Shown one piece after another: positions 1 to 64,000 of a stretch of DNA of 64,000 nt; position 1 is the stretch's first letter, and each line of letters opens with the position of its first letter. This stretch comes from Opitutales bacterium (lineage in GTDB: Bacteria > Verrucomicrobiota > Verrucomicrobiia > Opitutales > Opitutaceae). Location of the stretch: contig JABITN010000157.1 in NCBI GenBank assembly GCA_018700525.1, positions 1-64,000 on the forward strand, given 5' to 3'. The notes beneath the pieces are model-generated. The model saw only the letters and a program-made list of their open reading frames with translations. It ran no database searches and had not been told where the DNA came from. A program made the position numbers and the translations under genes.

Positions 1-105
1 CTTCTTCGGCAGCAGGTGCAGCTTCTTCGGCAGCAGGTGCAGCTTCTTCGGCAGCAGGTGCAGCTTCTTCGGCAGCAGGTGCAGCTTCTTCGGCAGCAGG
101 TGCAG
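1..105. repeat. 21-bp tandem repeat in the rpsB tail
   Basis: Five head-to-tail copies of a 21-bp unit (first copy 1-21, last 85-105) with no mismatch that I can see. More copies may lie left of the window. In the rpsB frame each unit encodes the heptapeptide AAPAAEE. The next stretch, to about position 230, repeats the same Ala/Glu composition with diverged codons (for example VAAPV..EEA), so the exact copies look like a recent expansion of an older low-complexity tail. Confidence 0.95.
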
Positions 106-973
106 CTTCTTCAGTAAATACAGGCGCAGCTACTTTTACGGCTGACACTGCTTCTTCAGGGACTACTGGCGCAGCTACCTTAGCGGTTGGCGCGGCTTCT
201 TCTTCAGTAACTGCTGGTGCAGCGACCATTTCTTGAGCCGTAGCTGCTGCTTGCTTCTGAGCACCGGCCTTATCCTGGCGAGCTTGACGTTGAGCGAGAC
301 CGGATTGAACCCCTTCGACGAGAACCTCTAGAATGATGCGAATCGCTTTTACAGCATCATCATTACCTGGAATTGGATAATCGACCAATGATGGGTCAGA
401 GTTCGTATCGACCAACGCAGCAACCGGGATCTTACAGCGCTTAGCTTCCCCGATCGCGATATCTTCGTACTTCACGTCCACGACGATCATCGCAGCCGGC
501 GGTTTCTCCATCTTTACGATACCTTCGAAATTACGGTTCATGCGTTCCATCTCCCGACGGATAGCGGAACCTTCCTTCTTAGGCAGCTTAGACAAGCTGC
601 CATCCGCTTCCATCGACTGGTACTTTTTGTACTTAGCGATACTGCGGGTGATGGTTTGCCAATTCGTCAACGTTCCACCTAACCAACGGCTAGCGCAGAA
701 AGGCATACCACACTCGGCAGCCGCTTCTCGGATTACTTCTTGCGCTTGACGCTTCGTTCCTACGAACAGAATTTCGCCACCCTTAGCAGCTGTTTCTTCG
801 ACAAACTCATGAGCCGCTTTCAAGCCAGAGTAACTCTTCGAAAGATCTATGATCGAGATACCTTGACGGTGATCGAACACGAAGCTCTTCGACTTAGGAT
901 TCCAGCGCTTGACCTGGTGTCCAAAGTGGACTCCAGCATCGAGAAGATCAGTCAGTTCTACATTCATATGCAT
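1..973 (-). CDS. rpsB: 30S ribosomal protein S2 with repetitive acidic tail (3' end outside window)
   Basis: Component of the small ribosomal subunit. The reverse-strand frame gives the S2 signature near the N-terminus (DLLDAGVHFGHQVKRWNPKS), followed by GGEILFVGTKRQAQ and later ASRWLGGTLTNWQT and VDTNSDPSLVDYPIPGNDDA. The core ends near position 300. It is followed by an Ala/Pro/Glu-rich extension that is still open at the left edge, so the C-terminus is not seen. Two nearby ATGs are possible starts (codons ending at 973 and 967); I use the upstream one, and the only Shine-Dalgarno-like run (AGGTGAG) lies 13 nt before it. tsf would normally follow, beyond the edge. The tail is longer than in typical S2 proteins and holds exact heptapeptide repeats. 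Confidence 0.96.
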   Translation of the reverse strand, partial: MHMNVELTDLLDAGVHFGHQVKRWNPKSKSFVFDHRQGISIIDLSKSYSGLKAAHEFVEETAAKGGEILFVGTKRQAQEVIREAAAECGMPFCASRWLGGTLTNWQTITRSIAKYKKYQSMEADGSLSKLPKKEGSAIRREMERMNRNFEGIVKMEKPPAAMIVVDVKYEDIAIGEAKRCKIPVAALVDTNSDPSLVDYPIPGNDDAVKAIRIILEVLVEGVQSGLAQRQARQDKAGAQKQAAATAQEMVAAPAVTEEEAAPTAKVAAPVVPEEAVSAVKVAAPVFTEEAAPAAEEAAPAAEEAAPAAEEAAPAAEEAAPAAEE

Positions 974-1014
974 GTACGTCAAGACGCTCACCTGAGCGCA
1001 GGCATTCTCATGCC
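974..1014 (-). promoter_or_regulatory. rpsB leader with two tandem hairpins
   Basis: Directly upstream of the rpsB start the transcript can form two adjacent hairpins. One is a GGCAT/ATGCC stem with a GAGA loop (1001-1014). The other is a CGCTC/GAGCG stem with an AGGU loop (985-998). The AGGU loop overlaps the only ribosome-binding-like sequence. Autoregulation of rpsB through its structured 5' leader is known in gammaproteobacteria; a similar role here is inference. Confidence 0.45.
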
Positions 1015-1216
1015 TTGGACGTTAATTTCTAAGTTGACGATTTAGGTTCAGTTTTTGAAAAAGCGACAAACGTAGGCCCCTCCCTCCTCTTGGCAAGCGG
1101 TATTTATCACAATTTCCCTTTTTCCCCCCAAAAGGCATTGACAATCCAATTCTATTCCCGCTTTTTCGCCACTCTTCGATCAACCAGAGCGAAGAGATTA
1201 CATTTTTCACCTGTGT

Positions 1217-1293
<77 letters not shown>

Positions 1294-1294
1294 T

Positions 1295-1326
1295 GAAGGC
1301 CGATTTCCGAAAGGAAGTCGGCCTTC
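1295..1326 (+). terminator. hairpin terminator after tRNA-fMet
   Basis: Immediately after the encoded CCA there is an inverted repeat, GAAGGCCGA...TCGGCCTTC, with an inner TCC-GAAA-GGA stem-loop. The stem is long and GC-rich, and a short pyrimidine run follows instead of a clean T-tract. Its position right behind the tRNA suggests transcript end formation. Confidence 0.6.
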
Positions 1327-1535
1327 TCCATATCCAGCTCTCATTTCACAAACTCTAAGAATAATATTCCATGTAAACGTGAAATCTAGCTCTGGAGCGA
1401 CGCGAGAGGCCATCAATATTCTAGCAGTCGAAGGTTCGACGAACCGAAACAGCGACATTATTAAACGCATCCCTATTGACAGTTGAAAACCGGATCCATT
1501 TCTTTCTCGGCTCAACTTCTTTTTTTTACCATTCG

Positions 1536-4500
1536 ATGAAAAAACTCCTAGCAGCCAATCGCAGCGAAATCGCAGTACGCATTTTTCGTAGCGCCACCGA
1601 ACTGGGCTACCGAACTGTAGCAATTTACGCCAACGAAGATCGATTCGGCGTTCACCGTTTCAAGGCTGACGAAGCCTACCTCATAGGCCAAGGAAGTGGC
1701 CCCGTCGCAGCTTACTTGGATATCCCTGGAATCATCGATTTGGCGAAACGAAAGGAAGTTGACCTCATCCATCCGGGATACGGCTTTCTTTCCGAAAACG
1801 CAGACTTCGCTCGCACATGCGAAGCCAATGGAATAACCTTCATTGGCCCCAGTGCCGACCTTCTCGGGCGAATGGGTGACAAAATCGAGGCACGCAAGAT
1901 AGCCGATGAGGCCAAAGTTCCAACCCTCCCCGGCACATCCTCCCCCGTCACGGATTTCGACAAAGCAGTCAAACTTGCGAAGAAAATAGGCTTTCCTCTA
2001 ATCATTAAAGCAGCTTTCGGCGGAGGAGGTCGTGGCATGCGGATCGTAAAGGACCCGAAAGACCTCAAGCCGCTTCTCGAAGAAGCCCAGGGTGAAGCCG
2101 AAAGAGCATTTGGCAATTCCGCCGTATTCCTCGAACGCTACATCGGACGGGCCAAGCATATTGAAGTTCAAATCCTCGGCGACAAGCAAGGCAACGTAGT
2201 CCATCTACACGAGCGCGATTGCTCCGTACAGCGTCGCCATCAAAAAGTTGTCGAAGTCGCCCCATCTATAGGCCTACCCGATTCCGTCCGCCATGAATTG
2301 TGCGAGGCAGCAGTGAAAATCGCCAAATCGATTGGCTACTACAGCGCGGGAACGGTCGAATTTCTTCTCGATCTAGATTCACACGAATGGTTCTTCATCG
2401 AAATGAATCCTCGTATTCAAGTCGAGCATACCGTAACCGAAGTAATCACCGGAATCGACATCGTTCGCAGCCAAGCTCTTATAGCTCAAGGATACTCGCT
2501 TTTCAGCGATGAAGTCGGCGTCCCAGAACAATCTGAAATACCGCGACACGGCTATGCTATCCAAGCCCGAATAACAACCGAAGATCCCGAACAAAACTTC
2601 GCCCCGGACTACGGCAAAATCGTCAACTACCGAAGCGCAGCTGGTTTCGGTATTCGACTGGACGGAGCAATGGGCGATACCGGTGCCGTTATCACGCCAT
2701 TCTACGATTCGCTTCTAGTCAAACTCACAGCGTCTGCGGGAAGTTTCGACCTGGCAATCCAACGCATGGACCGAGCACTTCGCGAAATGCGTATCCGAGG
2801 CGTAAAGACGAATATTCCTTTTATTGAGAACGTAATCCACCACAAGATTTTCCAAAAAGGTGACGCGACAACCACTCTGATTGACACAACCCCTGAGCTC
2901 TTTAAATTCAAGAGTCGTCATGACCGGGCTACCAAACTCCTCAAACTGCTTGGTGAAACCATCGTAAATGGCAACCCCCAGGTTAAGAATCGCGCTATGC
3001 CCAAAATGGACCTGCCGGTTATCGCTCCTTCTTACGATCCGAAGGCGCCAAAGCCTAAAGGTACTCGAGACTATCTGTTAGAAAACGGTCCCGAGAAATT
3101 CAGCGAATGGACGCGTAAGCAAAAGCGGCTCCTAGTAACGGATACAACATTACGCGACGCACATCAATCGCTCCTCGCCGCACGCATGCGAACCTACGAC
3201 ATGCTGCGAGTCGCCGATAGCATAGCCCAACGAGCCCACAATCTTTACAGTCTCGAATGCTGGGGAGGAGCCACATTCGACACCTGCATGCGCTTTCTGC
3301 ACGAGGACCCCTTTCAGCGCCTCCGCGATCTGAGGGAAAAAATCCCGAACGTTTGCTTCCAGATGCTTTTGCGAGGAGCCAACGGCGTTGGTTACTCCAA
3401 CTACCCAGACAACGTGATCCGCGACTTCATAATCCACTCCGCTGATGCTGGAATGGATATCTTTAGAGTATTCGATTCGCTCAATTACCTGCCAAACCTC
3501 AAAGTAGCCATGAAGGCCATCCGCAAAGACACTCAGTCGGTTTGCGAGGCTACGGTTTGCTATACAGGAGATATTCTAGACTCGACTCGCGACAAGTATT
3601 CACTGGAATACTACGTGAATTTCGCCAAAGAACTAGAGAAGATGGGCGCTCACACACTTGCGCTTAAAGACATGTCCGGCTTATGCCACCCGCGAGCGGC
3701 ATACAAATTAATCAAAGCGCTTCGCTCCGAGATTTCCATACCCGTACATTTTCATACCCACGATTCGAGCGGCATCGCAGCAGCATCGATAGTCAAAGCA
3801 GCCGAGGCAGGGGTCGATATAGTAGACCTTTCAATATCGTCGCTGTCTGGGCTCACGGCGCAGCCAAATCTAAATTCGATCGTCAAAGCATTTGCTGGAG
3901 ACAGACGAGATACGCAACTCGATCAAACTTATCTAGACGAACTGTCAATTTACTGGGAAGCGGTACGCCAATTCTACGAACCTTTCGACACGAGTCCAAA
4001 ATTCGGAAGCGCCGAGGTCTACAAGCACGAAATGCCTGGGGGACAATACACGAACCTGCGCGAGCAAGCCAGTTCCCTCGGACTAGGTGCCCGCTGGCCG
4101 GAGGTCGTTCGCTACTACGAAGAAGTGAATCAAATTCTAGGCGACATCGTTAAAGTGACTCCCAGCAGCAAGGTTGTCGGCGAACTCGCAATGTTTCTCC
4201 TGACTAAAGGCGTAGAACCTAAGGACCTCGTAAATCTAGCTCCAGGAACATCGTTTCCAGAATCGGTGATGGACATGCTTTCTGGCGGCCTCGGCCAACC
4301 TAAGGGTGGATGGCCCAAAAAAATCCAAAAAGTAATTCTGGGCGACCGCGCTCCGAGTAAAGGACGACCTGGAGCCAGGGCAGAAAAACTAGATCTCGAC
4401 CAGGCAAGAAAAGAGGTTTCCTCGATTACACGACGTGCGTCCACCGACGATGAACTCTATGAATACCTGATGTATCCCCAGGTTTTCAAAGACTACGTGT

Positions 4501-4973
4501 CCTTCGTGAATGAATACGGAAAAGCTGCTGTTCTACCCACACCAACGTTCTTCTATGGGCTTCAGCCGGGAGAGGAAATCTCCGTTGAAATCGAAGAAGG
4601 CAAAACGCTCATAGTAAAATTAATATACGTTAGCGATCCTAACGAAAATGGAGAGTGCATCCTGACTTTCGAATTAAATGGCAGAGCACGCGAATGCGTG
4701 ATCGCCGACAAATCTGCGAAGACCGAAACGAAACTGCGAGCCAAAGCCAACTCTGCCGATCCGAAGCAAGTAGGCGCACCTATCCCAGCTATGATAAGCA
4801 GCGTCTCGGTCACGGTAGGACAAAAAATCAAAAAAGGTGCGAAACTGGCGATCCTCGAAGCGATGAAAATGCAAACCACTGTTTATTCCCAATGCGACGG
4901 TGTAATCGATAACATTGCTGTACAAACTGGAGACCAGGTAGAGAGCAAAGACTTGCTGGTCACGCTCAGATAA
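1536..4973 (+). CDS. pyc: pyruvate carboxylase
   Basis: Biotin-dependent carboxylation of pyruvate to oxaloacetate, an anaplerotic cytosolic enzyme. The 1145-residue protein has the full single-chain layout. The biotin carboxylase part is about residues 1-450 (Gly-rich ATP-grasp loop FGGGGRGM near 161-168; EMNPRIQVEHTVTE). The carboxyltransferase part starts near 530 (DTTLRDAHQSLLAARMRT; later HFHTHDSSG). The C-terminal biotinyl domain carries EAMKM with the biotinylated Lys near 1111. The frame is open upstream to a TTG at 1476, but ATG 1536 fits the family N-terminus (MKKLLAANRSEIA). No strong ribosome-binding site is visible. The gene stands alone between the tRNA and a gene-poor region. 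Confidence 0.96.
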   Translation: MKKLLAANRSEIAVRIFRSATELGYRTVAIYANEDRFGVHRFKADEAYLIGQGSGPVAAYLDIPGIIDLAKRKEVDLIHPGYGFLSENADFARTCEANGITFIGPSADLLGRMGDKIEARKIADEAKVPTLPGTSSPVTDFDKAVKLAKKIGFPLIIKAAFGGGGRGMRIVKDPKDLKPLLEEAQGEAERAFGNSAVFLERYIGRAKHIEVQILGDKQGNVVHLHERDCSVQRRHQKVVEVAPSIGLPDSVRHELCEAAVKIAKSIGYYSAGTVEFLLDLDSHEWFFIEMNPRIQVEHTVTEVITGIDIVRSQALIAQGYSLFSDEVGVPEQSEIPRHGYAIQARITTEDPEQNFAPDYGKIVNYRSAAGFGIRLDGAMGDTGAVITPFYDSLLVKLTASAGSFDLAIQRMDRALREMRIRGVKTNIPFIENVIHHKIFQKGDATTTLIDTTPELFKFKSRHDRATKLLKLLGETIVNGNPQVKNRAMPKMDLPVIAPSYDPKAPKPKGTRDYLLENGPEKFSEWTRKQKRLLVTDTTLRDAHQSLLAARMRTYDMLRVADSIAQRAHNLYSLECWGGATFDTCMRFLHEDPFQRLRDLREKIPNVCFQMLLRGANGVGYSNYPDNVIRDFIIHSADAGMDIFRVFDSLNYLPNLKVAMKAIRKDTQSVCEATVCYTGDILDSTRDKYSLEYYVNFAKELEKMGAHTLALKDMSGLCHPRAAYKLIKALRSEISIPVHFHTHDSSGIAAASIVKAAEAGVDIVDLSISSLSGLTAQPNLNSIVKAFAGDRRDTQLDQTYLDELSIYWEAVRQFYEPFDTSPKFGSAEVYKHEMPGGQYTNLREQASSLGLGARWPEVVRYYEEVNQILGDIVKVTPSSKVVGELAMFLLTKGVEPKDLVNLAPGTSFPESVMDMLSGGLGQPKGGWPKKIQKVILGDRAPSKGRPGARAEKLDLDQARKEVSSITRRASTDDELYEYLMYPQVFKDYVSFVNEYGKAAVLPTPTFFYGLQPGEEISVEIEEGKTLIVKLIYVSDPNENGECILTFELNGRARECVIADKSAKTETKLRAKANSADPKQVGAPIPAMISSVSVTVGQKIKKGAKLAILEAMKMQTTVYSQCDGVIDNIAVQTGDQVESKDLLVTLR

Positions 4974-5342
4974 GAGCAGTGATCGTTTCTCGCGGCGAAT
5001 GCCTTAATCAATTCGCGGTACAGACTTAAGCATGAAGTTTTGGCTCCATCCTTTTCACGTAAGCACTACGAACTAGCAAGAGGGATTTCCGATAGCGCCA
5101 GCGAAGCTACATCAATCACCACACTAGGACGCTCAATAATTCCCCAACCAAAAAAAACGGTGACTAATTGTACCGATACACAAGAGTCAACCACGCCTCC
5201 AACAAAACCTATTCTACTGTATCCACAGATTAGCTACACATTTCTTCATTCAGAAGGGAAACTAGAAACGCCTCTCCCGAGAGAAGAGCCTAGATAATCA
5301 CTGAAGCCCTTATCAGTTCCTGGTTTCTTTTTCGTATTCCCA
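4974..5342. other. intergenic stretch without recognisable gene
   Basis: About 370 bp between the pyruvate carboxylase stop and the decayed frame that follows. A short rightward open frame (5040-5297) starts with TTG, has no ribosome-binding site and a Thr/Pro/Ser-biased composition, so I do not call it. I see no RNA gene and no convincing terminator. Confidence 0.5.
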
Positions 5343-5657
5343 CTAATCTAGGAGCTTTTCATAAATAGTGCGAGATTCAGCGACGCGTTCGATAAGAGCG
5401 GCGGACTGCTGTTTGAGCTGGGATTACTCAGCCCCATCTCACTCCGAATAAACGATCGCAGTACTATAGTCCTCTTTGCGATAACCTAGCCACTCCGGTG
5501 GCAATGGCTGTTTTTCTTTACCAGTCACGCTCCAGTAAAAATCAAAATAGCTTCGCAGCAATCTTGTATTCAAATAAGTAAGACTTATTTCATGCGGAAT
5601 TCCTAGTTCCAAATCCAGTTTAACCTGAATCTCTGCTCTCTCCTCATTGAGTTCTTG
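5343..5657 (-). pseudogene. decayed C-terminal fragment of an unidentified protein
   Basis: One leftward frame reads as natural protein sequence but is broken by nonsense codons. It runs ELNEERAEIQVKLDLELG, then SYFDFYWSVTGKEK, PPEWLGYRKEDYSTAIVYSE, then a TGA (5439-5441) and a TAA (5424-5426), and continues in the same frame as SQLKQQSAALIERVAES and IYEKLLD to a TAG at 5343-5345. A TAA at 5658-5660 closes the frame upstream, although the preceding codons (DGFELSIVMTLS) may belong to the same gene. There is no start codon. The charge pattern and helix periodicity look like real protein. I do not recognise the family. It lies just downstream of the sulfatase on the same strand and may be the relic of its former operon partner. 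Confidence 0.55.
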
Positions 5658-5782
5658 TTATGATAAAGTCATCACAATCGAAAGTTCAAACCCATCAAAA
5701 AAGCACCATCGTCCATTCAATCACGAAGGCTGGAACCAACATGCATTTCGAATATAAACGCCGAGGAAACTCCTTCGCCTTT

Positions 5783-7822
5783 CTAAAGCGAACGAATACG
5801 CGCATTCCGCAAGCTGAGACCACCATTATTCACGCCAGAATAATCGATCCGTATCGAACCCCCATCGCTATCGGCATCCTTGAGCACGTCGCTTACAACA
5901 CGATTATTGATCCAAACTTGGTGACGATTTCCGTGCACGCGAATTCGATAGCGATTCCATTCTCCATGACTGAAATTGCTATATTCGCTCTCATTTGACT
6001 TCAGCTTCGGAATAGCAACGCTGTCCCCCTTGCCACGGTAAGCAATATAAGCTCGACCCTCCGGTCGAACCTTCATTTCCCCTTCGAATTCGAAATCTTC
6101 AAACGAAGCTTTCGTTGACAAAACCAAGGCCTTCAAACTCGAAACTCGAATCTCATCCAGAACGCGCTTAACCGATTTCTTTCCACCGTCGCTTTGCCAC
6201 GAATCCAATCGATCGAGCCTTTGCCATCGATCCCCGTCTCTAAGCCCCGTCAAAGTTTCCTTCAGCTCTGCCTTGATTGAAGCGAATTCTGGGTGATTAG
6301 CCAAATTACGCCACTCCAATGGATCAGCATCATGATCGTATAGTTCCTCCCCCCCATCCGAAGCCAAAGAATAGCGCCACCGCTTCCCTCGAATCGAGAA
6401 GTGAGGATAGAGCGATCCCTCATAAACCTTATGCAACATGTGATCCTTGCCTGGTAACGCAGTGATCGCAAACTCTGGCCCCGTCCAAACTCCGTTCATC
6501 GGTTTTCTAATAAACGGGACCATACTGTGCCCTTCGAGAGCGTAACCATTTCCCTTAGCATTGGGATCTCTAGACAATCCGCAAAGCTCGTTAAGCGTCG
6601 GATAAATATCAATCAGCGCCACTGCTTCCCCACAAACCACTCCCTCAGGTGCCCCAGGCACTCCAGCCACAATAAGCGGAATCCGCGTAGAGGGGTCCCA
6701 AAGACTGCCTTTGTAGAGAAAATTCTTTTCGCCAACATGAAACCCATGATCGCTCGTGAAAATAACAATCGTGTTATCCTTAACCGAACTCGCATCCAAC
6801 GCATCGAGGATCGTACCCACCTGATCGTCGACAAAGGAAACGCAGGCCATATAGGCCTGAAGCCATTTCCGCAAAAGATCCTTGTCTTCATGACGAGCCA
6901 GCATCTTGTACCGACGAAAACCATACAATTTCTCATTCCCCAAGGCACCCGCCAAGTCATCTAAATCATTCGGATCGACTTTCGGCAATTCAATCGATTC
7001 CAGCGGAAAGCGATCGAAATACTTCTTTGGAGCATAAAGTGGCGTATGCGTTCGGATAAGGCCTGCAAATAAGGCGAAAGGCTTGGAGTGGTCACGGTTT
7101 ATTATCTCGCCCGACCACTTCGCCCCAAGCTCATCGGAAATAGGATCGCGGTCCTCCTCGCTGATATAGCGCCAAGGTTTTCCGTTTAGCATCCATCCTT
7201 TGTATCCAGGAACCTCGCCTGCCTCGTCAGCTGGCCAGTCGGGAATTATCGATAGTGGCCCAAAAACGTGCTCCCACTGATAGTCGATATCAGAATCTTC
7301 CCCTTCGAGAAGAAATTTCTGATAAGGATGCGGCAAATATCCTCGCAACGTTTCTTTCCGACCATCCCACGGCCAAGGTCCTATATTGCCAGAATGACCA
7401 TACTCATCAAACAACCCCTGCTGATTTCCGTGATAGACCTTTCCAGTTCCATAAACCGAATACCCACCATTTCTCAAATTGTCTTGAAGAGATACACTCT
7501 CCTTCAAAATCCCATTATTTCTCCAATCCTCGAACCAATAAAGACTCGTTGTTTGAGGATAGAGTCCGAAATTCATGCTGGCTCGCGAAGGAGCGCAAAG
7601 CGGGTCGTTCGTATGGGCGTTAGCGAACGTCACACCCTGGGCCTTTAGTCGATCGATATTGGGAGTCGGCACCAACGGTTTTCCATCCGGCTGATACGGC
7701 ATATCATTCAAATCATCGACGATGATAAAAACAACATTGGGATTTGCCTGAGCGGATGCATTAAGAAGTCCCCCCAAAGGAATAATAGCTACAGCGATAA
7801 AGGTTACAAGGAAGCTTTTCAT
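5783..7822 (-). CDS. secreted sulfatase, iduronate-2-sulfatase-like
   Basis: Hydrolyses sulfate esters, probably on sulfated polysaccharide outside the cytoplasm. The 679-residue protein starts with a signal peptide (hydrophobic residues 4-24, cleavage near ASAQA). It then has the metal-binding VDD (35-37) and the formylglycine motif CAPSR with Cys76, so it is a Cys-type sulfatase that needs a formylglycine-generating enzyme not seen here. TSDHGFHVGEKN is the second metal/substrate block. The last ~130 residues form an extra beta-rich domain (WNRYRIRVHGNRHQVWINNR) like the carbohydrate-associated DUF1080/LamG-type folds. Marine Verrucomicrobiota carry many such enzymes for fucoidan- or carrageenan-type glycans; the actual substrate is unknown. 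Confidence 0.9.
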   Translation of the reverse strand: MKSFLVTFIAVAIIPLGGLLNASAQANPNVVFIIVDDLNDMPYQPDGKPLVPTPNIDRLKAQGVTFANAHTNDPLCAPSRASMNFGLYPQTTSLYWFEDWRNNGILKESVSLQDNLRNGGYSVYGTGKVYHGNQQGLFDEYGHSGNIGPWPWDGRKETLRGYLPHPYQKFLLEGEDSDIDYQWEHVFGPLSIIPDWPADEAGEVPGYKGWMLNGKPWRYISEEDRDPISDELGAKWSGEIINRDHSKPFALFAGLIRTHTPLYAPKKYFDRFPLESIELPKVDPNDLDDLAGALGNEKLYGFRRYKMLARHEDKDLLRKWLQAYMACVSFVDDQVGTILDALDASSVKDNTIVIFTSDHGFHVGEKNFLYKGSLWDPSTRIPLIVAGVPGAPEGVVCGEAVALIDIYPTLNELCGLSRDPNAKGNGYALEGHSMVPFIRKPMNGVWTGPEFAITALPGKDHMLHKVYEGSLYPHFSIRGKRWRYSLASDGGEELYDHDADPLEWRNLANHPEFASIKAELKETLTGLRDGDRWQRLDRLDSWQSDGGKKSVKRVLDEIRVSSLKALVLSTKASFEDFEFEGEMKVRPEGRAYIAYRGKGDSVAIPKLKSNESEYSNFSHGEWNRYRIRVHGNRHQVWINNRVVSDVLKDADSDGGSIRIDYSGVNNGGLSLRNARIRSL

Positions 7823-7948
7823 TAAATCAGTAGAATAAATTACCTGCCAAATCCATGGTGGCGAAAGGGCATCCGGTTAAAACAATCAAGGTCAAAGCAG
7901 ACACCCTACTATTTCGAATTTCGACGAAACCTAACGAAAATTCCTCCC

Positions 7949-8794
7949 CTATCGAAATAATAACGTCGGGAGCTGACAACCTCGAAGCATTTCGGTCGTC
8001 GAACTGCCGATAATTAATCGACGTATTCGTGTATGCCCGTATGCACCCATTACGAGCATATCGATCTCATTCTCCTTAACATAATCAATGACAGACGGAG
8101 CAGTATCGCCATGCAGCATTTGACAGGTTAAAGGATGTCCTGCTTCGCGCAAAGATGATTCGGCCTCCTTAAGGGCCTTCAGGTGCTTCTGTTCCCTCTC
8201 GTTCGGGCTGACCGTAACCAAGTGGATTCGAGCGTCAGAGAACATCGGCGAACGTTTAACGAATTCGACAGCTTTTCGAGAACTTGGAGCATCATCATAT
8301 GAAATTAAAACGCTCTCGATCGGCCTGAATTCTCGAGAGGCTACAAAGCATGGCTTAGTCGCAGCTCGGGCAACGCGCTCCATCGTCGATCCCAAATGCT
8401 CCGTTGCGAATTTCGCATTCTCCCCCCGCTTGCCTAACAAAATCATATCCGCGGATTCCTCCAATTCACGTAGCGAATCGACGAGAAAACCTGTCTTATG
8501 AGTTTTAATCAGTGAAACCGGACTACCCTCGGATTCAATTAACTTCGCTGCCTGACCAAGCGTTACCTCCGCTTTTTTTCCCTCAAGCTCCTGTAATTGG
8601 CCCATAACAGCCTGAAACGGTTGAATTCCCAGACTCCCGCCTAAATCCGCTACGAACGGCACCTCGAGCTGACGCAAATCCGTCACATAGACAACTTCGA
8701 TTTCGACATCGATCTTTCTCGAAATCCAAGCGGCGTATCGACAACACGAAATGCCGTATTGCGATCCGTCAATACAAACTAAAACACGCTTCAT
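7949..8794 (-). CDS. tandem universal stress protein (UspA family)
   Basis: The 281-residue protein has two UspA-like halves. The first begins KRVLVCIDGSQYGISCCRYA and the second begins near residue 155 with SVLISYDDAPSSRKAVEFV. The second half ends with the nucleotide-binding signature MGAYGHTRIRRLIIGSSTTEML, and the first half has a similar LGKRGENAKFATEHLGSTMERV. Duplicated Usp proteins act as cytosolic stress or energy sensors; whether this one binds ATP cannot be told for certain, though the G-2x-G-9x-G(S/T) pattern is present in the second half. It lies 10 bp downstream of glgC on the same strand, so the two are probably cotranscribed. Confidence 0.88.
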   Translation of the reverse strand: MKRVLVCIDGSQYGISCCRYAAWISRKIDVEIEVVYVTDLRQLEVPFVADLGGSLGIQPFQAVMGQLQELEGKKAEVTLGQAAKLIESEGSPVSLIKTHKTGFLVDSLRELEESADMILLGKRGENAKFATEHLGSTMERVARAATKPCFVASREFRPIESVLISYDDAPSSRKAVEFVKRSPMFSDARIHLVTVSPNEREQKHLKALKEAESSLREAGHPLTCQMLHGDTAPSVIDYVKENEIDMLVMGAYGHTRIRRLIIGSSTTEMLRGCQLPTLLFR

Positions 8795-8804
8795 GCCCTA
8801 AACT

Positions 8805-10088
8805 TTACACAATCGTATTGTCCGGTACAACTGCATTTTTACCTACGAGTATAATTCCGTCCCGAACGAATATTCCCTCCTTGCTGTACCCATCCAGTTT
8901 CCCGCCAGGGATGAGCTTCACGTTATGTCCGATGCGAGCTCCTTTATCGATAATGGCGTTCTTGATTTCGCAATTCATACCTATGCCAATATCAGGGATA
9001 CCGTTTACCTCGTTCCACTTGCGATCCTTATCGCTCTCGAAAACGTCTGCCCCCATCATAACCACATTCTCCAATCGAGCGCCTTCGCGAAGTACCGAAC
9101 GAATTCCGATGACGCATCGTTTGAGATACGAATCCGTAATCATACAGCCATCGCCAACAATTACGTGGTTGATTGAACAACGATTAATTTTACTAGCTGG
9201 CAAATAACGAGCACGGGAATAGATTGGATTGCCTTGTGAGAAAAAATTAAAATGCGGAACGGGATCCGTTAGTTGAAGATTCGCTTCGAAAAACGCCTTC
9301 ACCGTACCAATATCTTCCCAGTAATCCTCGAAAATGTAACTGTAGAGCTTCTTCGTATTCAACAATACAGGAATCACTTCTTTGCCGAAATCCGTGGCGC
9401 TGCTTTTTAGCGCCTCTTCCATCGTTCTCCGGTTGAAGACATAGATACCCATCGAAGCCAGGCAACGCTTCTCGTCAGAGGACGAATTCTGAAGCTGCGC
9501 TTCGATAGAATCAGCAATCGCCAGGCCATCAATGACCGCTGGATCTGTCGGCTTTTCTACAAACTCGGAGATTTCCAAATTATCCTTAACGCGCATCAAC
9601 CCAAGGCCTTCGAGCTGAGAAACTGGAACCGGAATAGCCGATACCGTCACATCAGCGCCCGACTCAATATGCTGACTCAATATTTTCTGAAAATCCATCC
9701 GGTACAATTGATCGCCCGAAAGAATGAGAACGTGATCGTAGTCGGTGCTCGTAAAGTGATGAAGGTTCTGACGGACCGCGTCCGCAGTTCCTTGATACCA
9801 ATTATCGCCCGCCTCGGTTTGCTCGGCCGATAGGATTTCAACCGTCCCACCGCCAAATGGATCGAAACGATAGGTTTCCTGAATATGCCGATGCAGCGAA
9901 GCCGTATTGAATTGCGTAAGCAGGTAGATCTTATTCACGCCCGAATTGAGGCAATTGCTTATCGGGATATCCACTAAACGGTACTTACCAGCCAGCGGCA
10001 CAGCCGGCTTGCAACGTTCTTTCGTTAAAGGATGCAACCGCGAACCACGGCCTCCTCCCATGATTACAGCAATTACTTTTTTTTCCAT
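8805..10088 (-). CDS. glgC: glucose-1-phosphate adenylyltransferase
   Basis: Makes ADP-glucose from glucose-1-phosphate and ATP, the committed step of bacterial glycogen synthesis. The N-terminal nucleotidyltransferase motif is GGGRGSRLHPLTKERCKPAVPL, with GTADAVRQN and LSGDQLYRMD further on. The C-terminal third is a left-handed beta-helix. I place the start at the ATG ending at 10088 (MEKKVIAVIMGGG, 427 residues), the usual family N-terminus; the frame remains open for 22 more codons upstream. Other glg genes are not in the window. The downstream neighbour is the Usp protein, which fits a link between storage and stress state. Confidence 0.94.
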   Translation of the reverse strand: MEKKVIAVIMGGGRGSRLHPLTKERCKPAVPLAGKYRLVDIPISNCLNSGVNKIYLLTQFNTASLHRHIQETYRFDPFGGGTVEILSAEQTEAGDNWYQGTADAVRQNLHHFTSTDYDHVLILSGDQLYRMDFQKILSQHIESGADVTVSAIPVPVSQLEGLGLMRVKDNLEISEFVEKPTDPAVIDGLAIADSIEAQLQNSSSDEKRCLASMGIYVFNRRTMEEALKSSATDFGKEVIPVLLNTKKLYSYIFEDYWEDIGTVKAFFEANLQLTDPVPHFNFFSQGNPIYSRARYLPASKINRCSINHVIVGDGCMITDSYLKRCVIGIRSVLREGARLENVVMMGADVFESDKDRKWNEVNGIPDIGIGMNCEIKNAIIDKGARIGHNVKLIPGGKLDGYSKEGIFVRDGIILVGKNAVVPDNTIV

Positions 10089-10279
10089 AAGGGGCGTCTC
10101 TGAATAGGAATTACGTCCTGAATCCCAGATCAAACCGAAGATCCCACAGGGCACAACCTCAAAAGGATGTGGGCCCGCTAATTGGCCAAGACAACGATTA
10201 CGCCTTCGAGATAATCCAAAGCAATACCGTACAGAAGAAATCGGAAAACCGGATTCGACAGTCTAAACGACCGGCTCCT

Positions 10280-10630
10280 TCAGAACTCTTCAATCGCTTG
10301 CATCTTATCGTACACAAGCTTCGCCGCCTTTTTCACGCTTTGTTTTGTCGACCTAACCTGAAGCCATTCCAACTGCGTCGTTAGAATCGCTTTCACATTC
10401 GGCCTCAAATCTTCTACCGTGCCTTTGGTTTCAATCGACGGAAGTCCGGCCAATTCGCGAATACGATGAATGTTCGACAGCTGGAAAAGCATGAAATCGC
10501 GAACGCGAAGCTCTCCCAAATCGTTTTGAGGACATCCGGCATCGATAGAAAGTTGAATCCAGCCGCGAGCACATTTCAGTTTACCTGCCATTTCATCTAT
10601 CGATATCGGGATGTCTTCTGCTTGCTCCAT
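10280..10630 (-). CDS. unknown protein with a possible helix-turn-helix segment
   Basis: I do not recognise this 116-residue protein. From the internal ATG ending at 10630 it begins MEQAEDIPISIDEMAGKL. Residues 12-40 look like a small winged-helix or MerR/excisionase-like helix pair (IDEMAGKLKCARGWIQLSID), followed by a charged helical segment with many Lys and Arg and an LxxLxxLP-type stretch. No membrane segment or signal peptide is present. The frame is open 17 codons further upstream, but those codons are Cys-rich and unlikely. It is flanked by glgC and cysN on the same strand, with about 100-190 bp gaps that suggest its own promoter. Confidence 0.6.
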   Translation of the reverse strand: MEQAEDIPISIDEMAGKLKCARGWIQLSIDAGCPQNDLGELRVRDFMLFQLSNIHRIRELAGLPSIETKGTVEDLRPNVKAILTTQLEWLQVRSTKQSVKKAAKLVYDKMQAIEEF

Positions 10631-10728
10631 GCAAAAACACTCGCACTCGCCCGTTCGAATGTAAAGAATTAGTAAAAACAAATATTGCCTAAGCCAATCC
10701 CTGATCCACTAACGCCGACCACGCCAGA

Positions 10729-12015
10729 CTAGATAATCATCGCCGCGCCTACTGTTTCATTCGTAAACGGATCGACTAGAATGAAGGATCCGGAAGTCCG
10801 ATTTACTTTGTACGAATCGTAGGACAACGGAGCCGCCACGCGCAAAGAGATGCGACCGATATCGTTCAGGCGAAATTCGAGATCATCCTCGATCTTGTGC
10901 AAGGTATTGATGTCTACCTTGTACTTAATATCGCGGATAATCGCTTTCGTTTCCTTGGTTGAGTGACGGAGAATGTAATTCCCCTGACCCTTAAGCGGCT
11001 TCTCGCTAAACCAGCAAATCATCGCCTCGATATCTTGCCCAACCGTTGGAGGATTATTCGCCTTAACGAGCATATCGCCTCGGCTGATATCGATCTCTCG
11101 GTCCAACGTAATCGTCGCGCTCAAGGGCGCGAACACTTCCTCTAGCTCTCCACCCATCGTATGAATGGCCTTAATCTTCGCATTGAAGCCAGATGGTTGA
11201 ACGACAATATCGTCTCCCGGCTTGAAAACGCCGCCAGCAACGCGACCCGCGTAACCGCGAAAATCATGATGCTCATCGCTATGCGGCCGAATAACCCACT
11301 GAACCGGGAATCGCGCCGAGACATGGTTTTCGTCCGACCCGATATAAACCGTCTCTAGATGATACAAAAGCGACGGACCTTGGTACCAAGGCATGTTTTC
11401 GGATTTATCGACGACATTATCGCCCTTCAAAGCACTAATCGGAATGAAAGTGATATCGACGATATTACCCAGTCGAGAAGCGAACTTTTCAAACTGCTCT
11501 TTAATCTCCAGGTATCGCTCTTCGCTCCAATCAACCAAATCCATCTTATTGATGCCAATCACAACATGCTGAATACGCAGTAAATTCGCTATAAACGAAT
11601 GCCTACAAGTCTGTTCAATAACCCCTTTCCGAGCGTCGATCAGAATAATAGCCAAATTCGCGGTAGACGCCCCAGTCACCATATTGCGCGTGTACTGAAT
11701 ATGGCCCGGCGTATCTGCTATGATAAACTTCCGTCGCGGCGTAGCAAAATAACGGTAGGCCACGTCGATCGTGATCCCCTGCTCGCGTTCTGCGCGAAGT
11801 CCATCGGTAAGCAACGCGAGATTCACGTTCTCGTCGCCTCGCTGAGTACTCGTCTTTTCGATCGCTTCCAGCTGATCCTCGAAGATCGCTTTCGAATCGT
11901 ACAGCAGGCGACCGATTAGCGTCGATTTTCCATCGTCCACGGATCCCGCAGTCGTGAACCGCAGCAGATCCATATCGAGGTAGCCCTTTTCAGGTGAAGT
12001 GTTTTGTTCGCTCAT
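10729..12015 (-). CDS. cysN: sulfate adenylyltransferase subunit 1 (GTPase)
   Basis: GTP-hydrolysing subunit of ATP sulfurylase, which activates sulfate to adenosine 5'-phosphosulfate together with CysD. The EF-Tu-like G domain shows GSVDDGKSTLIGRLLYDSK (P loop, about residues 15-33), DTPGHIQYTRNM and NKMDLVDW. Beta-barrel domains 2 and 3 follow. At 428 residues there is no fused APS kinase domain, unlike CysNC proteins, so a separate cysC would be needed for PAPS. cysD lies 18 bp upstream on the same strand, forming the usual cysDN pair in order. Confidence 0.95.
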   Translation of the reverse strand: MSEQNTSPEKGYLDMDLLRFTTAGSVDDGKSTLIGRLLYDSKAIFEDQLEAIEKTSTQRGDENVNLALLTDGLRAEREQGITIDVAYRYFATPRRKFIIADTPGHIQYTRNMVTGASTANLAIILIDARKGVIEQTCRHSFIANLLRIQHVVIGINKMDLVDWSEERYLEIKEQFEKFASRLGNIVDITFIPISALKGDNVVDKSENMPWYQGPSLLYHLETVYIGSDENHVSARFPVQWVIRPHSDEHHDFRGYAGRVAGGVFKPGDDIVVQPSGFNAKIKAIHTMGGELEEVFAPLSATITLDREIDISRGDMLVKANNPPTVGQDIEAMICWFSEKPLKGQGNYILRHSTKETKAIIRDIKYKVDINTLHKIEDDLEFRLNDIGRISLRVAAPLSYDSYKVNRTSGSFILVDPFTNETVGAAMII

Positions 12016-12033
12016 GTCGAAATTCTCTTCGGT

Positions 12034-12939
12034 CTAGAAGTAACCTTGTTTTTTACGATCTTCCATAGCGCTTTCACTGCGCTTGTCGTCAGCTCGATTA
12101 CCACGCTCCGTTTCGCGAGCCGCTGCCACTTCGTCGATAATCATATCCATCGTAGACGCATTCGATTCGACTGCTCCGGTAATCGTCGCATCTCCCATGG
12201 TACGGAAACGGATCAAACGCTTCTCTACCGTCTCGCCTTCGCGCGGCTGAACGAATTCGGAAACGGCAAGAATGGTTCGGTTACGCACAACGATTTCTCG
12301 CTCATGAGCGAAGTAGAGACTCGGCAAATCAATCTCTTCGAGCTTCATATACTGCCAGACGTCCATTTCCGTCCAGTTGCTCAACGGGAAAACTCTGAAA
12401 TTCTCTCCCAGGCTCATTCGTCCATTAAAGATGTTCCACAACTCCGGACGCTGATTCTTCGGATCCCACTGGCCGAATTCGTCGCGATGCGAAAAGAAAC
12501 GTTCCTTAGCCCGCGCTTTTTCCTCATCGCGGCGACCTCCGCCAAGCGCTGCGTCATACTGCCCTTTTTCAAGAGCATCGAGCAACGTCTGGATTTGGAG
12601 AAAGTTGCGGCTCGCATTCGGCCCCTTTTCTTCAACCACGCGACCATCGTCGATAGCCTCTTGAACGGATCCCACGATCAAGTTCGCGCCCATTTTTTCT
12701 ACGAGATTGTCCCGATAGACGATCGTCTCCGGAAAGTTGTGCCCAGTGTCCACATGCAACAATGGAAACGGTATTTTGGCAGGCCAAAACGCCTTTCGAG
12801 CCAAGTGGGTCATTACGATTGAATCCTTACCTCCCGAAAAGAGGAGGACAGGTCGTTCAAATTGAGCAGCGGTCTCGCGAAGAATATAAATTGCTTCGCT
12901 TTCTAGCTGACGCAGGTGCGATACGGTATAGTCCGACAT
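12034..12939 (-). CDS. cysD: sulfate adenylyltransferase subunit 2
   Basis: Catalytic subunit of ATP sulfurylase: ATP plus sulfate gives APS and pyrophosphate. The 301-residue protein carries the PP-loop SGGKDSIVMTHLARKAF (about 35-51), FPLLHVDTGHNFPETI, and the arginine-rich GGGRRDEEKARAKERFFS block, then WTEMDVWQYM. All are typical of CysD. It is the first gene of cysDN. The upstream 54-bp gap separates it from an aminotransferase gene on the same strand, so the promoter may lie there or further upstream. Confidence 0.96.
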   Translation of the reverse strand: MSDYTVSHLRQLESEAIYILRETAAQFERPVLLFSGGKDSIVMTHLARKAFWPAKIPFPLLHVDTGHNFPETIVYRDNLVEKMGANLIVGSVQEAIDDGRVVEEKGPNASRNFLQIQTLLDALEKGQYDAALGGGRRDEEKARAKERFFSHRDEFGQWDPKNQRPELWNIFNGRMSLGENFRVFPLSNWTEMDVWQYMKLEEIDLPSLYFAHEREIVVRNRTILAVSEFVQPREGETVEKRLIRFRTMGDATITGAVESNASTMDMIIDEVAAARETERGNRADDKRSESAMEDRKKQGYF

Positions 12940-12993
12940 AACAAAAAACGTTTGCTACTGGGGGATAAGAGCTAGATCAAGCGCAATCGGCAA

Positions 12994-14262
12994 CTAGCGA
13001 GAAACAGCCTGTGTCATGCTCTTTGCAGCAAGCGAGAATCTTGTCGCTGCTTCTTCGATTTCTTTGACCGCAAGAGTACCGAAACTCAGGCGAATTCGAT
13101 CTTGAACTCGCTCCGACGGATAACACAAGTCGCCCGGTACGTAGAATACGCCGTTCTCAATGCATGCCGCATGAAATCTCGAGTCTCCGTCCGTCTGCAA
13201 GGCGTTCGGAGAGCGTAACCATAGATACAAAGCCCCGTGCGGAACAGACCAGCTCCAACCGAGTTCGCTCAACTCCGAATTCAAGGCCTCGTGCAGCGTT
13301 TCCATCTTTCGCTTGTAAATCCCCCTAAGCTCATTGAGGTGGCGATCGAACGAGCCACTCGAAAGTGCTCGCTCCACAATAGCCTGAGCGAAATTAGCCG
13401 TCCCGAAATCCTGTTGCCCCTTCACGGTCAGCATCGACTCCTTCCAGGAATCGTCGGTACAATACGCATAACCCACCTTCAAACCTGATGAATAGGGTTT
13501 GGTCAGAGTACTGGTATAAAGAGTAGGAATCCCCACAAACGTCTCAATCGCCAAACAACTGCGTGCCGAATGGGGCGAATCGAAATACAATTCCCGATAA
13601 GCCGCATCTTCGATTACCGCAATCGGTCGTTCCAACCGGCTCAAAACCGAACCGATCTCCATCTTCGTCGATTCCGAAATACTATGCCCCGTCGGATTCG
13701 CGAAATAAGACACGAGGTATAACGCTTTGAGACGATCAATCGCCCCCGATTCGTTCATCTCCGTTAGCAAAGCCTTCAGCCCCTCGACGTCCACTGCACC
13801 TGTTTCATCCATCGGCATACCGATCGGCGTCACGCCCAATCCTTCTAGGATTTCAAGAAAAACAAAATAGGTTGGCTGCTCGACCAAGATGCAATCTCCC
13901 GGATTGCAAAGCGTTTGAATCGCCAAGTATAGCGACTGCTGGGATCCATTGCTAATAAACATTCGCTCCTCATCCAGCGTTCCAGATTCAAGCGTATCCT
14001 GCGCTTCGATACGGCTCGTCAAAATCGAACGCAACTCGCTTCTGCCTATATTCGAGCCATACTGAAGCGTCGCCTTCCCCGACGGTCCTTCATTCGAAAT
14101 GTCGTTCACAATATCTCGAACCTCCGCCAAAGGAAGGGAATCGTTATCTGTAAACCCCGCCGCTAAACTCAGTACATCCGGCCGTTCGATAGCGATCGCC
14201 ATCAAACGCGTTATATCCGACGGCTTTTGCCTCAATCCCAATTCTGAAAGCGTGATGCTCAT
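12994..14262 (-). CDS. PLP-dependent aminotransferase (class I/II, LysN/2-aminoadipate type)
   Basis: A fold-type I transaminase of 422 residues. Recognisable parts are LSLAAGFTDNDSLPL near the N-terminus, YGSNIGRSELRSIL, the PLP-contact block FISNGSQQSLYLAIQTL, YFANPTGHS, and the Lys block TSTLTKPYSSGLKVGYAY, where the Lys of TLTK should form the Schiff base. It resembles the aminotransferase half of MocR regulators and the LysN/alpha-aminoadipate family, but it has no N-terminal winged helix, so it is an enzyme rather than a regulator. Substrate cannot be assigned from sequence alone. It sits upstream of cysDN, with no clear functional link. Confidence 0.85.
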   Translation of the reverse strand: MSITLSELGLRQKPSDITRLMAIAIERPDVLSLAAGFTDNDSLPLAEVRDIVNDISNEGPSGKATLQYGSNIGRSELRSILTSRIEAQDTLESGTLDEERMFISNGSQQSLYLAIQTLCNPGDCILVEQPTYFVFLEILEGLGVTPIGMPMDETGAVDVEGLKALLTEMNESGAIDRLKALYLVSYFANPTGHSISESTKMEIGSVLSRLERPIAVIEDAAYRELYFDSPHSARSCLAIETFVGIPTLYTSTLTKPYSSGLKVGYAYCTDDSWKESMLTVKGQQDFGTANFAQAIVERALSSGSFDRHLNELRGIYKRKMETLHEALNSELSELGWSWSVPHGALYLWLRSPNALQTDGDSRFHAACIENGVFYVPGDLCYPSERVQDRIRLSFGTLAVKEIEEAATRFSLAAKSMTQAVSR

Positions 14263-14362
14263 AATCGGAGAACAGCATACATAGGACCCCTAGGCAAATG
14301 GCGAAAAAAACGCACCACCTTTACGGCACTACGTTGAAATTATCTAATTAGAATGAAGCTCT

Positions 14363-16387
14363 CTAAGCCATGGCTTGGGCGCCATCCACCGCCGGCGGCA
14401 AATCTTCGTTTTCGTCGGTTTTTTCTTTCGCGGCGGCTTTCTCTTCTTTGGCAGCCTCTTCCTCCTTCAACTCTTCCGTCTTGGTCGAAATCACCTCAGA
14501 ACGAATTTCACCGAAATCGACAATCTCCTGCACGTGCTTACCTTCGATTGTTTCATACTCAAGCAGAGCTTCGGCGATCATTGTCAATGCCGCGCGATTC
14601 TCTTCAATCAATCCCTTCGCACGGTTGAATTGCCCACTTATGATATTGCTGATCTCTTCGTCGATACGCTTAGCAGTCTCTTCACTCAAATTGTGCGTCT
14701 TGCTGATTTCTCTTCCAAGGAAAAGGTGCTCCTCATTGTCACCAAATGCGATCGGTCCCAGAGCGCTCATTCCCCAATCGCACACCATGTGACGAGCGGT
14801 ACTAGTCGCCATTTTAATATCCATGGCAGCTCCATTGCTGAAATCACCTGTTTCGACTTCCTCGCCGATGCGACCGCCCATAGCCATGCAAATATCATCG
14901 ACCAACTCATTCTTGGACTGACCCAAAATGTCTTTCGTGGCCGTGCTCATCGTCAGACCCAAAGCTCGTCCCCGTGGAATAATCGTTACCTTATGAAGCT
15001 TGATCTTCGTTTTATAGAGCAATGCAGCAATCAAAGCGTGGCCAGCCTCGTGAAAAGCCGTCATACGCTGATCTTCCTCGTCCATCAATTGACGTCGTTC
15101 ACGCCCAAAGGAGATTTTATCCTTGGCTTCATGAATATCGATCATCTCGACTTGGCTCTTATTTTTCCGAGCCGCCATTAACGCACCTTCATTAAGAAGA
15201 TTCGCCAAATCAGCCCCAGCAAACCCTGGAGTCGCCCGAGCTATGTTCTTCAAGTCTACTTCCTCGCTCAGTTTAATCTTCTTCGCGTGAACGATTAGAA
15301 TATCTTCACGACCTCTGAGATCTGGCAACCCGATCACCACTTCACGGTCAAATCGGCCCGGTCGTAACAAGGCTTTATCAAGGACATCCGGACGGTTCGT
15401 CGCGGCCATGATGATGACCCCTTCGGTGGTATCGAATCCATCCATTTCAACGAGCAATGAGTTCAATGTCTGCTCTCGCTCGTCATTGCCGCCGCCGACG
15501 CCAGCTCCACGCTGACGGCCAACCGCGTCGATCTCATCAATAAAAATCAAACAAGGAGCACTCTTTCGGCCTTGCTCGAACATGTCTCGAACGCGACTCG
15601 CGCCAACGCCTACGAACATTTCCACGAAATCCGAACCGCTAATCGAAAAGAACGGAACTTCCGCTTCGCCTGCAACTGCCTTAGCCAATAAAGTCTTACC
15701 CGTGCCCGGAGGGCCCACCATCAATATGCCGGTAGGAATGCGAGCCCCCATGCGCTGAAATTTCTTCGGATCCTTTAGAAAATCGATAACCTCGCTGACT
15801 TCTTCCTTGGCTTCGTCGCAGCCCGCAACATCGCTGAAAGTAGTCTTATCTTTTTCGCGAGTGAGCAACTTGGCTTTGCTCTTGCCAAAACTCAACGCAC
15901 CGCGACCCGCCGAGCGTAATTGGCGCACGAATAGGAAATACAAAAGACCGATCACCAAAAGAAACGGAATTAGACTGCCCAACAAGGGCATCAGCGAATT
16001 CGCCTCATTCTCTCCGAACTTACCCGATTGCTGCAAAATCGTGTACTTTTCGTCCACCAATTTGCCATCGGCTTTAAAGGGAACCGAAACGAAACCCTCT
16101 GGAGCCGAAGCATCCTCTTGCTGCATCAATCCAACGACGCTGTAAAAATCAGCCCCCCCCGCAGGGTTCGGAAAAATATCGCCCGAAATAATCTTGCCCT
16201 CCTCAGTCTTCAAAACCACCTCGTATATCGAGATTTCGGTATCATTTCGCCCCTTGCTCGTCTGGTCCCAAAGAACGAAAATGACGGCCGCGATCGCCAG
16301 ATAAAACAAAATAAGTTTCGGCTGAAAACGCTCAGGCTGGTTCTTGCCTCCGGGACGGCCGCTAGGTGATTTAGTAGGTTCTGACAT
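14363..16387 (-). CDS. ftsH: ATP-dependent zinc metalloprotease FtsH
   Basis: Membrane-anchored AAA protease that degrades misfolded membrane proteins and short-lived regulators. The 674-residue chain has two membrane segments (about 24-41 and 137-154) around a short periplasmic domain, Walker A GPPGTGKT (225-232), Walker B FIDEID, the second region of homology [18 protein letters not shown], and the zinc site HEAGH (446-450). The Glu/Lys/Ala-rich C-terminal tail is low complexity. tilS lies upstream with only 33 bp between them; the tilS-ftsH order is common in bacteria and suggests cotranscription. Confidence 0.97.
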
Positions 16388-16420
16388 CTATCTCTGAATA
16401 AAAAGGGTTAACGTGCATTC

Positions 16421-17860
16421 TCATTTTCCGTAAGTCAATTGCAAGGCACGAGTTGTTCGCGTCTGAATTCGACTTCCATAACTCGGCGGCAAACCCGGAA
16501 TCCAAAGAATATTATCCTCCGAATCTACCACGATCGGCAGCAAACCTCGCTCCTCTCTCGGAACCTTACGGTCAATAAAAAGTTCCTTGAGCTTAACAAA
16601 CGACTTCCTCCCCATCGGGCGGTACGCATCTCCCGCCCTCCACGATCGGACCCACAGCTCCCCATTTTGTTTCCCATCGATCGCAAGAAAAGCTGTCTGG
16701 TCATGAGAGAAGGCCCCAGACTGGACTCGTTCGTTCAGCTCCGCATCAAGCGCTACCTCGCGAGCATGAATACTACCAGACCCTGGCAGGCAAAGACTTA
16801 CATTCAAAGGCAGTCGAACAGGCCTCCAATCGAAAATCCGTTTCGCCCAAATAAACTCCACCCTGCGCAGCGCTGCGCTACCCGCCAGCCAAAGGTCCTT
16901 TTCGACGCTCACTTTGAAGGCCTTCTTAGCCCTCAAATAATCGAGGACCTCTTCCGTTGCCGCCAAAGCGAGAGGCATCGCACCCCCCTCGACTAACAAA
17001 CGGTTCAGGGCTCGTCGCTGAAATGATCGCGGCATCGTCACCATTTGCTCCCAATCCAGCGCATTCGGATCACGGCGAGTATCATTCCAGCTCGCATCGA
17101 ACAGCTCTTCGAGAGCCTGCCAATCTTCTTCCAACAAAGCACGCGCTTGAGCGACTCCCCCACGAATCGGACGATCTGCAGCGTTTTCCCATTCAGGAAT
17201 CACTGACTGCCTCAATCGATTACGATAGTAAAGTCCTTCCTGATTCGTTTCATCCTCCCGCCACGTTGCACCAGCCTTCTCCAAATAAGACAAGATCTCC
17301 CCCTTACCCAATCCGAGAAGTGGTCGAACAAAATTCAACCCATTAGAGCCAATCGAAACCTCGCGAGGAGCCGTTAATCCTTGCAATCCGCTTCCACGCG
17401 ACAAACGCATCAACATCGTCTCCGCTATGTCGTCGGCATGATGCCCCGTCAAGATAACCGAACTTCCTTTCGCAGAGCCCACCACTTTCGCAAAAAACTT
17501 CATACGCGCATCTCGAGCCGCTTCCTCAGAAACGGACTTAGAGACTTCCGACCGGTCCCATTCATCCGTTAAGCAAGCTATTCCCAAAGCATTGCCAAGC
17601 TTGCTCGTGAAACACTGGTCCCCATTGGAATCTTCGCCCCGCAAATTATGATTAAAATGAAGAATCGTAACTGGTGAGCTCAATTTCCCCGTGCGAGAAA
17701 GCCATCCAAACCAAAGCGCTAAAAACACCGAATCCGCACCGCCCGAACAAGCGATGAATACATTCTCGAACGAATCAATCCGCTCGCGAATCCGCGATGG
17801 CAACCAATCACCCCCAACGATTTCGGCGAGATTTTCCGCTATTTGCTTCCAATTCACCAA
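16421..17860 (-). CDS. tilS: tRNA(Ile)-lysidine synthetase
   Basis: Adds lysine to C34 of the CAU-anticodon tRNA-Ile so that it reads AUA. The PP-loop is SGGADS (39-44) in an N-terminal N-type ATP pyrophosphatase domain, with LHFNHNLRGEDS and GHHADDIAETMLMRL. The C-terminal TilS substrate domain (about 380-479) contains VRSWRAGDAYRPMGRKSFVKLKELFIDRKVP and a WIPGL motif. The likely start is the TTG ending at 17860 or the next codon GTG at 17857; a GGGTGG run lies just upstream. Length 479 is normal. It lies 28 bp after serS. Confidence 0.94.
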   Translation of the reverse strand: MVNWKQIAENLAEIVGGDWLPSRIRERIDSFENVFIACSGGADSVFLALWFGWLSRTGKLSSPVTILHFNHNLRGEDSNGDQCFTSKLGNALGIACLTDEWDRSEVSKSVSEEAARDARMKFFAKVVGSAKGSSVILTGHHADDIAETMLMRLSRGSGLQGLTAPREVSIGSNGLNFVRPLLGLGKGEILSYLEKAGATWREDETNQEGLYYRNRLRQSVIPEWENAADRPIRGGVAQARALLEEDWQALEELFDASWNDTRRDPNALDWEQMVTMPRSFQRRALNRLLVEGGAMPLALAATEEVLDYLRAKKAFKVSVEKDLWLAGSAALRRVEFIWAKRIFDWRPVRLPLNVSLCLPGSGSIHAREVALDAELNERVQSGAFSHDQTAFLAIDGKQNGELWVRSWRAGDAYRPMGRKSFVKLKELFIDRKVPREERGLLPIVVDSEDNILWIPGLPPSYGSRIQTRTTRALQLTYGK

Positions 17861-17888
17861 TCGCCACCCATCTCGTTAACGAATCAAG

Positions 17889-19160
17889 CTACCTTGGCTC
17901 GATTCGGTCCTTACCCATGTACGGAACCAAAACCTCCGGCAACTTCACGCTGCCATCCGCTTGCAATCCATTTTCCAAAATAGCGACGAATACGCGCGGA
18001 ATAGCCAAAGCCGAACCATTAAGCGTGTGAACGAATTCGTTCTTTCCGGTTTCCGAATCGCGATACCGGATCTTCGCCCGACGCGACTGAAATGATTCGA
18101 AATTACTACAGCTCGAAACTTCGAGCCAACGTTGCTGCCCAACCGCCCATACTTCCAAGTCATATTGCTTCGTTTGGGAAAACCCCATGTCCCCACCGCA
18201 CATCAAAAGAGCCCGATACGGCAGGCCAAGCTTCTGTAAAAGACTCTCGGAGTATTCCCGTAACGATTCCAATTCGTCGTAACTCGTTTCCGGCTTAACC
18301 CACTTAACAACCTCGACCTTATCGAACTGGTGAACGCGATTCAAGCCGCGTACATCCTTTCCATAGCTACCCGCTTCCCGACGAAAACAGGCCGAGTAAC
18401 CGCAACGATAAAGCGGTAATTCCGGTTCATCTAAAATTTCGTCGCGCAGAAAATTGGTCAAAGGCACTTCCGCCGTAGGAATAGCATAAAGACTATCCTC
18501 AACGGTTTGATACATCTGTGCTTCCTTATCCGGCAATTGCCCAGTCGCCATCGCACTCGCTTCGTTCACGAAATAAGGAACGCCCATTTCTTGAATACCC
18601 GCCTCATTTGCTTGGTCTAGGAAAAACGAAATCAAGCTGCGAGCCAACCGAGCTCCATCGCCCACGAAAAACGGAAAACCTGCTCCCGTCACTTTCGTCC
18701 CGCGCTTAAAATCCAAAATACTGTCCAGCCAATCGAAATCGTAGTGAGGAATATGGTATTGCTCTTGTTTTGGAATTTCTCCCCAAGACTTGTATTCAAC
18801 ATTATCCGACTCGCTCTTTCCTTCCGGAACGCTTTCATGTGGCAGGTTTGGGATATTCAAGTAGTGCTCGATCCACGCTGCATCCAGCTCCTTCAACGAA
18901 ACATCCGCTTCCTTAATTCGCGACGAGAGAGATTTCATCGTTCCCACCTTCTCCAGGAATTCAGGACTGCCCTTCGGCATCTTCGCCATCTCCGCGTTGG
19001 CCGCCTTTTGCTCAGCTCTCAGCGATTCGACCTCCACGATAAGCTTTCGACGATCTTCGTCTACTTTCAAAGCTGCATCGAGGTCGCAATCGATGTGTTT
19101 CTTGCGGATTCCCTCTCGGGCCGCTTCTGGAGATTCGCGTAGGATCTTTGGATCAATCAT
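17889..19160 (-). CDS. serS: serine--tRNA ligase
   Basis: Charges tRNA-Ser with serine. The 423-residue class II synthetase begins with the long antiparallel coiled coil (about 25-110) that contacts the tRNA variable arm. It continues with motif 2 (RCGYSACFRREAGSYGKD), RVHQFDKVEVVKW and motif 3 in the segment LNGSALAIPRVFVAILENG. The start MIDPKILRESPEAA is the standard family N-terminus. It is followed leftward by tilS and ftsH. No T-box or other leader is seen. Confidence 0.97.
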   Translation of the reverse strand: MIDPKILRESPEAAREGIRKKHIDCDLDAALKVDEDRRKLIVEVESLRAEQKAANAEMAKMPKGSPEFLEKVGTMKSLSSRIKEADVSLKELDAAWIEHYLNIPNLPHESVPEGKSESDNVEYKSWGEIPKQEQYHIPHYDFDWLDSILDFKRGTKVTGAGFPFFVGDGARLARSLISFFLDQANEAGIQEMGVPYFVNEASAMATGQLPDKEAQMYQTVEDSLYAIPTAEVPLTNFLRDEILDEPELPLYRCGYSACFRREAGSYGKDVRGLNRVHQFDKVEVVKWVKPETSYDELESLREYSESLLQKLGLPYRALLMCGGDMGFSQTKQYDLEVWAVGQQRWLEVSSCSNFESFQSRRAKIRYRDSETGKNEFVHTLNGSALAIPRVFVAILENGLQADGSVKLPEVLVPYMGKDRIEPR

Positions 19161-19211
19161 CTGATTACTAGTTTGAAACGCCTTTCGTAATACGCAGCGC
19201 TAGGGACGTGT

Positions 19212-20174
19212 CTAGATCCGTTTTTCGATTTCCTTCAAAACATCTCCGACTTTTAGCCGCTTAAGGTCGCCATCAGGTGCCCGCAAAACGCAATTCTTCT
19301 CCCTCGAAGGCGGGTATGGTCCAAGTTGATTCGGATCACTCGGACCAAAAAGCCCAATAACATCGACTCCAACTGCCGCCCCGATCTGCAAGGCATCGCA
19401 ATCATTGCCCACCAATACGTCGGATTCCTGGATGCAGCCCGCCAAACGCAAGATATTGCTCGTCCCTACCTTATGGACGCGATTCCCCCAATGCTCCTTC
19501 AAACGACCCACCCAAGCATTGCTCCCCTGGGTGACGATGTACAGCACCGCAGAATCTAACTGCCTCAACAATCGTTCAGCTAACTCCTCGAATCCATCCC
19601 ACTCGACGCGTTTCAAACGTCCCTCCAGCCCCAAAACGATGCGAACTGGATTCGCAACCGACGCGGACTGACCAACGCGATCCGCTTCCTTCAACGAAAA
19701 CAAAACTCGCCCTTTAAACTCGGTTTCGAAACCAAACACGCGACAAAACTCCAAAAGAATGTCCACTGGATGCCGACAATCCGGCGATCGAGGCAAGGGC
19801 ACAAGTTGCCGATAAAACATCGCTGCGCCTTCTCTAGCATCCGATCTTCCAATCTTCCGCTTCGATTTAGTGAAGAAGGTCATCAAACCACTTCGGGCGA
19901 GCCCCTGGAAATCCAAAACCTTGTCGAAACGTTGCTGACGCAAATTGCGGCAAAGCCGAATAAACGCGAGAACCCCTTCGCTCCTATAAAAGGTAAATGT
20001 ATGATTGAACGCAGAGCTCGCCTTTACAAGGGTCTCGAATCGTCTACGCGTAACCCATGAAATCTCGATGCCCGGATCATTTTCCTTCAAAGTCTGCGCC
20101 ACTTGCAAACCATGCATGACGTCCCCAAGCGAAGACGTCTTTACGATCAAAATCCGCTGTGTCGCGATCGCCAT
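19212..20174 (-). CDS. glycosyltransferase family 9 (heptosyltransferase-like)
   Basis: Probably adds a heptose or related sugar to lipopolysaccharide core in the cytoplasmic leaflet. The N-terminal motif ILIVKTSSLGDVMHGLQVAQTL matches ADP-heptose:LPS heptosyltransferases (WaaC type), and the C-terminal half holds the donor site segment VLVGNDCDALQIGAAVGVDVIGLFGPSDP. The usual GT9 form of this block is more like xDSGxxHLAAA; here NDCDALQIGAA replaces it, so one substrate-contact His is absent. It is a lone gene between serS and trmL, not in a wider LPS cluster, so the acceptor is unknown. Confidence 0.82.
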   Translation of the reverse strand: MAIATQRILIVKTSSLGDVMHGLQVAQTLKENDPGIEISWVTRRRFETLVKASSAFNHTFTFYRSEGVLAFIRLCRNLRQQRFDKVLDFQGLARSGLMTFFTKSKRKIGRSDAREGAAMFYRQLVPLPRSPDCRHPVDILLEFCRVFGFETEFKGRVLFSLKEADRVGQSASVANPVRIVLGLEGRLKRVEWDGFEELAERLLRQLDSAVLYIVTQGSNAWVGRLKEHWGNRVHKVGTSNILRLAGCIQESDVLVGNDCDALQIGAAVGVDVIGLFGPSDPNQLGPYPPSREKNCVLRAPDGDLKRLKVGDVLKEIEKRI

Positions 20175-20189
20175 TCCAAGTCGAACCGT

Positions 20190-20648
20190 CTAGCCTCTCA
20201 ATTGCCGCATCACTTCATAAATTGCGATGCCCGCGCTCGTCGCCAAATTCAAAGAACGCAGCGTATCATTGTAAATGGGAACCCGTATGCGTCGATCCTC
20301 GCCCACTTCGTCATGCATCCACCCCGGAGCTCCAGAGCCCTCTCGTCCTAAAACCAAACCGTCACCATCCTTGTATTCCATATCCCAGTACGACCTGCTT
20401 CCCTTAGTCGTCATAAGGAAGAGCCGATCAGGACCGTCGGGACTAGCCTTAAACGCTTCCCAGTTATCATGATGCCGAATGTCGAGATTGTGCCAGTAAT
20501 CCATACCGCTCCTCTTGAGATGCTTGTCTCGAATCTCAAACCCCAATGGATAAACAAGATGCAGCCGCGATTCGGTAATCGCGCATGTGCGACCAATATT
20601 CCCCGTATTCTGCGGGATCTCTGGCTGAAATAGGACGACGTGTAACAT
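20190..20648 (-). CDS. trmL: tRNA (cytidine(34)-2'-O)-methyltransferase
   Basis: SPOUT-family enzyme that 2'-O-methylates the wobble base of tRNA-Leu isoacceptors using S-adenosylmethionine. The 152-residue protein has the family start (MLHVVLFQPEIPQNTGNIGRTCA), the middle SAM-knot segment LVLGREGSGAPG, and the C-terminal RVPIYNDTLRSLNLATSAGIAIYE. The length and all three SPOUT motifs are typical. It is 15 bp upstream of the GT9 gene on the same strand. Confidence 0.94.
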   Translation of the reverse strand: MLHVVLFQPEIPQNTGNIGRTCAITESRLHLVYPLGFEIRDKHLKRSGMDYWHNLDIRHHDNWEAFKASPDGPDRLFLMTTKGSRSYWDMEYKDGDGLVLGREGSGAPGWMHDEVGEDRRIRVPIYNDTLRSLNLATSAGIAIYEVMRQLRG

Positions 20649-20695
20649 GCGAATAAGTCGAAAGATAAAGCTCTCCGACGAAGCGAAATCTTCGG

Positions 20696-21322
20696 CTAAG
20701 GACGAAGTCCGTGAACCGTACAGAGATGATCCTTTAACTCCTCGTAATTTTGCGTGACTGGAAATTCTGGCCGCTCCTCGGTAATCTTTTTCGTCGGTTT
20801 AAAGAAGATGCCCGAATCCGCCTCTTCGAGCATACTGAGATCATTGTACGAATCGCCCATCGAAAGCACATGGAAGTTCAATCCCTTCAGAGCGATCACT
20901 GCTTTGCGCTTTTGATCGTTCTGTCGCAGCACATAGTCCTTAATTCGACTCGTTTCGCGGTCGACAGACAACGAATGGCAAAACATCGTGGGATTTCCGA
21001 GCTTCGCGACCAAAGGCATGGCGAACTCGCGAAAGGTATCTGAAAGAATGATCACTTCGACCTGGTTCTGCAGCCACTCCAGAAACTCACGGGCTCCTTC
21101 CAATGGATCCATCGACGAAACAACCTCCTCGATATTCTTCAGAGTAAGACCATTCTTATCGAGAATCTCCAACCGCTTGCTCATCAACTCGTCGTAATCC
21201 GCAATGTCGCGCGTGGTCAGCTTGAGCTCGTCGATTCCCGTCCTCTCGGCCAGGTTTATCCAAATTTCCGGTATCAATACACCCTCGAGATCGAGGCAGG
21301 CGATTGTCATTTGGTCGTTCAT
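20696..21322 (-). CDS. thrH: ThrH-type phosphoserine phosphatase / homoserine phosphotransferase
   Basis: HAD-superfamily enzyme. Known ThrH proteins dephosphorylate phosphoserine and can move the phosphate to homoserine, linking serine and threonine synthesis. The 208-residue chain starts with the nucleophile motif CLDLEGVLIPEIW, where the first Asp is catalytic and the second acid is Glu as in ThrH. It continues with MDPLEGAREFLEWLQ, ILSDTFREFAMPL and the late metal motif MGDSYNDLSMLEEAD. It lies just downstream of smpB, with a 13-bp gap. Confidence 0.92.
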   Translation of the reverse strand: MNDQMTIACLDLEGVLIPEIWINLAERTGIDELKLTTRDIADYDELMSKRLEILDKNGLTLKNIEEVVSSMDPLEGAREFLEWLQNQVEVIILSDTFREFAMPLVAKLGNPTMFCHSLSVDRETSRIKDYVLRQNDQKRKAVIALKGLNFHVLSMGDSYNDLSMLEEADSGIFFKPTKKITEERPEFPVTQNYEELKDHLCTVHGLRP

Positions 21323-21335
21323 AAAAAAGTGATTC

Positions 21336-21812
21336 CTAATTATAGCGGAGGTCCTTCATCGAGCGATCCATGTCCAGCATCACCGCTTTCTTCTTAAGGT
21401 CCTCACGCTTGTCAAAGAGCTTTTTACCCACGCATAAACCAATCTCCACCTTAACCAAAGCCTCTTTGAAATACAGTCGGGTCGGAATGATGTTCTTTCC
21501 GCCAGCCTCCACTTGCTTCTTCAATTTCCGAAGCTCGTGCTTATGAAGCAGCAATTTCCTTTCGCGGCGCGGAATATGATTGCTCAACGAACCCCAAGCA
21601 TACTCGTCGATGTGCAAGCCGTAGATAAATAAGTCCGACTTCACGAACCGACAAAAACTCTCGTTCACCGACGCTTTAGCCGCTCGCAACGACTTCACCT
21701 CAGTCCCTGTCAAGATGATCCCGGCCTCGTACCGATCTTCCACGATATAATCGCGCAAAACCTTAGAATTTCGGATCTCTTTAGGAAGATTGTTCTTATT
21801 TTTGCCGGCCAT
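21336..21812 (-). CDS. smpB: SsrA-binding protein SmpB
   Basis: Partner of tmRNA in rescuing stalled ribosomes by trans-translation. The 158-residue protein has NSKVLRDYIVEDRYEAGIILTGTEVKSLR, VNESFCRF, the positively charged RRERKLLLHKHEL block, and the C-terminal CVGKKLFDKREDLKKK tail that mimics the mRNA path. All are diagnostic. The tmRNA gene itself is not in this window. thrH follows closely on the same strand. Confidence 0.97.
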   Translation of the reverse strand: MAGKNKNNLPKEIRNSKVLRDYIVEDRYEAGIILTGTEVKSLRAAKASVNESFCRFVKSDLFIYGLHIDEYAWGSLSNHIPRRERKLLLHKHELRKLKKQVEAGGKNIIPTRLYFKEALVKVEIGLCVGKKLFDKREDLKKKAVMLDMDRSMKDLRYN

Positions 21813-21917
21813 GGGCTTTATTTAGTTGAGGGCGTGCGGATCAACCTCGAATTAGCATCCAAAAAAACGCGACAGTTTCCCGCCGCGCTTTAAGATATTC
21901 AAAATGGACCCAATCGC

Positions 21918-22118
21918 CTAGGCCTCTCCTAGCTCGTAGCTGATCTTTCCTTCGATAATCTCGCGAAGAGCGACATCTTCTAGATTCAGCTTCTCCAAGG
22001 ACTCCACGAGCGGGCGATTTCCTTGACGCAGTTGCTTCACACGACGTGAAACTACGTTGACTAGAATATTAGGGTCAGTGATGACCTTTTGGGCTTCTTT
22101 TATATAATTGTCTCTCAA
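21918..22118 (-). CDS. rpoZ: DNA-directed RNA polymerase subunit omega
   Basis: Small subunit that helps fold and assemble the beta' subunit. The 66-residue protein begins MRDNYIKEAQKVITDPNIL and then has the omega core VVSRRVKQLRQGNRPLVE, LNLEDVALREIIEGKISY. The start is a TTG ending at 22118. It is supported by a strong AAGGAGG eight bases upstream, which decides the start. The divergent cutA frame begins only 5 bp away on the other strand, so the two leaders overlap. smpB lies about 105 bp downstream. Confidence 0.93.
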   Translation of the reverse strand: MRDNYIKEAQKVITDPNILVNVVSRRVKQLRQGNRPLVESLEKLNLEDVALREIIEGKISYELGEA

Positions 22119-22123
22119 AACGG

Positions 22124-22582
22124 GTGCCTCCTTTTGGTAAATGGGATCCTGCCTTTTACCTTGAAGCCATAGCGCGTCAAGCGATTATTGCCGCCATTCC
22201 AAGACCGAAACAAGAAAAGCGCCCAACAACCCCAACTGCTAACCTGTTCGTTTGCTGGACAACCGTCGAATCCGAGGACGATGCCCGATCAATCGCCAAT
22301 GCCCTAATCGACGAGCGTATTGCCGCCTGCGTACAAATAGATGGCCCCATCGAATCCATTTACAACTGGGAAGGCAAACGCTGCTCTTCTACCGAATATC
22401 GACTCTCAATAAAAGTCCTCGAGGACCAACTCGAAGCCACCCGAAAACGCGTCCAAAACCTTCATTCCTACGACACGCCACAGTGGATAGAGGTCGAAGT
22501 AGCAAAAGTTAAAGAAAAGTACTTGATCTGGGTACAAGAAGCGTCCAACTTCCGCTGCTTCCACCAAAAGGAACCCATTTAA
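22124..22582 (+). CDS. cutA: CutA-like divalent-cation tolerance protein
   Basis: CutA proteins are trimeric ferredoxin-fold proteins linked to copper tolerance; the exact role is unsettled. The core is residues 43-152: VCWTTVESEDDARSIANALI, ERIAACVQIDGPIESIYNWEG, EYRLSIKVLEDQ, and YDTPQWIEVEVAKV. The N-terminus is unusual. The first in-frame start is a GTG at 22124, which adds about 40 residues, and there is no ATG before the core. Those first codons are the complement of the rpoZ ribosome-binding site. The true start may instead be a non-ATG codon further in. The small basic protein gene follows after 5 bp. Confidence 0.85.
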   Translation: MPPFGKWDPAFYLEAIARQAIIAAIPRPKQEKRPTTPTANLFVCWTTVESEDDARSIANALIDERIAACVQIDGPIESIYNWEGKRCSSTEYRLSIKVLEDQLEATRKRVQNLHSYDTPQWIEVEVAKVKEKYLIWVQEASNFRCFHQKEPI

Positions 22583-22587
22583 AAGCC

Positions 22588-22743
22588 ATGTCACAGCATC
22601 CTAGCTATAAATCATCCAGCAGCTCAGCGGTAAAACGCAATGTACTGAAACGCTTCGAACGCGTCGAATTGCTCAAGAAGCGCGGCGAGTGGAAGGACGG
22701 CGATCGAGTCGTCGGCCTGAAAAAGACGAAGCCTGCCGAATAA
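22588..22743 (+). CDS. small basic protein of the Verrucomicrobia/Chlamydiae type
   Basis: A 51-residue Lys/Arg-rich protein: MSQHPSYKSSSSSAVKRN, then a conserved centre VLKRFERVELLKKRGEWKDG and the end DRVVGLKKTKPAE. I recognise this as the short protein family seen in Verrucomicrobiota, Chlamydiota and Lentisphaerota and annotated only as 'small basic protein' (TIGR04137). Function is unknown; the charge suggests RNA or ribosome binding (inference). It starts 5 bp after cutA and is closed by a clear terminator, so the two may form one transcript. It supports placing the organism in the PVC group. Confidence 0.9.
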   Translation: MSQHPSYKSSSSSAVKRNVLKRFERVELLKKRGEWKDGDRVVGLKKTKPAE

Positions 22744-22769
22744 GCAGCCCATCAGACAAATCAATTTCC

Positions 22770-22803
22770 AAAACGCTGTTCCAACCGGGATAGCGTTTTT
22801 TGT
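22770..22803 (+). terminator. Rho-independent terminator after the small basic protein gene
   Basis: Stem AAAACGCT (22770-22777) pairs with AGCGTTTT (22792-22799), with an inner TTCC/GGGA stem around an AACC loop, followed by a run of T. This ends the cutA-small basic protein transcript. Confidence 0.85.
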
Positions 22804-22913
22804 GTTTACCCGAACGGTTACCTTGCCTTTCCGCTTGCCAAAGCAGGTCAGGCGCAGTCGATTGAGAGCCCGTTACCCTCTCAACGCCTAGGCATAATCC
22901 AAATTCTTGCTCT

Positions 22914-24449
22914 ATGCTCGCTACTGTACAAAGTGCTGCTTTACGTGGGATCGAAGCGGTCCCTGTCCTCGTCGAAGTCAACTCCGGAGAAAGCGGCGAT
23001 CCCAGACTCATAATGGTCGGTCTACCCGATGCCGCAGTCAAAGAATCCGACGACCGCGTATTTTCGGCCCTCGCGAACTCTGGCTACCGAAAACCGCAAA
23101 CCCGCACCACGATCAACCTCGCGCCTGGCGATCTCAAAAAAGAAGGTCCCATGTACGATCTGCCGATTGCCCTCGGGATTCTCGCCTCAACAGGGCAAAT
23201 GGGCTCAAGCGGACGTCTCGAACGTTTCATCATTGCAGGCGAGCTCAGTCTCTCCGGTGCTACTCGCCCCATCCGTGGCGGCCTAGCATTTGCTCTCGAA
23301 GCTAAAAACCAAGGCAAAACAGGTGTCATCCTTCCAATGCAATCTGCTCGCGAAGCTGCTCTCGTATCGGATATCGAGGTTTTCGGCGTTGAAAACCTCG
23401 ATCAAGCGAAGCGCTTTCTCGAAGGCGAAATTGAATTAACGCGATTCGAGCGATCCTCTGCCTTCGACTCGGCAACCGAAATTCATCAACTGGATTTCGA
23501 AGACGTGAAAGGCCAAGACCAGGCTCGCAGAGCTGTCGAAGTAGCCGTCGCCGGAGGTCACAATTTCCTAATCATCGGCCCACCCGGATCGGGAAAATCG
23601 ATGATCGCCAAACGTATCCCGAGCATCATGCCGCAACCCTCGCTCGAGGAATACATCCAAATCCTCCAAATCCAGTCAGCCGCTGGGGCAACCAAACACT
23701 CAAGAGCGATCAACATGCGTCGCCCATTCCGCTCTCCCCATCACACGATTAGCGACGTAGGTCTTCTCGGCGGCGGCTCTATCCCCGGTCCAGGCGAAAT
23801 CTCTCTCGCTCACAACGGCGTCCTTTTCATGGACGAACTTCCCGAATTCAAACGCTCCGCCCTGGAAGTAATGCGCCAACCCCTTGAAGACGGACAAGTC
23901 TCCATTTCACGTGCCGCTGGAAAAATCACTTTGCCCTGCAATTTCATGCTCGTCGGAGCAATGAATCCCTGCTCTTGCGGATATCTTGGTTCGAAACAAG
24001 GCGAATGCGGTTGCTCCCCAGCCCAAGTCCAGCGTTACCGTAGCCGCATCAGCGGTCCTCTCCTCGACCGTATCGACATTCATGTCGAAGCACCCGCCCT
24101 CAGTATCGAAGAACTCAGGACAGGTCGCAAAGGCGAAACCTCCGAAACGATTCGGACCCGCATTGAAGGCGCTCGAAAGATCCAGCAGCTCCGCTATCAG
24201 AATGGCCCCTTCACGATGAACGCCAACATGTCCGAATCGGCCATCGACACTCACTGCACGCTAACTCCCCAACTCGGACAGATTCTCCAAAAAGCAATGG
24301 AGGCGCTCACGCTTTCCGCGCGAGCTTACAATCGTATTCTAAAAGTAGCCCGCACCATAGCCGACCTCTCCGAATCAAATACGATCGAGCTCAATCACCT
24401 AACCGAAGCGATTCAATACCGAAGCCTAGATCGACGCAATCGCACCTAG
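22914..24449 (+). CDS. comM: YifB/ComM-family Mg-chelatase-like AAA ATPase
   Basis: Hexameric helicase-like ATPase; in naturally competent bacteria ComM promotes branch migration during transformation. The 511-residue chain has the N-terminal ComM domain (about 1-170, [20 protein letters not shown]), the AAA core with Walker A GPPGSGKS (222-229), Walker [12 protein letters not shown], the sensor-type [15 protein letters not shown], a C-terminal zinc-like cysteine cluster (NPCSCGYLG...GECGC), and the Mg-chelatase C-terminal domain ([18 protein letters not shown]). The length is standard. It lies alone after a terminator, so it likely has its own promoter. Confidence 0.94.
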
Positions 24450-24504
24450 GCCAAGCCTCGAAATCTGAAGGGCTTCAATAACCTGAATACTGGATACGCC
24501 CAGC

Positions 24505-24921
24505 TTAAACGAATATTTCGTAGTCCTTAAAAAAGCGCTTCAACTCAGCTGCAGCTGTTTCCGGTCCATCAGACGCATGAACGACGTTGCGCATCATGTC
24601 CGTACCGAAATCGCCACGAATCGTTCCCGTAGGAGCTTTCTTAGAATCAGTCGGCCCAAGTAAATCGCGAACTCGTTGGATGACATTATCGCCTTGCAAG
24701 GCCACCATAATTACGGATCTCGAGCTCATAAAAGCCTCGATCTCAGGAAAAAATGGAAGATCCGCCACATGAGCGTAATGCTCACGCAAAATCGGAGACT
24801 CCAATCGCGCCATTTTTGTAGCCACGATCGAAAAGCCTTCGCTTTCGAAACGTTGCAATACTTTACCTGCTAGCCCCTGCTCCATGCAGTCCGGCTTTAG
24901 AATGATGAATGTTTTTTCCAT
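24505..24921 (-). CDS. ndk: nucleoside diphosphate kinase
   Basis: Transfers the gamma phosphate between nucleoside triphosphates and diphosphates through a phospho-histidine. The 138-residue protein starts EKTFIILKPDCMEQGLAGKV and has the catalytic segment NVVHASDGPETAAAELKRFF, with the active His in VVHASDG (the commoner form is AVHGSDS). Length and ends are typical. It is the only leftward gene between convergent comM and the fatty-acid genes. Confidence 0.96.
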   Translation of the reverse strand: MEKTFIILKPDCMEQGLAGKVLQRFESEGFSIVATKMARLESPILREHYAHVADLPFFPEIEAFMSSRSVIMVALQGDNVIQRVRDLLGPTDSKKAPTGTIRGDFGTDMMRNVVHASDGPETAAAELKRFFKDYEIFV

Positions 24922-24979
24922 CGAATTGAATTCGTTAACTTAAATGCGAGATAGCTTACCTATCTTCGTCTTTAAAAGA

Positions 24980-26230
24980 TTAGTACGCTTTGAAAATCAA
25001 CGACGCATTTTGTCCACCAAAACCGAGACTGTTGCTCATCGCTACCGACAGTTTAGCCTCTCGAGCTTCATTAGGTACATAGTCCAGATCGCAATCCGGA
25101 TCCGGAGTCTGGTAATTCATCGTCGGCGCGATGTTGCCGGTTTGAAGCATCCGAACGCAGGCTACGCTTTCCACGCCTCCCGCAGCTCCGAGCAAATGGC
25201 CCGTCATCGACTTAGTCGAACTCATCGGAAGGGACTTGGAGTGCTCACCGAAAAGACTCTTAACCGCCAACGTTTCGAACTTGTCGTTATACGGCGTAGA
25301 CGTTCCGTGAGCGTTGATATAGTCAATCTCCCCGGTATTTACTTTTCCGGAAGTCATCGCTCGCTTCATCGCTCCAATCAGCCCTTTCCCCTCGGGATGC
25401 GGCGCGGTGATATGATTAGCGTCGCATGACGCTCCATAACCAACTAGCTCGCAAAGGATTTCCGCTCCTCGCTTCTGAGCGTGCTTTAAGGTTTCCAAGA
25501 CCAAGACCCCCGCTCCTTCGCCCATAACAAATCCATCACGGTTCGCGTCAAATGGACGACTAGCATGCGCTGGATCGTCATTATTGGTGGTCATCGCTTT
25601 CATCGAACAAAAGCCCGAATAGCCAAGACCGGTAATTGTCGCCTCGCTTCCTCCCGCGATCATGACATCCGCTTCGCCTAAGCGCAGCGTCTTCAGCGAT
25701 TCGCCAATAGCGTGAGCTCCGGTAGCGCAGGCGCTAACGATCGAGAAGTTCGGCCCCATTGCGCCAAGCTCGATGCCAATCACTCCAGACGCCATGTTCG
25801 AGATAAGAGCCGGAATCATGAATGGGGATACCTTGCGCGGTCCGCCCTCGATCAACTTTCGGCAATTTTTCTCTATGGTGTCCATACCACCAATTCCCGA
25901 ACCAATGAATACACCTACTCGGTCAGGATCTTCTTGATCCATGTCCAAGCCTGCACGGGCCACTGCTTCTTTACAGGCAGCAAAAGCGAAGTGCACGAAA
26001 CGATCGTTCCGTCGAGCCGCTTTCGGATCCATGTAATTCGTCGCGTCGAAATCCTTGATTTCTCCGCCTATCTTACAGGTGTATTTCTCGGTATCGAAAG
26101 CTTCTATCCTAGTGATACCATTTTTACCTTCGAGGAGCCCTTCGTAAAAGGAATCCACGTCCAGTCCTAGCGGCGTGATCGCCCCTAGGCCAGTAACAAC
26201 TACACGTTGGCTATCCGCCAGATCAGTCAT
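24980..26230 (-). CDS. fabF: 3-oxoacyl-[ACP] synthase II
   Basis: Elongates acyl-ACP with malonyl-ACP in fatty acid synthesis. The 416-residue chain has the nucleophile segment SIVSACATGAHAIGE, the first His in NAHGTSTPYNDKFET, and the second His in STKSMTGHLLGAAG, the Cys-His-His triad of FabF. The C-terminus NSLGFGGQNASLIFK is typical. acpP (about 80 bp upstream) and fabG precede it on the same strand, giving the common fabG-acpP-fabF order. Confidence 0.97.
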   Translation of the reverse strand: MTDLADSQRVVVTGLGAITPLGLDVDSFYEGLLEGKNGITRIEAFDTEKYTCKIGGEIKDFDATNYMDPKAARRNDRFVHFAFAACKEAVARAGLDMDQEDPDRVGVFIGSGIGGMDTIEKNCRKLIEGGPRKVSPFMIPALISNMASGVIGIELGAMGPNFSIVSACATGAHAIGESLKTLRLGEADVMIAGGSEATITGLGYSGFCSMKAMTTNNDDPAHASRPFDANRDGFVMGEGAGVLVLETLKHAQKRGAEILCELVGYGASCDANHITAPHPEGKGLIGAMKRAMTSGKVNTGEIDYINAHGTSTPYNDKFETLAVKSLFGEHSKSLPMSSTKSMTGHLLGAAGGVESVACVRMLQTGNIAPTMNYQTPDPDCDLDYVPNEAREAKLSVAMSNSLGFGGQNASLIFKAY

Positions 26231-26310
26231 AAATACGTCTCGCGAGGTGTGGGTCGTTTGAAAGTGAATTCAAGCGACTCGTTGCTAAAGTTTAAACGCC
26301 GAGGAGCGGG

Positions 26311-26571
26311 TTACGCTCCGGCCTTTTCTTTGATGTAAGAAACGGTGTCTCCAACAGTCTGTAGCTTTTCCGCGTCAGACTCGGGAATTTCTCCGTTTAT
26401 TTCGTCTTTGAATTCTTCTTCGAAAGCCATTATCAACTCAACGGTGTCGAGCGAATCCGCGCCTAGATCATCCAGGAAGGATGCTTCCGGCGTGATCTGC
26501 TCTTCGTTAACGTTGAGCTGGTTTACGATGATCTCTGAGACTCTTTGTTCGATGCTTTTTTCGTCAGCCAT
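26311..26571 (-). CDS. acpP: acyl carrier protein
   Basis: Carries growing acyl chains on a phosphopantetheine arm. The 86-residue acidic helical protein has the attachment motif [15 protein letters not shown] with Ser40. The flanking helices and the acid bias are typical of ACP, and fabG and fabF are direct neighbours on the same strand. It is slightly longer than the usual 77-80 residues at the N-terminus. Confidence 0.97.
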
Positions 26572-26612
26572 TGTGAGGACAGTTTAGATGATAAATTTGA
26601 TCTGAGGAGGGA

Positions 26613-27359
26613 TCACATCGCCATGCCGCCGTCAACGGTAAAAACTTGGCCCGTGATATAATTAGCTTCTTCCGATGCCAGGTACGACACCATGTTGGCA
26701 ATATCATTCGCTTCCCCCATTCGTTTCAAGGGAATAAACGGAAGAATCTTGTCCATGGCTGCATCCGCTATCCGAGATGTCATGTCGGTTTTGATGAAGC
26801 CGGGAGCGACGCAATTAGCCGTCACCTTGCGAGACGCCAATTCCTTGGCCAAGCTTTTCGTGAATCCGATCATGCCGGCTTTGGCTGCAGCATAGTTGGT
26901 CTGCCCTGCATTTCCCATGATTCCGGAGATCGAAGTGATATTGATTACGCGTCCCCAACGCTTGCGGGTCATTGGACGAGCCAAGCCTTTCACCCAATAG
27001 AAGCAGCTATTGAGATTCGTATCGATCACGCTCGCCCAATCGTCTTCGCTCATGCGAAACAACAGGTTGTCCTTAGTGATACCCGCGTTATTGACTAAAA
27101 TATCAATATTGCCGTATTCATTCAACAATTCTTCGCTCGCTGCTGCCACTGCTGCCGGATCAGCGACGTCCACCGCTTTCGCGACCGCCTTGCCTCCCGT
27201 AGCATTAATAGCATCGGCAGCCGATCCGCAGGACGATTCCGAATACGAAACGCAAATTACAGTGACCCCAGCTTTCCCCAATACTTCAGCGATTGCGCGA
27301 CCGATTCCACGGCCTGCGCCGGTGACCAAAGCGACTTTATTATCAAACGTTAAACTCAT
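26613..27359 (-). CDS. fabG: 3-oxoacyl-[ACP] reductase
   Basis: NADPH-dependent reduction of 3-oxoacyl-ACP. The 248-residue short-chain dehydrogenase shows the cofactor motif TGAGRGIGRAIAEVLG, the NNAG motif, and the catalytic Ser-Tyr-Lys in ITSISGIMGNAGQTNYAAAKAG. The end YITGQVFTVDGGMAM is the typical FabG C-terminus. It is the first gene of the fabG-acpP-fabF set; the promoter should lie in the 27360-27633 gap shared with the divergent pseudouridine synthase. Confidence 0.96.
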   Translation of the reverse strand: MSLTFDNKVALVTGAGRGIGRAIAEVLGKAGVTVICVSYSESSCGSAADAINATGGKAVAKAVDVADPAAVAAASEELLNEYGNIDILVNNAGITKDNLLFRMSEDDWASVIDTNLNSCFYWVKGLARPMTRKRWGRVINITSISGIMGNAGQTNYAAAKAGMIGFTKSLAKELASRKVTANCVAPGFIKTDMTSRIADAAMDKILPFIPLKRMGEANDIANMVSYLASEEANYITGQVFTVDGGMAM

Positions 27360-27633
27360 TGCTATGTGATTTATGAATCCTTTCCCCGCACAACTCTGAT
27401 TTCAGGTTATTCGGATAACGAATGAACAGTTCAATCCACCCTCATCTGCTTAGGCAATGCTAGTTTTTAGCGAATTTCGTATTCCTGCCAGTCTTGCACT
27501 TGCCCTGAGCCAAGCTCTCGCTCTTTATCGTCATTCGCTGGCCCACTTCACTCCGTCGTATTCGCAATATTTCCTATCATAAAGAAATTGCCTACTGACG
27601 CTACACTAACAGGATCAGTCCTTTTTTTTCCAA

Positions 27634-28386
27634 ATGGCACCATCCGACAATCTACTGCGTCTCCAAAAGTTCCTAGCTGACATGGGCGTATGCTCGCGAC
27701 GAACGGCTGAGACATTCATCCGCAATGGAGAGGTTTCCGTCAACGGCAAGATCGCTCAAATCGGCGATAAAATTAACCCGAAAGCCGATGAAGTCGTTTA
27801 CGAAGGCCAAAGAATCCGAAACCGTAAGAAAGGCCAGATAGTCTTCGCCCTCAACAAACCCAAGGGCTATATCTGCAGTAACGACGATCCGCACAACGAT
27901 CGAACCGTTTTTGATTTGATCCCCAAAGACTATGCATCGCTTCGCCTTTTCTGCGCAGGGCGCCTCGACAAAGACAGCGAAGGACTCGTCATTCTAACCA
28001 ATGACGGCGAGCTGGCAAATCAGCTCATGCACCCCTCCAACTTAGTCGTCAAACGCTACCAAGTCTCGCTCAAACAACCCTACCCGAAAAACAAATTCAG
28101 CAAGCTCATCAAGGGCGTTGTCTACGAAGGCGAGCGAATGAAGATCGAGAAAGCCGCACTGCTCGGCAACCAAACGCACGACGCATCAAAAGAGATCGAC
28201 GTATGGATGCATCACGGTAAAAAGCGCGAAATCCGAAATCTTTTCATGGTCCTAGGCTACGATGTCCAACGCCTCAAGCGCTACCAAATCGGCAAGTTTA
28301 GTATAAAGGGCATGCCCAAAGGCGCAGGCACAATTTTGCAGAAACCCGATATTCAAAAACTATTCAAGACCGACGAAACCCTATGA
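27634..28386 (+). CDS. RsuA/RluB/E/F-family pseudouridine synthase
   Basis: Isomerises a uridine in ribosomal RNA. The 250-residue protein has an N-terminal S4 RNA-binding domain (RLQKFLADMGVCSRRTAETFIRNGEVSVNG) followed by the catalytic domain with the active Asp in AGRLDKDSEGLVILTNDG, and later KREIRNLFMVLGYDVQRLKRYQIG. It most resembles RluB/RluF, but which site on 23S rRNA is modified cannot be decided here. Its stop overlaps the next start in an ATGA, so translation is coupled to the secreted protein gene. Confidence 0.92.
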   Translation: MAPSDNLLRLQKFLADMGVCSRRTAETFIRNGEVSVNGKIAQIGDKINPKADEVVYEGQRIRNRKKGQIVFALNKPKGYICSNDDPHNDRTVFDLIPKDYASLRLFCAGRLDKDSEGLVILTNDGELANQLMHPSNLVVKRYQVSLKQPYPKNKFSKLIKGVVYEGERMKIEKAALLGNQTHDASKEIDVWMHHGKKREIRNLFMVLGYDVQRLKRYQIGKFSIKGMPKGAGTILQKPDIQKLFKTDETL

Positions 28387-29114
28387 AATCTTCACGATTG
28401 CTTCAATCCTTCGCTCTTCTCGCGCTAGCCGGATTCTCCCAAGCGGCAAGCGCTCAAGAATCGATCAACGTCCACCTGGAGCCAAACGCCAAATCCACCC
28501 TCATCGGCAAATTGGATTCGCGCTCGCTCTCCGTAAACGCGGAGTGGCCCAAGGACCGGAAACCCGTCTCCAATTGGCAACCGATCTATTATAGGGGAGA
28601 GTTTCTCGTGTATTTGGATAGCTACGACCTTGGCAAAAACAACCTGCCCGCTCCTGGTTCGCATTACTTGCTAGGACCTTCCAAAAACGCCCCCGTGCTC
28701 GCTATCGCAACGGATGAGGACAAAGCCGAGATTATCACAATCGACCCGCGCTACTGTCACATCAATTTAGAGACCATCGTTCTTGGATACATCGAAGATG
28801 ATGCGGCTCCTCCGCCAGCATTGCTAACTGCGACCCTACCAGCAGAACTTCCCAGTGCCAACGAGGCAATCAAGACGTTCGAAGGAATTCTCGTTTCGAC
28901 TACTTCGTTCGAATCCGCACGAACCGGCTATCGTTTCAAACTCATCAACACCGACAACAAGACGATTGCTTTCGTTGATCCAAGCAGTTTGCCCGAATAC
29001 ATCATTTTCGCCGACTACATTAACGCCAAAACGATCGCTTCCGGAAAGTTGATGTCAGGTTCTGACGAGGGCGACCTCATCCTAAACATACAAAGCTTAA
29101 AAAAGAAACATTAG
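28383..29114 (+). CDS. secreted protein of unknown function
   Basis: I do not recognise this 243-residue protein. It begins with a clear signal peptide (MKSSRLLQSFALLALAGFSQAASAQES, cleavage likely after ASA) and has no other membrane segment. A segment near residues 30-75 (INVHLEPNAKSTLIGKLDSRSL) looks like the start of a bacterial SH3-type beta fold, with VYLDSYDLGKN after it. The rest is mixed beta. There is a single mature Cys (YCHINLET). It overlaps the pseudouridine synthase gene by 4 bp and is 41 bp before folD. Periplasmic location is inferred from the signal peptide. Confidence 0.8.
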   Translation: MKSSRLLQSFALLALAGFSQAASAQESINVHLEPNAKSTLIGKLDSRSLSVNAEWPKDRKPVSNWQPIYYRGEFLVYLDSYDLGKNNLPAPGSHYLLGPSKNAPVLAIATDEDKAEIITIDPRYCHINLETIVLGYIEDDAAPPPALLTATLPAELPSANEAIKTFEGILVSTTSFESARTGYRFKLINTDNKTIAFVDPSSLPEYIIFADYINAKTIASGKLMSGSDEGDLILNIQSLKKKH

Positions 29115-29155
29115 GGTTTTCAATGAGACCATTTTAGCCATAGCTAGAGTCCGCA

Positions 29156-30031
29156 ATGAAAGCAATCGACGGCAAAAAGATCGCGAGCGACATCGTTGAT
29201 GAGCTCACCGTTAGTACAGCCTCCATCCAAGGCCCCAAACCATGCATCGCGTTCGTTCGCGTCGGCGAAGACCCTGCATCGGTTTCCTATGTACGAGGAA
29301 AAAACAGGACCGCCGAGAAAATTGGAATCACTCCTATCTTATGCGCTTTCGAAAATTCGATTTCGCAAGAAACGCTGAATGCTAAAATCGACGCACTCAA
29401 TGCGGACCCTTCGGTCAACGGTATCCTAGTCCAGTCCCCCCTTCCTTCGCACTTAGACGAACAATCGGCATTCAACCGCATTGATCCGACAAAAGACGTC
29501 GACGGATTCCACGTCGTCAACGCAGGGCGCGTCGTCCAGGAAGATGCCAATGGTTTTGTTTCCTGTACGCCAGCGGGCATCATTGAAATTTGCCAACGCG
29601 AGGGTATCAGCCTTGAAGGCAAGCACGTCGTCGTCATCGGTCGAAGCCTCATCGTCGGAAAAACCTTTGCTTTGCTCGCCATGCAAAACGGGCCGCAAGC
29701 AAATGCTACCGTCACAGTTTGCCACTCACGCACGCGCAACCTAAAGGAAATCACCCGGCAAGCAGACATACTCGTCGCCGCGATCGGAAGACCTGAAATG
29801 GTAACCGGCGACATGATCAAAGACGGTGCCATCGTGATCGACGTCGGGATCAATCGCGTCGGAGATGCATCCAAGAAAAAAGGATACAAACTAGTCGGTG
29901 ACGTCAATTTTGCCGAAGCCGAACCCATCGCATCTCGAATCACTCCGGTTCCTGGAGGCGTTGGACCCATGACCGTCGCAATGCTCATGAAAAATACGGT
30001 CAAAGCCTACGAGCTGCAAAACCAGAAATAA
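29156..30031 (+). CDS. folD: methylenetetrahydrofolate dehydrogenase / cyclohydrolase
   Basis: Converts 5,10-methylene-THF to 10-formyl-THF in two steps, feeding purine and fMet synthesis. The 291-residue chain has the catalytic Tyr-Lys segment [15 protein letters not shown], the substrate motif [31 protein letters not shown], the nucleotide motif [19 protein letters not shown], and the C-terminal [15 protein letters not shown]. All are diagnostic. The [10 protein letters not shown] form is slightly changed to GKT at its end. Confidence 0.96.
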
Positions 30032-30072
30032 GCCTTTTCTCACCCATCGTCCCATCCCCTTTCAAAGGAAAA

Positions 30073-31200
30073 ATGACCAAATCACCCAATCCCAATCGAA
30101 CTATTCTAGTAGTCGACGATGAACCGGTAAACATCCAACTCCTCAAACGAAAACTCGAATGGGACGGTATGAAAGTGCTTACAGCGGACAATGCACAGAC
30201 TTGCTTAGATATCGCCAGAACCGAAGAACCCGACCTTATTCTACTCGACGTAATGATGCCAGGAATGGACGGTTTGGAGGTTTGCCACAAACTCCGCGAA
30301 AATGATCGAACCAAAGGAATACCTGTCATCTTCGTAACCGCCCAAAATTCCAAAGCAGGTAAACTCGAAGGCCTCCAAGCCGGTGCAGTGGATTATATAA
30401 CCAAGCCGATCGACCTTGAAGAAACTACGGCTCGCGTTCGCACGCAATTGAACTACCTCGCAATCAATCAAGAAAACGTCGAGCTGACTCGTCGCCTTGG
30501 AGAATCCCGGCGCACTGCTGCAGTTGGAGCGCTGACTCAAGGCATCGCCCACAATTTAAATAATATGCTCGGTGTCGTCATGGGTTACATGGAGCTAGCC
30601 AAGGCAAATAGCGGCGATCCCGAAAAGGTTTTGAAAAACATAGCCCGCGTCGAAAACGCAAGCAACCGAATCGTCGGCATCATCAAACAGCTAAGCACCG
30701 TCGCATTCACCACTCGACTCGCCCTGCACAGCATGTCAGTCGATCGCCTGATCACGGGAAGTGTACACCGGGCTCAAGAGGAAATCGGCGAGAAGTTCAC
30801 CGTCACGATTCTCAACGACATCAAAGAGAAAACAATTCGGACGAATATCGAAGCCGTTGAAGACGCCCTCTCCAAACTGCTCATCAACGCTTGGGAAAGT
30901 TACGATCCCGACGTGCAATCACGTCCCATTTATCTCCGATCGAGAACGCTCGAGGACGGCTCGGCTTTGGAATTTATAATCGAAGACCAAGGCTCCGGAA
31001 TTGATCCTGAAATCGAAGACAACATATTCGAACCATTCGTCAGTACGAAGAACACAGTTGGCGTCGGCATGGGACTCACCATTGCCCGACACGCGATTCG
31101 CACGCTCGGCGGCGAAGTGATGATTCGCCCCGGCGCTCACCGAGGAGCTATCGTCACGTTCGACCATCCTCTAACCAAAGAAACGAATCTCCATACATGA
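30073..31200 (+). CDS. receiver-histidine kinase hybrid
   Basis: A 375-residue soluble signalling protein with reversed domain order. The receiver domain (about 8-125) has DDE, the phospho-acceptor Asp in LILLDVMMPGMDGLE, and the conserved Thr and Lys (FVTAQNS; DYITKPID). A kinase module follows: an H-box-like GIAHNLNNMLGVVMGYMELA near 160-180 and an ATPase domain with LLINAWESYD, EDQGSGIDPEIEDNIFEPF and GMGLTIARHAI. No membrane segment or sensor domain is present, so its input is probably phosphorylation of the receiver by a partner. Its stop overlaps the proC start by 4 bp, an unexpected coupling to proline synthesis. Confidence 0.9.
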   Translation: MTKSPNPNRTILVVDDEPVNIQLLKRKLEWDGMKVLTADNAQTCLDIARTEEPDLILLDVMMPGMDGLEVCHKLRENDRTKGIPVIFVTAQNSKAGKLEGLQAGAVDYITKPIDLEETTARVRTQLNYLAINQENVELTRRLGESRRTAAVGALTQGIAHNLNNMLGVVMGYMELAKANSGDPEKVLKNIARVENASNRIVGIIKQLSTVAFTTRLALHSMSVDRLITGSVHRAQEEIGEKFTVTILNDIKEKTIRTNIEAVEDALSKLLINAWESYDPDVQSRPIYLRSRTLEDGSALEFIIEDQGSGIDPEIEDNIFEPFVSTKNTVGVGMGLTIARHAIRTLGGEVMIRPGAHRGAIVTFDHPLTKETNLHT

Positions 31201-31997
31201 TCACCGGATTTATCGGAGCAGGTAATCTTGCCAGAGCTATTGTAATCGGGCTACTTGATAAACGCGTTCTAGGCTCCGACGAGCTACTCTGTGCTTCAGG
31301 CACCGGTGCGACCGCTCAATCGCTTTCCCAAGAAACCGGCATCGGTCTCGCTTCTTCGAGAATCGATTTGATCAAACGCTCGCAAACGATTGTGCTGGCA
31401 TTCAAACCCCAGCATTTGGATACGATCACGAGCGAAGAAAGCGCGGTCGCCCAAAACAATCTCGTCATATCCGTCCTAGCTGGGTGCACCCTCGAATCGC
31501 TCCAAGCCGCATTTCCTCACGCACGAAATATCGTTCGCGTCATGCCCAACACTCCCTCCCGCATTAGCAAAGGCGTCAGTGCTTTTTGTTTCCAACAGCC
31601 GCCGAGCGACGAAGACCGTCAATTTGTAGAAAACCTTCTCAAAGCCTTGGGCACTTGCTACGAAGTACAAGAATCTCAAATGCACATCGTTACCGCTGTC
31701 AGCGGCTGCGGCCCAGCAGTTTTTTTTCAATTCATTGACCACATTGCGCAAGCCGCCGAAAAACGCGGCCTAGAGCACGACCTCGCTGCCACCCTAGCGA
31801 TTGAAACCGGCTTGGGCTCCTTGCAACTGATGCAGCGAAGCAACCAAGCTCCATCGCAATTGGTCGATGAAGTTGTCTCTCCAAATGGAGTGACTCATGC
31901 CTTGTTAACCAGCCTCGCTGACAGCGATTGGTCTGGAATCATCGACACCGCGATCGAAGCAGCAGTGAACCGATCAACCGAACTCTCAAAGACTTAA
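31197..31997 (+). CDS. proC: pyrroline-5-carboxylate reductase
   Basis: Last step of proline synthesis, reducing pyrroline-5-carboxylate with NAD(P)H. The 266-residue protein begins ITGFIGAGNLARAIVIGLL (Rossmann motif), has FKPQHLD, RVMPNTPSRISKGVSAF, and the C-terminal VVSPNGVTHALLTSL, where the family usually has SPGGTT. The start ATG overlaps the upstream kinase gene, with no gap. A bidirectional hairpin follows its stop. Confidence 0.94.
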   Translation: MITGFIGAGNLARAIVIGLLDKRVLGSDELLCASGTGATAQSLSQETGIGLASSRIDLIKRSQTIVLAFKPQHLDTITSEESAVAQNNLVISVLAGCTLESLQAAFPHARNIVRVMPNTPSRISKGVSAFCFQQPPSDEDRQFVENLLKALGTCYEVQESQMHIVTAVSGCGPAVFFQFIDHIAQAAEKRGLEHDLAATLAIETGLGSLQLMQRSNQAPSQLVDEVVSPNGVTHALLTSLADSDWSGIIDTAIEAAVNRSTELSKT

Positions 31998-32020
31998 TAA
32001 AAGCCGCCTATACAGCGGCT
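31992..32020 (-). terminator. terminator at the end of the act operon, shared with proC
   Basis: AGCCGC (32002-32007) and GCGGCT (32015-32020) form a hairpin with a 7-nt loop. In the leftward direction it is followed by TTTTATT, a proper terminator tail for the respiratory operon that ends at 32028. It may also end the rightward proC transcript, although the T-tract is weaker on that side. Confidence 0.75.
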
Positions 32021-32027
32021 CATCAAC

Positions 32028-32696
32028 CTATTGGAAATAGGAATTTAATTCTTCAGCAGTCCATGGATCGCGGCTGCCAATTTCGCCACGCACTCCGGCA
32101 ACGTCATCCTTGGTCACTTCGCTACTTTCATTACCCCAATTCTTGCGAATGAACGTAACTAAGCCTGCTATTTCCTGATCCTTGAGACCACCATAAGCAG
32201 CCATGTTGCCATTGTACTCGGAGCCCTTTACAGTAACCGGTCCAACGAGACCCGATAAGAGAACCTTCGTAGTTAAAGTCGAATCTTCGATCTTCACGTA
32301 TTCCGAACCGGCGAGCGGTGGAAACTGTCCAGGAAGGCCTTCCCCATTCGCTTGATGACAACCAACACAAGCCATCGTAGTGTAAAGCTTCTCTCCGATC
32401 GCGTAATAGTCATAAACGATCGGCCCTCTAGGGCGTTCGAGCCAATCATTATACAAAGCAATATCCGTACGCTCGTGAAGATACATCTGAGGGTTTTGCT
32501 CACCCATGTAACGGCGTTGGTAAAACCAGCCGAAAATGAATACGATGATCAATGCAAACGCAGTAGTAAACAGTACCGGTGATGCCACGAAAAACGGTTC
32601 GCGACGAATACGCGTGTGCGTCTTGAGGATGCTCTCGTCACTAGCGAGGCCTTCGTCTACTCCCGAAATAGTGTGATTTTGTAATTCGTCACTCAT
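32028..32696 (-). CDS. membrane-anchored monoheme cytochrome c (CcoP-like position)
   Basis: An electron carrier on the outer face of the cytoplasmic membrane. The 222-residue protein has one N-terminal transmembrane helix (about 37-58) and one heme c site CVGCH (110-114), followed by NGEGLPGQFPPLAGSEY and a likely axial Met in YNGNMAAYGGL. It occupies the place of CcoP after ccoN- and ccoO-like genes but has one heme, not two. It also resembles the cytochrome c domain of caa3 oxidases. It is the last gene of the operon, one base overlapping the CcoO-like gene, and is followed by a terminator. Confidence 0.88.
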   Translation of the reverse strand: MSDELQNHTISGVDEGLASDESILKTHTRIRREPFFVASPVLFTTAFALIIVFIFGWFYQRRYMGEQNPQMYLHERTDIALYNDWLERPRGPIVYDYYAIGEKLYTTMACVGCHQANGEGLPGQFPPLAGSEYVKIEDSTLTTKVLLSGLVGPVTVKGSEYNGNMAAYGGLKDQEIAGLVTFIRKNWGNESSEVTKDDVAGVRGEIGSRDPWTAEELNSYFQ

Positions 32697-33358
32697 TACT
32701 TCGCATTCTCCAACGCTACGCTCAATTCCTCGGACATTACGTCGTTGGACTTTGGTGCTTCTTTCAGATCATAAGTCACTTTCAGACTCTTCATGTACGC
32801 AACCAAGGCTTCCGCTTTGCGCGATGGGATAACCTCGTATCCATCCGCCACAGCATATTCAGCAGGCAACTTCAAAGCGCGACTCGTCGCCTCGCCCACG
32901 ATTTCTCTCGTTTCGAAAAGAAACGGCATCGCCGGCATATTAGAACCTTTCGAAGTGATATCCGGGTTATAAAAATGAAGCATGTGCCAACTCGCATCGG
33001 TCTGCCGTTTGCCGACGTTCGAAAGATCCGGTCCCAATCGCGAATTCCCGATAAGAACTGGCGTTTCATCGAGGTAATCACGAGCAACCGACTGGCGCTC
33101 TCCCCAGCCACGTTCCAGATCGAAACCCGCTGCAACGCGCACTTGCTGCGTATGGCAAGCGATGCATCCAAATTCTTGATATACAAGTTTACCCTGCGCG
33201 GCACCGCCCTTAATTCCGATTGGCAGTCGTCCGCCTTGTTCCGCATCGAATATCGGAGACAAATGACCGGTTTCTTGAATCGGTTTATTGATTACCAAAG
33301 CCCACGTTAAGGACAGAATGATAAAGACCCCTAGAAAAATGAATGGTCCGCGATTCAT
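32696..33358 (-). CDS. CcoO-like monoheme cytochrome c
   Basis: Similar to the membrane-bound monoheme subunit (CcoO) of cbb3 oxidases. The 220-residue protein has an N-terminal membrane helix (about 5-24), heme site CIACH (65-69) followed by TQQVR, the family blocks ERGWGERQSVARDYL, IGNSRLGPDLSNVG and HMLHFYNPDI, and a likely axial Met in SNMPAMPFLF. CcoO normally passes electrons to CcoN. Here the CcoN-like partner lacks its metal ligands, so the receiver of the electrons is unclear. It overlaps the upstream CcoN-like gene by 4 bp. Confidence 0.9.
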   Translation of the reverse strand: MNRGPFIFLGVFIILSLTWALVINKPIQETGHLSPIFDAEQGGRLPIGIKGGAAQGKLVYQEFGCIACHTQQVRVAAGFDLERGWGERQSVARDYLDETPVLIGNSRLGPDLSNVGKRQTDASWHMLHFYNPDITSKGSNMPAMPFLFETREIVGEATSRALKLPAEYAVADGYEVIPSRKAEALVAYMKSLKVTYDLKEAPKSNDVMSEELSVALENAK

Positions 33359-34836
33359 GAAGCAGTGTACTCCAACTCTGGAGCCTCTTCTATAAGGCTA
33401 GTTGACGCTTCTTTTTTGGAACGCGCTGAAAGGAGCATCCAGAAAAAGGTTACATTATAGGCAATCGCTCCTACCAAAATGAACGATAGTCCCGTGGACG
33501 CTAGGAAATAGCTGCTCCGCATCGTATTCACAACTGCAAGCATATCCGCAGTGCTGCCGTTGATCAACTCTCCTTGCTGAATGCCGCCAGATATCGATCC
33601 AATGCATAGAAGAACCAAACCCATGCCATGTGCCCAGAATTGCAAATCGACCAAAGTCGGAGAAGGGAATTCCTTATTAAGCAATCGTGGCAAAATAAAG
33701 TAACTCGCTCCGGTAAAAACCATTCCTGCGAAACCGAACAATGCGAGTTGGTTTACACCCGATTCGAAAATCGAGAACTGCACGACTTCCTGAGAACCGC
33801 GCAACGCGCCGAAACTCTTGAACAACATAGTCACAATAAACGAAAGTACTCCAGCGATTAAGAAACGTGCCGATGCCGTATCCCAGATCTTGCTGAATCG
33901 ACTCAACAAACTTCCTAAAAATTGAATCGAGAACGTCGTCGTCGGAAGTAGTAGCCCGAACGTTGCGATCACTCCGACCGAAGCGACCCAAACAGGAATG
34001 GGGCCGTTAACCATTTTAGCTGTACCTGCTACGCTTGCGAAAAGAATCCAGCTCCAAAACGCTATACCCGTGTATCGGTAACCCACAACCGCGATACCCA
34101 ATGTCTTTGGAATTAAATAATAAATGGTCGCGAACGCCAGGGGAGCAATCAATAGACCGAACACATTCTCGGCATACCACGCGCTAACCAATGTCTGAAA
34201 CGCTCCTTGAGCCGGCGAGCACACCAACATGATCTGCGCCGCGCTGTAAATCCAAGCGAATGAAAAAAGAGCCGTTAAAATCCACCATTGGGAAGCGTAA
34301 GTCGTACGCTGAACGCGGGCCCGAAAAGCCATTGCACACCACAGACCAATTCCCAAAAAGGAAATGAATAAGATTGGAGCCGTGTAAGACGGAAACTCAA
34401 GCCACTTGTAAGGCAATTGATCGCCCAGTATAATACCAACCACTCCAATAACGACCGCCAAATTCCAAATCACTGTCGTAATCGTTAGAAAAACCCCTTG
34501 CTTCAATGGCGTTCCTCCAATTCTTGCCAGCAGAAAAACCGCACAACCGAGACCTGCATTGAAAAGCCATCCGTAAATGAGCGTATTCCAAAAGATCGGT
34601 TCGACCTTTCCGTAAGTCATGTACTGGCACTCCTCGATAAATCCAGGCGTATGCAATTTTATCGATGCAATCAGGCCAAAAACGGTCGCGATCAACATCC
34701 AAACAATAGATGCCTTGAAGATAGAGAGTAGCGGAAAGCGAATCGCCGCATCGATCGTGCGCTGCGCCTCGCGATTCTTCGCGTCGCCCTCGAGGTTCGA
34801 GCAAAGAGAAGAACAAAGATTGCCGATCAAATTCAT
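33355..34836 (-). CDS. CcoN-like membrane protein without heme/copper ligands
   Basis: A 493-residue polytopic membrane protein that follows the CcoN (cbb3 oxidase subunit I) pattern along most of its length. For example, TYGKVEPIFWNTLIYGW aligns with the CcoN helix that carries the heme b ligand, and SAWYAENVFGLL aligns with the helix of the first CuB His. But none of the six conserved histidines is present. The low-spin heme position is Phe/Trp (near residue 82), the CuB His is Glu223, the paired CuB histidines are Ala273-Lys274, and the heme b3/b pair region reads SIFESGVNQ (355-363). The whole protein has only two His (in KLHTP and FWAHG). It cannot be a normal oxygen reductase. It sits between the ACIII genes and the two cytochrome c genes, overlapping the CcoO-like gene. 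Family placement rests on my recall of CcoN sequences. Confidence 0.85.
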   Translation of the reverse strand: MNLIGNLCSSLCSNLEGDAKNREAQRTIDAAIRFPLLSIFKASIVWMLIATVFGLIASIKLHTPGFIEECQYMTYGKVEPIFWNTLIYGWLFNAGLGCAVFLLARIGGTPLKQGVFLTITTVIWNLAVVIGVVGIILGDQLPYKWLEFPSYTAPILFISFLGIGLWCAMAFRARVQRTTYASQWWILTALFSFAWIYSAAQIMLVCSPAQGAFQTLVSAWYAENVFGLLIAPLAFATIYYLIPKTLGIAVVGYRYTGIAFWSWILFASVAGTAKMVNGPIPVWVASVGVIATFGLLLPTTTFSIQFLGSLLSRFSKIWDTASARFLIAGVLSFIVTMLFKSFGALRGSQEVVQFSIFESGVNQLALFGFAGMVFTGASYFILPRLLNKEFPSPTLVDLQFWAHGMGLVLLCIGSISGGIQQGELINGSTADMLAVVNTMRSSYFLASTGLSFILVGAIAYNVTFFWMLLSARSKKEASTSLIEEAPELEYTAS

Positions 34837-34877
34837 TTTTGATTATCCGATTCGATAAAGAGTCTCGCTCGTCCGAA

Positions 34878-35156
34878 TTATTTCGAATTCTCCGAGACCA
34901 CCAAAGCTTTGGCTCGTTCGATAGGCAAACGAACCTTTCCTGCTGCCGCATCGATTACCGCGTAATCAGACAACTTGTCTGTGGCGGCAGCTTCATGTTC
35001 GGCAAGCGACGGACGTTCAACAGCTGGTTCGACCGTTTGGTCGTCAGAATTCAAATACGTAGCGTTCAATAGAAAATAGAAGATCAGGAACGATCCCAAG
35101 ATTGCGATTAGCGCGGGGAAGGCACTGCGTGATGGTGTTTGCGCGGTTTGGCTCAT
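34878..35156 (-). CDS. one-helix membrane protein linked to ACIII/cytochrome oxidase loci
   Basis: A 92-residue protein with one transmembrane helix (about 12-33), a variable acidic linker, and a short conserved-looking end: DYAVIDAAAGKVRLPIERAKALV. I recall the same signature (VD..AG.VR.PI..A) in small proteins next to cytochrome oxidase and SCO genes in several phyla; I know of no assigned function. It lies between actF and the CcoN-like gene with small gaps (10 and 41 bp), so it is part of the operon and probably an accessory subunit. Confidence 0.8.
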   Translation of the reverse strand: MSQTAQTPSRSAFPALIAILGSFLIFYFLLNATYLNSDDQTVEPAVERPSLAEHEAAATDKLSDYAVIDAAAGKVRLPIERAKALVVSENSK

Positions 35157-35166
35157 CGTTCGTCGA

Positions 35167-36390
35167 TTAGTGATTGTGATTCAAACATTCCTGGATGCGA
35201 GGATCGCGAATCGGAATGATCTTAGTCTTCTGAAAACTCGTCCAGTAAGCCCAGAGGAGAATCCCCCCGGCTCCAACGACTCCCGATATATACCAAATGA
35301 TATTCGTCGGATCAGAGAATAGTTGAAAAACCTCGCCGTGATCGTCTTTCAAGGACGGCAAAATATTGAAGTATCCATCGAGCAGGTTCATCGAAAGCAA
35401 CCAGCAAGCCATGAAGGTCATCGACTTGTAATTCGTCTTAAGCGGGAACTGTAACATGTAGAGGAACGGGAACAGGAAGTACCCAAAAATCAATAGCATG
35501 GAAATCGGCCACCAAAGCCCCTGCTCTCGGTCATTGTACCAAAACGTCTCTTCCGGAAGATTCGCATTCCAGATCAAGAAATACTGAGAGAAGGTAATGT
35601 AAGCCCAAAATACGGTGAAAGCGAAAGCCAAGGTTGCGACATCATGCAAATGCTTCGTATTGAGAATTCCCTTCAAAGGCCCCTTCGCTACGAGATAGGC
35701 GACGGTCAAAAGCATCACCGCGAGTGAAGCGCGCATCGCGCTAGCGAAGATCCAGACCCCGAACATGGTCGAATACCAGTGATACTCCAAACTCATGATC
35801 CAGTCGAACGCAGCAGCAGTCCAAGTAAGAGCAACCAAGATCAAACCGGCAGCAGCATGCTTACGGCTAGAGAATGTGTGCTTTGCTTCGCCGTCTTCGT
35901 CCTGAGCGAACGAATTGCGACGGAATGCCCATGCGAAATAAGACCAGATAACAAAGCAAAAGATCGCTCGCCCCCAGAAGAAACCTTCCGATAGCCACCA
36001 CGTCTTCTTTTGATAGAGAATATCGGTACCAACAGTACCGTGGCCATGTAGCGAAGCCGCATCATTCATCCATAACCAGAGAATTCCTTGGTCTTTTCCA
36101 AAGTAAGTCAAAGCGAACAGCGGAATGAACAGGATCCCCATATATGGGAGAGCCGAAATATAATGCTCCGCCTGGCGACGGACGATAACCGACCACTGAG
36201 CGTCGAATATGTGGTGAATCATCACCAAAAACAACATACCAATAGCGATCGACGTGATGAAGATCAGTCCGATCAGGTAAGACCAAGCGGCAATTTGCGT
36301 ATCAACGAAAAAACCGATCAGCGAAACTGCGAGTCCAGCCACTCCTATTAGGAGCCACTTTTTAGGATTTGGCGAAAAATCTGCGCTCAT
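35167..36390 (-). CDS. actF: alternative complex III subunit ActF
   Basis: Integral membrane subunit related to the NrfD/PsrC family, paralogous to ActC; both form the quinol-side membrane core of ACIII. The 407-residue chain has about ten hydrophobic helices and blocks typical of ActF such as VMIHHIFDAQWSVIVRRQAEH, TYFGKDQGILWLW, and DWIMSLEYHWYSTMFG, with FWAYITFSQYFLIWNANLPEE later. Position as the sixth act gene agrees. Its start overlaps actE by 4 bp. Confidence 0.93.
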   Translation of the reverse strand: MSADFSPNPKKWLLIGVAGLAVSLIGFFVDTQIAAWSYLIGLIFITSIAIGMLFLVMIHHIFDAQWSVIVRRQAEHYISALPYMGILFIPLFALTYFGKDQGILWLWMNDAASLHGHGTVGTDILYQKKTWWLSEGFFWGRAIFCFVIWSYFAWAFRRNSFAQDEDGEAKHTFSSRKHAAAGLILVALTWTAAAFDWIMSLEYHWYSTMFGVWIFASAMRASLAVMLLTVAYLVAKGPLKGILNTKHLHDVATLAFAFTVFWAYITFSQYFLIWNANLPEETFWYNDREQGLWWPISMLLIFGYFLFPFLYMLQFPLKTNYKSMTFMACWLLSMNLLDGYFNILPSLKDDHGEVFQLFSDPTNIIWYISGVVGAGGILLWAYWTSFQKTKIIPIRDPRIQECLNHNH

Positions 36391-36995
36391 AGTCCGAGCT
36401 CCTCTCTTTTAGCAGGAGTTAAATCTTTAGCGGAACCGTTCGCTGCGCGCTGCAAAGCGCGAACGTATAATACCACGTTCCAACGATCTTCGACGGAAAG
36501 ACGATCAGCGTATCCGTACATCAAACCTTTTCCGTTCTTAACCACGTCGTAAAGTTGTCCATCGGTATATTCGCTCAAACGAGCATCGGTCAAATTAGCA
36601 ACCGTCAACATACCGTACTTCTTGGTGATACCATCGCCATCGCCTGCGCCGCCGTGACAAACCGTGCAGTAAATATTGTAGCGATCCTCGCCGCGAGCAA
36701 TCGCGTCGTTATCGACTTCAATAGGAAAGCCCTTCCCGAAAGTCTCGCCGCGCTTGCCGGTCGCCAAATATTCATCCGCAATGTAAGTGCCTCGAGCAAT
36801 CGAGCCGTCCACTGGCAAACGATCCGTACGACCATCCGCAAAGAAACCGCTCTCCGCCTGCGGGTGATACTTCGGCATGCGATCCATGTCTGGAAAAACC
36901 TCAAGAGGCGGTTTGGTCGACTTGCTGCCGCGCGGACCGAGAATCGATACCATACCGACAACGCCTAGGATAAAAATTAGATATACGTAACGCAT
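36387..36995 (-). CDS. actE: alternative complex III subunit ActE, monoheme cytochrome c
   Basis: Heme c subunit of ACIII on the periplasmic side, probably one exit for electrons. The 202-residue protein has an N-terminal hydrophobic anchor or signal (3-20), blocks shared with ActE (EVFPDMDRMPKYHPQAES, GSIARGTYIADEY, GEDRYNIYCTVCHG), heme motif CTVCH and a later Met in GLMYGYADRL that may be the axial ligand. It lies between actD (5-bp gap) and actF (4-bp overlap). Confidence 0.93.
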   Translation of the reverse strand: MRYVYLIFILGVVGMVSILGPRGSKSTKPPLEVFPDMDRMPKYHPQAESGFFADGRTDRLPVDGSIARGTYIADEYLATGKRGETFGKGFPIEVDNDAIARGEDRYNIYCTVCHGGAGDGDGITKKYGMLTVANLTDARLSEYTDGQLYDVVKNGKGLMYGYADRLSVEDRWNVVLYVRALQRAANGSAKDLTPAKREELGL

Positions 36996-37000
36996 CGAAA

Positions 37001-37555
37001 TTATTCCTCCAATTCTCCAACTTCAACGGGTTCGAGATCGTTAAGAAACGCGCGGGTCTTCTCATCGTCGAATTGCGGATCTTCGTTCTCGATATACAAG
37101 AAGAACTTATCATTCGAGCTTTGCGCCACGTCCTTGTATTTAAGAACTGGATGGTGGTGTCTCGGCAGTTTATTGAGAATGAACATTCCTCCGATCGACG
37201 CGAATGCCGAGAAAAGGATGGTCAATTCGTAGGAAACCGGAAATGCGAATTGCGGACTGAAGTACGGCTTGCCGCCAACAATCAATTTGTAGCCTTCCAT
37301 AAAAGGAAGGCTCAATTCCGATCCGCCGGTGAACCAAATCATGAGCATGCCAGTCGTGAGACCGATCGTGCCGCCAACGATTGTGAATCGCCCTACTACC
37401 GAGCGCTTCAATCCCATTGCAGGGTCCATTCCGTGGATTGGGAACGGCGTAATGACGTCCCATTTCTTGAAGCCAGCATCTCTCACCTTCTCTGCCGCAT
37501 GCATGATGTCGGCAGGGGTATCGAATTTAGCGATAAGTCCGTGTTGTTTATCCAT
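37001..37555 (-). CDS. actD: alternative complex III subunit ActD
   Basis: Membrane subunit of ACIII belonging to the DUF3341 family. The 184-residue protein starts with a ferredoxin-like soluble part (GLIAKFDTPADIMHAAEKVRD, WDVITPFPIHGMDPAMGLK), followed by two membrane helices (about 60-80 and 108-128) separated by SELSLPFMEGYKLIVGGKPY, which is typical. It is located between actC and actE, the standard order. Confidence 0.93.
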   Translation of the reverse strand: MDKQHGLIAKFDTPADIMHAAEKVRDAGFKKWDVITPFPIHGMDPAMGLKRSVVGRFTIVGGTIGLTTGMLMIWFTGGSELSLPFMEGYKLIVGGKPYFSPQFAFPVSYELTILFSAFASIGGMFILNKLPRHHHPVLKYKDVAQSSNDKFFLYIENEDPQFDDEKTRAFLNDLEPVEVGELEE

Positions 37556-37578
37556 TGTCGGAGAGCGTCGCTTTAAAA

Positions 37579-38997
37579 TTAGTGCTTGTGAGCATGTGCA
37601 TCCGCCTGCGGTGTTACGGCTTTAATTTCCGCCATCGCCATAAGTGGCAGGAAGCGAAGAAACAATAGGAAGAGGACCGAGAATACTCCGAAGGTCCCCA
37701 CATATGTGAAGATATCCACGATCGTCGGTGAAAAGTACCCCCAACTCGATGGAAGGAAGTCGCGCGTCAAAGTCGTTACAGCGATAACGAAACGTTCGAA
37801 CCACATACCGATATTAACGAAGATAGTGATAATCCAAACCAAGGCCGTGTTCTCGCGAATCTTCTTAAACCAGAAGAACTGCGGCGAAATAACGTTACAG
37901 GAAATCATGATCCAGTAAGCCCAAGCGTAGTTGCCGAAAGCGCGATTGACGAAGGCGAAGATTTCAAAGTCGTTCGCTCCATAAGCGGCAATGAAGAACT
38001 CCATTCCGTATGCGTAGCCAACCATAGTACCGGTGGCCAAGATGATCTTGGTCATGCAATCGATGTGATACTGCGTAATGAGATCGTCGAGACGGTAAAT
38101 CGCTCGAAGCGGTAACATCAGCGTCAACACCATACCGAAGCCAGAGAAAATCGCTCCCGCAACGAAGTACGGAGGGAAAATGGTCGTGTGCCAGCCTGGA
38201 AGCAAAGAGATAGCGAAGTCGAAGGATACGATCGTGTGAACTGAAAGTACCAGCGGCGTCGAAAGACCGGCCAGCAACAAGTAACACATTTCGTAGTTAC
38301 TCCACTGACGATTCGAACCGCGCCAACCCATTGCGAAAATGCCGTAGAGGAACTGGCGAATCTTCGATGTAGCTCGGTCGCGAACGCTCGCCAAATCGGG
38401 AATCAAACCGACATACCAGAATAATACCGAAACCGTTCCGTAAGTCGAAACCGCGAAAACGTCCCAAAGTAGAGCCGACTTGAAATTCGGCCAAATCGCA
38501 TTGGCATTAGGAATTGGAAACAAGAACCAGGCCATCCAAACGCGACCTACGTGGAATACCGGAAAGATACCGGCGCAAACAACCGCGAAAATAGTCATCG
38601 CTTCAGCCGCTCGATTGATCGACGTCCGCCACTTCTGCCGTAGCAAACATAGAATAGCCGAAATCAACGTACCCGCGTGCCCAATACCGATCCAGAATAC
38701 GAAGTTGACGATAGCCCAACCCCAATTAGCAGGATTAGCCAATCCCCAAACGCCGGTACCCGTTGAGACTAAATAAACCAGACCCATGACGGTGAACGAA
38801 GCCGTGCCGCAAGCGAGAACGAAACAAACCCACCACCAGGTCGGCGTTTTCTCCTCTACGATGCCACAGATCTTGTCCGTGATCCAACTAAAGCTGCGAT
38901 CGTTGTCGACGAGCGCGGGCCGTGGGATATCGACGGGATTCACCTCGTCGAGAATCGCCGGCTCAACCTCCTCTATTGATGCGTGTGCACTAGCCAT
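37579..38997 (-). CDS. actC: alternative complex III subunit ActC
   Basis: NrfD/PsrC-like integral membrane subunit that carries a quinol-binding site in ACIII. The 472-residue chain has about ten transmembrane helices with conserved blocks [55 protein letters not shown] and [20 protein letters not shown], all characteristic of ActC. The C-terminus is His-rich (DAHAHKH). Start and actB stop overlap by one base. Confidence 0.95.
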
Positions 38998-41900
38998 TAG
39001 TGTGTTCCTCCTTGCTCAGTGTGGGAATCGGGATGTGCTGCTTCATCACCGTAGTCATCGTGTGAATCGTGAGTGCCGTGCCCGCCAACGTGATGCGGGG
39101 AATCCCCCTCGTACTCCGTTGTAGAGTGCGGCTGCTCGAAATAGTCCGGCATTTCCGGATTCTGATTGCGAAGCTTGGCAAGGTAAGTAGTTCGCGGACG
39201 AGCGTTGGTGTATCCAAGAACCGCATAATTACGCTCGTTGGCTTGTAGTTCGGAAACGCGACTATGTTCATCGCTAACATCACCGAACTCGATTGCATCC
39301 ATAGAACAAACTTGCTGGCAAGCGACCTTGATCGTTCCATCGGGAATCCGGATATTGTTACTGTCCTGAGCCTTCACCTTCTGGGCAATCTTGCCCTGTT
39401 GGATACGTTGCACGCAGTAGGTGCACTTTTCCATAACGCCACGCATACGAATCGAAACATCCGGATTCTGGGCCATTTGAACGAGCTCCGGCATTCCCTT
39501 GGGAGCCAAAGGACCTTCGTAAAGGCGATCCAGCGGACGTTGCTGGTAATCCATAAAATTAAAACGACGTACCTTGTACGGGCAATTATTCGCGCAATAA
39601 CGAGTACCGATACAACGATTATAAGCCATCGTATTGAGGCCGTCTTCGTCGTGCACTGTAGCGTTAACCGGGCAAACCGTTTCGCAAGGAGCCGTTTCGC
39701 AATGCATACATGCGATTGGCTGAAGCGAAACTTGCGGGTCCTCTGGGATCGTGGACAGGTCGTTCACGTCTCCCGAAGAGAAGTAACGATCCATTCGGAT
39801 CCAATGCATCTCGCGGCCGCGGCGAACTTGGTCACGACCGACTATTGGAATATTGTTCTCGCTTTGGCAAGCAACGACACAGGCGTTACACCCAGAACAA
39901 ACGTTCAAGTCGATCGCCATACCCCACTGATGAATACCAGTGTAATCCGGATGCTTGTAAATAGATCCGCCACGTGGCGTTTCCTTGGAGCGTTGCTGGA
40001 CGGACATACCCTTTTCGTCGCCCAAAATTGGCGGCGAATGGCTTTCCATTCCCATCTTCTCCACCCATTGCGGATCCGATGCGTAATCGTCGAGATTAGA
40101 TTCGCGAATGATCGCCCGACCTTCCATCGACCAATGCTCTTGCGTATTTGCCAACTGGATAACTTCGCCAGTCAACTCGAGCTTCGCGCCCGAAACGAAC
40201 GTAGCCGATTTGGAAGTACGAATCGCATACGAGCTAAAACCAGAGTTGGTTCCGACGCGACCCGTACGAGTCCGTCCATAACCGAGCGGCAAGATGATCG
40301 AGTAATTGTCGAGACCCGGAAGGATCTGAACCCCACCCGTGATCTCACGGCCATCGATGGTCACAGTCGCTACTGGAGAATACGAACGACCATCTTTGAC
40401 GACATTCGGATTCTTGCGAGTGATCTGCAACATCGAGTCCGCGGACACGATATCGAGCTCGTTCGCCACACGTGGACTAACGAAAATCGCATTGTCCCAA
40501 GTCAACTTCGACATTGGGTCCGGACACTCCTGCAACCAGCCGTTGTTGATGTAACGACCATCGTCGACACTCGCGTCATTAGCGAATACAACTTCGAGAT
40601 CATTCAATCCAGTCGGAGCAGCGATCGCAGCAAAACCCGACATGGATTCCGCCAAACGCATACCCGAAATCAGGGAGCGCTTTGCCTTGTAGGCAGAATC
40701 GCCTAAAAACCCGTCGTGGAGAAATTTGTCGAAACCAATCCTTCCTTTCGCCCCAGCCTTTTGAAGCGTTTCGTAAACCAGGCTGTGCCCGTCCGTATTC
40801 GCTTCGCCAACGAGGCTTCCCAAAAGTTCGATTTCCGAAATGCCTTCGAAAAGCGGCATGATCATCGGTTGCTGAGCAACGACGTCTCCAGCGTAAGTCC
40901 GACCGTCACCCCAGGATTCTAGGTAGTGCGCCTGGACGAAGTGGTAATTCGATTTCTCGGACGTTTCATCGTCGTAGTAACCGAGGCGAACAACCATCTC
41001 GACCTGCGACAACTTCGAACTGAAATCAAGTTCGACCGGAGCATTGTAAACCGGATTACCACCTGAGATGATAAGCGTGTCGATCGAACCGGAATCGATT
41101 GCAGCGGCGAGGTCTTCGATGGAAGCGGATTCGTCCGCTTCGATTTCAACCAAACTAACCGTCTTACCCAAGTTGCCGAGCTTCTCATTGATAAGGAGTG
41201 CGATGCCGTGGGCTTCTTTGCTCAGCTGAGGACCCGCGTATACGAGGCTCTCACCCTTGAAATGAGCCAAGTCCGCTATGGACTTGCTAATCCACTCTTT
41301 CGTACCGGCATCCAAACCGGAAGCGAGCTTCTGAAAGATTGGCTTCAACGCATCGCCTTCGACGCCCAAATCGATTTCCAAAGCTGCTGCGGCAAGCAAT
41401 CCAGTCATTTGACTCGTCGCCAAACGCTTGCGGTGATCCGCCATCGCGCCGGTTGTGGAAAATCCGCTTTCTACGACGTAGAGGCGATTCATCTTGTCCT
41501 TGGAAGACCGAACGCGACGTCCGTCAGCGAATTGCTTGCTGAATCCGATCGCTCCCGGATTGTCACCCAGAAAATCGCCCGCAATACTCAAGATGCGTTC
41601 GGCATTCGACAAATCGTACTTAGGCTCAAGATTGGCCCCCGATACAATACTGGCAGCCGCTTTTCCGTTATCCGTCGAAATAGGCTCGTATTCCGCCCAA
41701 GTCGCTTCCGGGTTTGCTTTGAGAAACGCTTTCTTAAGGCGAAGGCGCGTTGGCGAAGATGACTTTTCGGTCAGCAACGCGACGCCTTTGCCTTTGGAGC
41801 TATCGATCGAACTCTTCAATCCGGCGACGACGTCCAATACCGCTTCTTTCGAAAGATTAGCGCCTTCTTTCGTAAAACGTGTCGAGCGATCGGGGTCGTA

Positions 41901-42341
41901 AAGCTCAAGCACGGACGCTTGTGCCTTGCCGCTCGTTCCCCCGTTGTACGCTTTATAGTCGGAATTGCCTTCTATCTTAGTCGGACGGCCAGCATGCGTT
42001 TCTACGAGAAGCGGAAGACTTTCGCCACGCAGCGAAAATGAAGTCGCGTAGTAAAGAGGTTGTCCGGGAACTTGATATTCCGGAGCCTTCGAGTGAGGCA
42101 GAATATTCGATTCCGGACGACGGCAGCCGGTGAAGCCTACTCCGCCAATAGCGAAAGATGCGGCCATGATCTTGAAGAAATGGCGACGATCGACTTCATT
42201 CATCTCCGAAGCCTCGACTCCGAATTCGCGATGTGCTTGCTCCAGAAAGTCGGGGGATTGAGACAACTCGTCAAGACTACGCCAGTAGCGCGGTCCAGTT
42301 TGCTCTGCCTTCGTGGCGGGTGTGGAATTAATCGGTTTCAT
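38997..42341 (-). CDS. actB: alternative complex III subunit ActB, iron-sulfur protein
   Basis: Large periplasmic subunit of ACIII, a fusion of a molybdopterin-oxidoreductase-like part (about 80-780) that in known ACIII lacks the cofactor, and a ferredoxin part with several Fe-S clusters (about 800-1020). The N-terminal twin-arginine signal is [20 protein letters not shown] (RR at 52-53) and is followed by a lipobox-like GFTGC with Cys73. The Fe-S ligands are in [47 protein letters not shown] and CQQVC. The 1114-residue length is typical, and the C-terminal tail is His/Asp-rich. It overlaps actA by 4 bp and actC by 1. Confidence 0.96.
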
Positions 42342-42994
42342 CGGTGGCAGCCTGTGCAGCTTTGCGGCGGGTTAACATTCCACTCTTCAACGAACTTCTT
42401 GCCGTCTTCGATCTGGCCTTTTTCGCCTCCCGGGTGAACCCAATCGAGATTGGTTACCTCGGCGATAGGGCGAAGATACTCTTCGGGATTGCGGTGACAC
42501 TCCAAGCACCAACCCATACTCATGGGTTGATCGTGCTTAACAATTTCCATCTTATTGACTTCCCCGTGACATTCTACGCAAGAGACGCCGCGGTTTACGT
42601 GAACGGAGTGATTAAAATAAACGTAGTCGGGAGTCTGGTGAACTCGCACCCATGGCAATGGTTCGCCTGAGGCGAAGCTCGCTCTGACGGGCTCGAGCAG
42701 CTCGCTGTCAGTCTTAATCATGCTATGGCAAGCCATACAGGTGCTCGAAGCAGGAATGTTAGCGTGGCCGGATTCCTCCACCTTGCTATGACAGTACCGA
42801 CAATCCAATCCGAGCTCTCCCACATGGAAACTGTGGTCGTAGGGAACAGGCTGTACCGGTTCGTAACCCACGCGAGTATAGCTAGGAGTGGCGTAATAGG
42901 TGATTCCGGAAACGACAGCTGCAGCAAGGATGAAGACAAAAACTATTATCTTCAACGGCAGCGCGTTGGACCACTTTGGGAACACATTTGACAT
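42338..42994 (-). CDS. actA: alternative complex III subunit ActA, pentaheme cytochrome c
   Basis: Multiheme electron-transfer subunit of ACIII. The 218-residue protein has an N-terminal membrane helix (about 12-32) and exactly five CxxCH motifs: CRYCH, CMACH, CVECH, CLECH and CTGCH. Between them are family blocks such as PYDHSFHVGELGLDCRYCH and FNHSVHVNRGVSCVECHG. It is the first act gene, and its stop overlaps the actB start. Confidence 0.96.
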   Translation of the reverse strand: MSNVFPKWSNALPLKIIVFVFILAAAVVSGITYYATPSYTRVGYEPVQPVPYDHSFHVGELGLDCRYCHSKVEESGHANIPASSTCMACHSMIKTDSELLEPVRASFASGEPLPWVRVHQTPDYVYFNHSVHVNRGVSCVECHGEVNKMEIVKHDQPMSMGWCLECHRNPEEYLRPIAEVTNLDWVHPGGEKGQIEDGKKFVEEWNVNPPQSCTGCHR

Positions 42995-43039
42995 GACGCG
43001 AAATTCGTTGTCGCTCGCTTATTAGAATTTAGAAGCGAA

Positions 43040-43228
43040 TTAGGCTTTAGGAGAGTTCTCTCGCGAGATTGCTTTAGGGTCTTGCCGCAATTTAAAAGCT
43101 GCAGACACCCAGTTTGGATCCGAACTGCTGACACTACGTCGAGCAAGCAATTTGGGCAGAACTAAAACAGCTGTAAACGCTGCGGCTGCTTTCAAGATGA
43201 AAGATTTGCGGAAATTTTCGGAACTCAC
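43040..43228 (-). CDS. candidate small one-helix protein at the head of the act operon
   Basis: A possible 62-residue protein starting with GTG at 43228. It has an Arg/Lys-flanked hydrophobic segment (FRKSFILKAAAAFTAVLVLPKLLARR) and then a short polar tail. No strong ribosome-binding site is visible. It lies between a plausible promoter and actA (45-bp gap), in the same direction. It may be a real membrane peptide, or simply leader sequence; I do not recognise a family. Confidence 0.4.
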   Translation of the reverse strand: MSSENFRKSFILKAAAAFTAVLVLPKLLARRSVSSSDPNWVSAAFKLRQDPKAISRENSPKA

Positions 43229-43278
43229 GGGTCGATCTATGGACTTTTACGAATTTCGGGAGTGAAGGAAAGCCCGCT

Positions 43279-43306
43279 TAAATAGCAAATAAAAATTCGC
43301 AATCAA
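43279..43306 (-). promoter_or_regulatory. candidate sigma-70 promoter for the act operon
   Basis: On the leftward strand TTGATT (43301-43306) and TATTTA (43279-43284) are separated by 16 bp, in an AT-rich stretch about 50 bp before the small candidate gene and about 285 bp before actA. It is the best promoter-like element in the gap between the lolD and act genes. Confidence 0.45.
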
Positions 43307-43409
43307 TACGAACTCCTTGAACAGTTATTAGCTGGGCCCGTCAGATTCAATCGGAATTCTAATAGGCACTACCCGAAATTCTCCCAAACAACGGGCTATC
43401 GCACTTAAT

Positions 43410-44111
43410 TCAAGAGTCGATGAAAAGACCGTCCCGCATCCTCAAGATCCGATCACACTTATTCGCCAATTCTGGATTGTGAGTAACTATCAAGACGGCC
43501 TGCCCCTTTTCTTTGGCCAAGCGCGTCAACGATTCGAATACCATCAAGGAATTCTTAACATCAAGATTCCCTGTCGGCTCGTCCGCCAAAAGCACTCCAG
43601 GCATATTAGCTAAAGAGCGAGCGATGGCAACGCGCTGTTGCTCGCCGCCGGACAACTGAGATGGCAGCCGATGCGTTTTGTCGCCCAAACCAACCTCTTC
43701 TAATAGTCCCACAGCCCGAAATTCCATTTCCTTCGGACTCAATCGTCCAAGTTTCCGCATTGGCAGCATCACGTTTTCAGTCGCGGAAAACTCGGGCAGT
43801 AAAAAGTGAAACTGAAAGACGAAGCCGATATTCTCGCCGCGAATCCGTGTATGCTCGCCATCCTTGTCTAGCGGCACCAACTCGTTCATCACATGAATAG
43901 ATCCCGAGTCTTGCCGATCCAAAAGCCCCAGCAGATAGAGCAAAGTACTCTTGCCGCAACCCGAAGGGCCGACGATTGCCGAAATCTCGCCTCGGTAGAG
44001 CTTCAAGTTCACGCCTCGAAGCACATGCACTTGCATTTCACCTTCCCCAAGATGCTTATGAAGGTCTCTACACTCAAGAGCGATTTCCCTATCCACAGCC
44101 TTATCACTCAT
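43410..44111 (-). CDS. lolD: ABC transporter ATP-binding protein, LolD-like
   Basis: ATPase of a LolCDE/MacB-type system that moves lipoproteins out of the inner membrane. The 233-residue protein has Walker A GPSGCGKSTLLYLLGLLD, a Q-loop in FVFQFHFLLPEFSATENVMLP (the LolD-type form), signature LSGGEQQRVAIARSLAN and Walker B VLLADEPTGNLD. It overlaps the permease gene upstream by 4 bp, so the pair is one operon. MacB-like export of another substrate is possible. Confidence 0.88.
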   Translation of the reverse strand: MSDKAVDREIALECRDLHKHLGEGEMQVHVLRGVNLKLYRGEISAIVGPSGCGKSTLLYLLGLLDRQDSGSIHVMNELVPLDKDGEHTRIRGENIGFVFQFHFLLPEFSATENVMLPMRKLGRLSPKEMEFRAVGLLEEVGLGDKTHRLPSQLSGGEQQRVAIARSLANMPGVLLADEPTGNLDVKNSLMVFESLTRLAKEKGQAVLIVTHNPELANKCDRILRMRDGLFIDS

Positions 44112-45361
44112 GCCGCAGTCCCCCTAATCACATCACCCGGCACCAATCGAGCCGCTCGACGAGCCGGTATCAGACTTGCAATCATAACGATGAACGTTGC
44201 CGCAACGACCGCCTGGATATAGTGCCAGTACGACCAATTAACTTCAAAGAATTCGGACGTAAACAATCCAGCCGAAGGCATCGGTAACTTCGAAATCCCA
44301 TAGGTCATCAATACCCCCAAGCAACATCCGATTATCGTACCCACCACCAAGACGATCGCGCCCTGCCAAAGAAAAATGCTCGAAATATCTCCACGCGTAT
44401 ACCCCATAGAGCGCAAAATCGCAATTTCACGGGTCTTCTCCATCACAATCATCACCAGCATGCTAAACATCCCCAAGCCGGACACTATGATAATTGTGGA
44501 TACGGTAATTGCAGACGAGATTCGGAGGATTTTAAACAACTCTAGCAACGACTTCTCACGCTCCTGCCACGGCGTCGAAAAGTGATTCGTCATATTCTCG
44601 ATCAAGTCGGAATCTATCAGCGTACGCGTTCGATCGAAAACGCTCACTTGAATAAAGCTAACCCCGTGAGGTTTCTTCAGCAGCGACCGCGCCGTATTAA
44701 TGTGCATAAACACGCGCTTCTTATCGATCTCCGAAACACCTGTTTCGTACAATGCCGAAATCTTGAGACGCCGTTGCTGATCGACCGCTCGTACGATCAA
44801 CGAGTCGCCAACCGCCACATCCAAACGCGCGGCCATTTTTACCCCCAAAATAATACCCATCTGAGCTTGTCTAAAGTCTGTTATGGAACCCCAAACAATT
44901 TGATCCTCCAAGGCCGATACTGCCATATGCTCGTCCACCACGATGCCAAACACCTGCCCAGAGTCTTCTCTCAATGCGCTCTGAAGCTGAACGCTGCCTT
45001 TAAGTACTGAAGAAGTAGCCTCTACATTCGAAAGCTCCATAATCGCCTCGATAACCGATTCCGGATGCTCCACTCCCTCCACAAAACGGCGGTTGTTTTT
45101 ATCGGACACGAAGAAATTCGTGCTATTTCCTTTCGAAGATCCCGCTTCGACGAATACCGAAGTCGCCTGAATACGATCCTCTATTCTGATAGCTCCATCG
45201 GTCCCGAGAATCGTCTCGACGAACAAGTCTTGATAGCCGCTGAGCTGCGCTTGCGTTGAAATGAAAAAGCCAACGCCAAACACTATCCCCGCTAGGCTCA
45301 TCAACATGGAGCGCTTCTTAGCGAGCAAAAACCGAATAGCTATGCGGAAATTTGAAGACAT
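44108..45361 (-). CDS. lolC: LolC/LolE-like ABC transporter permease
   Basis: Membrane subunit of a lipoprotein-release type ABC transporter. From the ATG at 45361 (MSSNFRIAIRFLLAKKRS) it has 417 residues. The first helix (about 20-40) is followed by a large periplasmic domain (about 45-280) and three helices in the FtsX domain at the C-terminus (ISSAITVSTIIIVSGLGMFSM; a coupling segment ILRSMGYTRGDISSIF; SLIPARRAARLVPGDVIRG). These are typical of LolC/E. The frame is open 25 codons upstream, but that part is not family-like. Only one permease gene is present, so it may form a homodimer as LolF does. Confidence 0.86.
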   Translation of the reverse strand: MSSNFRIAIRFLLAKKRSMLMSLAGIVFGVGFFISTQAQLSGYQDLFVETILGTDGAIRIEDRIQATSVFVEAGSSKGNSTNFFVSDKNNRRFVEGVEHPESVIEAIMELSNVEATSSVLKGSVQLQSALREDSGQVFGIVVDEHMAVSALEDQIVWGSITDFRQAQMGIILGVKMAARLDVAVGDSLIVRAVDQQRRLKISALYETGVSEIDKKRVFMHINTARSLLKKPHGVSFIQVSVFDRTRTLIDSDLIENMTNHFSTPWQEREKSLLELFKILRISSAITVSTIIIVSGLGMFSMLVMIVMEKTREIAILRSMGYTRGDISSIFLWQGAIVLVVGTIIGCCLGVLMTYGISKLPMPSAGLFTSEFFEVNWSYWHYIQAVVAATFIVMIASLIPARRAARLVPGDVIRGTAA

Positions 45362-45503
45362 AAAAATATAGCGTTCTCTAAAAAGAAAGTCGCGAGTAAG
45401 GCGACAAGCCGACGACTCATCAACTCCAACTTTCAATAAGAGCGATTTTTGAGCAAAATGCGTTTGTCAGAGACTGGGCAATGTCCTCATTTTCTTCAAA
45501 ACC

Positions 45504-46760
45504 TCACCCGCCCGACAAAGAACCGCTCAATTTGAAAACGGCAGAGATGATGCCGAATGCGATCATTCCCACCATAGCAAAGACTCCGAGCAATACCCCC
45601 GTTGAAACGATTCCCAAAGACACTCTCACGAATTTGTCGATCATCTCGCTATACTGCCGCGACATCTGACGTAGTCCCGGCACGACATCGCCAGTGTTCT
45701 CCCCTACTGTAAAAACATCCAAAGCCATGTCCTCGAAAAAACCTGTCGATTTAAAAGCCGCCGAGAGCGTCACTCCTTCAGTCACTTTCACACGCGCTTC
45801 CGAAAACGATTTTCGCATAGATAAGTTGAACAGCGAACGCTCCGCCATGACCAAAGCCTGAACCATGATGATCCCATTTTCGAGCAATAGCGTCAGCGTC
45901 TGAGTAAATTGCAGGACCTGAGAGTCGCGAATAAACCGCCCCACTCCCGGCAATCGCAAAATTAGCGCGTCGAATTTGGCCCGCCCCTTCTCCGAATTTC
46001 GCCAGGAAGCCAAACTACCAACCACCAAAGCTATCCCTATAGCTCCGATCCAACCGTACTTAAGCATGCCATCCGAAAGAGCGATTAAAAGCTTGGTTGA
46101 CGTGGGAAGATCACCACCGAGCGATGCCAATAACCCTTCGATTTGAGGCAGCAAACTAAACAAGAACAGAAAGACCAATCCAAGAGCTACGACGATCAAG
46201 AAACACGGGTAAGATAGAGCAGCGATCAACTTTGAGCGAATCGCCTTACGCTCCTCCATACTCTCGACGAGCCGTGTCAAAACATTGCTCAGGTTACCGG
46301 TCGCTTCTCCGGCCTCGACCAGATTCACCACGCTTTCGCTGAATACCTTCGGTTGTTTTCGAAAAGTCTCGGACAATGTACGCCCCTGACGCAAATCCTC
46401 CCAAAGCCGCGATGCTAACAACTTTTGCTTCGGCTCGCTTAGCCGAGTCGCCATCATTCGAAGCGCATCCGCCGATTGAATACCACATTTCAACAGCTCG
46501 CGAATCCCCGTTAAAAACGGTAAAGCCAAGCTACTCGTGAGAGCTTTGTCCTGCACCGCGTCGCTCTTGCCTCCGAATAACGAAGTCAAAGAGGACGCCC
46601 TTGAACGTTTCGCAGCCTCGGTTCCTACTTCGCTGACCGAAAGCGGTCGCAACTGCTTTGCGTTCAACTTCTGCAAGGCTATCTTTCGGTTCGCCGCATC
46701 GATCGACCCACGAACCGATTCTCCCTTCAGATCTTTGGCGCTGTACGAAAAACTGGGCAT
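45504..46760 (-). CDS. gspF: type II secretion system inner membrane protein GspF
   Basis: Polytopic platform protein of the T2SS that couples the GspE ATPase to pseudopilus growth. The 418-residue chain starts MPSFSYSAKDLKGESVRGSID (typical GspF/PilC). It has two related cytoplasmic domains and three membrane helices (about 190-215, 235-255, 385-410), with GIMMVQAL-type helices in between. It is the last gene of the rightmost-to-left gsp operon, 51 bp after gspE. Confidence 0.94.
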   Translation of the reverse strand: MPSFSYSAKDLKGESVRGSIDAANRKIALQKLNAKQLRPLSVSEVGTEAAKRSRASSLTSLFGGKSDAVQDKALTSSLALPFLTGIRELLKCGIQSADALRMMATRLSEPKQKLLASRLWEDLRQGRTLSETFRKQPKVFSESVVNLVEAGEATGNLSNVLTRLVESMEERKAIRSKLIAALSYPCFLIVVALGLVFLFLFSLLPQIEGLLASLGGDLPTSTKLLIALSDGMLKYGWIGAIGIALVVGSLASWRNSEKGRAKFDALILRLPGVGRFIRDSQVLQFTQTLTLLLENGIIMVQALVMAERSLFNLSMRKSFSEARVKVTEGVTLSAAFKSTGFFEDMALDVFTVGENTGDVVPGLRQMSRQYSEMIDKFVRVSLGIVSTGVLLGVFAMVGMIAFGIISAVFKLSGSLSGG

Positions 46761-46811
46761 CGATTAAATTGTAAGTTAAGAGGTTCTCCTAGATCCTAAT
46801 TGAATTTTCGC

Positions 46812-48509
46812 TCAATCCGACGCTTCCTTAATTGAAATCGTGCGAACCACTTCATCCAAGGTCGTCATATTCTGGCAAGCCAGGTTCCAACCGGATTCAC
46901 CGAGCGTAACCATTCCGCCTTGCCGACCGATCTCGCGCAAAAAGGGTGCTGCTTCGCGATTTACGATCGGACTATGCAACGCTTCGGTCACTCGAAGGAT
47001 TTCATAAATCCCCACTCTACCCTTGTACCCAATATTCCGACATCGTTCGCAACCGACAACCACGGGCAATTCCGCTACCGAACCTACTGAGCTTTCCGGC
47101 AAATCGAGGATTTTCAAAGAATCAGTTACAGCCGATCTATCGATTAGCTTCATCTCATAGCATTCCTGACAAAGACGTCGTAAAAGCCTCTGGGCAATCA
47201 CGAGCTCCACCCCTGAAGCGATCAAGAAGGGTTCGATTCCCATATCGGTCAGTCGCGTAATGGCGCCTGCCGAATCATTCGTATGAAGCGTGCTGAAAAC
47301 CAAATGCCCCGTCAATGAAGCCTGAATCGCAATATCCGCAGTCTCCTTGTCACGAATTTCTCCGACCATGATTACATTGGGATCCTGACGCAATACATGC
47401 CTTAACGCCTCCGCGAAACCGAATCCGATATCTTGCTTAACCTGGATTTGGTTCACTCCAGGAACTTCGTACTCAATCGGATCTTCTACAGTAATAATAC
47501 GACGATCCTCCGAATTGATCTTTCTAATGAACGCGTTAAGAGAAGTCGACTTTCCCGAACCCGTTGGACCCGTCACGAGAACAATTCCATAAGGCAATCC
47601 GAGCACGCGATCCACTTTCTCCTGATCCAGATCCGACATGCCCAACTGCTGCATACTCAAGGGTGAGCTCTTCTTGTTTAGCAAACGCAAACTAATGCTT
47701 TCGCCATACATTACCGGCATAGTGGAAAGACGTATATCCAAAGTCGTGTCTCCCGCCTTCATGGTGATACGTCCATCCTGAGGCAAACGTCGCTCGGAAA
47801 TATTAAGCTTGGCCATGATTTTCAATCGCGAGACGATTGCATCCTGGAATTTTCGCAAATTGTCGGGGACGGGGACGGAAACCAACAAGCCATCAATTCG
47901 ATAACGGATACGAAGCTCTTCCTCCATCGGTTCGAAATGAATATCGGTCGCTCCGTCATCCACCGCCTGACTGAAAACCTCATTCACGAAACGAATGATA
48001 GCCGCATCCTCATCCTCTTCATCTTCCTCGATCGCTCCGACCAAATCTTCGTCAATGTCAAAAGATTCGTCCAAGCTCTCTGCTCCAACTCCTAAATTCT
48101 GCGTAATGAATTTCGAAATACGATCGGGATTTGCGAACCGCCATTCAGGTCGTCGACCGCAGGTCGCGTAAACCCAATCATCCATAACTTCATCAACTGG
48201 CCACCCAGTGGCCAAGACTAACGTCTCTGAAGCGTTCTCGCTTTCTGACGCTTCCTTAACCGGAATGCAGTGAAACTCGTGAAGGATTCGAAGTGGAATC
48301 GAATTTAAGCGATCAAGATCGAAGGCCTCATGGGAAACAACCTCAACTCCTTGCGACTCGCTCAGTATTCCAACGACTTCGCTCAAATCCTTATTCGCCC
48401 AATTCGCTAAGCGCTCCAATCGCTCGGAACGTCTCAACCCCTCGATTTCCAGCCTCTGCTCATTGGAGAGTTCAAACGTATCCAGAAAATCTATCTCAGC
48501 CAATGCCAT
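46812..48509 (-). CDS. gspE: type II secretion ATPase GspE
   Basis: Cytoplasmic hexameric ATPase that powers secretion. The 565-residue chain has an N-terminal GspE_N-like domain, then IHFEPMEEELRIRYRIDG, Walker A GPTGSGKST, an Asp box TVEDPIEYEVPGVNQIQV, Walker B-like VMVGEIRDKETADIAIQASLTGH and the zinc-binding cysteines in RLCQECYEM and VVGCERCRNIGYKGRVG. These identify GspE rather than PilT. It is followed by gspF and preceded by the GspC-like gene. Confidence 0.95.
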   Translation of the reverse strand: MALAEIDFLDTFELSNEQRLEIEGLRRSERLERLANWANKDLSEVVGILSESQGVEVVSHEAFDLDRLNSIPLRILHEFHCIPVKEASESENASETLVLATGWPVDEVMDDWVYATCGRRPEWRFANPDRISKFITQNLGVGAESLDESFDIDEDLVGAIEEDEEDEDAAIIRFVNEVFSQAVDDGATDIHFEPMEEELRIRYRIDGLLVSVPVPDNLRKFQDAIVSRLKIMAKLNISERRLPQDGRITMKAGDTTLDIRLSTMPVMYGESISLRLLNKKSSPLSMQQLGMSDLDQEKVDRVLGLPYGIVLVTGPTGSGKSTSLNAFIRKINSEDRRIITVEDPIEYEVPGVNQIQVKQDIGFGFAEALRHVLRQDPNVIMVGEIRDKETADIAIQASLTGHLVFSTLHTNDSAGAITRLTDMGIEPFLIASGVELVIAQRLLRRLCQECYEMKLIDRSAVTDSLKILDLPESSVGSVAELPVVVGCERCRNIGYKGRVGIYEILRVTEALHSPIVNREAAPFLREIGRQGGMVTLGESGWNLACQNMTTLDEVVRTISIKEASD

Positions 48510-48518
48510 ATCCCAATT

Positions 48519-49112
48519 CTAATTACTTCCATTCGCTTTAGGTTCGACAACATCGCGACGAAGGGTTCGGCGGCGACGAATTTCCTCCGCCACGCGCTGC
48601 ATACGCTCACGCACTTCTTCGTCAGTTGCCGCTTCCATCGCCTTAGGTTGCTGAACTCGTTGAGGAGTTTGGGCCTGAACTGCGGGAGCCGCCCGTTGAG
48701 TCGCTCGCTGAATCGCCGGTCTGGGAGCTTCTTTAAGAGAAATGATATCAGCATCTTTTAAGGTTAATCGCCGAGTCATGCTGCCTTGCCTAACCACGAT
48801 CGATTCTTCCCCCGGCTGGCTTCCTCTATCGTAATGCGCGAGCGTAATTCCATCTTCAGCCGCATCTTCCTTACTCAACCAATAGCTTTTCTTCGCCTGG
48901 GGATCGTACAAGCTTAACCAGGCGACACCGCCAATTTCCACTACGCCATTAAACTCCATCGCATCCAGCGGCGATGCTGCCGTCGTTTTCTGAACGGGAG
49001 CCACAATCGTTTGGGAAGGCCGCATAAAAGGAGATTTCGCTTCCTGAGCGAAAGCCGAGCCAATCCCCCCACAAAGCGTTACGAATACCGCCAATATACT
49101 AGCTGTCTTCAT
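48519..49112 (-). CDS. periplasmic protein in GspC/PilP position
   Basis: I infer a GspC/PilP-like role. The 197-residue protein has a signal peptide (residues 1-22, ending in AFAQE) and a short beta domain (about 45-115: MEFNGVVEIGGVAWLSLYD, SYWLSKEDAAEDG, IVVRQGSMTRRLTLKDADI) like the homology region that links GspC or PilP to the secretin. A Pro/Gln/Ala-rich, highly charged tail follows. Unlike GspC it has no membrane anchor but a cleavable signal. It lies between gspD (10-bp gap) and gspE (9-bp gap). Confidence 0.7.
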   Translation of the reverse strand: MKTASILAVFVTLCGGIGSAFAQEAKSPFMRPSQTIVAPVQKTTAASPLDAMEFNGVVEIGGVAWLSLYDPQAKKSYWLSKEDAAEDGITLAHYDRGSQPGEESIVVRQGSMTRRLTLKDADIISLKEAPRPAIQRATQRAAPAVQAQTPQRVQQPKAMEAATDEEVRERMQRVAEEIRRRRTLRRDVVEPKANGSN

Positions 49113-49122
49113 AATAGTCTCC

Positions 49123-51402
49123 TTATCGTTTGAACCGTTTACGAGAAACCGAGCTAGACTCGCCGTTACTCTCTTCCGGTTTTGACTTCTTCTTGTCTTT
49201 TGTCCTCAAGTCGAATTCGCCTTTTTCCAACAAATCATCCACCTTCCCGCTTATAGGATGTTTACCAATCGCGTCGCGAGCATTCGCATTCGCCTCGTCA
49301 GCATCGCGAACGACCTTAGGACGAATAAAGAGCAAAAGCTCTCGATTTTCAAAACCAACAGCCTTGCTTCTAAAGAGATTTCCTAACAGAGGAATTTCGC
49401 CCAATATTGCCATACGGCCTTTAGTATCCGACTGTTTACTACGCTGCATCCCGCCGAGAACAACCAGTCCATTACTCTTAACGCTCACAAAAGAAACCAT
49501 TTGTCGGCTCCCAATAACCGGCTGCTCATTACCATTAACAAGAACCTCTCTATCTATATCATTCACAGATTGATCGATTTCCATCTGAATGATATCATTG
49601 GGACCGATCAATGGCTTCACTTTCAACTCAATGGCAATATCTTGGTACTGAACGGTCTCTCGATTCCCATTTAGGCTGTCTGAGACAGTACCCGTCACAA
49701 CTGGAACCCGCTGTCCTACAGTGAACGTCGCTTCCTTATTGTGCGTCGTCATCAGGTACGGTTTCGACAGAATCCGAACATTACTATTCGTCCGAGCCGC
49801 ATTCAAGATGGCATCGAAACTCAGGTTCGAAATGATTCCGGTAGTCTTATCAAGATTGAGTGCCACATTACTGGCTCCAATCCCAAAAAGATCCAAGCCA
49901 TTCAAACCTGTAATGTTCGGTTCGCCATCCGCTTCATTTTGAACGTAACTTCCGCTGATAGAACTCGTACCCCTGTTGGCATCATTACCCAAATTAACTT
50001 CTGCTATGATTACTTCGATCAATACCTGCGGGAGCAATACATCGATTTTAGCGATCAATTCCGTCATGAGCTCCAGATCGCTTCGCGTGCCGGAAATAAT
50101 GAGGGCATTGCTCCGCTCATCTGCTTCGATCGTCATGAAATCGCTGAACTGACTGTCGCGATCCTCCAGCACGGTTCTAACCGCGTTCGCCACTTGCTGT
50201 TGCCGTGGTTGAGTCTGGGCATTTTGACGAATGGTATTTTGAGCCGCGCCTTGCTGCCCTGTATTCGTTTGCTGGCGCCCTGTATTTGCACCTGCCTGTG
50301 AACGATCACCGCTTTCGGTCGAAGTGGAGCCGCTAACGAAACTACTGAGCAATCCTGCCACTTCGGTCGCTTCCGCATGATTGAGAACGATTACCTCGAT
50401 ACGAGTTGCAGGATCAGCTTTGATATCGAGCTTCTCGATTATGTCATCGAAGAAGACCATATTCGAAGGTTCTGACATGATGATAATCTGATTCGTTCGA
50501 TCATCCGACGCCAAAGCCGTATTCGAGCCGAATAGAATCTGGTTAGGAATCGCACCTTCCGCAGCTACTGCTGCAATCGCTGGCTGCAATCGAGCCGCTT
50601 GATTAACCCCACCCCCTTGCGTCCGAGCCTGCGCGCGATTATTATTCGTATTCGAATTTTGGTTATTGTTTTCTCCGAAATTAGTCCGAGCGGCATCGAT
50701 TAATCCTTGGATCTGCTGAGACACTTCGCTGGCCTGCGCAAACTCCAAAGTATAGAAACGCGTCTCCACGTTCAAACGACTCGGTGTATCGACTTCGGAG
50801 ACAACATACTCGAGCCGCTGCAAATTGCTGATTGTATCCGTGACGATAACCGCATTTGAATTTTGAAAAGGAATGATCGTACTGAACCCCGGGCTCAGGA
50901 ACTGCTGAATTTGCGTTTGAAAGGTTTGAGAGTCCAAGTACTTAAGGCGAAATAGCTTACTCACGACCTTCCCGCTTGGCGCTCGATCCTTCAAAGACCC
51001 GATTTCCAACTCCGGAGCTTCCGTTCGGATAGAGGCAATCGCGACCACCTTCAATAATTTATCCCCCAGAGGAGTAACGCCAATCCCATTTATACTAAGT
51101 AAACTCTCTATCGCTAGAATGGCTTCGTCTCGCGTCATATCGCCTCGGCTATCGAAAGTGAATTCCGGCGTTGGCAACGATTGCGGTCGAATGACCGATC
51201 GCTCTGTAAGAATCTCTAAATAGTGAAGGACACTGACTAACTTTTCGGCTCTCCATAGGATTCGAACCGTATCGTCTCCGCTCGACACTGCTGCAGCCTG
51301 GCTTGGGTCTGCATCTTGTCCAATTACGTTCTGAGAAGTCCCACCCAATAGGAGAACGCACATCAAAGCGATCGCATTAGTTTTTCGTATCCAATTATTC
51401 AT
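49123..51402 (-). CDS. gspD: type II secretion secretin GspD
   Basis: Outer-membrane channel of the T2SS. The 759-residue chain has a signal peptide (hydrophobic residues 10-27, then GQD), N0-N3 periplasmic domains (N-domain motif VIVTDTISNLQRLEYVV), a long low-complexity Asn/Gln-rich insert (about 245-275) and a second Gln/Thr-rich one (about 355-400), then the secretin core (VPVVTGTVSDS, IAIELKVKPLIGPNDIIQMEI, GLVVLGGMQRS, IPLLGNLFRSK). The C-terminal tail is Lys/Ser-rich. It overlaps gspM by 4 bp. Confidence 0.95.
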   Translation of the reverse strand: MNNWIRKTNAIALMCVLLLGGTSQNVIGQDADPSQAAAVSSGDDTVRILWRAEKLVSVLHYLEILTERSVIRPQSLPTPEFTFDSRGDMTRDEAILAIESLLSINGIGVTPLGDKLLKVVAIASIRTEAPELEIGSLKDRAPSGKVVSKLFRLKYLDSQTFQTQIQQFLSPGFSTIIPFQNSNAVIVTDTISNLQRLEYVVSEVDTPSRLNVETRFYTLEFAQASEVSQQIQGLIDAARTNFGENNNQNSNTNNNRAQARTQGGGVNQAARLQPAIAAVAAEGAIPNQILFGSNTALASDDRTNQIIIMSEPSNMVFFDDIIEKLDIKADPATRIEVIVLNHAEATEVAGLLSSFVSGSTSTESGDRSQAGANTGRQQTNTGQQGAAQNTIRQNAQTQPRQQQVANAVRTVLEDRDSQFSDFMTIEADERSNALIISGTRSDLELMTELIAKIDVLLPQVLIEVIIAEVNLGNDANRGTSSISGSYVQNEADGEPNITGLNGLDLFGIGASNVALNLDKTTGIISNLSFDAILNAARTNSNVRILSKPYLMTTHNKEATFTVGQRVPVVTGTVSDSLNGNRETVQYQDIAIELKVKPLIGPNDIIQMEIDQSVNDIDREVLVNGNEQPVIGSRQMVSFVSVKSNGLVVLGGMQRSKQSDTKGRMAILGEIPLLGNLFRSKAVGFENRELLLFIRPKVVRDADEANANARDAIGKHPISGKVDDLLEKGEFDLRTKDKKKSKPEESNGESSSVSRKRFKR

Positions 51403-51974
51403 TTCGTATATTCAATGGACTTCAAATCTAGCTTCACATTCAGGAACTGCGGCGTTCTTGGCTGTGCAATAATACTAATCTGACGGAGGCTAACATAAGG
51501 AAGGCTCGACTTGATCTCATTGGTGAAATCTATCAATTTATTGTAGTCGGCCTTATTTATGTTAATCGTGAACGCGTGAAAAGTTAGCGGAATACCTGGA
51601 ACTGTTTTCGGTGGGTTTGTCTTGAAATCGCTAAAACCGTATTTGCGTATCAAATCGAAAACACTAGCACTAACTGCATCCGCCGATGGAAGCTCATCAA
51701 GATTGATACTCTGAAGCATCGCATTGTATTGGGAATCAATATTGGACTGCTCAATAAACCATTGCCCTTGCTCCTCCGCCCGCGCATTCGCAAAACGAAT
51801 GTTCGTTATAGCCGCCCCATGGCGATCCACCTGAAACGTGAACCAAACTCCAAGCAACACAGCGATGAATAGAACCGATAGAAATTTCTCACGCATCGAA
51901 AGACGAGAAAACCGCAGCCGAAGAAATTGATTCCAATACTGGAACTCGCCAGAAGAATGATTCTTGCTAGCCAT
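51399..51974 (-). CDS. gspM: GspM/PilO-like membrane protein
   Basis: Inner-membrane assembly component paired with GspL. The 191-residue protein has one transmembrane helix near the N-terminus (about 29-46: EKFLSVLFIAVLLGVWFTF), a coiled-coil stretch and a small C-terminal ferredoxin-like domain (FHAFTININKADYNKLIDFTNEIKSSL), the layout of GspM/PilO. Sequence identity with named proteins is weak; the call rests on order and topology. It overlaps gspL by 8 bp and gspD by 4. Confidence 0.8.
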   Translation of the reverse strand: MASKNHSSGEFQYWNQFLRLRFSRLSMREKFLSVLFIAVLLGVWFTFQVDRHGAAITNIRFANARAEEQGQWFIEQSNIDSQYNAMLQSINLDELPSADAVSASVFDLIRKYGFSDFKTNPPKTVPGIPLTFHAFTININKADYNKLIDFTNEIKSSLPYVSLRQISIIAQPRTPQFLNVKLDLKSIEYTK

Positions 51975-53187
51975 TCTTCGCTACCTCCTCGCCTTCGACC
52001 GTACGAATAAAAGCATCCTCATTGAAATTCAAAAACACTGTAAACGTAGCCCCTCCTGCGCGACCCTCGAGTTTTTCGATCACCACCGACTCGATTTTAT
52101 CGAAGCGCTCTAAGCGTGCTTTAAAATTATTCGCCTGACCATTGCTCGTCGCTTCGGCAAAGGCCTTCAAGCTGTTAGGCCCATTGGTCTCAACTCTCGT
52201 AAACGTTACTGCATCGCTCATAAAGGGCTCGATTGCTATGAGCATATCGAATGGCTTTAAATCGGAATTCTGAAAATCCTCAAGTTCGAACACCGTCGAT
52301 TGACGCGACCCGATCATCGCTACCGTTGGCGCTTGTTCTTCATTCCAGCCATTGCGTAGATTTACATAAGCTCGAGAACCTAGCCACGCGAACTCTCCAA
52401 AAATCAAAAGCATAAACACAACCGCCATCCCGAGCGCAATCTTCCATATCAAGCTATTTTGACGTTCTTCGAGTTTCGCATGTTCGATACTATCCGGATC
52501 GCGAAGATCCATTGTCCATAAAGTCTCGCGCGAAACAATCGTTTCAATCTCGCTGCCATTCTCGGCAGCTTGAAGACGCAAGTGCTGCTTACCGATATAG
52601 ATATTCGTATTTGTGTTCCAAACACGGACAGTTTGCCCTTTAATCCGATCGCCTAAGCTAATTTTCGCTACATCGACGCCCGCTTCAAAATCCATCAATT
52701 GGTCCTCGTCGTCTCGCTCTCTAGGAAACGCTTCGAAGTAACATGGTAGCTCCGACTGACCATCGAACTCAAAATAGGCGATGGAGTTTTCAGAGACTAA
52801 GAGAAGCGGACTACCGTCATCATTCTTACCCGCTATCGCCCCGATGCTAAATTCGGGAATAACCGTTTCCTGCTTTCCCCATTCCGCAATAGAACCGCTT
52901 TCGAACGAACGACGGTATCCAGAATATAAAAACGCGAACCGCTTTGAATCGTCGATCACATAGCCAAACTGCAGGTGCTCTAATGAAAATGGCGACAAGC
53001 TTTCCAACTGCAATTGCACGAAGCCCTCCCGTTCGTCTTCCGCCACGTCCTCGGATATTTCGATACGCCGACAGAAAAACAGCTGACTTGGAGCAGCCAT
53101 GACCTGCATGGTCAAAGTTCTGCTTTTCTCTAGATTTTGCTGATTCTCAGTCACAACGTATTTCAAATTTTCAAGAGGGACGCACAT
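51967..53187 (-). CDS. gspL: GspL/PilM-PilN-like protein
   Basis: Links the cytoplasmic ATPase to the periplasmic pseudopilus base. From ATG 53187 (MCVPLENLKYVVTENQQNL) it has 406 residues. The N-terminal ~230 residues are an actin-like, PilM/GspL-type cytoplasmic domain. One membrane helix follows (about 246-268: IALGMAVVFMLLIFGEFAWL), then a periplasmic ferredoxin-like domain. The frame is open 35 codons further, but 53187 sits within the end of gspK in a normal overlap and starts the domain. Confidence 0.8.
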   Translation of the reverse strand: MCVPLENLKYVVTENQQNLEKSRTLTMQVMAAPSQLFFCRRIEISEDVAEDEREGFVQLQLESLSPFSLEHLQFGYVIDDSKRFAFLYSGYRRSFESGSIAEWGKQETVIPEFSIGAIAGKNDDGSPLLLVSENSIAYFEFDGQSELPCYFEAFPRERDDEDQLMDFEAGVDVAKISLGDRIKGQTVRVWNTNTNIYIGKQHLRLQAAENGSEIETIVSRETLWTMDLRDPDSIEHAKLEERQNSLIWKIALGMAVVFMLLIFGEFAWLGSRAYVNLRNGWNEEQAPTVAMIGSRQSTVFELEDFQNSDLKPFDMLIAIEPFMSDAVTFTRVETNGPNSLKAFAEATSNGQANNFKARLERFDKIESVVIEKLEGRAGGATFTVFLNFNEDAFIRTVEGEEVAKNG

Positions 53188-54208
53188 TATCCATACCTGC
53201 CTCCTCCCTAAGCTCAAGGAAAAGGAACGGATACTGAAGTTCTCCGGTTTCACTGTTTTCTGTAGGTTGCCCTTCAGTGCTGATAGTGCCAATCAAACTA
53301 TAAGCGCTGCCACTTTCTTGAACCGTTACTTTTATCGTTAGAATACTTATTTGATTGGAAATGGGAACCCCTGCTTCAGTCTCCCCTAACACGTCGCTAA
53401 TTTCTCCTCCAGTAGCAAAGTAATTATCGTCGTCCGTGTCGATTTCCCTATCGATTCCAGCCAAATAGTCGTTCAGCGTTTCAACCTGAATTTCATTGAG
53501 CCCAGCCAACGCCTCGAGAGCCAAAGGCGAGGCAGTATTCGCGTTCAAAGCAGTGACTGGGTGGTGAGTAAGCATCTCTGCGAGCTGACTGAAGTAGTGA
53601 TTCGGAAAGCCAAACTCATCGAAGAAATGCTCTCGAAAACCGATAATCGAAGATAATTCGCTCAGGGAACGCAGTGGCCTGTTCGACGGATGCATCTCCA
53701 TCTCCGAACTGCTGTATTCCTCCGATTCGCCACCATCAATGCGGGCTTCGTCATTTTCATCGATCCAATCAAGCAACGAGTTGGTTAAGGTTTGGCTCAC
53801 GTCCAGTTCGAATTCCATGTGATCGAACAGCAAAAACAAAGACCCTTCATCCAGTTCGTTGATCCCAAGTTTCGCCGACTCGTCGAGAAATTCAAAGATC
53901 ACATTCATCCCTTCCGGCAACTCGACCTGTGCATAATCCAACGGATCCCGCCATCCTTGCGTCGGAGAGAATAGCGCCCCGTCGATCGTTTTGACATCCG
54001 CCAATACTGCCACCGCGACTTCGAGCATCGACCAAGCCTGCAGTCGCAGTCGCGTTCGCTCGACGTAGTAGCCCTCTCCTTGCACTTCGACGTGCGCCCG
54101 TTCAATGAACTTCGTTAGCACGTAGCTCACTACGATAACCAGTACCAAGACCATCAAAAGAATAGAGCCACGCTTTGAATTAAAAGATCTGTTTGGGGCA
54201 ATTCGCAT
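53171..54208 (-). CDS. gspK: general secretion pathway protein K, minor pseudopilin
   Basis: Minor pseudopilin at the tip of the T2SS pseudopilus. The 345-residue protein starts with a short basic leader and the hydrophobic pilin helix (GSILLMVLVLVIVVSYVLTKFIE, about 15-37), with a G-S processing site and no Glu5. It has a large domain containing a GspK-like helix-hairpin segment (LNANTASPLALEALAGLN) and acid-rich loops (DWIDENDEARIDGGESEEY) that may bind calcium as in known GspK. It overlaps gspL by 17 bp. Confidence 0.9.
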   Translation of the reverse strand: MRIAPNRSFNSKRGSILLMVLVLVIVVSYVLTKFIERAHVEVQGEGYYVERTRLRLQAWSMLEVAVAVLADVKTIDGALFSPTQGWRDPLDYAQVELPEGMNVIFEFLDESAKLGINELDEGSLFLLFDHMEFELDVSQTLTNSLLDWIDENDEARIDGGESEEYSSSEMEMHPSNRPLRSLSELSSIIGFREHFFDEFGFPNHYFSQLAEMLTHHPVTALNANTASPLALEALAGLNEIQVETLNDYLAGIDREIDTDDDNYFATGGEISDVLGETEAGVPISNQISILTIKVTVQESGSAYSLIGTISTEGQPTENSETGELQYPFLFLELREEAGMDNVRPS

Positions 54209-54210
54209 CT

Positions 54211-54897
54211 CTAGAATATCGGTAAGCCGTTAAAAATCGTCGGCAGAACAACCTGTCGTTTCTCCTCCTGTCCCTCGTATTCGAAAACCAATTCGATCCG
54301 TTGCGGTAATAAATAGGACCCGTCTGCTTCTTTCTCCGGATCATCCTGTACCTCCCACTCCGCGTCCTCTTCGTCTTCCTCGTAGTCGATATAATAGTAT
54401 TTAACGCCCGTCACGAAAGGAGAGATGAGCGTCCGGCGCGGCGATTCTTCTTCGAAGTCCTGTTCAAGGCGTGAACGCCAAAGCATAAACAAACCCTCAC
54501 TCTTTTCGAACTCCAACGAGCACACAACGTAAGGCAAACGCGATTCCGGCCAAACCAACACCCCTGGACTCCTTTCCATTTCAAACGTGAGCAACGACCT
54601 ATTCCGATACTCCCGGCTACTCCATTCGTACCAGTACACCGGTGTTTGCTCCTCTTCGCCTTGCGGTAATTTCCAACTCGTTGCCTGAATCGACTGCTCT
54701 AAAAACCGGGAGACTCCTCTCACATGCTTTTGAAAAAGCCATACATTCGCCCCGCGCCCCCAAAGCTCTCCCATTGAGAAAATAAACGTAGTCGTCGCCA
54801 CGAGCAAAGTTGCCCCAATAAACACGGACACCATCACTTCCAATAAAGTGAAGCCCTTTCGCGAACGTGCCATTCCATTCCTCAAGCCAAATCGCAT
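54211..54897 (-). CDS. gspJ: GspJ-like minor pseudopilin
   Basis: Minor pseudopilin of the T2SS. From ATG 54897 the 228-residue protein has the class III prepilin motif ARSRKGFTLLEVMVSVFIGA (cleaved before Phe, Glu5 present) and a large C-terminal domain rich in aromatics. A TTG four codons upstream overlaps gspI by 8 bp and could also be used; an ATG eight codons in (MARSRKGF) is a third choice. GspJ assignment is by order (after I, before K) and size. Confidence 0.83.
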   Translation of the reverse strand: MRFGLRNGMARSRKGFTLLEVMVSVFIGATLLVATTTFIFSMGELWGRGANVWLFQKHVRGVSRFLEQSIQATSWKLPQGEEEQTPVYWYEWSSREYRNRSLLTFEMERSPGVLVWPESRLPYVVCSLEFEKSEGLFMLWRSRLEQDFEEESPRRTLISPFVTGVKYYYIDYEEDEEDAEWEVQDDPEKEADGSYLLPQRIELVFEYEGQEEKRQVVLPTIFNGLPIF

Positions 54898-54901
54898 ATC
54901 G

Positions 54902-55372
54902 TCAATCAAGCCCCGCTTGTTTCTCCAATAAGCGATCCCGCGTTTCCGCTTGGAGCACAGACCGTTCGACCGGATCCGACCAGGTCGGTCGCGTCAGATA
55001 ATGCGTTTCGACGACTTCTCGCATCTCACCTTTTTCCAGATCGAGAATCTCAACATACAGCGTCAGCTTAAACAAATCAGCCACCAGAGTCGGCTCATAT
55101 TCGACTCTCCAAGATGCCTCACCGTGGCTTCCCGTAAAAACGTCTCCTCCCTCTTCCAAGTCTTCGATTTCTTGCAAGATGAAGACCTGTTGACGGATCA
55201 ACGTCAGATCCTGTTCAAAGGCCTGGTCGACTTGGATCGCCCCGAACGCATTGATCACATTTATATACGATCCCGAAAACGCAACCACCGCAATGCCGAA
55301 AATCGCCAGCGCCACCATCACCTCGACGATCGTAAAACCTGGGAAACCGCGCCTTGCTTGATCGCGATTCAT
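54902..55372 (-). CDS. gspI: GspI-like minor pseudopilin
   Basis: Minor pseudopilin. From ATG 55372, which overlaps the gspH stop in an ATGA, the protein has 156 residues: MNRDQARRGFPGFTIVEVMVALAIFG. The prepilin site is G-FTIVE with Glu5. The helix extends to about residue 40 and the rest is a small globular domain. The frame is open 13 codons upstream, but 55372 gives the typical short leader. GspI is inferred from size and order. Confidence 0.83.
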   Translation of the reverse strand: MNRDQARRGFPGFTIVEVMVALAIFGIAVVAFSGSYINVINAFGAIQVDQAFEQDLTLIRQQVFILQEIEDLEEGGDVFTGSHGEASWRVEYEPTLVADLFKLTLYVEILDLEKGEMREVVETHYLTRPTWSDPVERSVLQAETRDRLLEKQAGLD

Positions 55373-55887
55373 GAATCCTCCTCCGGAGCGGTTAACTGAG
55401 ACCCCGTCCAAGGATCAATCTGAAAATCGCTCTGATACTCGCCAATTATCAAATCTACCGAAAAAGGTGTACACGTACCGTCAGGGTAAAACGTAACCGA
55501 ATCGATTTCCCGTTGAGTAACCAACTCCCCGCGCACCAAACGATAGCCATCTTTAGGCAAGCGTTCATTGAAAATCACGCTAATCTCGACTCCGTCGTCA
55601 AAACCATCCGTATCCACTTCGAACGTAAACTGCTCGCTGCCTACCGAAACGACAAACGCCTGAGCCTCCTCATCGAAACGTACTACGTGAGGCATCCGCC
55701 TAAATACTGCGCTTTGCTTAGCCTGTTCGATAGCTCCCCAAAGTTCGTTTTGCAGAGACTCCAACTCGCCCTGCTTTAGCAGCGAAGTGATATTCCAGAC
55801 GAAAAGCGACGACAGCATGGTGATCAAGGCAACGGTCAACATCATTTCGATCAGCGTAAATGCCTTTCGAGTATTGTCTCCTTTCAT
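55369..55887 (-). CDS. gspH: GspH-like minor pseudopilin
   Basis: Minor pseudopilin. I use the ATG at 55887 (MKGDNTRKAFTLIEMMLTV), which gives 172 residues and a normal basic leader; two other ATGs lie 18-24 codons upstream. The prepilin site is KA-FTLIE with Glu5; the residue before Phe is Ala instead of the usual Gly, a known but less common variant. A beta-rich domain follows with a FYPDGTCTPFSVDL segment common in GspH/FimT. Confidence 0.82.
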   Translation of the reverse strand: MKGDNTRKAFTLIEMMLTVALITMLSSLFVWNITSLLKQGELESLQNELWGAIEQAKQSAVFRRMPHVVRFDEEAQAFVVSVGSEQFTFEVDTDGFDDGVEISVIFNERLPKDGYRLVRGELVTQREIDSVTFYPDGTCTPFSVDLIIGEYQSDFQIDPWTGSQLTAPEEDS

Positions 55888-55980
55888 TCCCCTACACATA
55901 CGATTCATCGGAGTTGAGCTAGCTCCTCGCCACCCAACTCGAATCTTCCCCCCTATCACCGCAAAAACAAACTTCAGACC

Positions 55981-56424
55981 CTACCAATTCGTGATATCGT
56001 CTGCCGATTCTACTCCGTCTTCCCCCAGCGAGTACAGATCATACCCCGACGCATTATGCGTTCCGGGCGAGCGATACTGAAGTTCTTGATTCCACGGGTC
56101 CGCTAACGATGCAGCATCCTTAATATAAGGCCCCTTCCAACGACCTTTATCATTTTCCGGACGGTTTAGCAAAGCTCCCAAACCTTGCGCGGTCGTTGGG
56201 TAACGCCCCATGTGGATTTTAAAAGTCGTAAGCGGTGTCTCGAACGAAGTCTTCACTTTCATTTCCGCTATCGTTTTCTGGTTACCGCCGAGAATCCCGT
56301 CAATATTGAAAACGACGAGCCCAACCAGCATCACCATCAGACCAATTACGAGCATGATTTCAATCAAAGTGAAGCCGTGCTTGTTAGAGTTAATTTTCCG
56401 ATTCCTTAACGTATCCGTCTTCAT
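55981..56424 (-). CDS. gspG: major pseudopilin GspG
   Basis: Forms the T2SS pseudopilus. The 147-residue protein has the prepilin site KHGFTLIEIMLVIGLMVMLV, the GspG hallmark RYPTTAQGLGALLNRPEN, and the calcium-binding C-terminal block YDLYSLGEDGVESADDITNW. All are diagnostic. It is the first gene of the leftward gsp operon; an AGGA run 8 bases before the ATG may be the ribosome-binding site. No prepilin peptidase gene is in the window. Confidence 0.96.
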   Translation of the reverse strand: MKTDTLRNRKINSNKHGFTLIEIMLVIGLMVMLVGLVVFNIDGILGGNQKTIAEMKVKTSFETPLTTFKIHMGRYPTTAQGLGALLNRPENDKGRWKGPYIKDAASLADPWNQELQYRSPGTHNASGYDLYSLGEDGVESADDITNW

Positions 56425-56714
56425 TCTTAATATCCTAAACTTATTGATTGTAGGGTCAACGCCTCAAACCCTACTACCTTTTGAACGTGCGATGCAATCC
56501 TCGGGTTTCATTTTTACCCGCCTTTTCGAGCCATAAAACTGTAAATCCACCTACCTCTGAATCAAAAGGTAATTTCGACCTACCAACTAGGCAAATCATG
56601 CTATTTCAGCTTCTCCCTCTAGGCCTCGAACTTAGGTTAGCAAAATCTGGATATTCACAACCAACAACTTATGAAATTGGCACGCGAAACGCTTTGCACG
56701 ATGCTTCTTAGAAA

Positions 56715-57332
56715 ATGATCGCATCTAGCAAAGTTACCGAAAAAGCCGAAAACCGTTGGACGCTCATCGTCAAACGCTTTCGAAGTGCATGCGTCCTTTA
56801 CCGAGAAGGCTGCAACATCGCATCGCGACGCATCATAGAAGACGAACTACCCGAATTGATTCGCGCCTGGATAAAACTGCTCCCCGCCGTGCTCAAAGAA
56901 GACGCGAAAGCCGATTTGCGAGACATGTTCACCCGAGAACAATCCATCGTCGATCAAGGCCTCAAACTCCAAGGGATTTTTAAAGAGACTTTAATAAAGA
57001 ACGTCATTCCCCAAGTTGAAGAACAAGTGGCCGCGAAATACCGCACGCTTTATCTTCAAGAACAACAGGAACGAAAAACCCGTCGTGCAGACGAGGCCCA
57101 GGAGGCCTTGAATCCTACTACCTTTCAAACGCGTCCACAAGCCTTCGGACGATCGCGCAAGCGAATCCCTCTAGACGACGTGCAAAACATGATCGACGCC
57201 GTCCATGAACAAAAATCCGAAAGCGAGGAAATTGCCGACTCGATCCTATCCCTCGACGAAATCGTCAATACTCTAACCCAAGCCAATATCACCCCCCTTC
57301 TCACTCAGGAGAAAGCCATCACAATCCAATAA
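56715..57332 (+). CDS. coiled-coil protein of unknown function
   Basis: A 205-residue protein rich in Lys, Glu and Arg that I do not recognise. Residues 1-100 are helical (VKRFRSACVLYREGCNIASRR, LPELIRAWIKLLPAVL), residues 100-130 form a likely coiled coil (VEEQVAAKYRTLYLQEQQERKTRRADEAQ), and the rest is a low-complexity linker and a final helix (DSILSLDEIVNTLTQ). No signal or membrane segment. The actin-like gene follows 20 bp later on the same strand, so it may be a filament partner (inference). Confidence 0.75.
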   Translation: MIASSKVTEKAENRWTLIVKRFRSACVLYREGCNIASRRIIEDELPELIRAWIKLLPAVLKEDAKADLRDMFTREQSIVDQGLKLQGIFKETLIKNVIPQVEEQVAAKYRTLYLQEQQERKTRRADEAQEALNPTTFQTRPQAFGRSRKRIPLDDVQNMIDAVHEQKSESEEIADSILSLDEIVNTLTQANITPLLTQEKAITIQ

Positions 57333-57352
57333 CAAAACAATATCCTGTAAAT

Positions 57353-57997
57353 ATGGCGACAGACACCCCAACTCAATCACTAGACTCAAAGCCATCAGGC
57401 GTCGCAACCGCGGAACTCGAGAAGCCCAACACCCTTCAAAACCAAACGAAGGTAATAGACAAAGTGCTGCTCGTAGGCCTCGACCTAGGAACCAACACCA
57501 CTTGCCTTGAATTCGCGAACGTCGAAAATTCTGAAACCGAGCTATCGGAACTAATCCCGTCGCTTGTCGGCTACGCTCGCAGCGGAATCCTCCCAGGCGT
57601 CACTCCCGGCAAAGAAACCACTCTCTTCGGAACTGACGCTCTCAAATACAAACTTCACCTTAAGCTCGTCCAGCCGCTCAAAGACGGCATCATCGAAGAC
57701 ATGGACGCCGTGCGAGATTACCTCGTGCATCTGAAAGCCAAAACCAACAGCGACGAAAACACCGAAATTCGGTCGGTTATCGTCAAAGCCGATCCCGACA
57801 AAATTTCAAATCTCCTCCAAAATATCATCATGACCGGAGGTGGCGGTATGATTTCAGGCATTAACCAAGCACTAGAGGATCTACTTGCCGCAGAGGGATT
57901 CGAAGGCTGCAAGGTAGCCTTCGTAGGAGAAACCTTCAAGACGTGTGTAGCCACTGGAGCTTTGGTCGCGGCTCGCCAAGCGGGCGACCGTCAATGA
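57353..57997 (+). CDS. actin-like (MamK/MreB-type) protein lacking its centre
   Basis: The N-terminal half shows the phosphate-1 loop of bacterial actins (KVLLVGLDLGTNTTCLEFAN, about 38-58) and LKDGIIEDMDAVRDYLVHLK. The C-terminal part shows the late nucleotide-binding segment LLQNIIMTGGGGMISGINQAL and FKTCVATGALVAAR. The middle is gone: after EIRSVIV the chain goes straight to KADPDKISNLLQ, so the phosphate-2 loop and connecting domain seen in full-length homologues are missing. Total length is 214 residues against roughly 330-350 for the family. The frame is intact. It is likely a deletion derivative that cannot hydrolyse ATP normally, or a pseudogene with an intact frame. Confidence 0.78.
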   Translation: MATDTPTQSLDSKPSGVATAELEKPNTLQNQTKVIDKVLLVGLDLGTNTTCLEFANVENSETELSELIPSLVGYARSGILPGVTPGKETTLFGTDALKYKLHLKLVQPLKDGIIEDMDAVRDYLVHLKAKTNSDENTEIRSVIVKADPDKISNLLQNIIMTGGGGMISGINQALEDLLAAEGFEGCKVAFVGETFKTCVATGALVAARQAGDRQ

Positions 57998-58078
57998 CAA
58001 ACCCTTTTGAGATAGGATAGCAACGGTCTAGGGGTAGACCGCACAAATAGCCACGTTTTGTGGTGCAAGAATAGGATG

Positions 58079-58113
58079 GCGGGCTCTGGATTAACCGGAG
58101 CCCGTCTTTTTTT
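58079..58113 (+). terminator. Rho-independent terminator
   Basis: A stem built from GCGGGCTCTGG and CCGGAGCCCGT around a short ATTAA-type loop is followed by eight T residues. It lies about 80 bp after the actin-like gene. Two smaller hairpins precede it (58024-58039, GGTCTA/TAGACC; and CCAC/GTGG near 58051-58063). Confidence 0.85.
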
Positions 58114-58326
58114 GCGTTAAATAGCCCCATAAATAACCGCCTCGCTAGGCACTCCTCTGAAGAAACACGAAGGACACTCTTTGATAGCGCAGTCGCCTAA
58201 GTTCTTAGCCGAAGCAGCTCTCCCTTCGCGGGAAATACTCCCGCCCCATTAAGTTTCTCTGCAATTACCGCTTAAGAAAAACACACCGCAACCGTAATTC
58301 AAGGAAGCAACAAAAAGTTCAAAAAC

Positions 58327-58962
58327 ATGAAAAGCGTCGTAATTATAGAAGATCAAACTGCAGTCCGGGAAATGGTTTCCGAGTTCATCTCCATGCTACC
58401 AGGCTACGAAGTTGTAGGTGCGTTCGGAAACGGCGAAGAAGGACTGCAAGGATGCATTAAGCTAAAACCGGAAATCGTCATTCTCGATGTCGGCCTTCCA
58501 AGACTCAGCGGCACTGAAGTCCTTCGCGGACTTACCTTGCACGTTCCGGGCGTTAGAGTCCTCGTTTTCTCAGGGGAAGCGAGTTCTGCAAACATCCGCG
58601 AACTGCTATCCGCAGGAGCTCAAGGACACGTCGATAAGATGGACGGATTCGACGAGTTTAAGAAAGCCCTCGACATCATCTCTGGTGGCGGAACATTCAT
58701 CGGCCCGAAAATGGCCAGTATGATGCGCTCTCTCATCCTCAACCCGGATTCCAGTTCTAGCGAAATCCCTCTCTCTGATAGAGAGAAGCAAATCCTTCAA
58801 CTCGTCGCGGAGAGTTATTCAACCAAGGAAGTTGCTGCTCGCCTCAATATCTCGGTTCGCACGGTGGACAACCATCGAACTAACATCATGAGGAAGCTCA
58901 ATCTCCACGATGTCGCAGCGCTCACGCGCTATGCTATCAAAAACGAGCTCATCTCTTTATAA
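58327..58962 (+). CDS. NarL/FixJ-family response regulator
   Basis: A transcription regulator of 211 residues. The receiver domain (about 1-120) has IIEDQ (acid pocket), the phospho-acceptor Asp in IVILDVGLPRLSGTEVL, a Ser in place of the usual Thr/Ser (VFSGEAS), and a Lys in HVDKMDGFDEF. The LuxR-type helix-turn-helix is at 150-205: LSDREKQILQLVAESYSTKEVAARLNISVRTVDNHRTNIMRKL. An AAGGAAG lies upstream. The partner may be the hybrid kinase gene that follows at 59117 on the same strand. Confidence 0.94.
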   Translation: MKSVVIIEDQTAVREMVSEFISMLPGYEVVGAFGNGEEGLQGCIKLKPEIVILDVGLPRLSGTEVLRGLTLHVPGVRVLVFSGEASSANIRELLSAGAQGHVDKMDGFDEFKKALDIISGGGTFIGPKMASMMRSLILNPDSSSSEIPLSDREKQILQLVAESYSTKEVAARLNISVRTVDNHRTNIMRKLNLHDVAALTRYAIKNELISL

Positions 58963-59048
58963 TAACTTTTTCACCTATTTCAAACAACCCGCAATACCAT
59001 TTCCCTATCTATCGCTCTCAAAAGCCTAGATAGAACACCCTTACAGGT

Positions 59049-59074
59049 CGCTTCGCGAGCATTCTCGCGAAGCG
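59049..59074. promoter_or_regulatory. perfect 11-bp inverted repeat before the hybrid kinase gene
   Basis: CGCTTCGCGAG (59049-59059) and its exact complement CTCGCGAAGCG (59064-59074) are separated by a 4-nt loop. No T-tract follows on either side, so it is not a classic terminator. It lies 43 bp before the ATG of the kinase gene and could be an attenuator, an operator or a stability hairpin. Confidence 0.6.
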
Positions 59075-59116
59075 GCTTCTGGCTGAAAGGAATCAGCCTT
59101 TTCAGAAACATCTCCC

Positions 59117-61570
59117 ATGGATGGCAATAAACCAGAATGCTCTAGTGACCTCAAAGCTACCGAGCCCCGAACTATAGGGTTAGGACTCCGTTCGCTTCCA
59201 ATTTCATCCACCTCCCTTTCTGACCAGTTTCGAAAGGGCCTTCCCGAGCGTTTACCCCCCCGCAGCGACTCTTCGCTTTCCAAACCGGCCATTCCCTTGT
59301 CCTCGCCTCCCATAGCCGATTGGAAACTCTTCGCCAATTTAAGCCTTCCGGGTGAAAATGCAGTCTACTCGCTTCATGACGGCAATGGGCGTTTTCTCGA
59401 AGCTACCGACGGTTGCCAACGATTGTGGAAAGCCTCTAACGAAGAAATCCAAGGACAAGATATCGCGGATTTCCTCCTACCCAGAACCTCTCTACTGAAT
59501 TGGCTTCTCGCCATCGACACCGATTCTCAACGCTCGACGTTTTCGGCGACCGCCCTCTTGAAGGGCCAAACATACCTGCCAGTCGAATTGAAACGCATTC
59601 CGCTCTTCATCAGCCCAGATCCCAAGCAATCACGCATCGTTCTCAAGAGTGTCGTGGCCGAAGCTACTTTGCCCCAACCTTTACCTGAAGCGCTCACACT
59701 GGTTTCCGTTCACTCGCATGACGGAACTTTCACCGAAGCCAACGCCTCTTGGATTCATTGCCTAGGGTTCCTCCAAAAGGAAATGCTAGGTCGGAATTTG
59801 GCCGATTTCGCCCATCCGCTCGATCGACTAGCAGCGAAACAATTTCTTGCCGAACTCAACGCAATCGACTCCTCCAGTCGGTGCCTACTTCGATTCGTCG
59901 ATAGCCTAGGTCGGCAAAAATCACTCCTTATCGAAGGAAACCGGATCCCTGGCGGCAATTACCTTTCGCTCAACGCGAAAGACATGACCCTCGATCGCGA
60001 AAACCCCGGTTCCAATCTCCTGAAATTCGGCGTCGAACTCGTGAGAGAAAGTATTGTAATGCTTTCTAAGAGTCCATCTGGATTTCCTATTTGCTACGCT
60101 AATCGAGCTTTCGAAATCCTGACCGGGTTCACAGTTTCCCATGTATCCGGACAAGAACTATCCTGCCTAAATGGCTCGAAGACCGACCCAGAATCAATAC
60201 TTAATATCAATTCCGCTCTCTATGATAATCGGGCAGTTTCAATCGAACTGCTACTCTACCGTAAAAACGGCGACCCCTTTTGGTGCAAAGCAAATTTCTT
60301 CCCACTTCGCGACTCTACCGGCAAAACTCACTACTTCGCCGCCGTAATCGAAGACGTCACTCACGAAAGGGAATTAGCCAACGAGCTTGAAAAGAGAAAC
60401 CGTGAATTAAGCCAGACTCTCGCCACCCTTGAAGAGACCCAGAACACAGTCATCCAACAAGAGAACCTCCGTGCTCTCGGCCAAATGGCGAGCGGCATCG
60501 CTCACGACTTCAACAACCTGCTCACACCCATCCTCGGGTTTTCCGAATTGCTGCTCAACATGCCAGCGGAATCCCGCGACAACGATAAGCTCGAATCTTT
60601 CCTCAAAAAGATTCAAGTAGCCGCTCAAGACGGTGCCGCCGTTGTCAGTCGCCTTCGCGAATTCTACCAGGCCCACAATGATGAAGACGAAATCTTTTCC
60701 GTCATCAATCCGGAAATCCTTCTCGGCCAATTAAAAGACCTGACCGAGCATCGCTGGAAAATTCAAGCCGAAGGACGCGGAGCCAATATCCGCTTCGAGA
60801 CCGACATCCGGACTGCTCGCTGTATTCGCGGCAACGAATCCGAACTGCGCCAATCGCTCGCCAACCTCGTAATCAACGCTGTCGATGCAATTAAAACCGG
60901 GGGAACCATCACGGTATCGGTCAAAGACCTGAAAGATCGCGTCAGTATCGAAGTAAAAGATACCGGCGAAGGGATGCCTGATAATATTCAGGACAAGTGC
61001 CTCGACGCATTCTATACGACCAAAGGCCAACTGGGAACCGGCCTAGGACTCTCCATCGTATCCGGAATCGTCGAGCGGCACGGTGGTGAAATCACGATCG
61101 ACTCGAAAGTAGGCGAAGGAACGGTCATCACAATGAACTTTCCCGCGGTCGAAGCCGATTTTACCAAAGAAACGCTCACTCCCCTTCCTGCTGAACTAGC
61201 GCCGCTTCACATCATGCTCATAGATGACGAAGCTATTCTACTCGAAGTCATTTCCGAATTGCTAGGGTCCGGCGGACATATCGTCAGTTGCTTTACGGAC
61301 CCAGAGCTGGCGATAAAAGATTTTTCGCACAAATCCTACGACCTAGTGATCACGGACCGAGCTATGCCCAGCATGAGTGGCGATCAACTAGCTGCCAAGA
61401 TCAAAGCTCTAAAACCTGACGTCACGGTTTACCTAATGACCGGATTTGGCGATTTTATAGAAGGAACCGGCGAAAACCCAGACAACATTGATGCGGTACT
61501 CAACAAGCCAGTCCCTCTCGATACTCTCAATCGCAAGCTTGCCGAAATGATCTCGAGCAAGACCGCCTAA
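59117..61570 (+). CDS. multi-PAS hybrid histidine kinase with C-terminal receiver
   Basis: An 817-residue soluble sensor kinase. Three PAS-like domains are seen: about 80-190, 195-300 and 305-430. The third follows the LOV pattern (GQELSCLNG, then IELLLYRKNGDPFW and YFAAVIEDVT), but the photoactive Cys position is Leu348, with a Cys two residues later. The kinase core has the His box MASGIAHDFNNLLTPIL near 457-475, an N box LANLVINAVDAI, and ATPase boxes DTGEGMPDNI and GTGLGLSIVSGIVERHGG. A receiver domain (about 695-810) has DDE, the Asp in LVITDRAMPSMSG, and a Lys in LNKPVPL. It follows the NarL-type regulator. Confidence 0.93.
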   Translation: MDGNKPECSSDLKATEPRTIGLGLRSLPISSTSLSDQFRKGLPERLPPRSDSSLSKPAIPLSSPPIADWKLFANLSLPGENAVYSLHDGNGRFLEATDGCQRLWKASNEEIQGQDIADFLLPRTSLLNWLLAIDTDSQRSTFSATALLKGQTYLPVELKRIPLFISPDPKQSRIVLKSVVAEATLPQPLPEALTLVSVHSHDGTFTEANASWIHCLGFLQKEMLGRNLADFAHPLDRLAAKQFLAELNAIDSSSRCLLRFVDSLGRQKSLLIEGNRIPGGNYLSLNAKDMTLDRENPGSNLLKFGVELVRESIVMLSKSPSGFPICYANRAFEILTGFTVSHVSGQELSCLNGSKTDPESILNINSALYDNRAVSIELLLYRKNGDPFWCKANFFPLRDSTGKTHYFAAVIEDVTHERELANELEKRNRELSQTLATLEETQNTVIQQENLRALGQMASGIAHDFNNLLTPILGFSELLLNMPAESRDNDKLESFLKKIQVAAQDGAAVVSRLREFYQAHNDEDEIFSVINPEILLGQLKDLTEHRWKIQAEGRGANIRFETDIRTARCIRGNESELRQSLANLVINAVDAIKTGGTITVSVKDLKDRVSIEVKDTGEGMPDNIQDKCLDAFYTTKGQLGTGLGLSIVSGIVERHGGEITIDSKVGEGTVITMNFPAVEADFTKETLTPLPAELAPLHIMLIDDEAILLEVISELLGSGGHIVSCFTDPELAIKDFSHKSYDLVITDRAMPSMSGDQLAAKIKALKPDVTVYLMTGFGDFIEGTGENPDNIDAVLNKPVPLDTLNRKLAEMISSKTA

Positions 61571-61589
61571 AGCTATCCAAAATATTTCC

Positions 61590-62522
61590 TTAAAGGAAAA
61601 ATCCGCGCTGCTTCTCGCTAATCAAGACTTCGCACCGCTCCATTACTTTTAGAAGATCTTCCCAGGCGCCTCGCTTGTCGCGCTTACTGTCATTGCGAAG
61701 CAAATACGACGGATGATAAGTCGGCAACACAGGAATACCTTCAAAGTCCAGCCAAGTCCCTTTGATTTCCCGCAAGCTTCGAAATGCCTCAGCACCGAGC
61801 AATCCCTTCGAAGCCGATACACCTAAAGCCACGATCAACTTAGGCTTCACTATCTCTACCTGTGCCTTCAAATAAGGAAGGCAAAATTTCATCTCCTCGA
61901 TCGTCGGCGAGCGCTTACCATCGCCAGTCGGCGAAAGCGAACGCCAATTCATGATATTGCTAAGATAGACTTGCTCGCGATCGAACCCCATCGCCTTGAT
62001 CATTTTGGTAAGCAACTGACCAGCATCGCCGACGAACGGCTCTCCCTTCTGCTCTTCCTCTTCTCCAGGACCTTCCCCGCAAAAAAAGATATCAGCATCC
62101 AAATCCCCAAAGCCAAAAGCGACCTGGGCCCGCTCAGGAGAGTGCTTAATGCAAACAGGACATTCAAAGACCTGACTCTTCAAGGCTTCCCAGCGTGTAC
62201 GCTTATCGCCTTCAGGCAACGTAACAACCGGAGGTGTGCGAAATGGCGACGTGCTCAAAAGCGATTTATGCGTCGTCGGAACGACCGGATCATCCTTCAA
62301 GATTTGATCGAACTCCTCGGGAGATGCAGAACGGATCCTATCCGGAATCGCAGCCAACGCTCTAGCCGCCTCTTCCTTGGGATCGATTGCCGGCGAAGCG
62401 TTCACGCTAGCCAAGGACGCCTGAAGCCCGCGCATTGCTTCGTCGGATACATAGACATGATCCGTGCCTCCTTTGCGAAGGGCCTTCAATTCGTCAATAA
62501 CGGCATTCAGAGATTCTTTCAT
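61590..62522 (-). CDS. uracil-DNA glycosylase family 4-like protein
   Basis: Likely removes uracil from DNA in base-excision repair. The 310-residue protein has an N-terminal extension of about 120 residues, then the family core: CPVCIKHSPERAQVAFGFGD, motif GEGPGEEEEQKGEPFVGDAGQLL, YLSNIMNWRSLSPTGD, FCLPYLKAQ and the C-terminal HPSYLLRN. Family 4 enzymes use four Cys for a 4Fe-4S cluster, the third in a KCRPP-type motif; here that position reads NWRSLS, without Cys. An extra Cys stands in FFCGEGPG. So the cluster may use a different ligand set or be absent. Riboflavin synthase is directly upstream. Confidence 0.85.
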   Translation of the reverse strand: MKESLNAVIDELKALRKGGTDHVYVSDEAMRGLQASLASVNASPAIDPKEEAARALAAIPDRIRSASPEEFDQILKDDPVVPTTHKSLLSTSPFRTPPVVTLPEGDKRTRWEALKSQVFECPVCIKHSPERAQVAFGFGDLDADIFFCGEGPGEEEEQKGEPFVGDAGQLLTKMIKAMGFDREQVYLSNIMNWRSLSPTGDGKRSPTIEEMKFCLPYLKAQVEIVKPKLIVALGVSASKGLLGAEAFRSLREIKGTWLDFEGIPVLPTYHPSYLLRNDSKRDKRGAWEDLLKVMERCEVLISEKQRGFFL

Positions 62523-63119
62523 CTAGCGATCTTGGTGGGCCAAGATATTTTCCGTGTACTTCGCGAGCAAATCGAATTCCATATTAACTGAATCCCCCGG
62601 AGATCGCTCTCCAAGCGTGGTCACCGCCAACGTGTGCGGAATCAACCAAATCGACAATACTAGTCCTTCGACTTCCGCTACCGTCAGCGAAATTCCATCG
62701 ATTGCCACGCAGCCTTTGTAAACCAAGTAACGGGCAAACGCCTCAGGCGCCTTAATTCGCAACAGCACGTCAGCACCCTTGCTTTGCAGCTCCAAAATCT
62801 CGCCCTCACCGTCTACATGACCTGTCAAAAAGTGTCCCCCAACTCGGCCGTCAAACCGCAAGCTCCGCTCCAGGTTAACGCTCGATCCGAAATTGACATT
62901 CTTCAAGTTCGTCACTCGACGCGTCTCCTCCAGAACATCGAACTCGACCCCGAACGGGTAAATCGAAACTGCCGACAAACAACATCCATTCACAGCGATG
63001 CTGTCGCCTAATTTAACGCCTTCCGGCACGATATGGGCTTTCACTTTCAAACGCCAACCCTCAGCTTCCCGATGAAAGCTCAGCACTTCTCCCTTTTCTT
63101 CAACTAAACCTGTGAACAT
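62523..63119 (-). CDS. ribE: riboflavin synthase alpha chain
   Basis: Dismutates two 6,7-dimethyl-8-ribityllumazine molecules to riboflavin. From ATG 63119 (MFTGLVEEKGEVLSF) the protein has 198 residues and two lumazine-binding repeats. The first has VNGCCLSAVS and the second has KGCVAIDGISLTVAEV; GHFLTGHVDGEGE is between them. The frame is open 40 codons further upstream, but 63119 is the canonical start. No FMN riboswitch is visible before it. The gene is also named ribC in some species. It abuts the glycosylase gene without a gap. Confidence 0.95.
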   Translation of the reverse strand: MFTGLVEEKGEVLSFHREAEGWRLKVKAHIVPEGVKLGDSIAVNGCCLSAVSIYPFGVEFDVLEETRRVTNLKNVNFGSSVNLERSLRFDGRVGGHFLTGHVDGEGEILELQSKGADVLLRIKAPEAFARYLVYKGCVAIDGISLTVAEVEGLVLSIWLIPHTLAVTTLGERSPGDSVNMEFDLLAKYTENILAHQDR

Positions 63120-63248
63120 TTCGGGAGAGTTAACCGCATAGTTCCGCAGAAGCGCAATGGATTTTATTTCGCGTTTGAAAACATAAAGAGCCGAGCTAGA
63201 AACATTCGCTCCAGCATCGGCTCCAAAATCGATTTTCATCGAATCCGA

Positions 63249-64000
63249 CTAAACCTTAACCGGCACTTCAAATTCCTTGCGATAAGTACGCTTCAACCTG
63301 CCATTCGCTTGCTTGAAGCCCTTGCCTCCGACGAATTTCTCCGACTTAGGATCGAATTCGAGCTGGGTACCTTCTCGCCAAAGCTCCTTGGAAAGATCAA
63401 TGTTCCAATCACCTAGCTGCGCGTCGTAGCGATCATAAGCTTCCTTGAGAACCTCGTCTTTCGCGGCAACCTTAGACATCGCTTTTTCGCTGACTTCCTT
63501 TCCTTGAAGGTAAGAAATATTGCCCAAGTGCGCCAAGCAACTCGACTTGTAGGAGCTCTCCAGATGAGCCGCGACGTCGCTTTCCTTCCGGCTGTTAATC
63601 GCTCGGATAAACGCGGGGAAATGATCGAAACCGCCATCGCCTTTGAAAGCCTTCATCTTCTTGCCCCTGTTGTCATAAACAATGCCGCCACCGCGACCTC
63701 CACGAAATTCACCATCTTCGCATGTGACGATAACGCCAACACGGCTGCCCTTGAAATTCGGCGCGTTGTTCAACTCGCGGTTCACCCACAAGTTACGCGT
63801 TTCGAAAAGCACCGGTACGCCTCCCCAATCGAATTGAGAAATGCACATGTTCGGAGTGTCTCCGCCATCATTCCATCCAAAGCGACCGCCGATAGACGAC
63901 ACTTTCATCGGATGGTCAGGATCGCCGAGGACCCAACGCAAAAGATCCAGCTCGTGCGGACCTTGATTGCCCATATCGCCGTTGCCGGTATTGAAATCCC
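63249..64000 (-). CDS. Gfo/Idh/MocA-family oxidoreductase (5' end outside window)
   Basis: Only the C-terminal ~250 residues are in the window; the start lies beyond the right edge. Visible blocks are NTGNGDMGNQGPHELDLLRW, PNMCISQFDWGGVPVLFETR and HLGNISYLQGKEVSEK, typical of the secreted, NAD(P)-dependent sugar or inositol dehydrogenase-like proteins common in PVC bacteria, often with a Tat signal at the missing N-terminus. The substrate is unknown. The frame stops at 63249. Confidence 0.85.
   Translation of the reverse strand, partial: DFNTGNGDMGNQGPHELDLLRWVLGDPDHPMKVSSIGGRFGWNDGGDTPNMCISQFDWGGVPVLFETRNLWVNRELNNAPNFKGSRVGVIVTCEDGEFRGGRGGGIVYDNRGKKMKAFKGDGGFDHFPAFIRAINSRKESDVAAHLESSYKSSCLAHLGNISYLQGKEVSEKAMSKVAAKDEVLKEAYDRYDAQLGDWNIDLSKELWREGTQLEFDPKSEKFVGGKGFKQANGRLKRTYRKEFEVPVKV

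Follow-up and report, generated by a model that had tools for sequence, protein, structure and literature searches.

ACIII is known to form supercomplexes with aa3-type oxidases (PMC5928083, PMC8552683), and ACIII itself contains a domain, ActB1, that is molybdoenzyme-like and has no prosthetic group (PMC5928083). According to PMC8498564, a C-type oxidase occurs together with ACIII only in verrucomicrobial methanotrophs and Opitutaceae, and in Methylacidiphilum this module has been named cbb3 (PMC6688271, PMC11102522). An earlier description of a ligand-less CcoN was not found in our literature search, from which subscription journals were mostly excluded, so novelty is unproved.

Here, we analyzed a window of 64,000 nucleotides (the whole stretch of DNA under study) on contig JABITN010000157.1 of an Opitutales bacterium, in which a CcoN homologue without any haem or CuB ligand lies in an ACIII operon. 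The features of this locus, in the order of the operon, are as follows (main evidence in brackets):

42338..42994, minus strand, ActA, pentahaem cytochrome c (five CXXCH motifs)
38997..42341, minus strand, ActB, with B1 and Fe-S B2 domains (6f0k_B, E 2.4e-221)
37579..38997, minus strand, ActC, NrfD-like quinol subunit (PF03916, alignment)
37001..37555, minus strand, ActD (PF11821, 200.7 bits)
36387..36995, minus strand, ActE, monohaem cytochrome c (profile match and CXXCH)
35167..36390, minus strand, ActF (6f0k_F, E 1e-57)
34878..35156, minus strand, one-helix protein of 92 aa at the ActG position, encoded between ActF and CcoN (present in both states of the operon)
34837..34877, minus strand, gap where ligand-complete relatives have ccoS (FixS), absent here
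33355..34836, minus strand, pseudo-CcoN, a 493-aa CcoN homologue that lacks the haem and CuB ligands (sequence and predicted fold)
34591..34593, minus strand, F82 codon, in place of CcoN H60 (low-spin haem b; alignment to 3mk7)
34168..34170, minus strand, E223 codon, in place of H207 (CuB; alignment to 3mk7)
34015..34020, minus strand, A273-K274 codons, in place of H257-H258 (CuB; alignment to 3mk7)
33754..33756, minus strand, V361 codon, in place of H345 (haem b3; alignment to 3mk7)
33748..33750, minus strand, Q363 codon, in place of H347 (low-spin haem b; alignment to 3mk7)
32696..33358, minus strand, CcoO/FixO-like monohaem cytochrome c with a membrane anchor and its CXXCH at residue 65 (PF02433, 73.6 bits; 3mk7_B, E 2e-15)
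32028..32696, minus strand, monohaem cytochrome c with a membrane anchor, at the CcoP position, and its CXXCH at residue 110 (PF00034, 50 bits)

The ACIII part is complete, with pentahaem ActA, Fe-S ActB, the NrfD-like subunits ActC and ActF, ActD and monohaem ActE, and is followed by the 92-aa protein, the CcoN homologue, the CcoO-like cytochrome and the second membrane cytochrome. The same gene order was observed in nearly all gene-carrying relatives of the order, and a CcoN-like gene was present at all ActC loci of the order that lie on contigs extending far enough. The 92-aa one-helix protein gave no matches in Pfam or PDB; in the window and in relatives of both states it shares a conserved C-terminal motif (like YGWVDQxxGVVRLPIxRAMELT) and falls into no known family. 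Some lineages (L103-L105, L209, L211 and others) have an extra cytochrome c gene between ActF and CcoN.

The pseudo-CcoN gene has an ATG start and no internal stops, and its 3' end runs into the following gene, which starts at 33358; an intact, overlapping frame within an ACIII operon had been read from the letters alone, and the ORF and subunit matches bear this out. The protein matches PF00115 with 99 bits and P. stutzeri CcoN1 (3mk7) with an E value of 1.6e-14, and its scores with ccoN models (97-99 bits) are weak and far under the cut-offs. Its AlphaFold2 model (pLDDT 90, pTM 0.91) predicts the 12-helix fold of an oxidase subunit I, and Foldseek returned cbb3 CcoN as the best match among all solved structures (TM 0.87/0.92 and 2.0 A against 3mk7_A).

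The six His that are established to bind haem b, haem b3 and CuB in the cbb3 structure (3mk7 CcoN) are all replaced in the window protein (H60 by F82, H207 by E223, H257 by A273, H258 by K274, H345 by V361 and H347 by Q363), and Y251, the active-site Tyr cross-linked to a CuB His, corresponds to A267. The only two His in the 493 residues, at positions 62 and 403, are not at ligand positions. The sequence-only reading had named these replacements and the two remaining His correctly, and the alignment with the P. stutzeri structure that it had proposed places no His at any ligand position. The loss is common to all same-genus genomes with a full-length gene and is therefore not a sequencing error; local decay was also ruled out by this genus-wide conservation together with the dN/dS values given below. 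With regard to the partners, the monohaem CcoO expected of a cbb3 oxidase is present (PF02433; 3mk7_B, E 2e-15), and a dihaem CcoP is not, as the second cytochrome has a single CXXCH and scores 14.5 bits against a ccoP cut-off of 180. The CXXCH motifs of the CcoO-like protein, the second cytochrome and ActE are invariant in all checked relatives of the order, including ligand-less ones, and the five motifs of ActA are kept in all but one truncated copy.

We then compared 121 Verrucomicrobiota genomes with distinct operon CcoN proteins, most of which are MAGs. All six His were kept in 34 of them, and 87 had three or fewer (none in 30, one in 48, two in six and three in three proteins), with no protein keeping four or five. 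The sequence-only reading had proposed a search for His-less CcoN proteins in such operons of Verrucomicrobiota; its expectation that they form one conserved clade was contradicted by the ACIII trees (see below). The CuB triad is kept in none of the 87; every one of the six His survives in one or more of them, and different lineages keep different His, so that the haem-free state need not hold for every ligand-less member. For example, in L210 and L222 (G067 and G212; HNQRYH), H60 and H347 are kept and the CuB and b3 ligands are gone, and only a low-spin haem b is possibly left. The replacements are conserved within clades, such as QQRHQQ in many Opitutaceae and HSQKF(I/L) in f23, and differ among lineages with no common set; the genus of the window varies at 258 (K/S/D/E/N) and 347 (Q/Y/C/L; 3mk7 numbering). 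An ActC-led scan of named genomes found the same arrangement in Verrucomicrobiota and did not find it in the returned loci of Planctomycetota, Balneolales, Myxococcota and Acidobacteriota.

The state of the ligands is closely tracked by the maturation gene ccoS. Between ActF and CcoN, ligand-complete operons have the one-helix protein and ccoS, and the ligand-less operons examined have the one-helix protein alone. With a model built from nine ccoS of ligand-complete operons and each genome counted once, ccoS was found in 33 of 33 ligand-complete operons versus one of 86 ligand-less operons; with the partly overlapping named loci added, the numbers were 38 ligand-complete operons and one of 113 ligand-less operons (Fisher p 2e-32, indicative only, as kinship is ignored). 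The seed bias of this model toward ligand-complete operons is offset by an unbiased Pfam search giving the same pattern: PF03597 (FixS/CcoS) matches in whole genomes occurred only in ligand-complete genomes and only between ActF and CcoN. The genome of the window has no PF03597 match anywhere and no ccoS in the operon. The one exception is L060 (G044), a ligand-less operon of a lineage that keeps H345, in which a gene still matches the ccoS model (47 bits) and is likely a relic of recent loss. The gene ccoG was uninformative; where present, it was mostly located by the fused CcoNO and not by the ACIII operon.

Oxidases encoded elsewhere in these genomes are relevant to both states. G046 and G192, which are 98-99% complete, have no haem-copper oxidase besides the ligand-complete operon CcoN, and the ligand-complete form is thus likely a working oxidase. 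All ligand-less genomes with at least 90% completeness in the set surveyed contain another PF00115 protein above the cut-off. In the genome of the window, an A-type CoxA is encoded together with subunits of its own on a different contig. In several other ligand-less genomes aa3 oxidase genes directly follow the operon cytochrome, either as CoxB plus CoxA (G325, G375) or as CoxA (G096, G198, G125). Two further kinds of oxidase-like genes were also observed. A ligand-complete relative of the operon CcoN (L048, G023:C1:3327703-3329109) is part of a 999-aa frame that is not close to ACIII genes; a 1016-aa frame matching CoxA is found nearby. In addition, a very divergent PF00115-like protein (G000:C118:212-925 (L033), and pairs in G006:C799, G030:C1:4498533-4502090 and G017:C14) adjoins a normal oxidase subunit of 570-600 aa in some genomes, and is perhaps a second degenerate haem-copper oxidase subunit.

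The trees disagree on how often the ligands were lost. In the tree of CcoN alone, all ligand-less proteins of the order form one clade (99/98) with long branches. On the concatenated ActABCF tree, 11 state changes are needed, eight of which are forced by well-supported branches, and 13 are needed and 10 forced on an ACIII tree of a wider sample; if ligands are never regained, these two ACIII trees give 12 and 19 losses. A single ligand-less clade on ActB plus ActC was rejected by 946 log units (p-AU 0.0002). The numbers of losses presuppose inheritance of the operon as one unit, which is supported because the CcoN/ACIII divergence ratio is steady among ligand-complete operons. When ligand-less proteins were placed singly into a tree of ligand-complete CcoN, L053, L054, L062, L063, L066 and L242 grouped within or beside the ligand-complete proteins of the family to which they belong; most others fell outside those of their own family, matching the ACIII-tree prediction, several with low support, and the window protein was placed near the base in a position without resolution. 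Moreover, and without recourse to any tree, loss of the whole set in the last common ancestor of the ligand-less proteins is excluded, barring regain, as each of the six His is kept somewhere. Taking the ACIII trees, the AU test, the single placements and the kept His together, a single ancestral loss was rejected, and the single clade of the CcoN tree is most likely the result of long-branch attraction. Judged from these comparisons, the losses look many and independent.

Constraint on the ligand-less CcoN is relaxed, not gone. Its divergence relative to ACIII genes within the family is 2.07, compared with 0.81 for the ligand-complete form, i.e., it evolves about 2.5 times faster. The frames are open in the ligand-less operons, 50 sites reach an identity of 85% or more across 23 ligand-less representatives, and the within-genus dN/dS of the CcoN homologue is 0.05-0.10, near that of its neighbours including CcoO, with dS saturated in several pairs. 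The window protein thus combines missing catalytic residues with purifying selection, as in a pseudoenzyme, and the proposal that it is kept for a non-catalytic role and has not decayed agrees with these values. Ligand-complete homologues in sister species had been regarded as a potential sign of local decay; this does not apply, as both states occur in the family and purifying selection persists after the loss.

The explanation that we favor, with a probability of roughly 0.68, is that the window protein is a pseudo-oxidase without haem b, which keeps two c-type cytochromes attached to ACIII so that electrons can leave for other oxidases. ACIII and a functional oxidase of the cbb3 type would have been encoded together in an ancestral operon, with genes for CcoN, CcoO and a membrane cytochrome c as well as ccoS. 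The lineage of the window, and independently many others, would then have lost the haem b, haem b3 and CuB of CcoN along with the ccoS gene, with CcoN being retained as a haem-b-free 12-helix platform that keeps the haems of the CcoO-like protein and the second cytochrome c beside ACIII. Operon conservation and gene overlap suggest that these three proteins are attached to ACIII. Electrons may then travel from menaquinol via ActB, ActA and ActE to this additional pair of c haems, and from there reach a separate oxidase, which in the genome of the window would probably be the A-type (aa3). A scaffold for two cytochromes c had been suggested before, and is consistent with haem sites that are kept despite ligand loss; no evidence was found for the quinol-side role suggested along with it. 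More generally, we would put slightly better than even odds on ligand-less CcoN having become, a dozen or more independent times, a permanent subunit of ACIII in the membrane, connecting the complex to A-type oxidases via two extra c haems, in the methanotrophs as well.

Several other explanations should be weighed against the pseudo-oxidase reading. The clade-conserved replacement sets, many of them polar (QQRHQQ in many Opitutaceae, HSQKF(I/L) in f23), could mean that the old haem cavity houses a new site or a proton path for new chemistry or ion translocation; however, the sets differ from lineage to lineage without a common one, and the genus of the window is variable at 258 and 347, which makes this an unlikely although not negligible alternative. 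Slow decay, in which a redundant oxidase leaves CcoN as a passenger held by operon structure and heading for loss, fits the roughly 2.5-fold faster evolution, the deletion of ccoS and its relic in L060, but is at odds with the open frames, the low dN/dS, the 50 conserved sites, the invariant haem c sites of the partners and the fact that untruncated operons of the order are never without CcoN. Decay alone is therefore unlikely, and we consider it quite improbable as the explanation for this locus.

A different history, which could leave the function the same, would be one old ligand-less lineage into which a working CcoN and ccoS were swapped back several times. The CcoN tree, in which the ligand-less proteins of the order are united, is what this scenario would give, but the ACIII-gene trees reject it (AU p 0.0002, 10 changes forced), singly placed ligand-less proteins mostly side with the ligand-complete ones of their own family, the kept His jointly cover all six positions, L060 has a ccoS relic, and the divergence of ligand-complete CcoN keeps pace with that of ACIII (ratio about 0.8); we regard it as very doubtful. 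That the protein continues to reduce oxygen or NO by means of unusual ligands, as its fold and the CcoO partner retained in the family might imply, is scarcely credible, given that the window protein has no haem-iron or CuB ligands and only two His, both off the ligand positions, that the Tyr and ccoS are gone, and that no ligand-less protein has the CuB triad.

The pseudo-oxidase reading also bears on Methylacidiphilum. In strains SolV and Kam1 (G096 and G198; L289 and L295), the operon CcoN has S, E, S, H, F and V at the ligand positions and sits between ACIII and aa3 oxidase genes; no other CcoN-like protein below E 1e-20 was detected in either genome. A genuine CcoN elsewhere in SolV was considered and rejected, since its other PF00115 proteins are two CoxA-like proteins, two with CuA partners and one NorB; of the two with CuA partners, the one that was scanned has no ccoN match. 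Judging by its residues, the operon CcoN of both strains cannot be a cbb3 oxidase by known chemistry, and with no other CcoN-like protein detected at that threshold, the cbb3 annotation is probably wrong as to function.

It follows that an annotated cbb3 oxidase beside ACIII in Verrucomicrobiota is no proof of high-affinity oxygen respiration, a caveat that concerns published Methylacidiphilum physiology; if the permanent-subunit reading is true, it covers the methanotroph module now annotated as a high-affinity cbb3 oxidase. Repeated loss of the catalytic center with the subunit kept, tracked by loss of ccoS, offers a natural gradation between an oxidase and a structural part, which shows which part of CcoN serves assembly rather than catalysis, and makes the way in which ACIII passes electrons to its oxidase testable in cultured strains.

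Compared with the cbb3 oxidase of P. stutzeri (3mk7), the module of the window shares the predicted fold of the catalytic subunit (TM 0.87-0.92), the order of N, O and cytochrome genes and a FixO-family monohaem partner, but lacks the haem b, haem b3 and CuB ligands, the active-site Tyr and ccoS, and has a monohaem membrane cytochrome instead of the dihaem CcoP. It resembles the ACIII of R. marinus (6f0k) and F. johnsoniae (6btm) and the aa3/caa3 supercomplexes in that ActA-F are complete and downstream oxidase genes are usual, and a cofactor-free domain of a former enzyme (ActB1) is already a part of known ACIII. Unlike in 6f0k and 6btm, the downstream module is a cofactor-less core of a C-family oxidase, sometimes located between ACIII and aa3 genes. 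The cluster is the same as the ACIII-cbb3 cluster of Verrucomicrobiota whose co-location in methanotrophs and Opitutaceae has already been published (PMC8498564, PMC6688271); those papers treat the module as a cbb3 oxidase, whereas our results point to a pseudo-oxidase.
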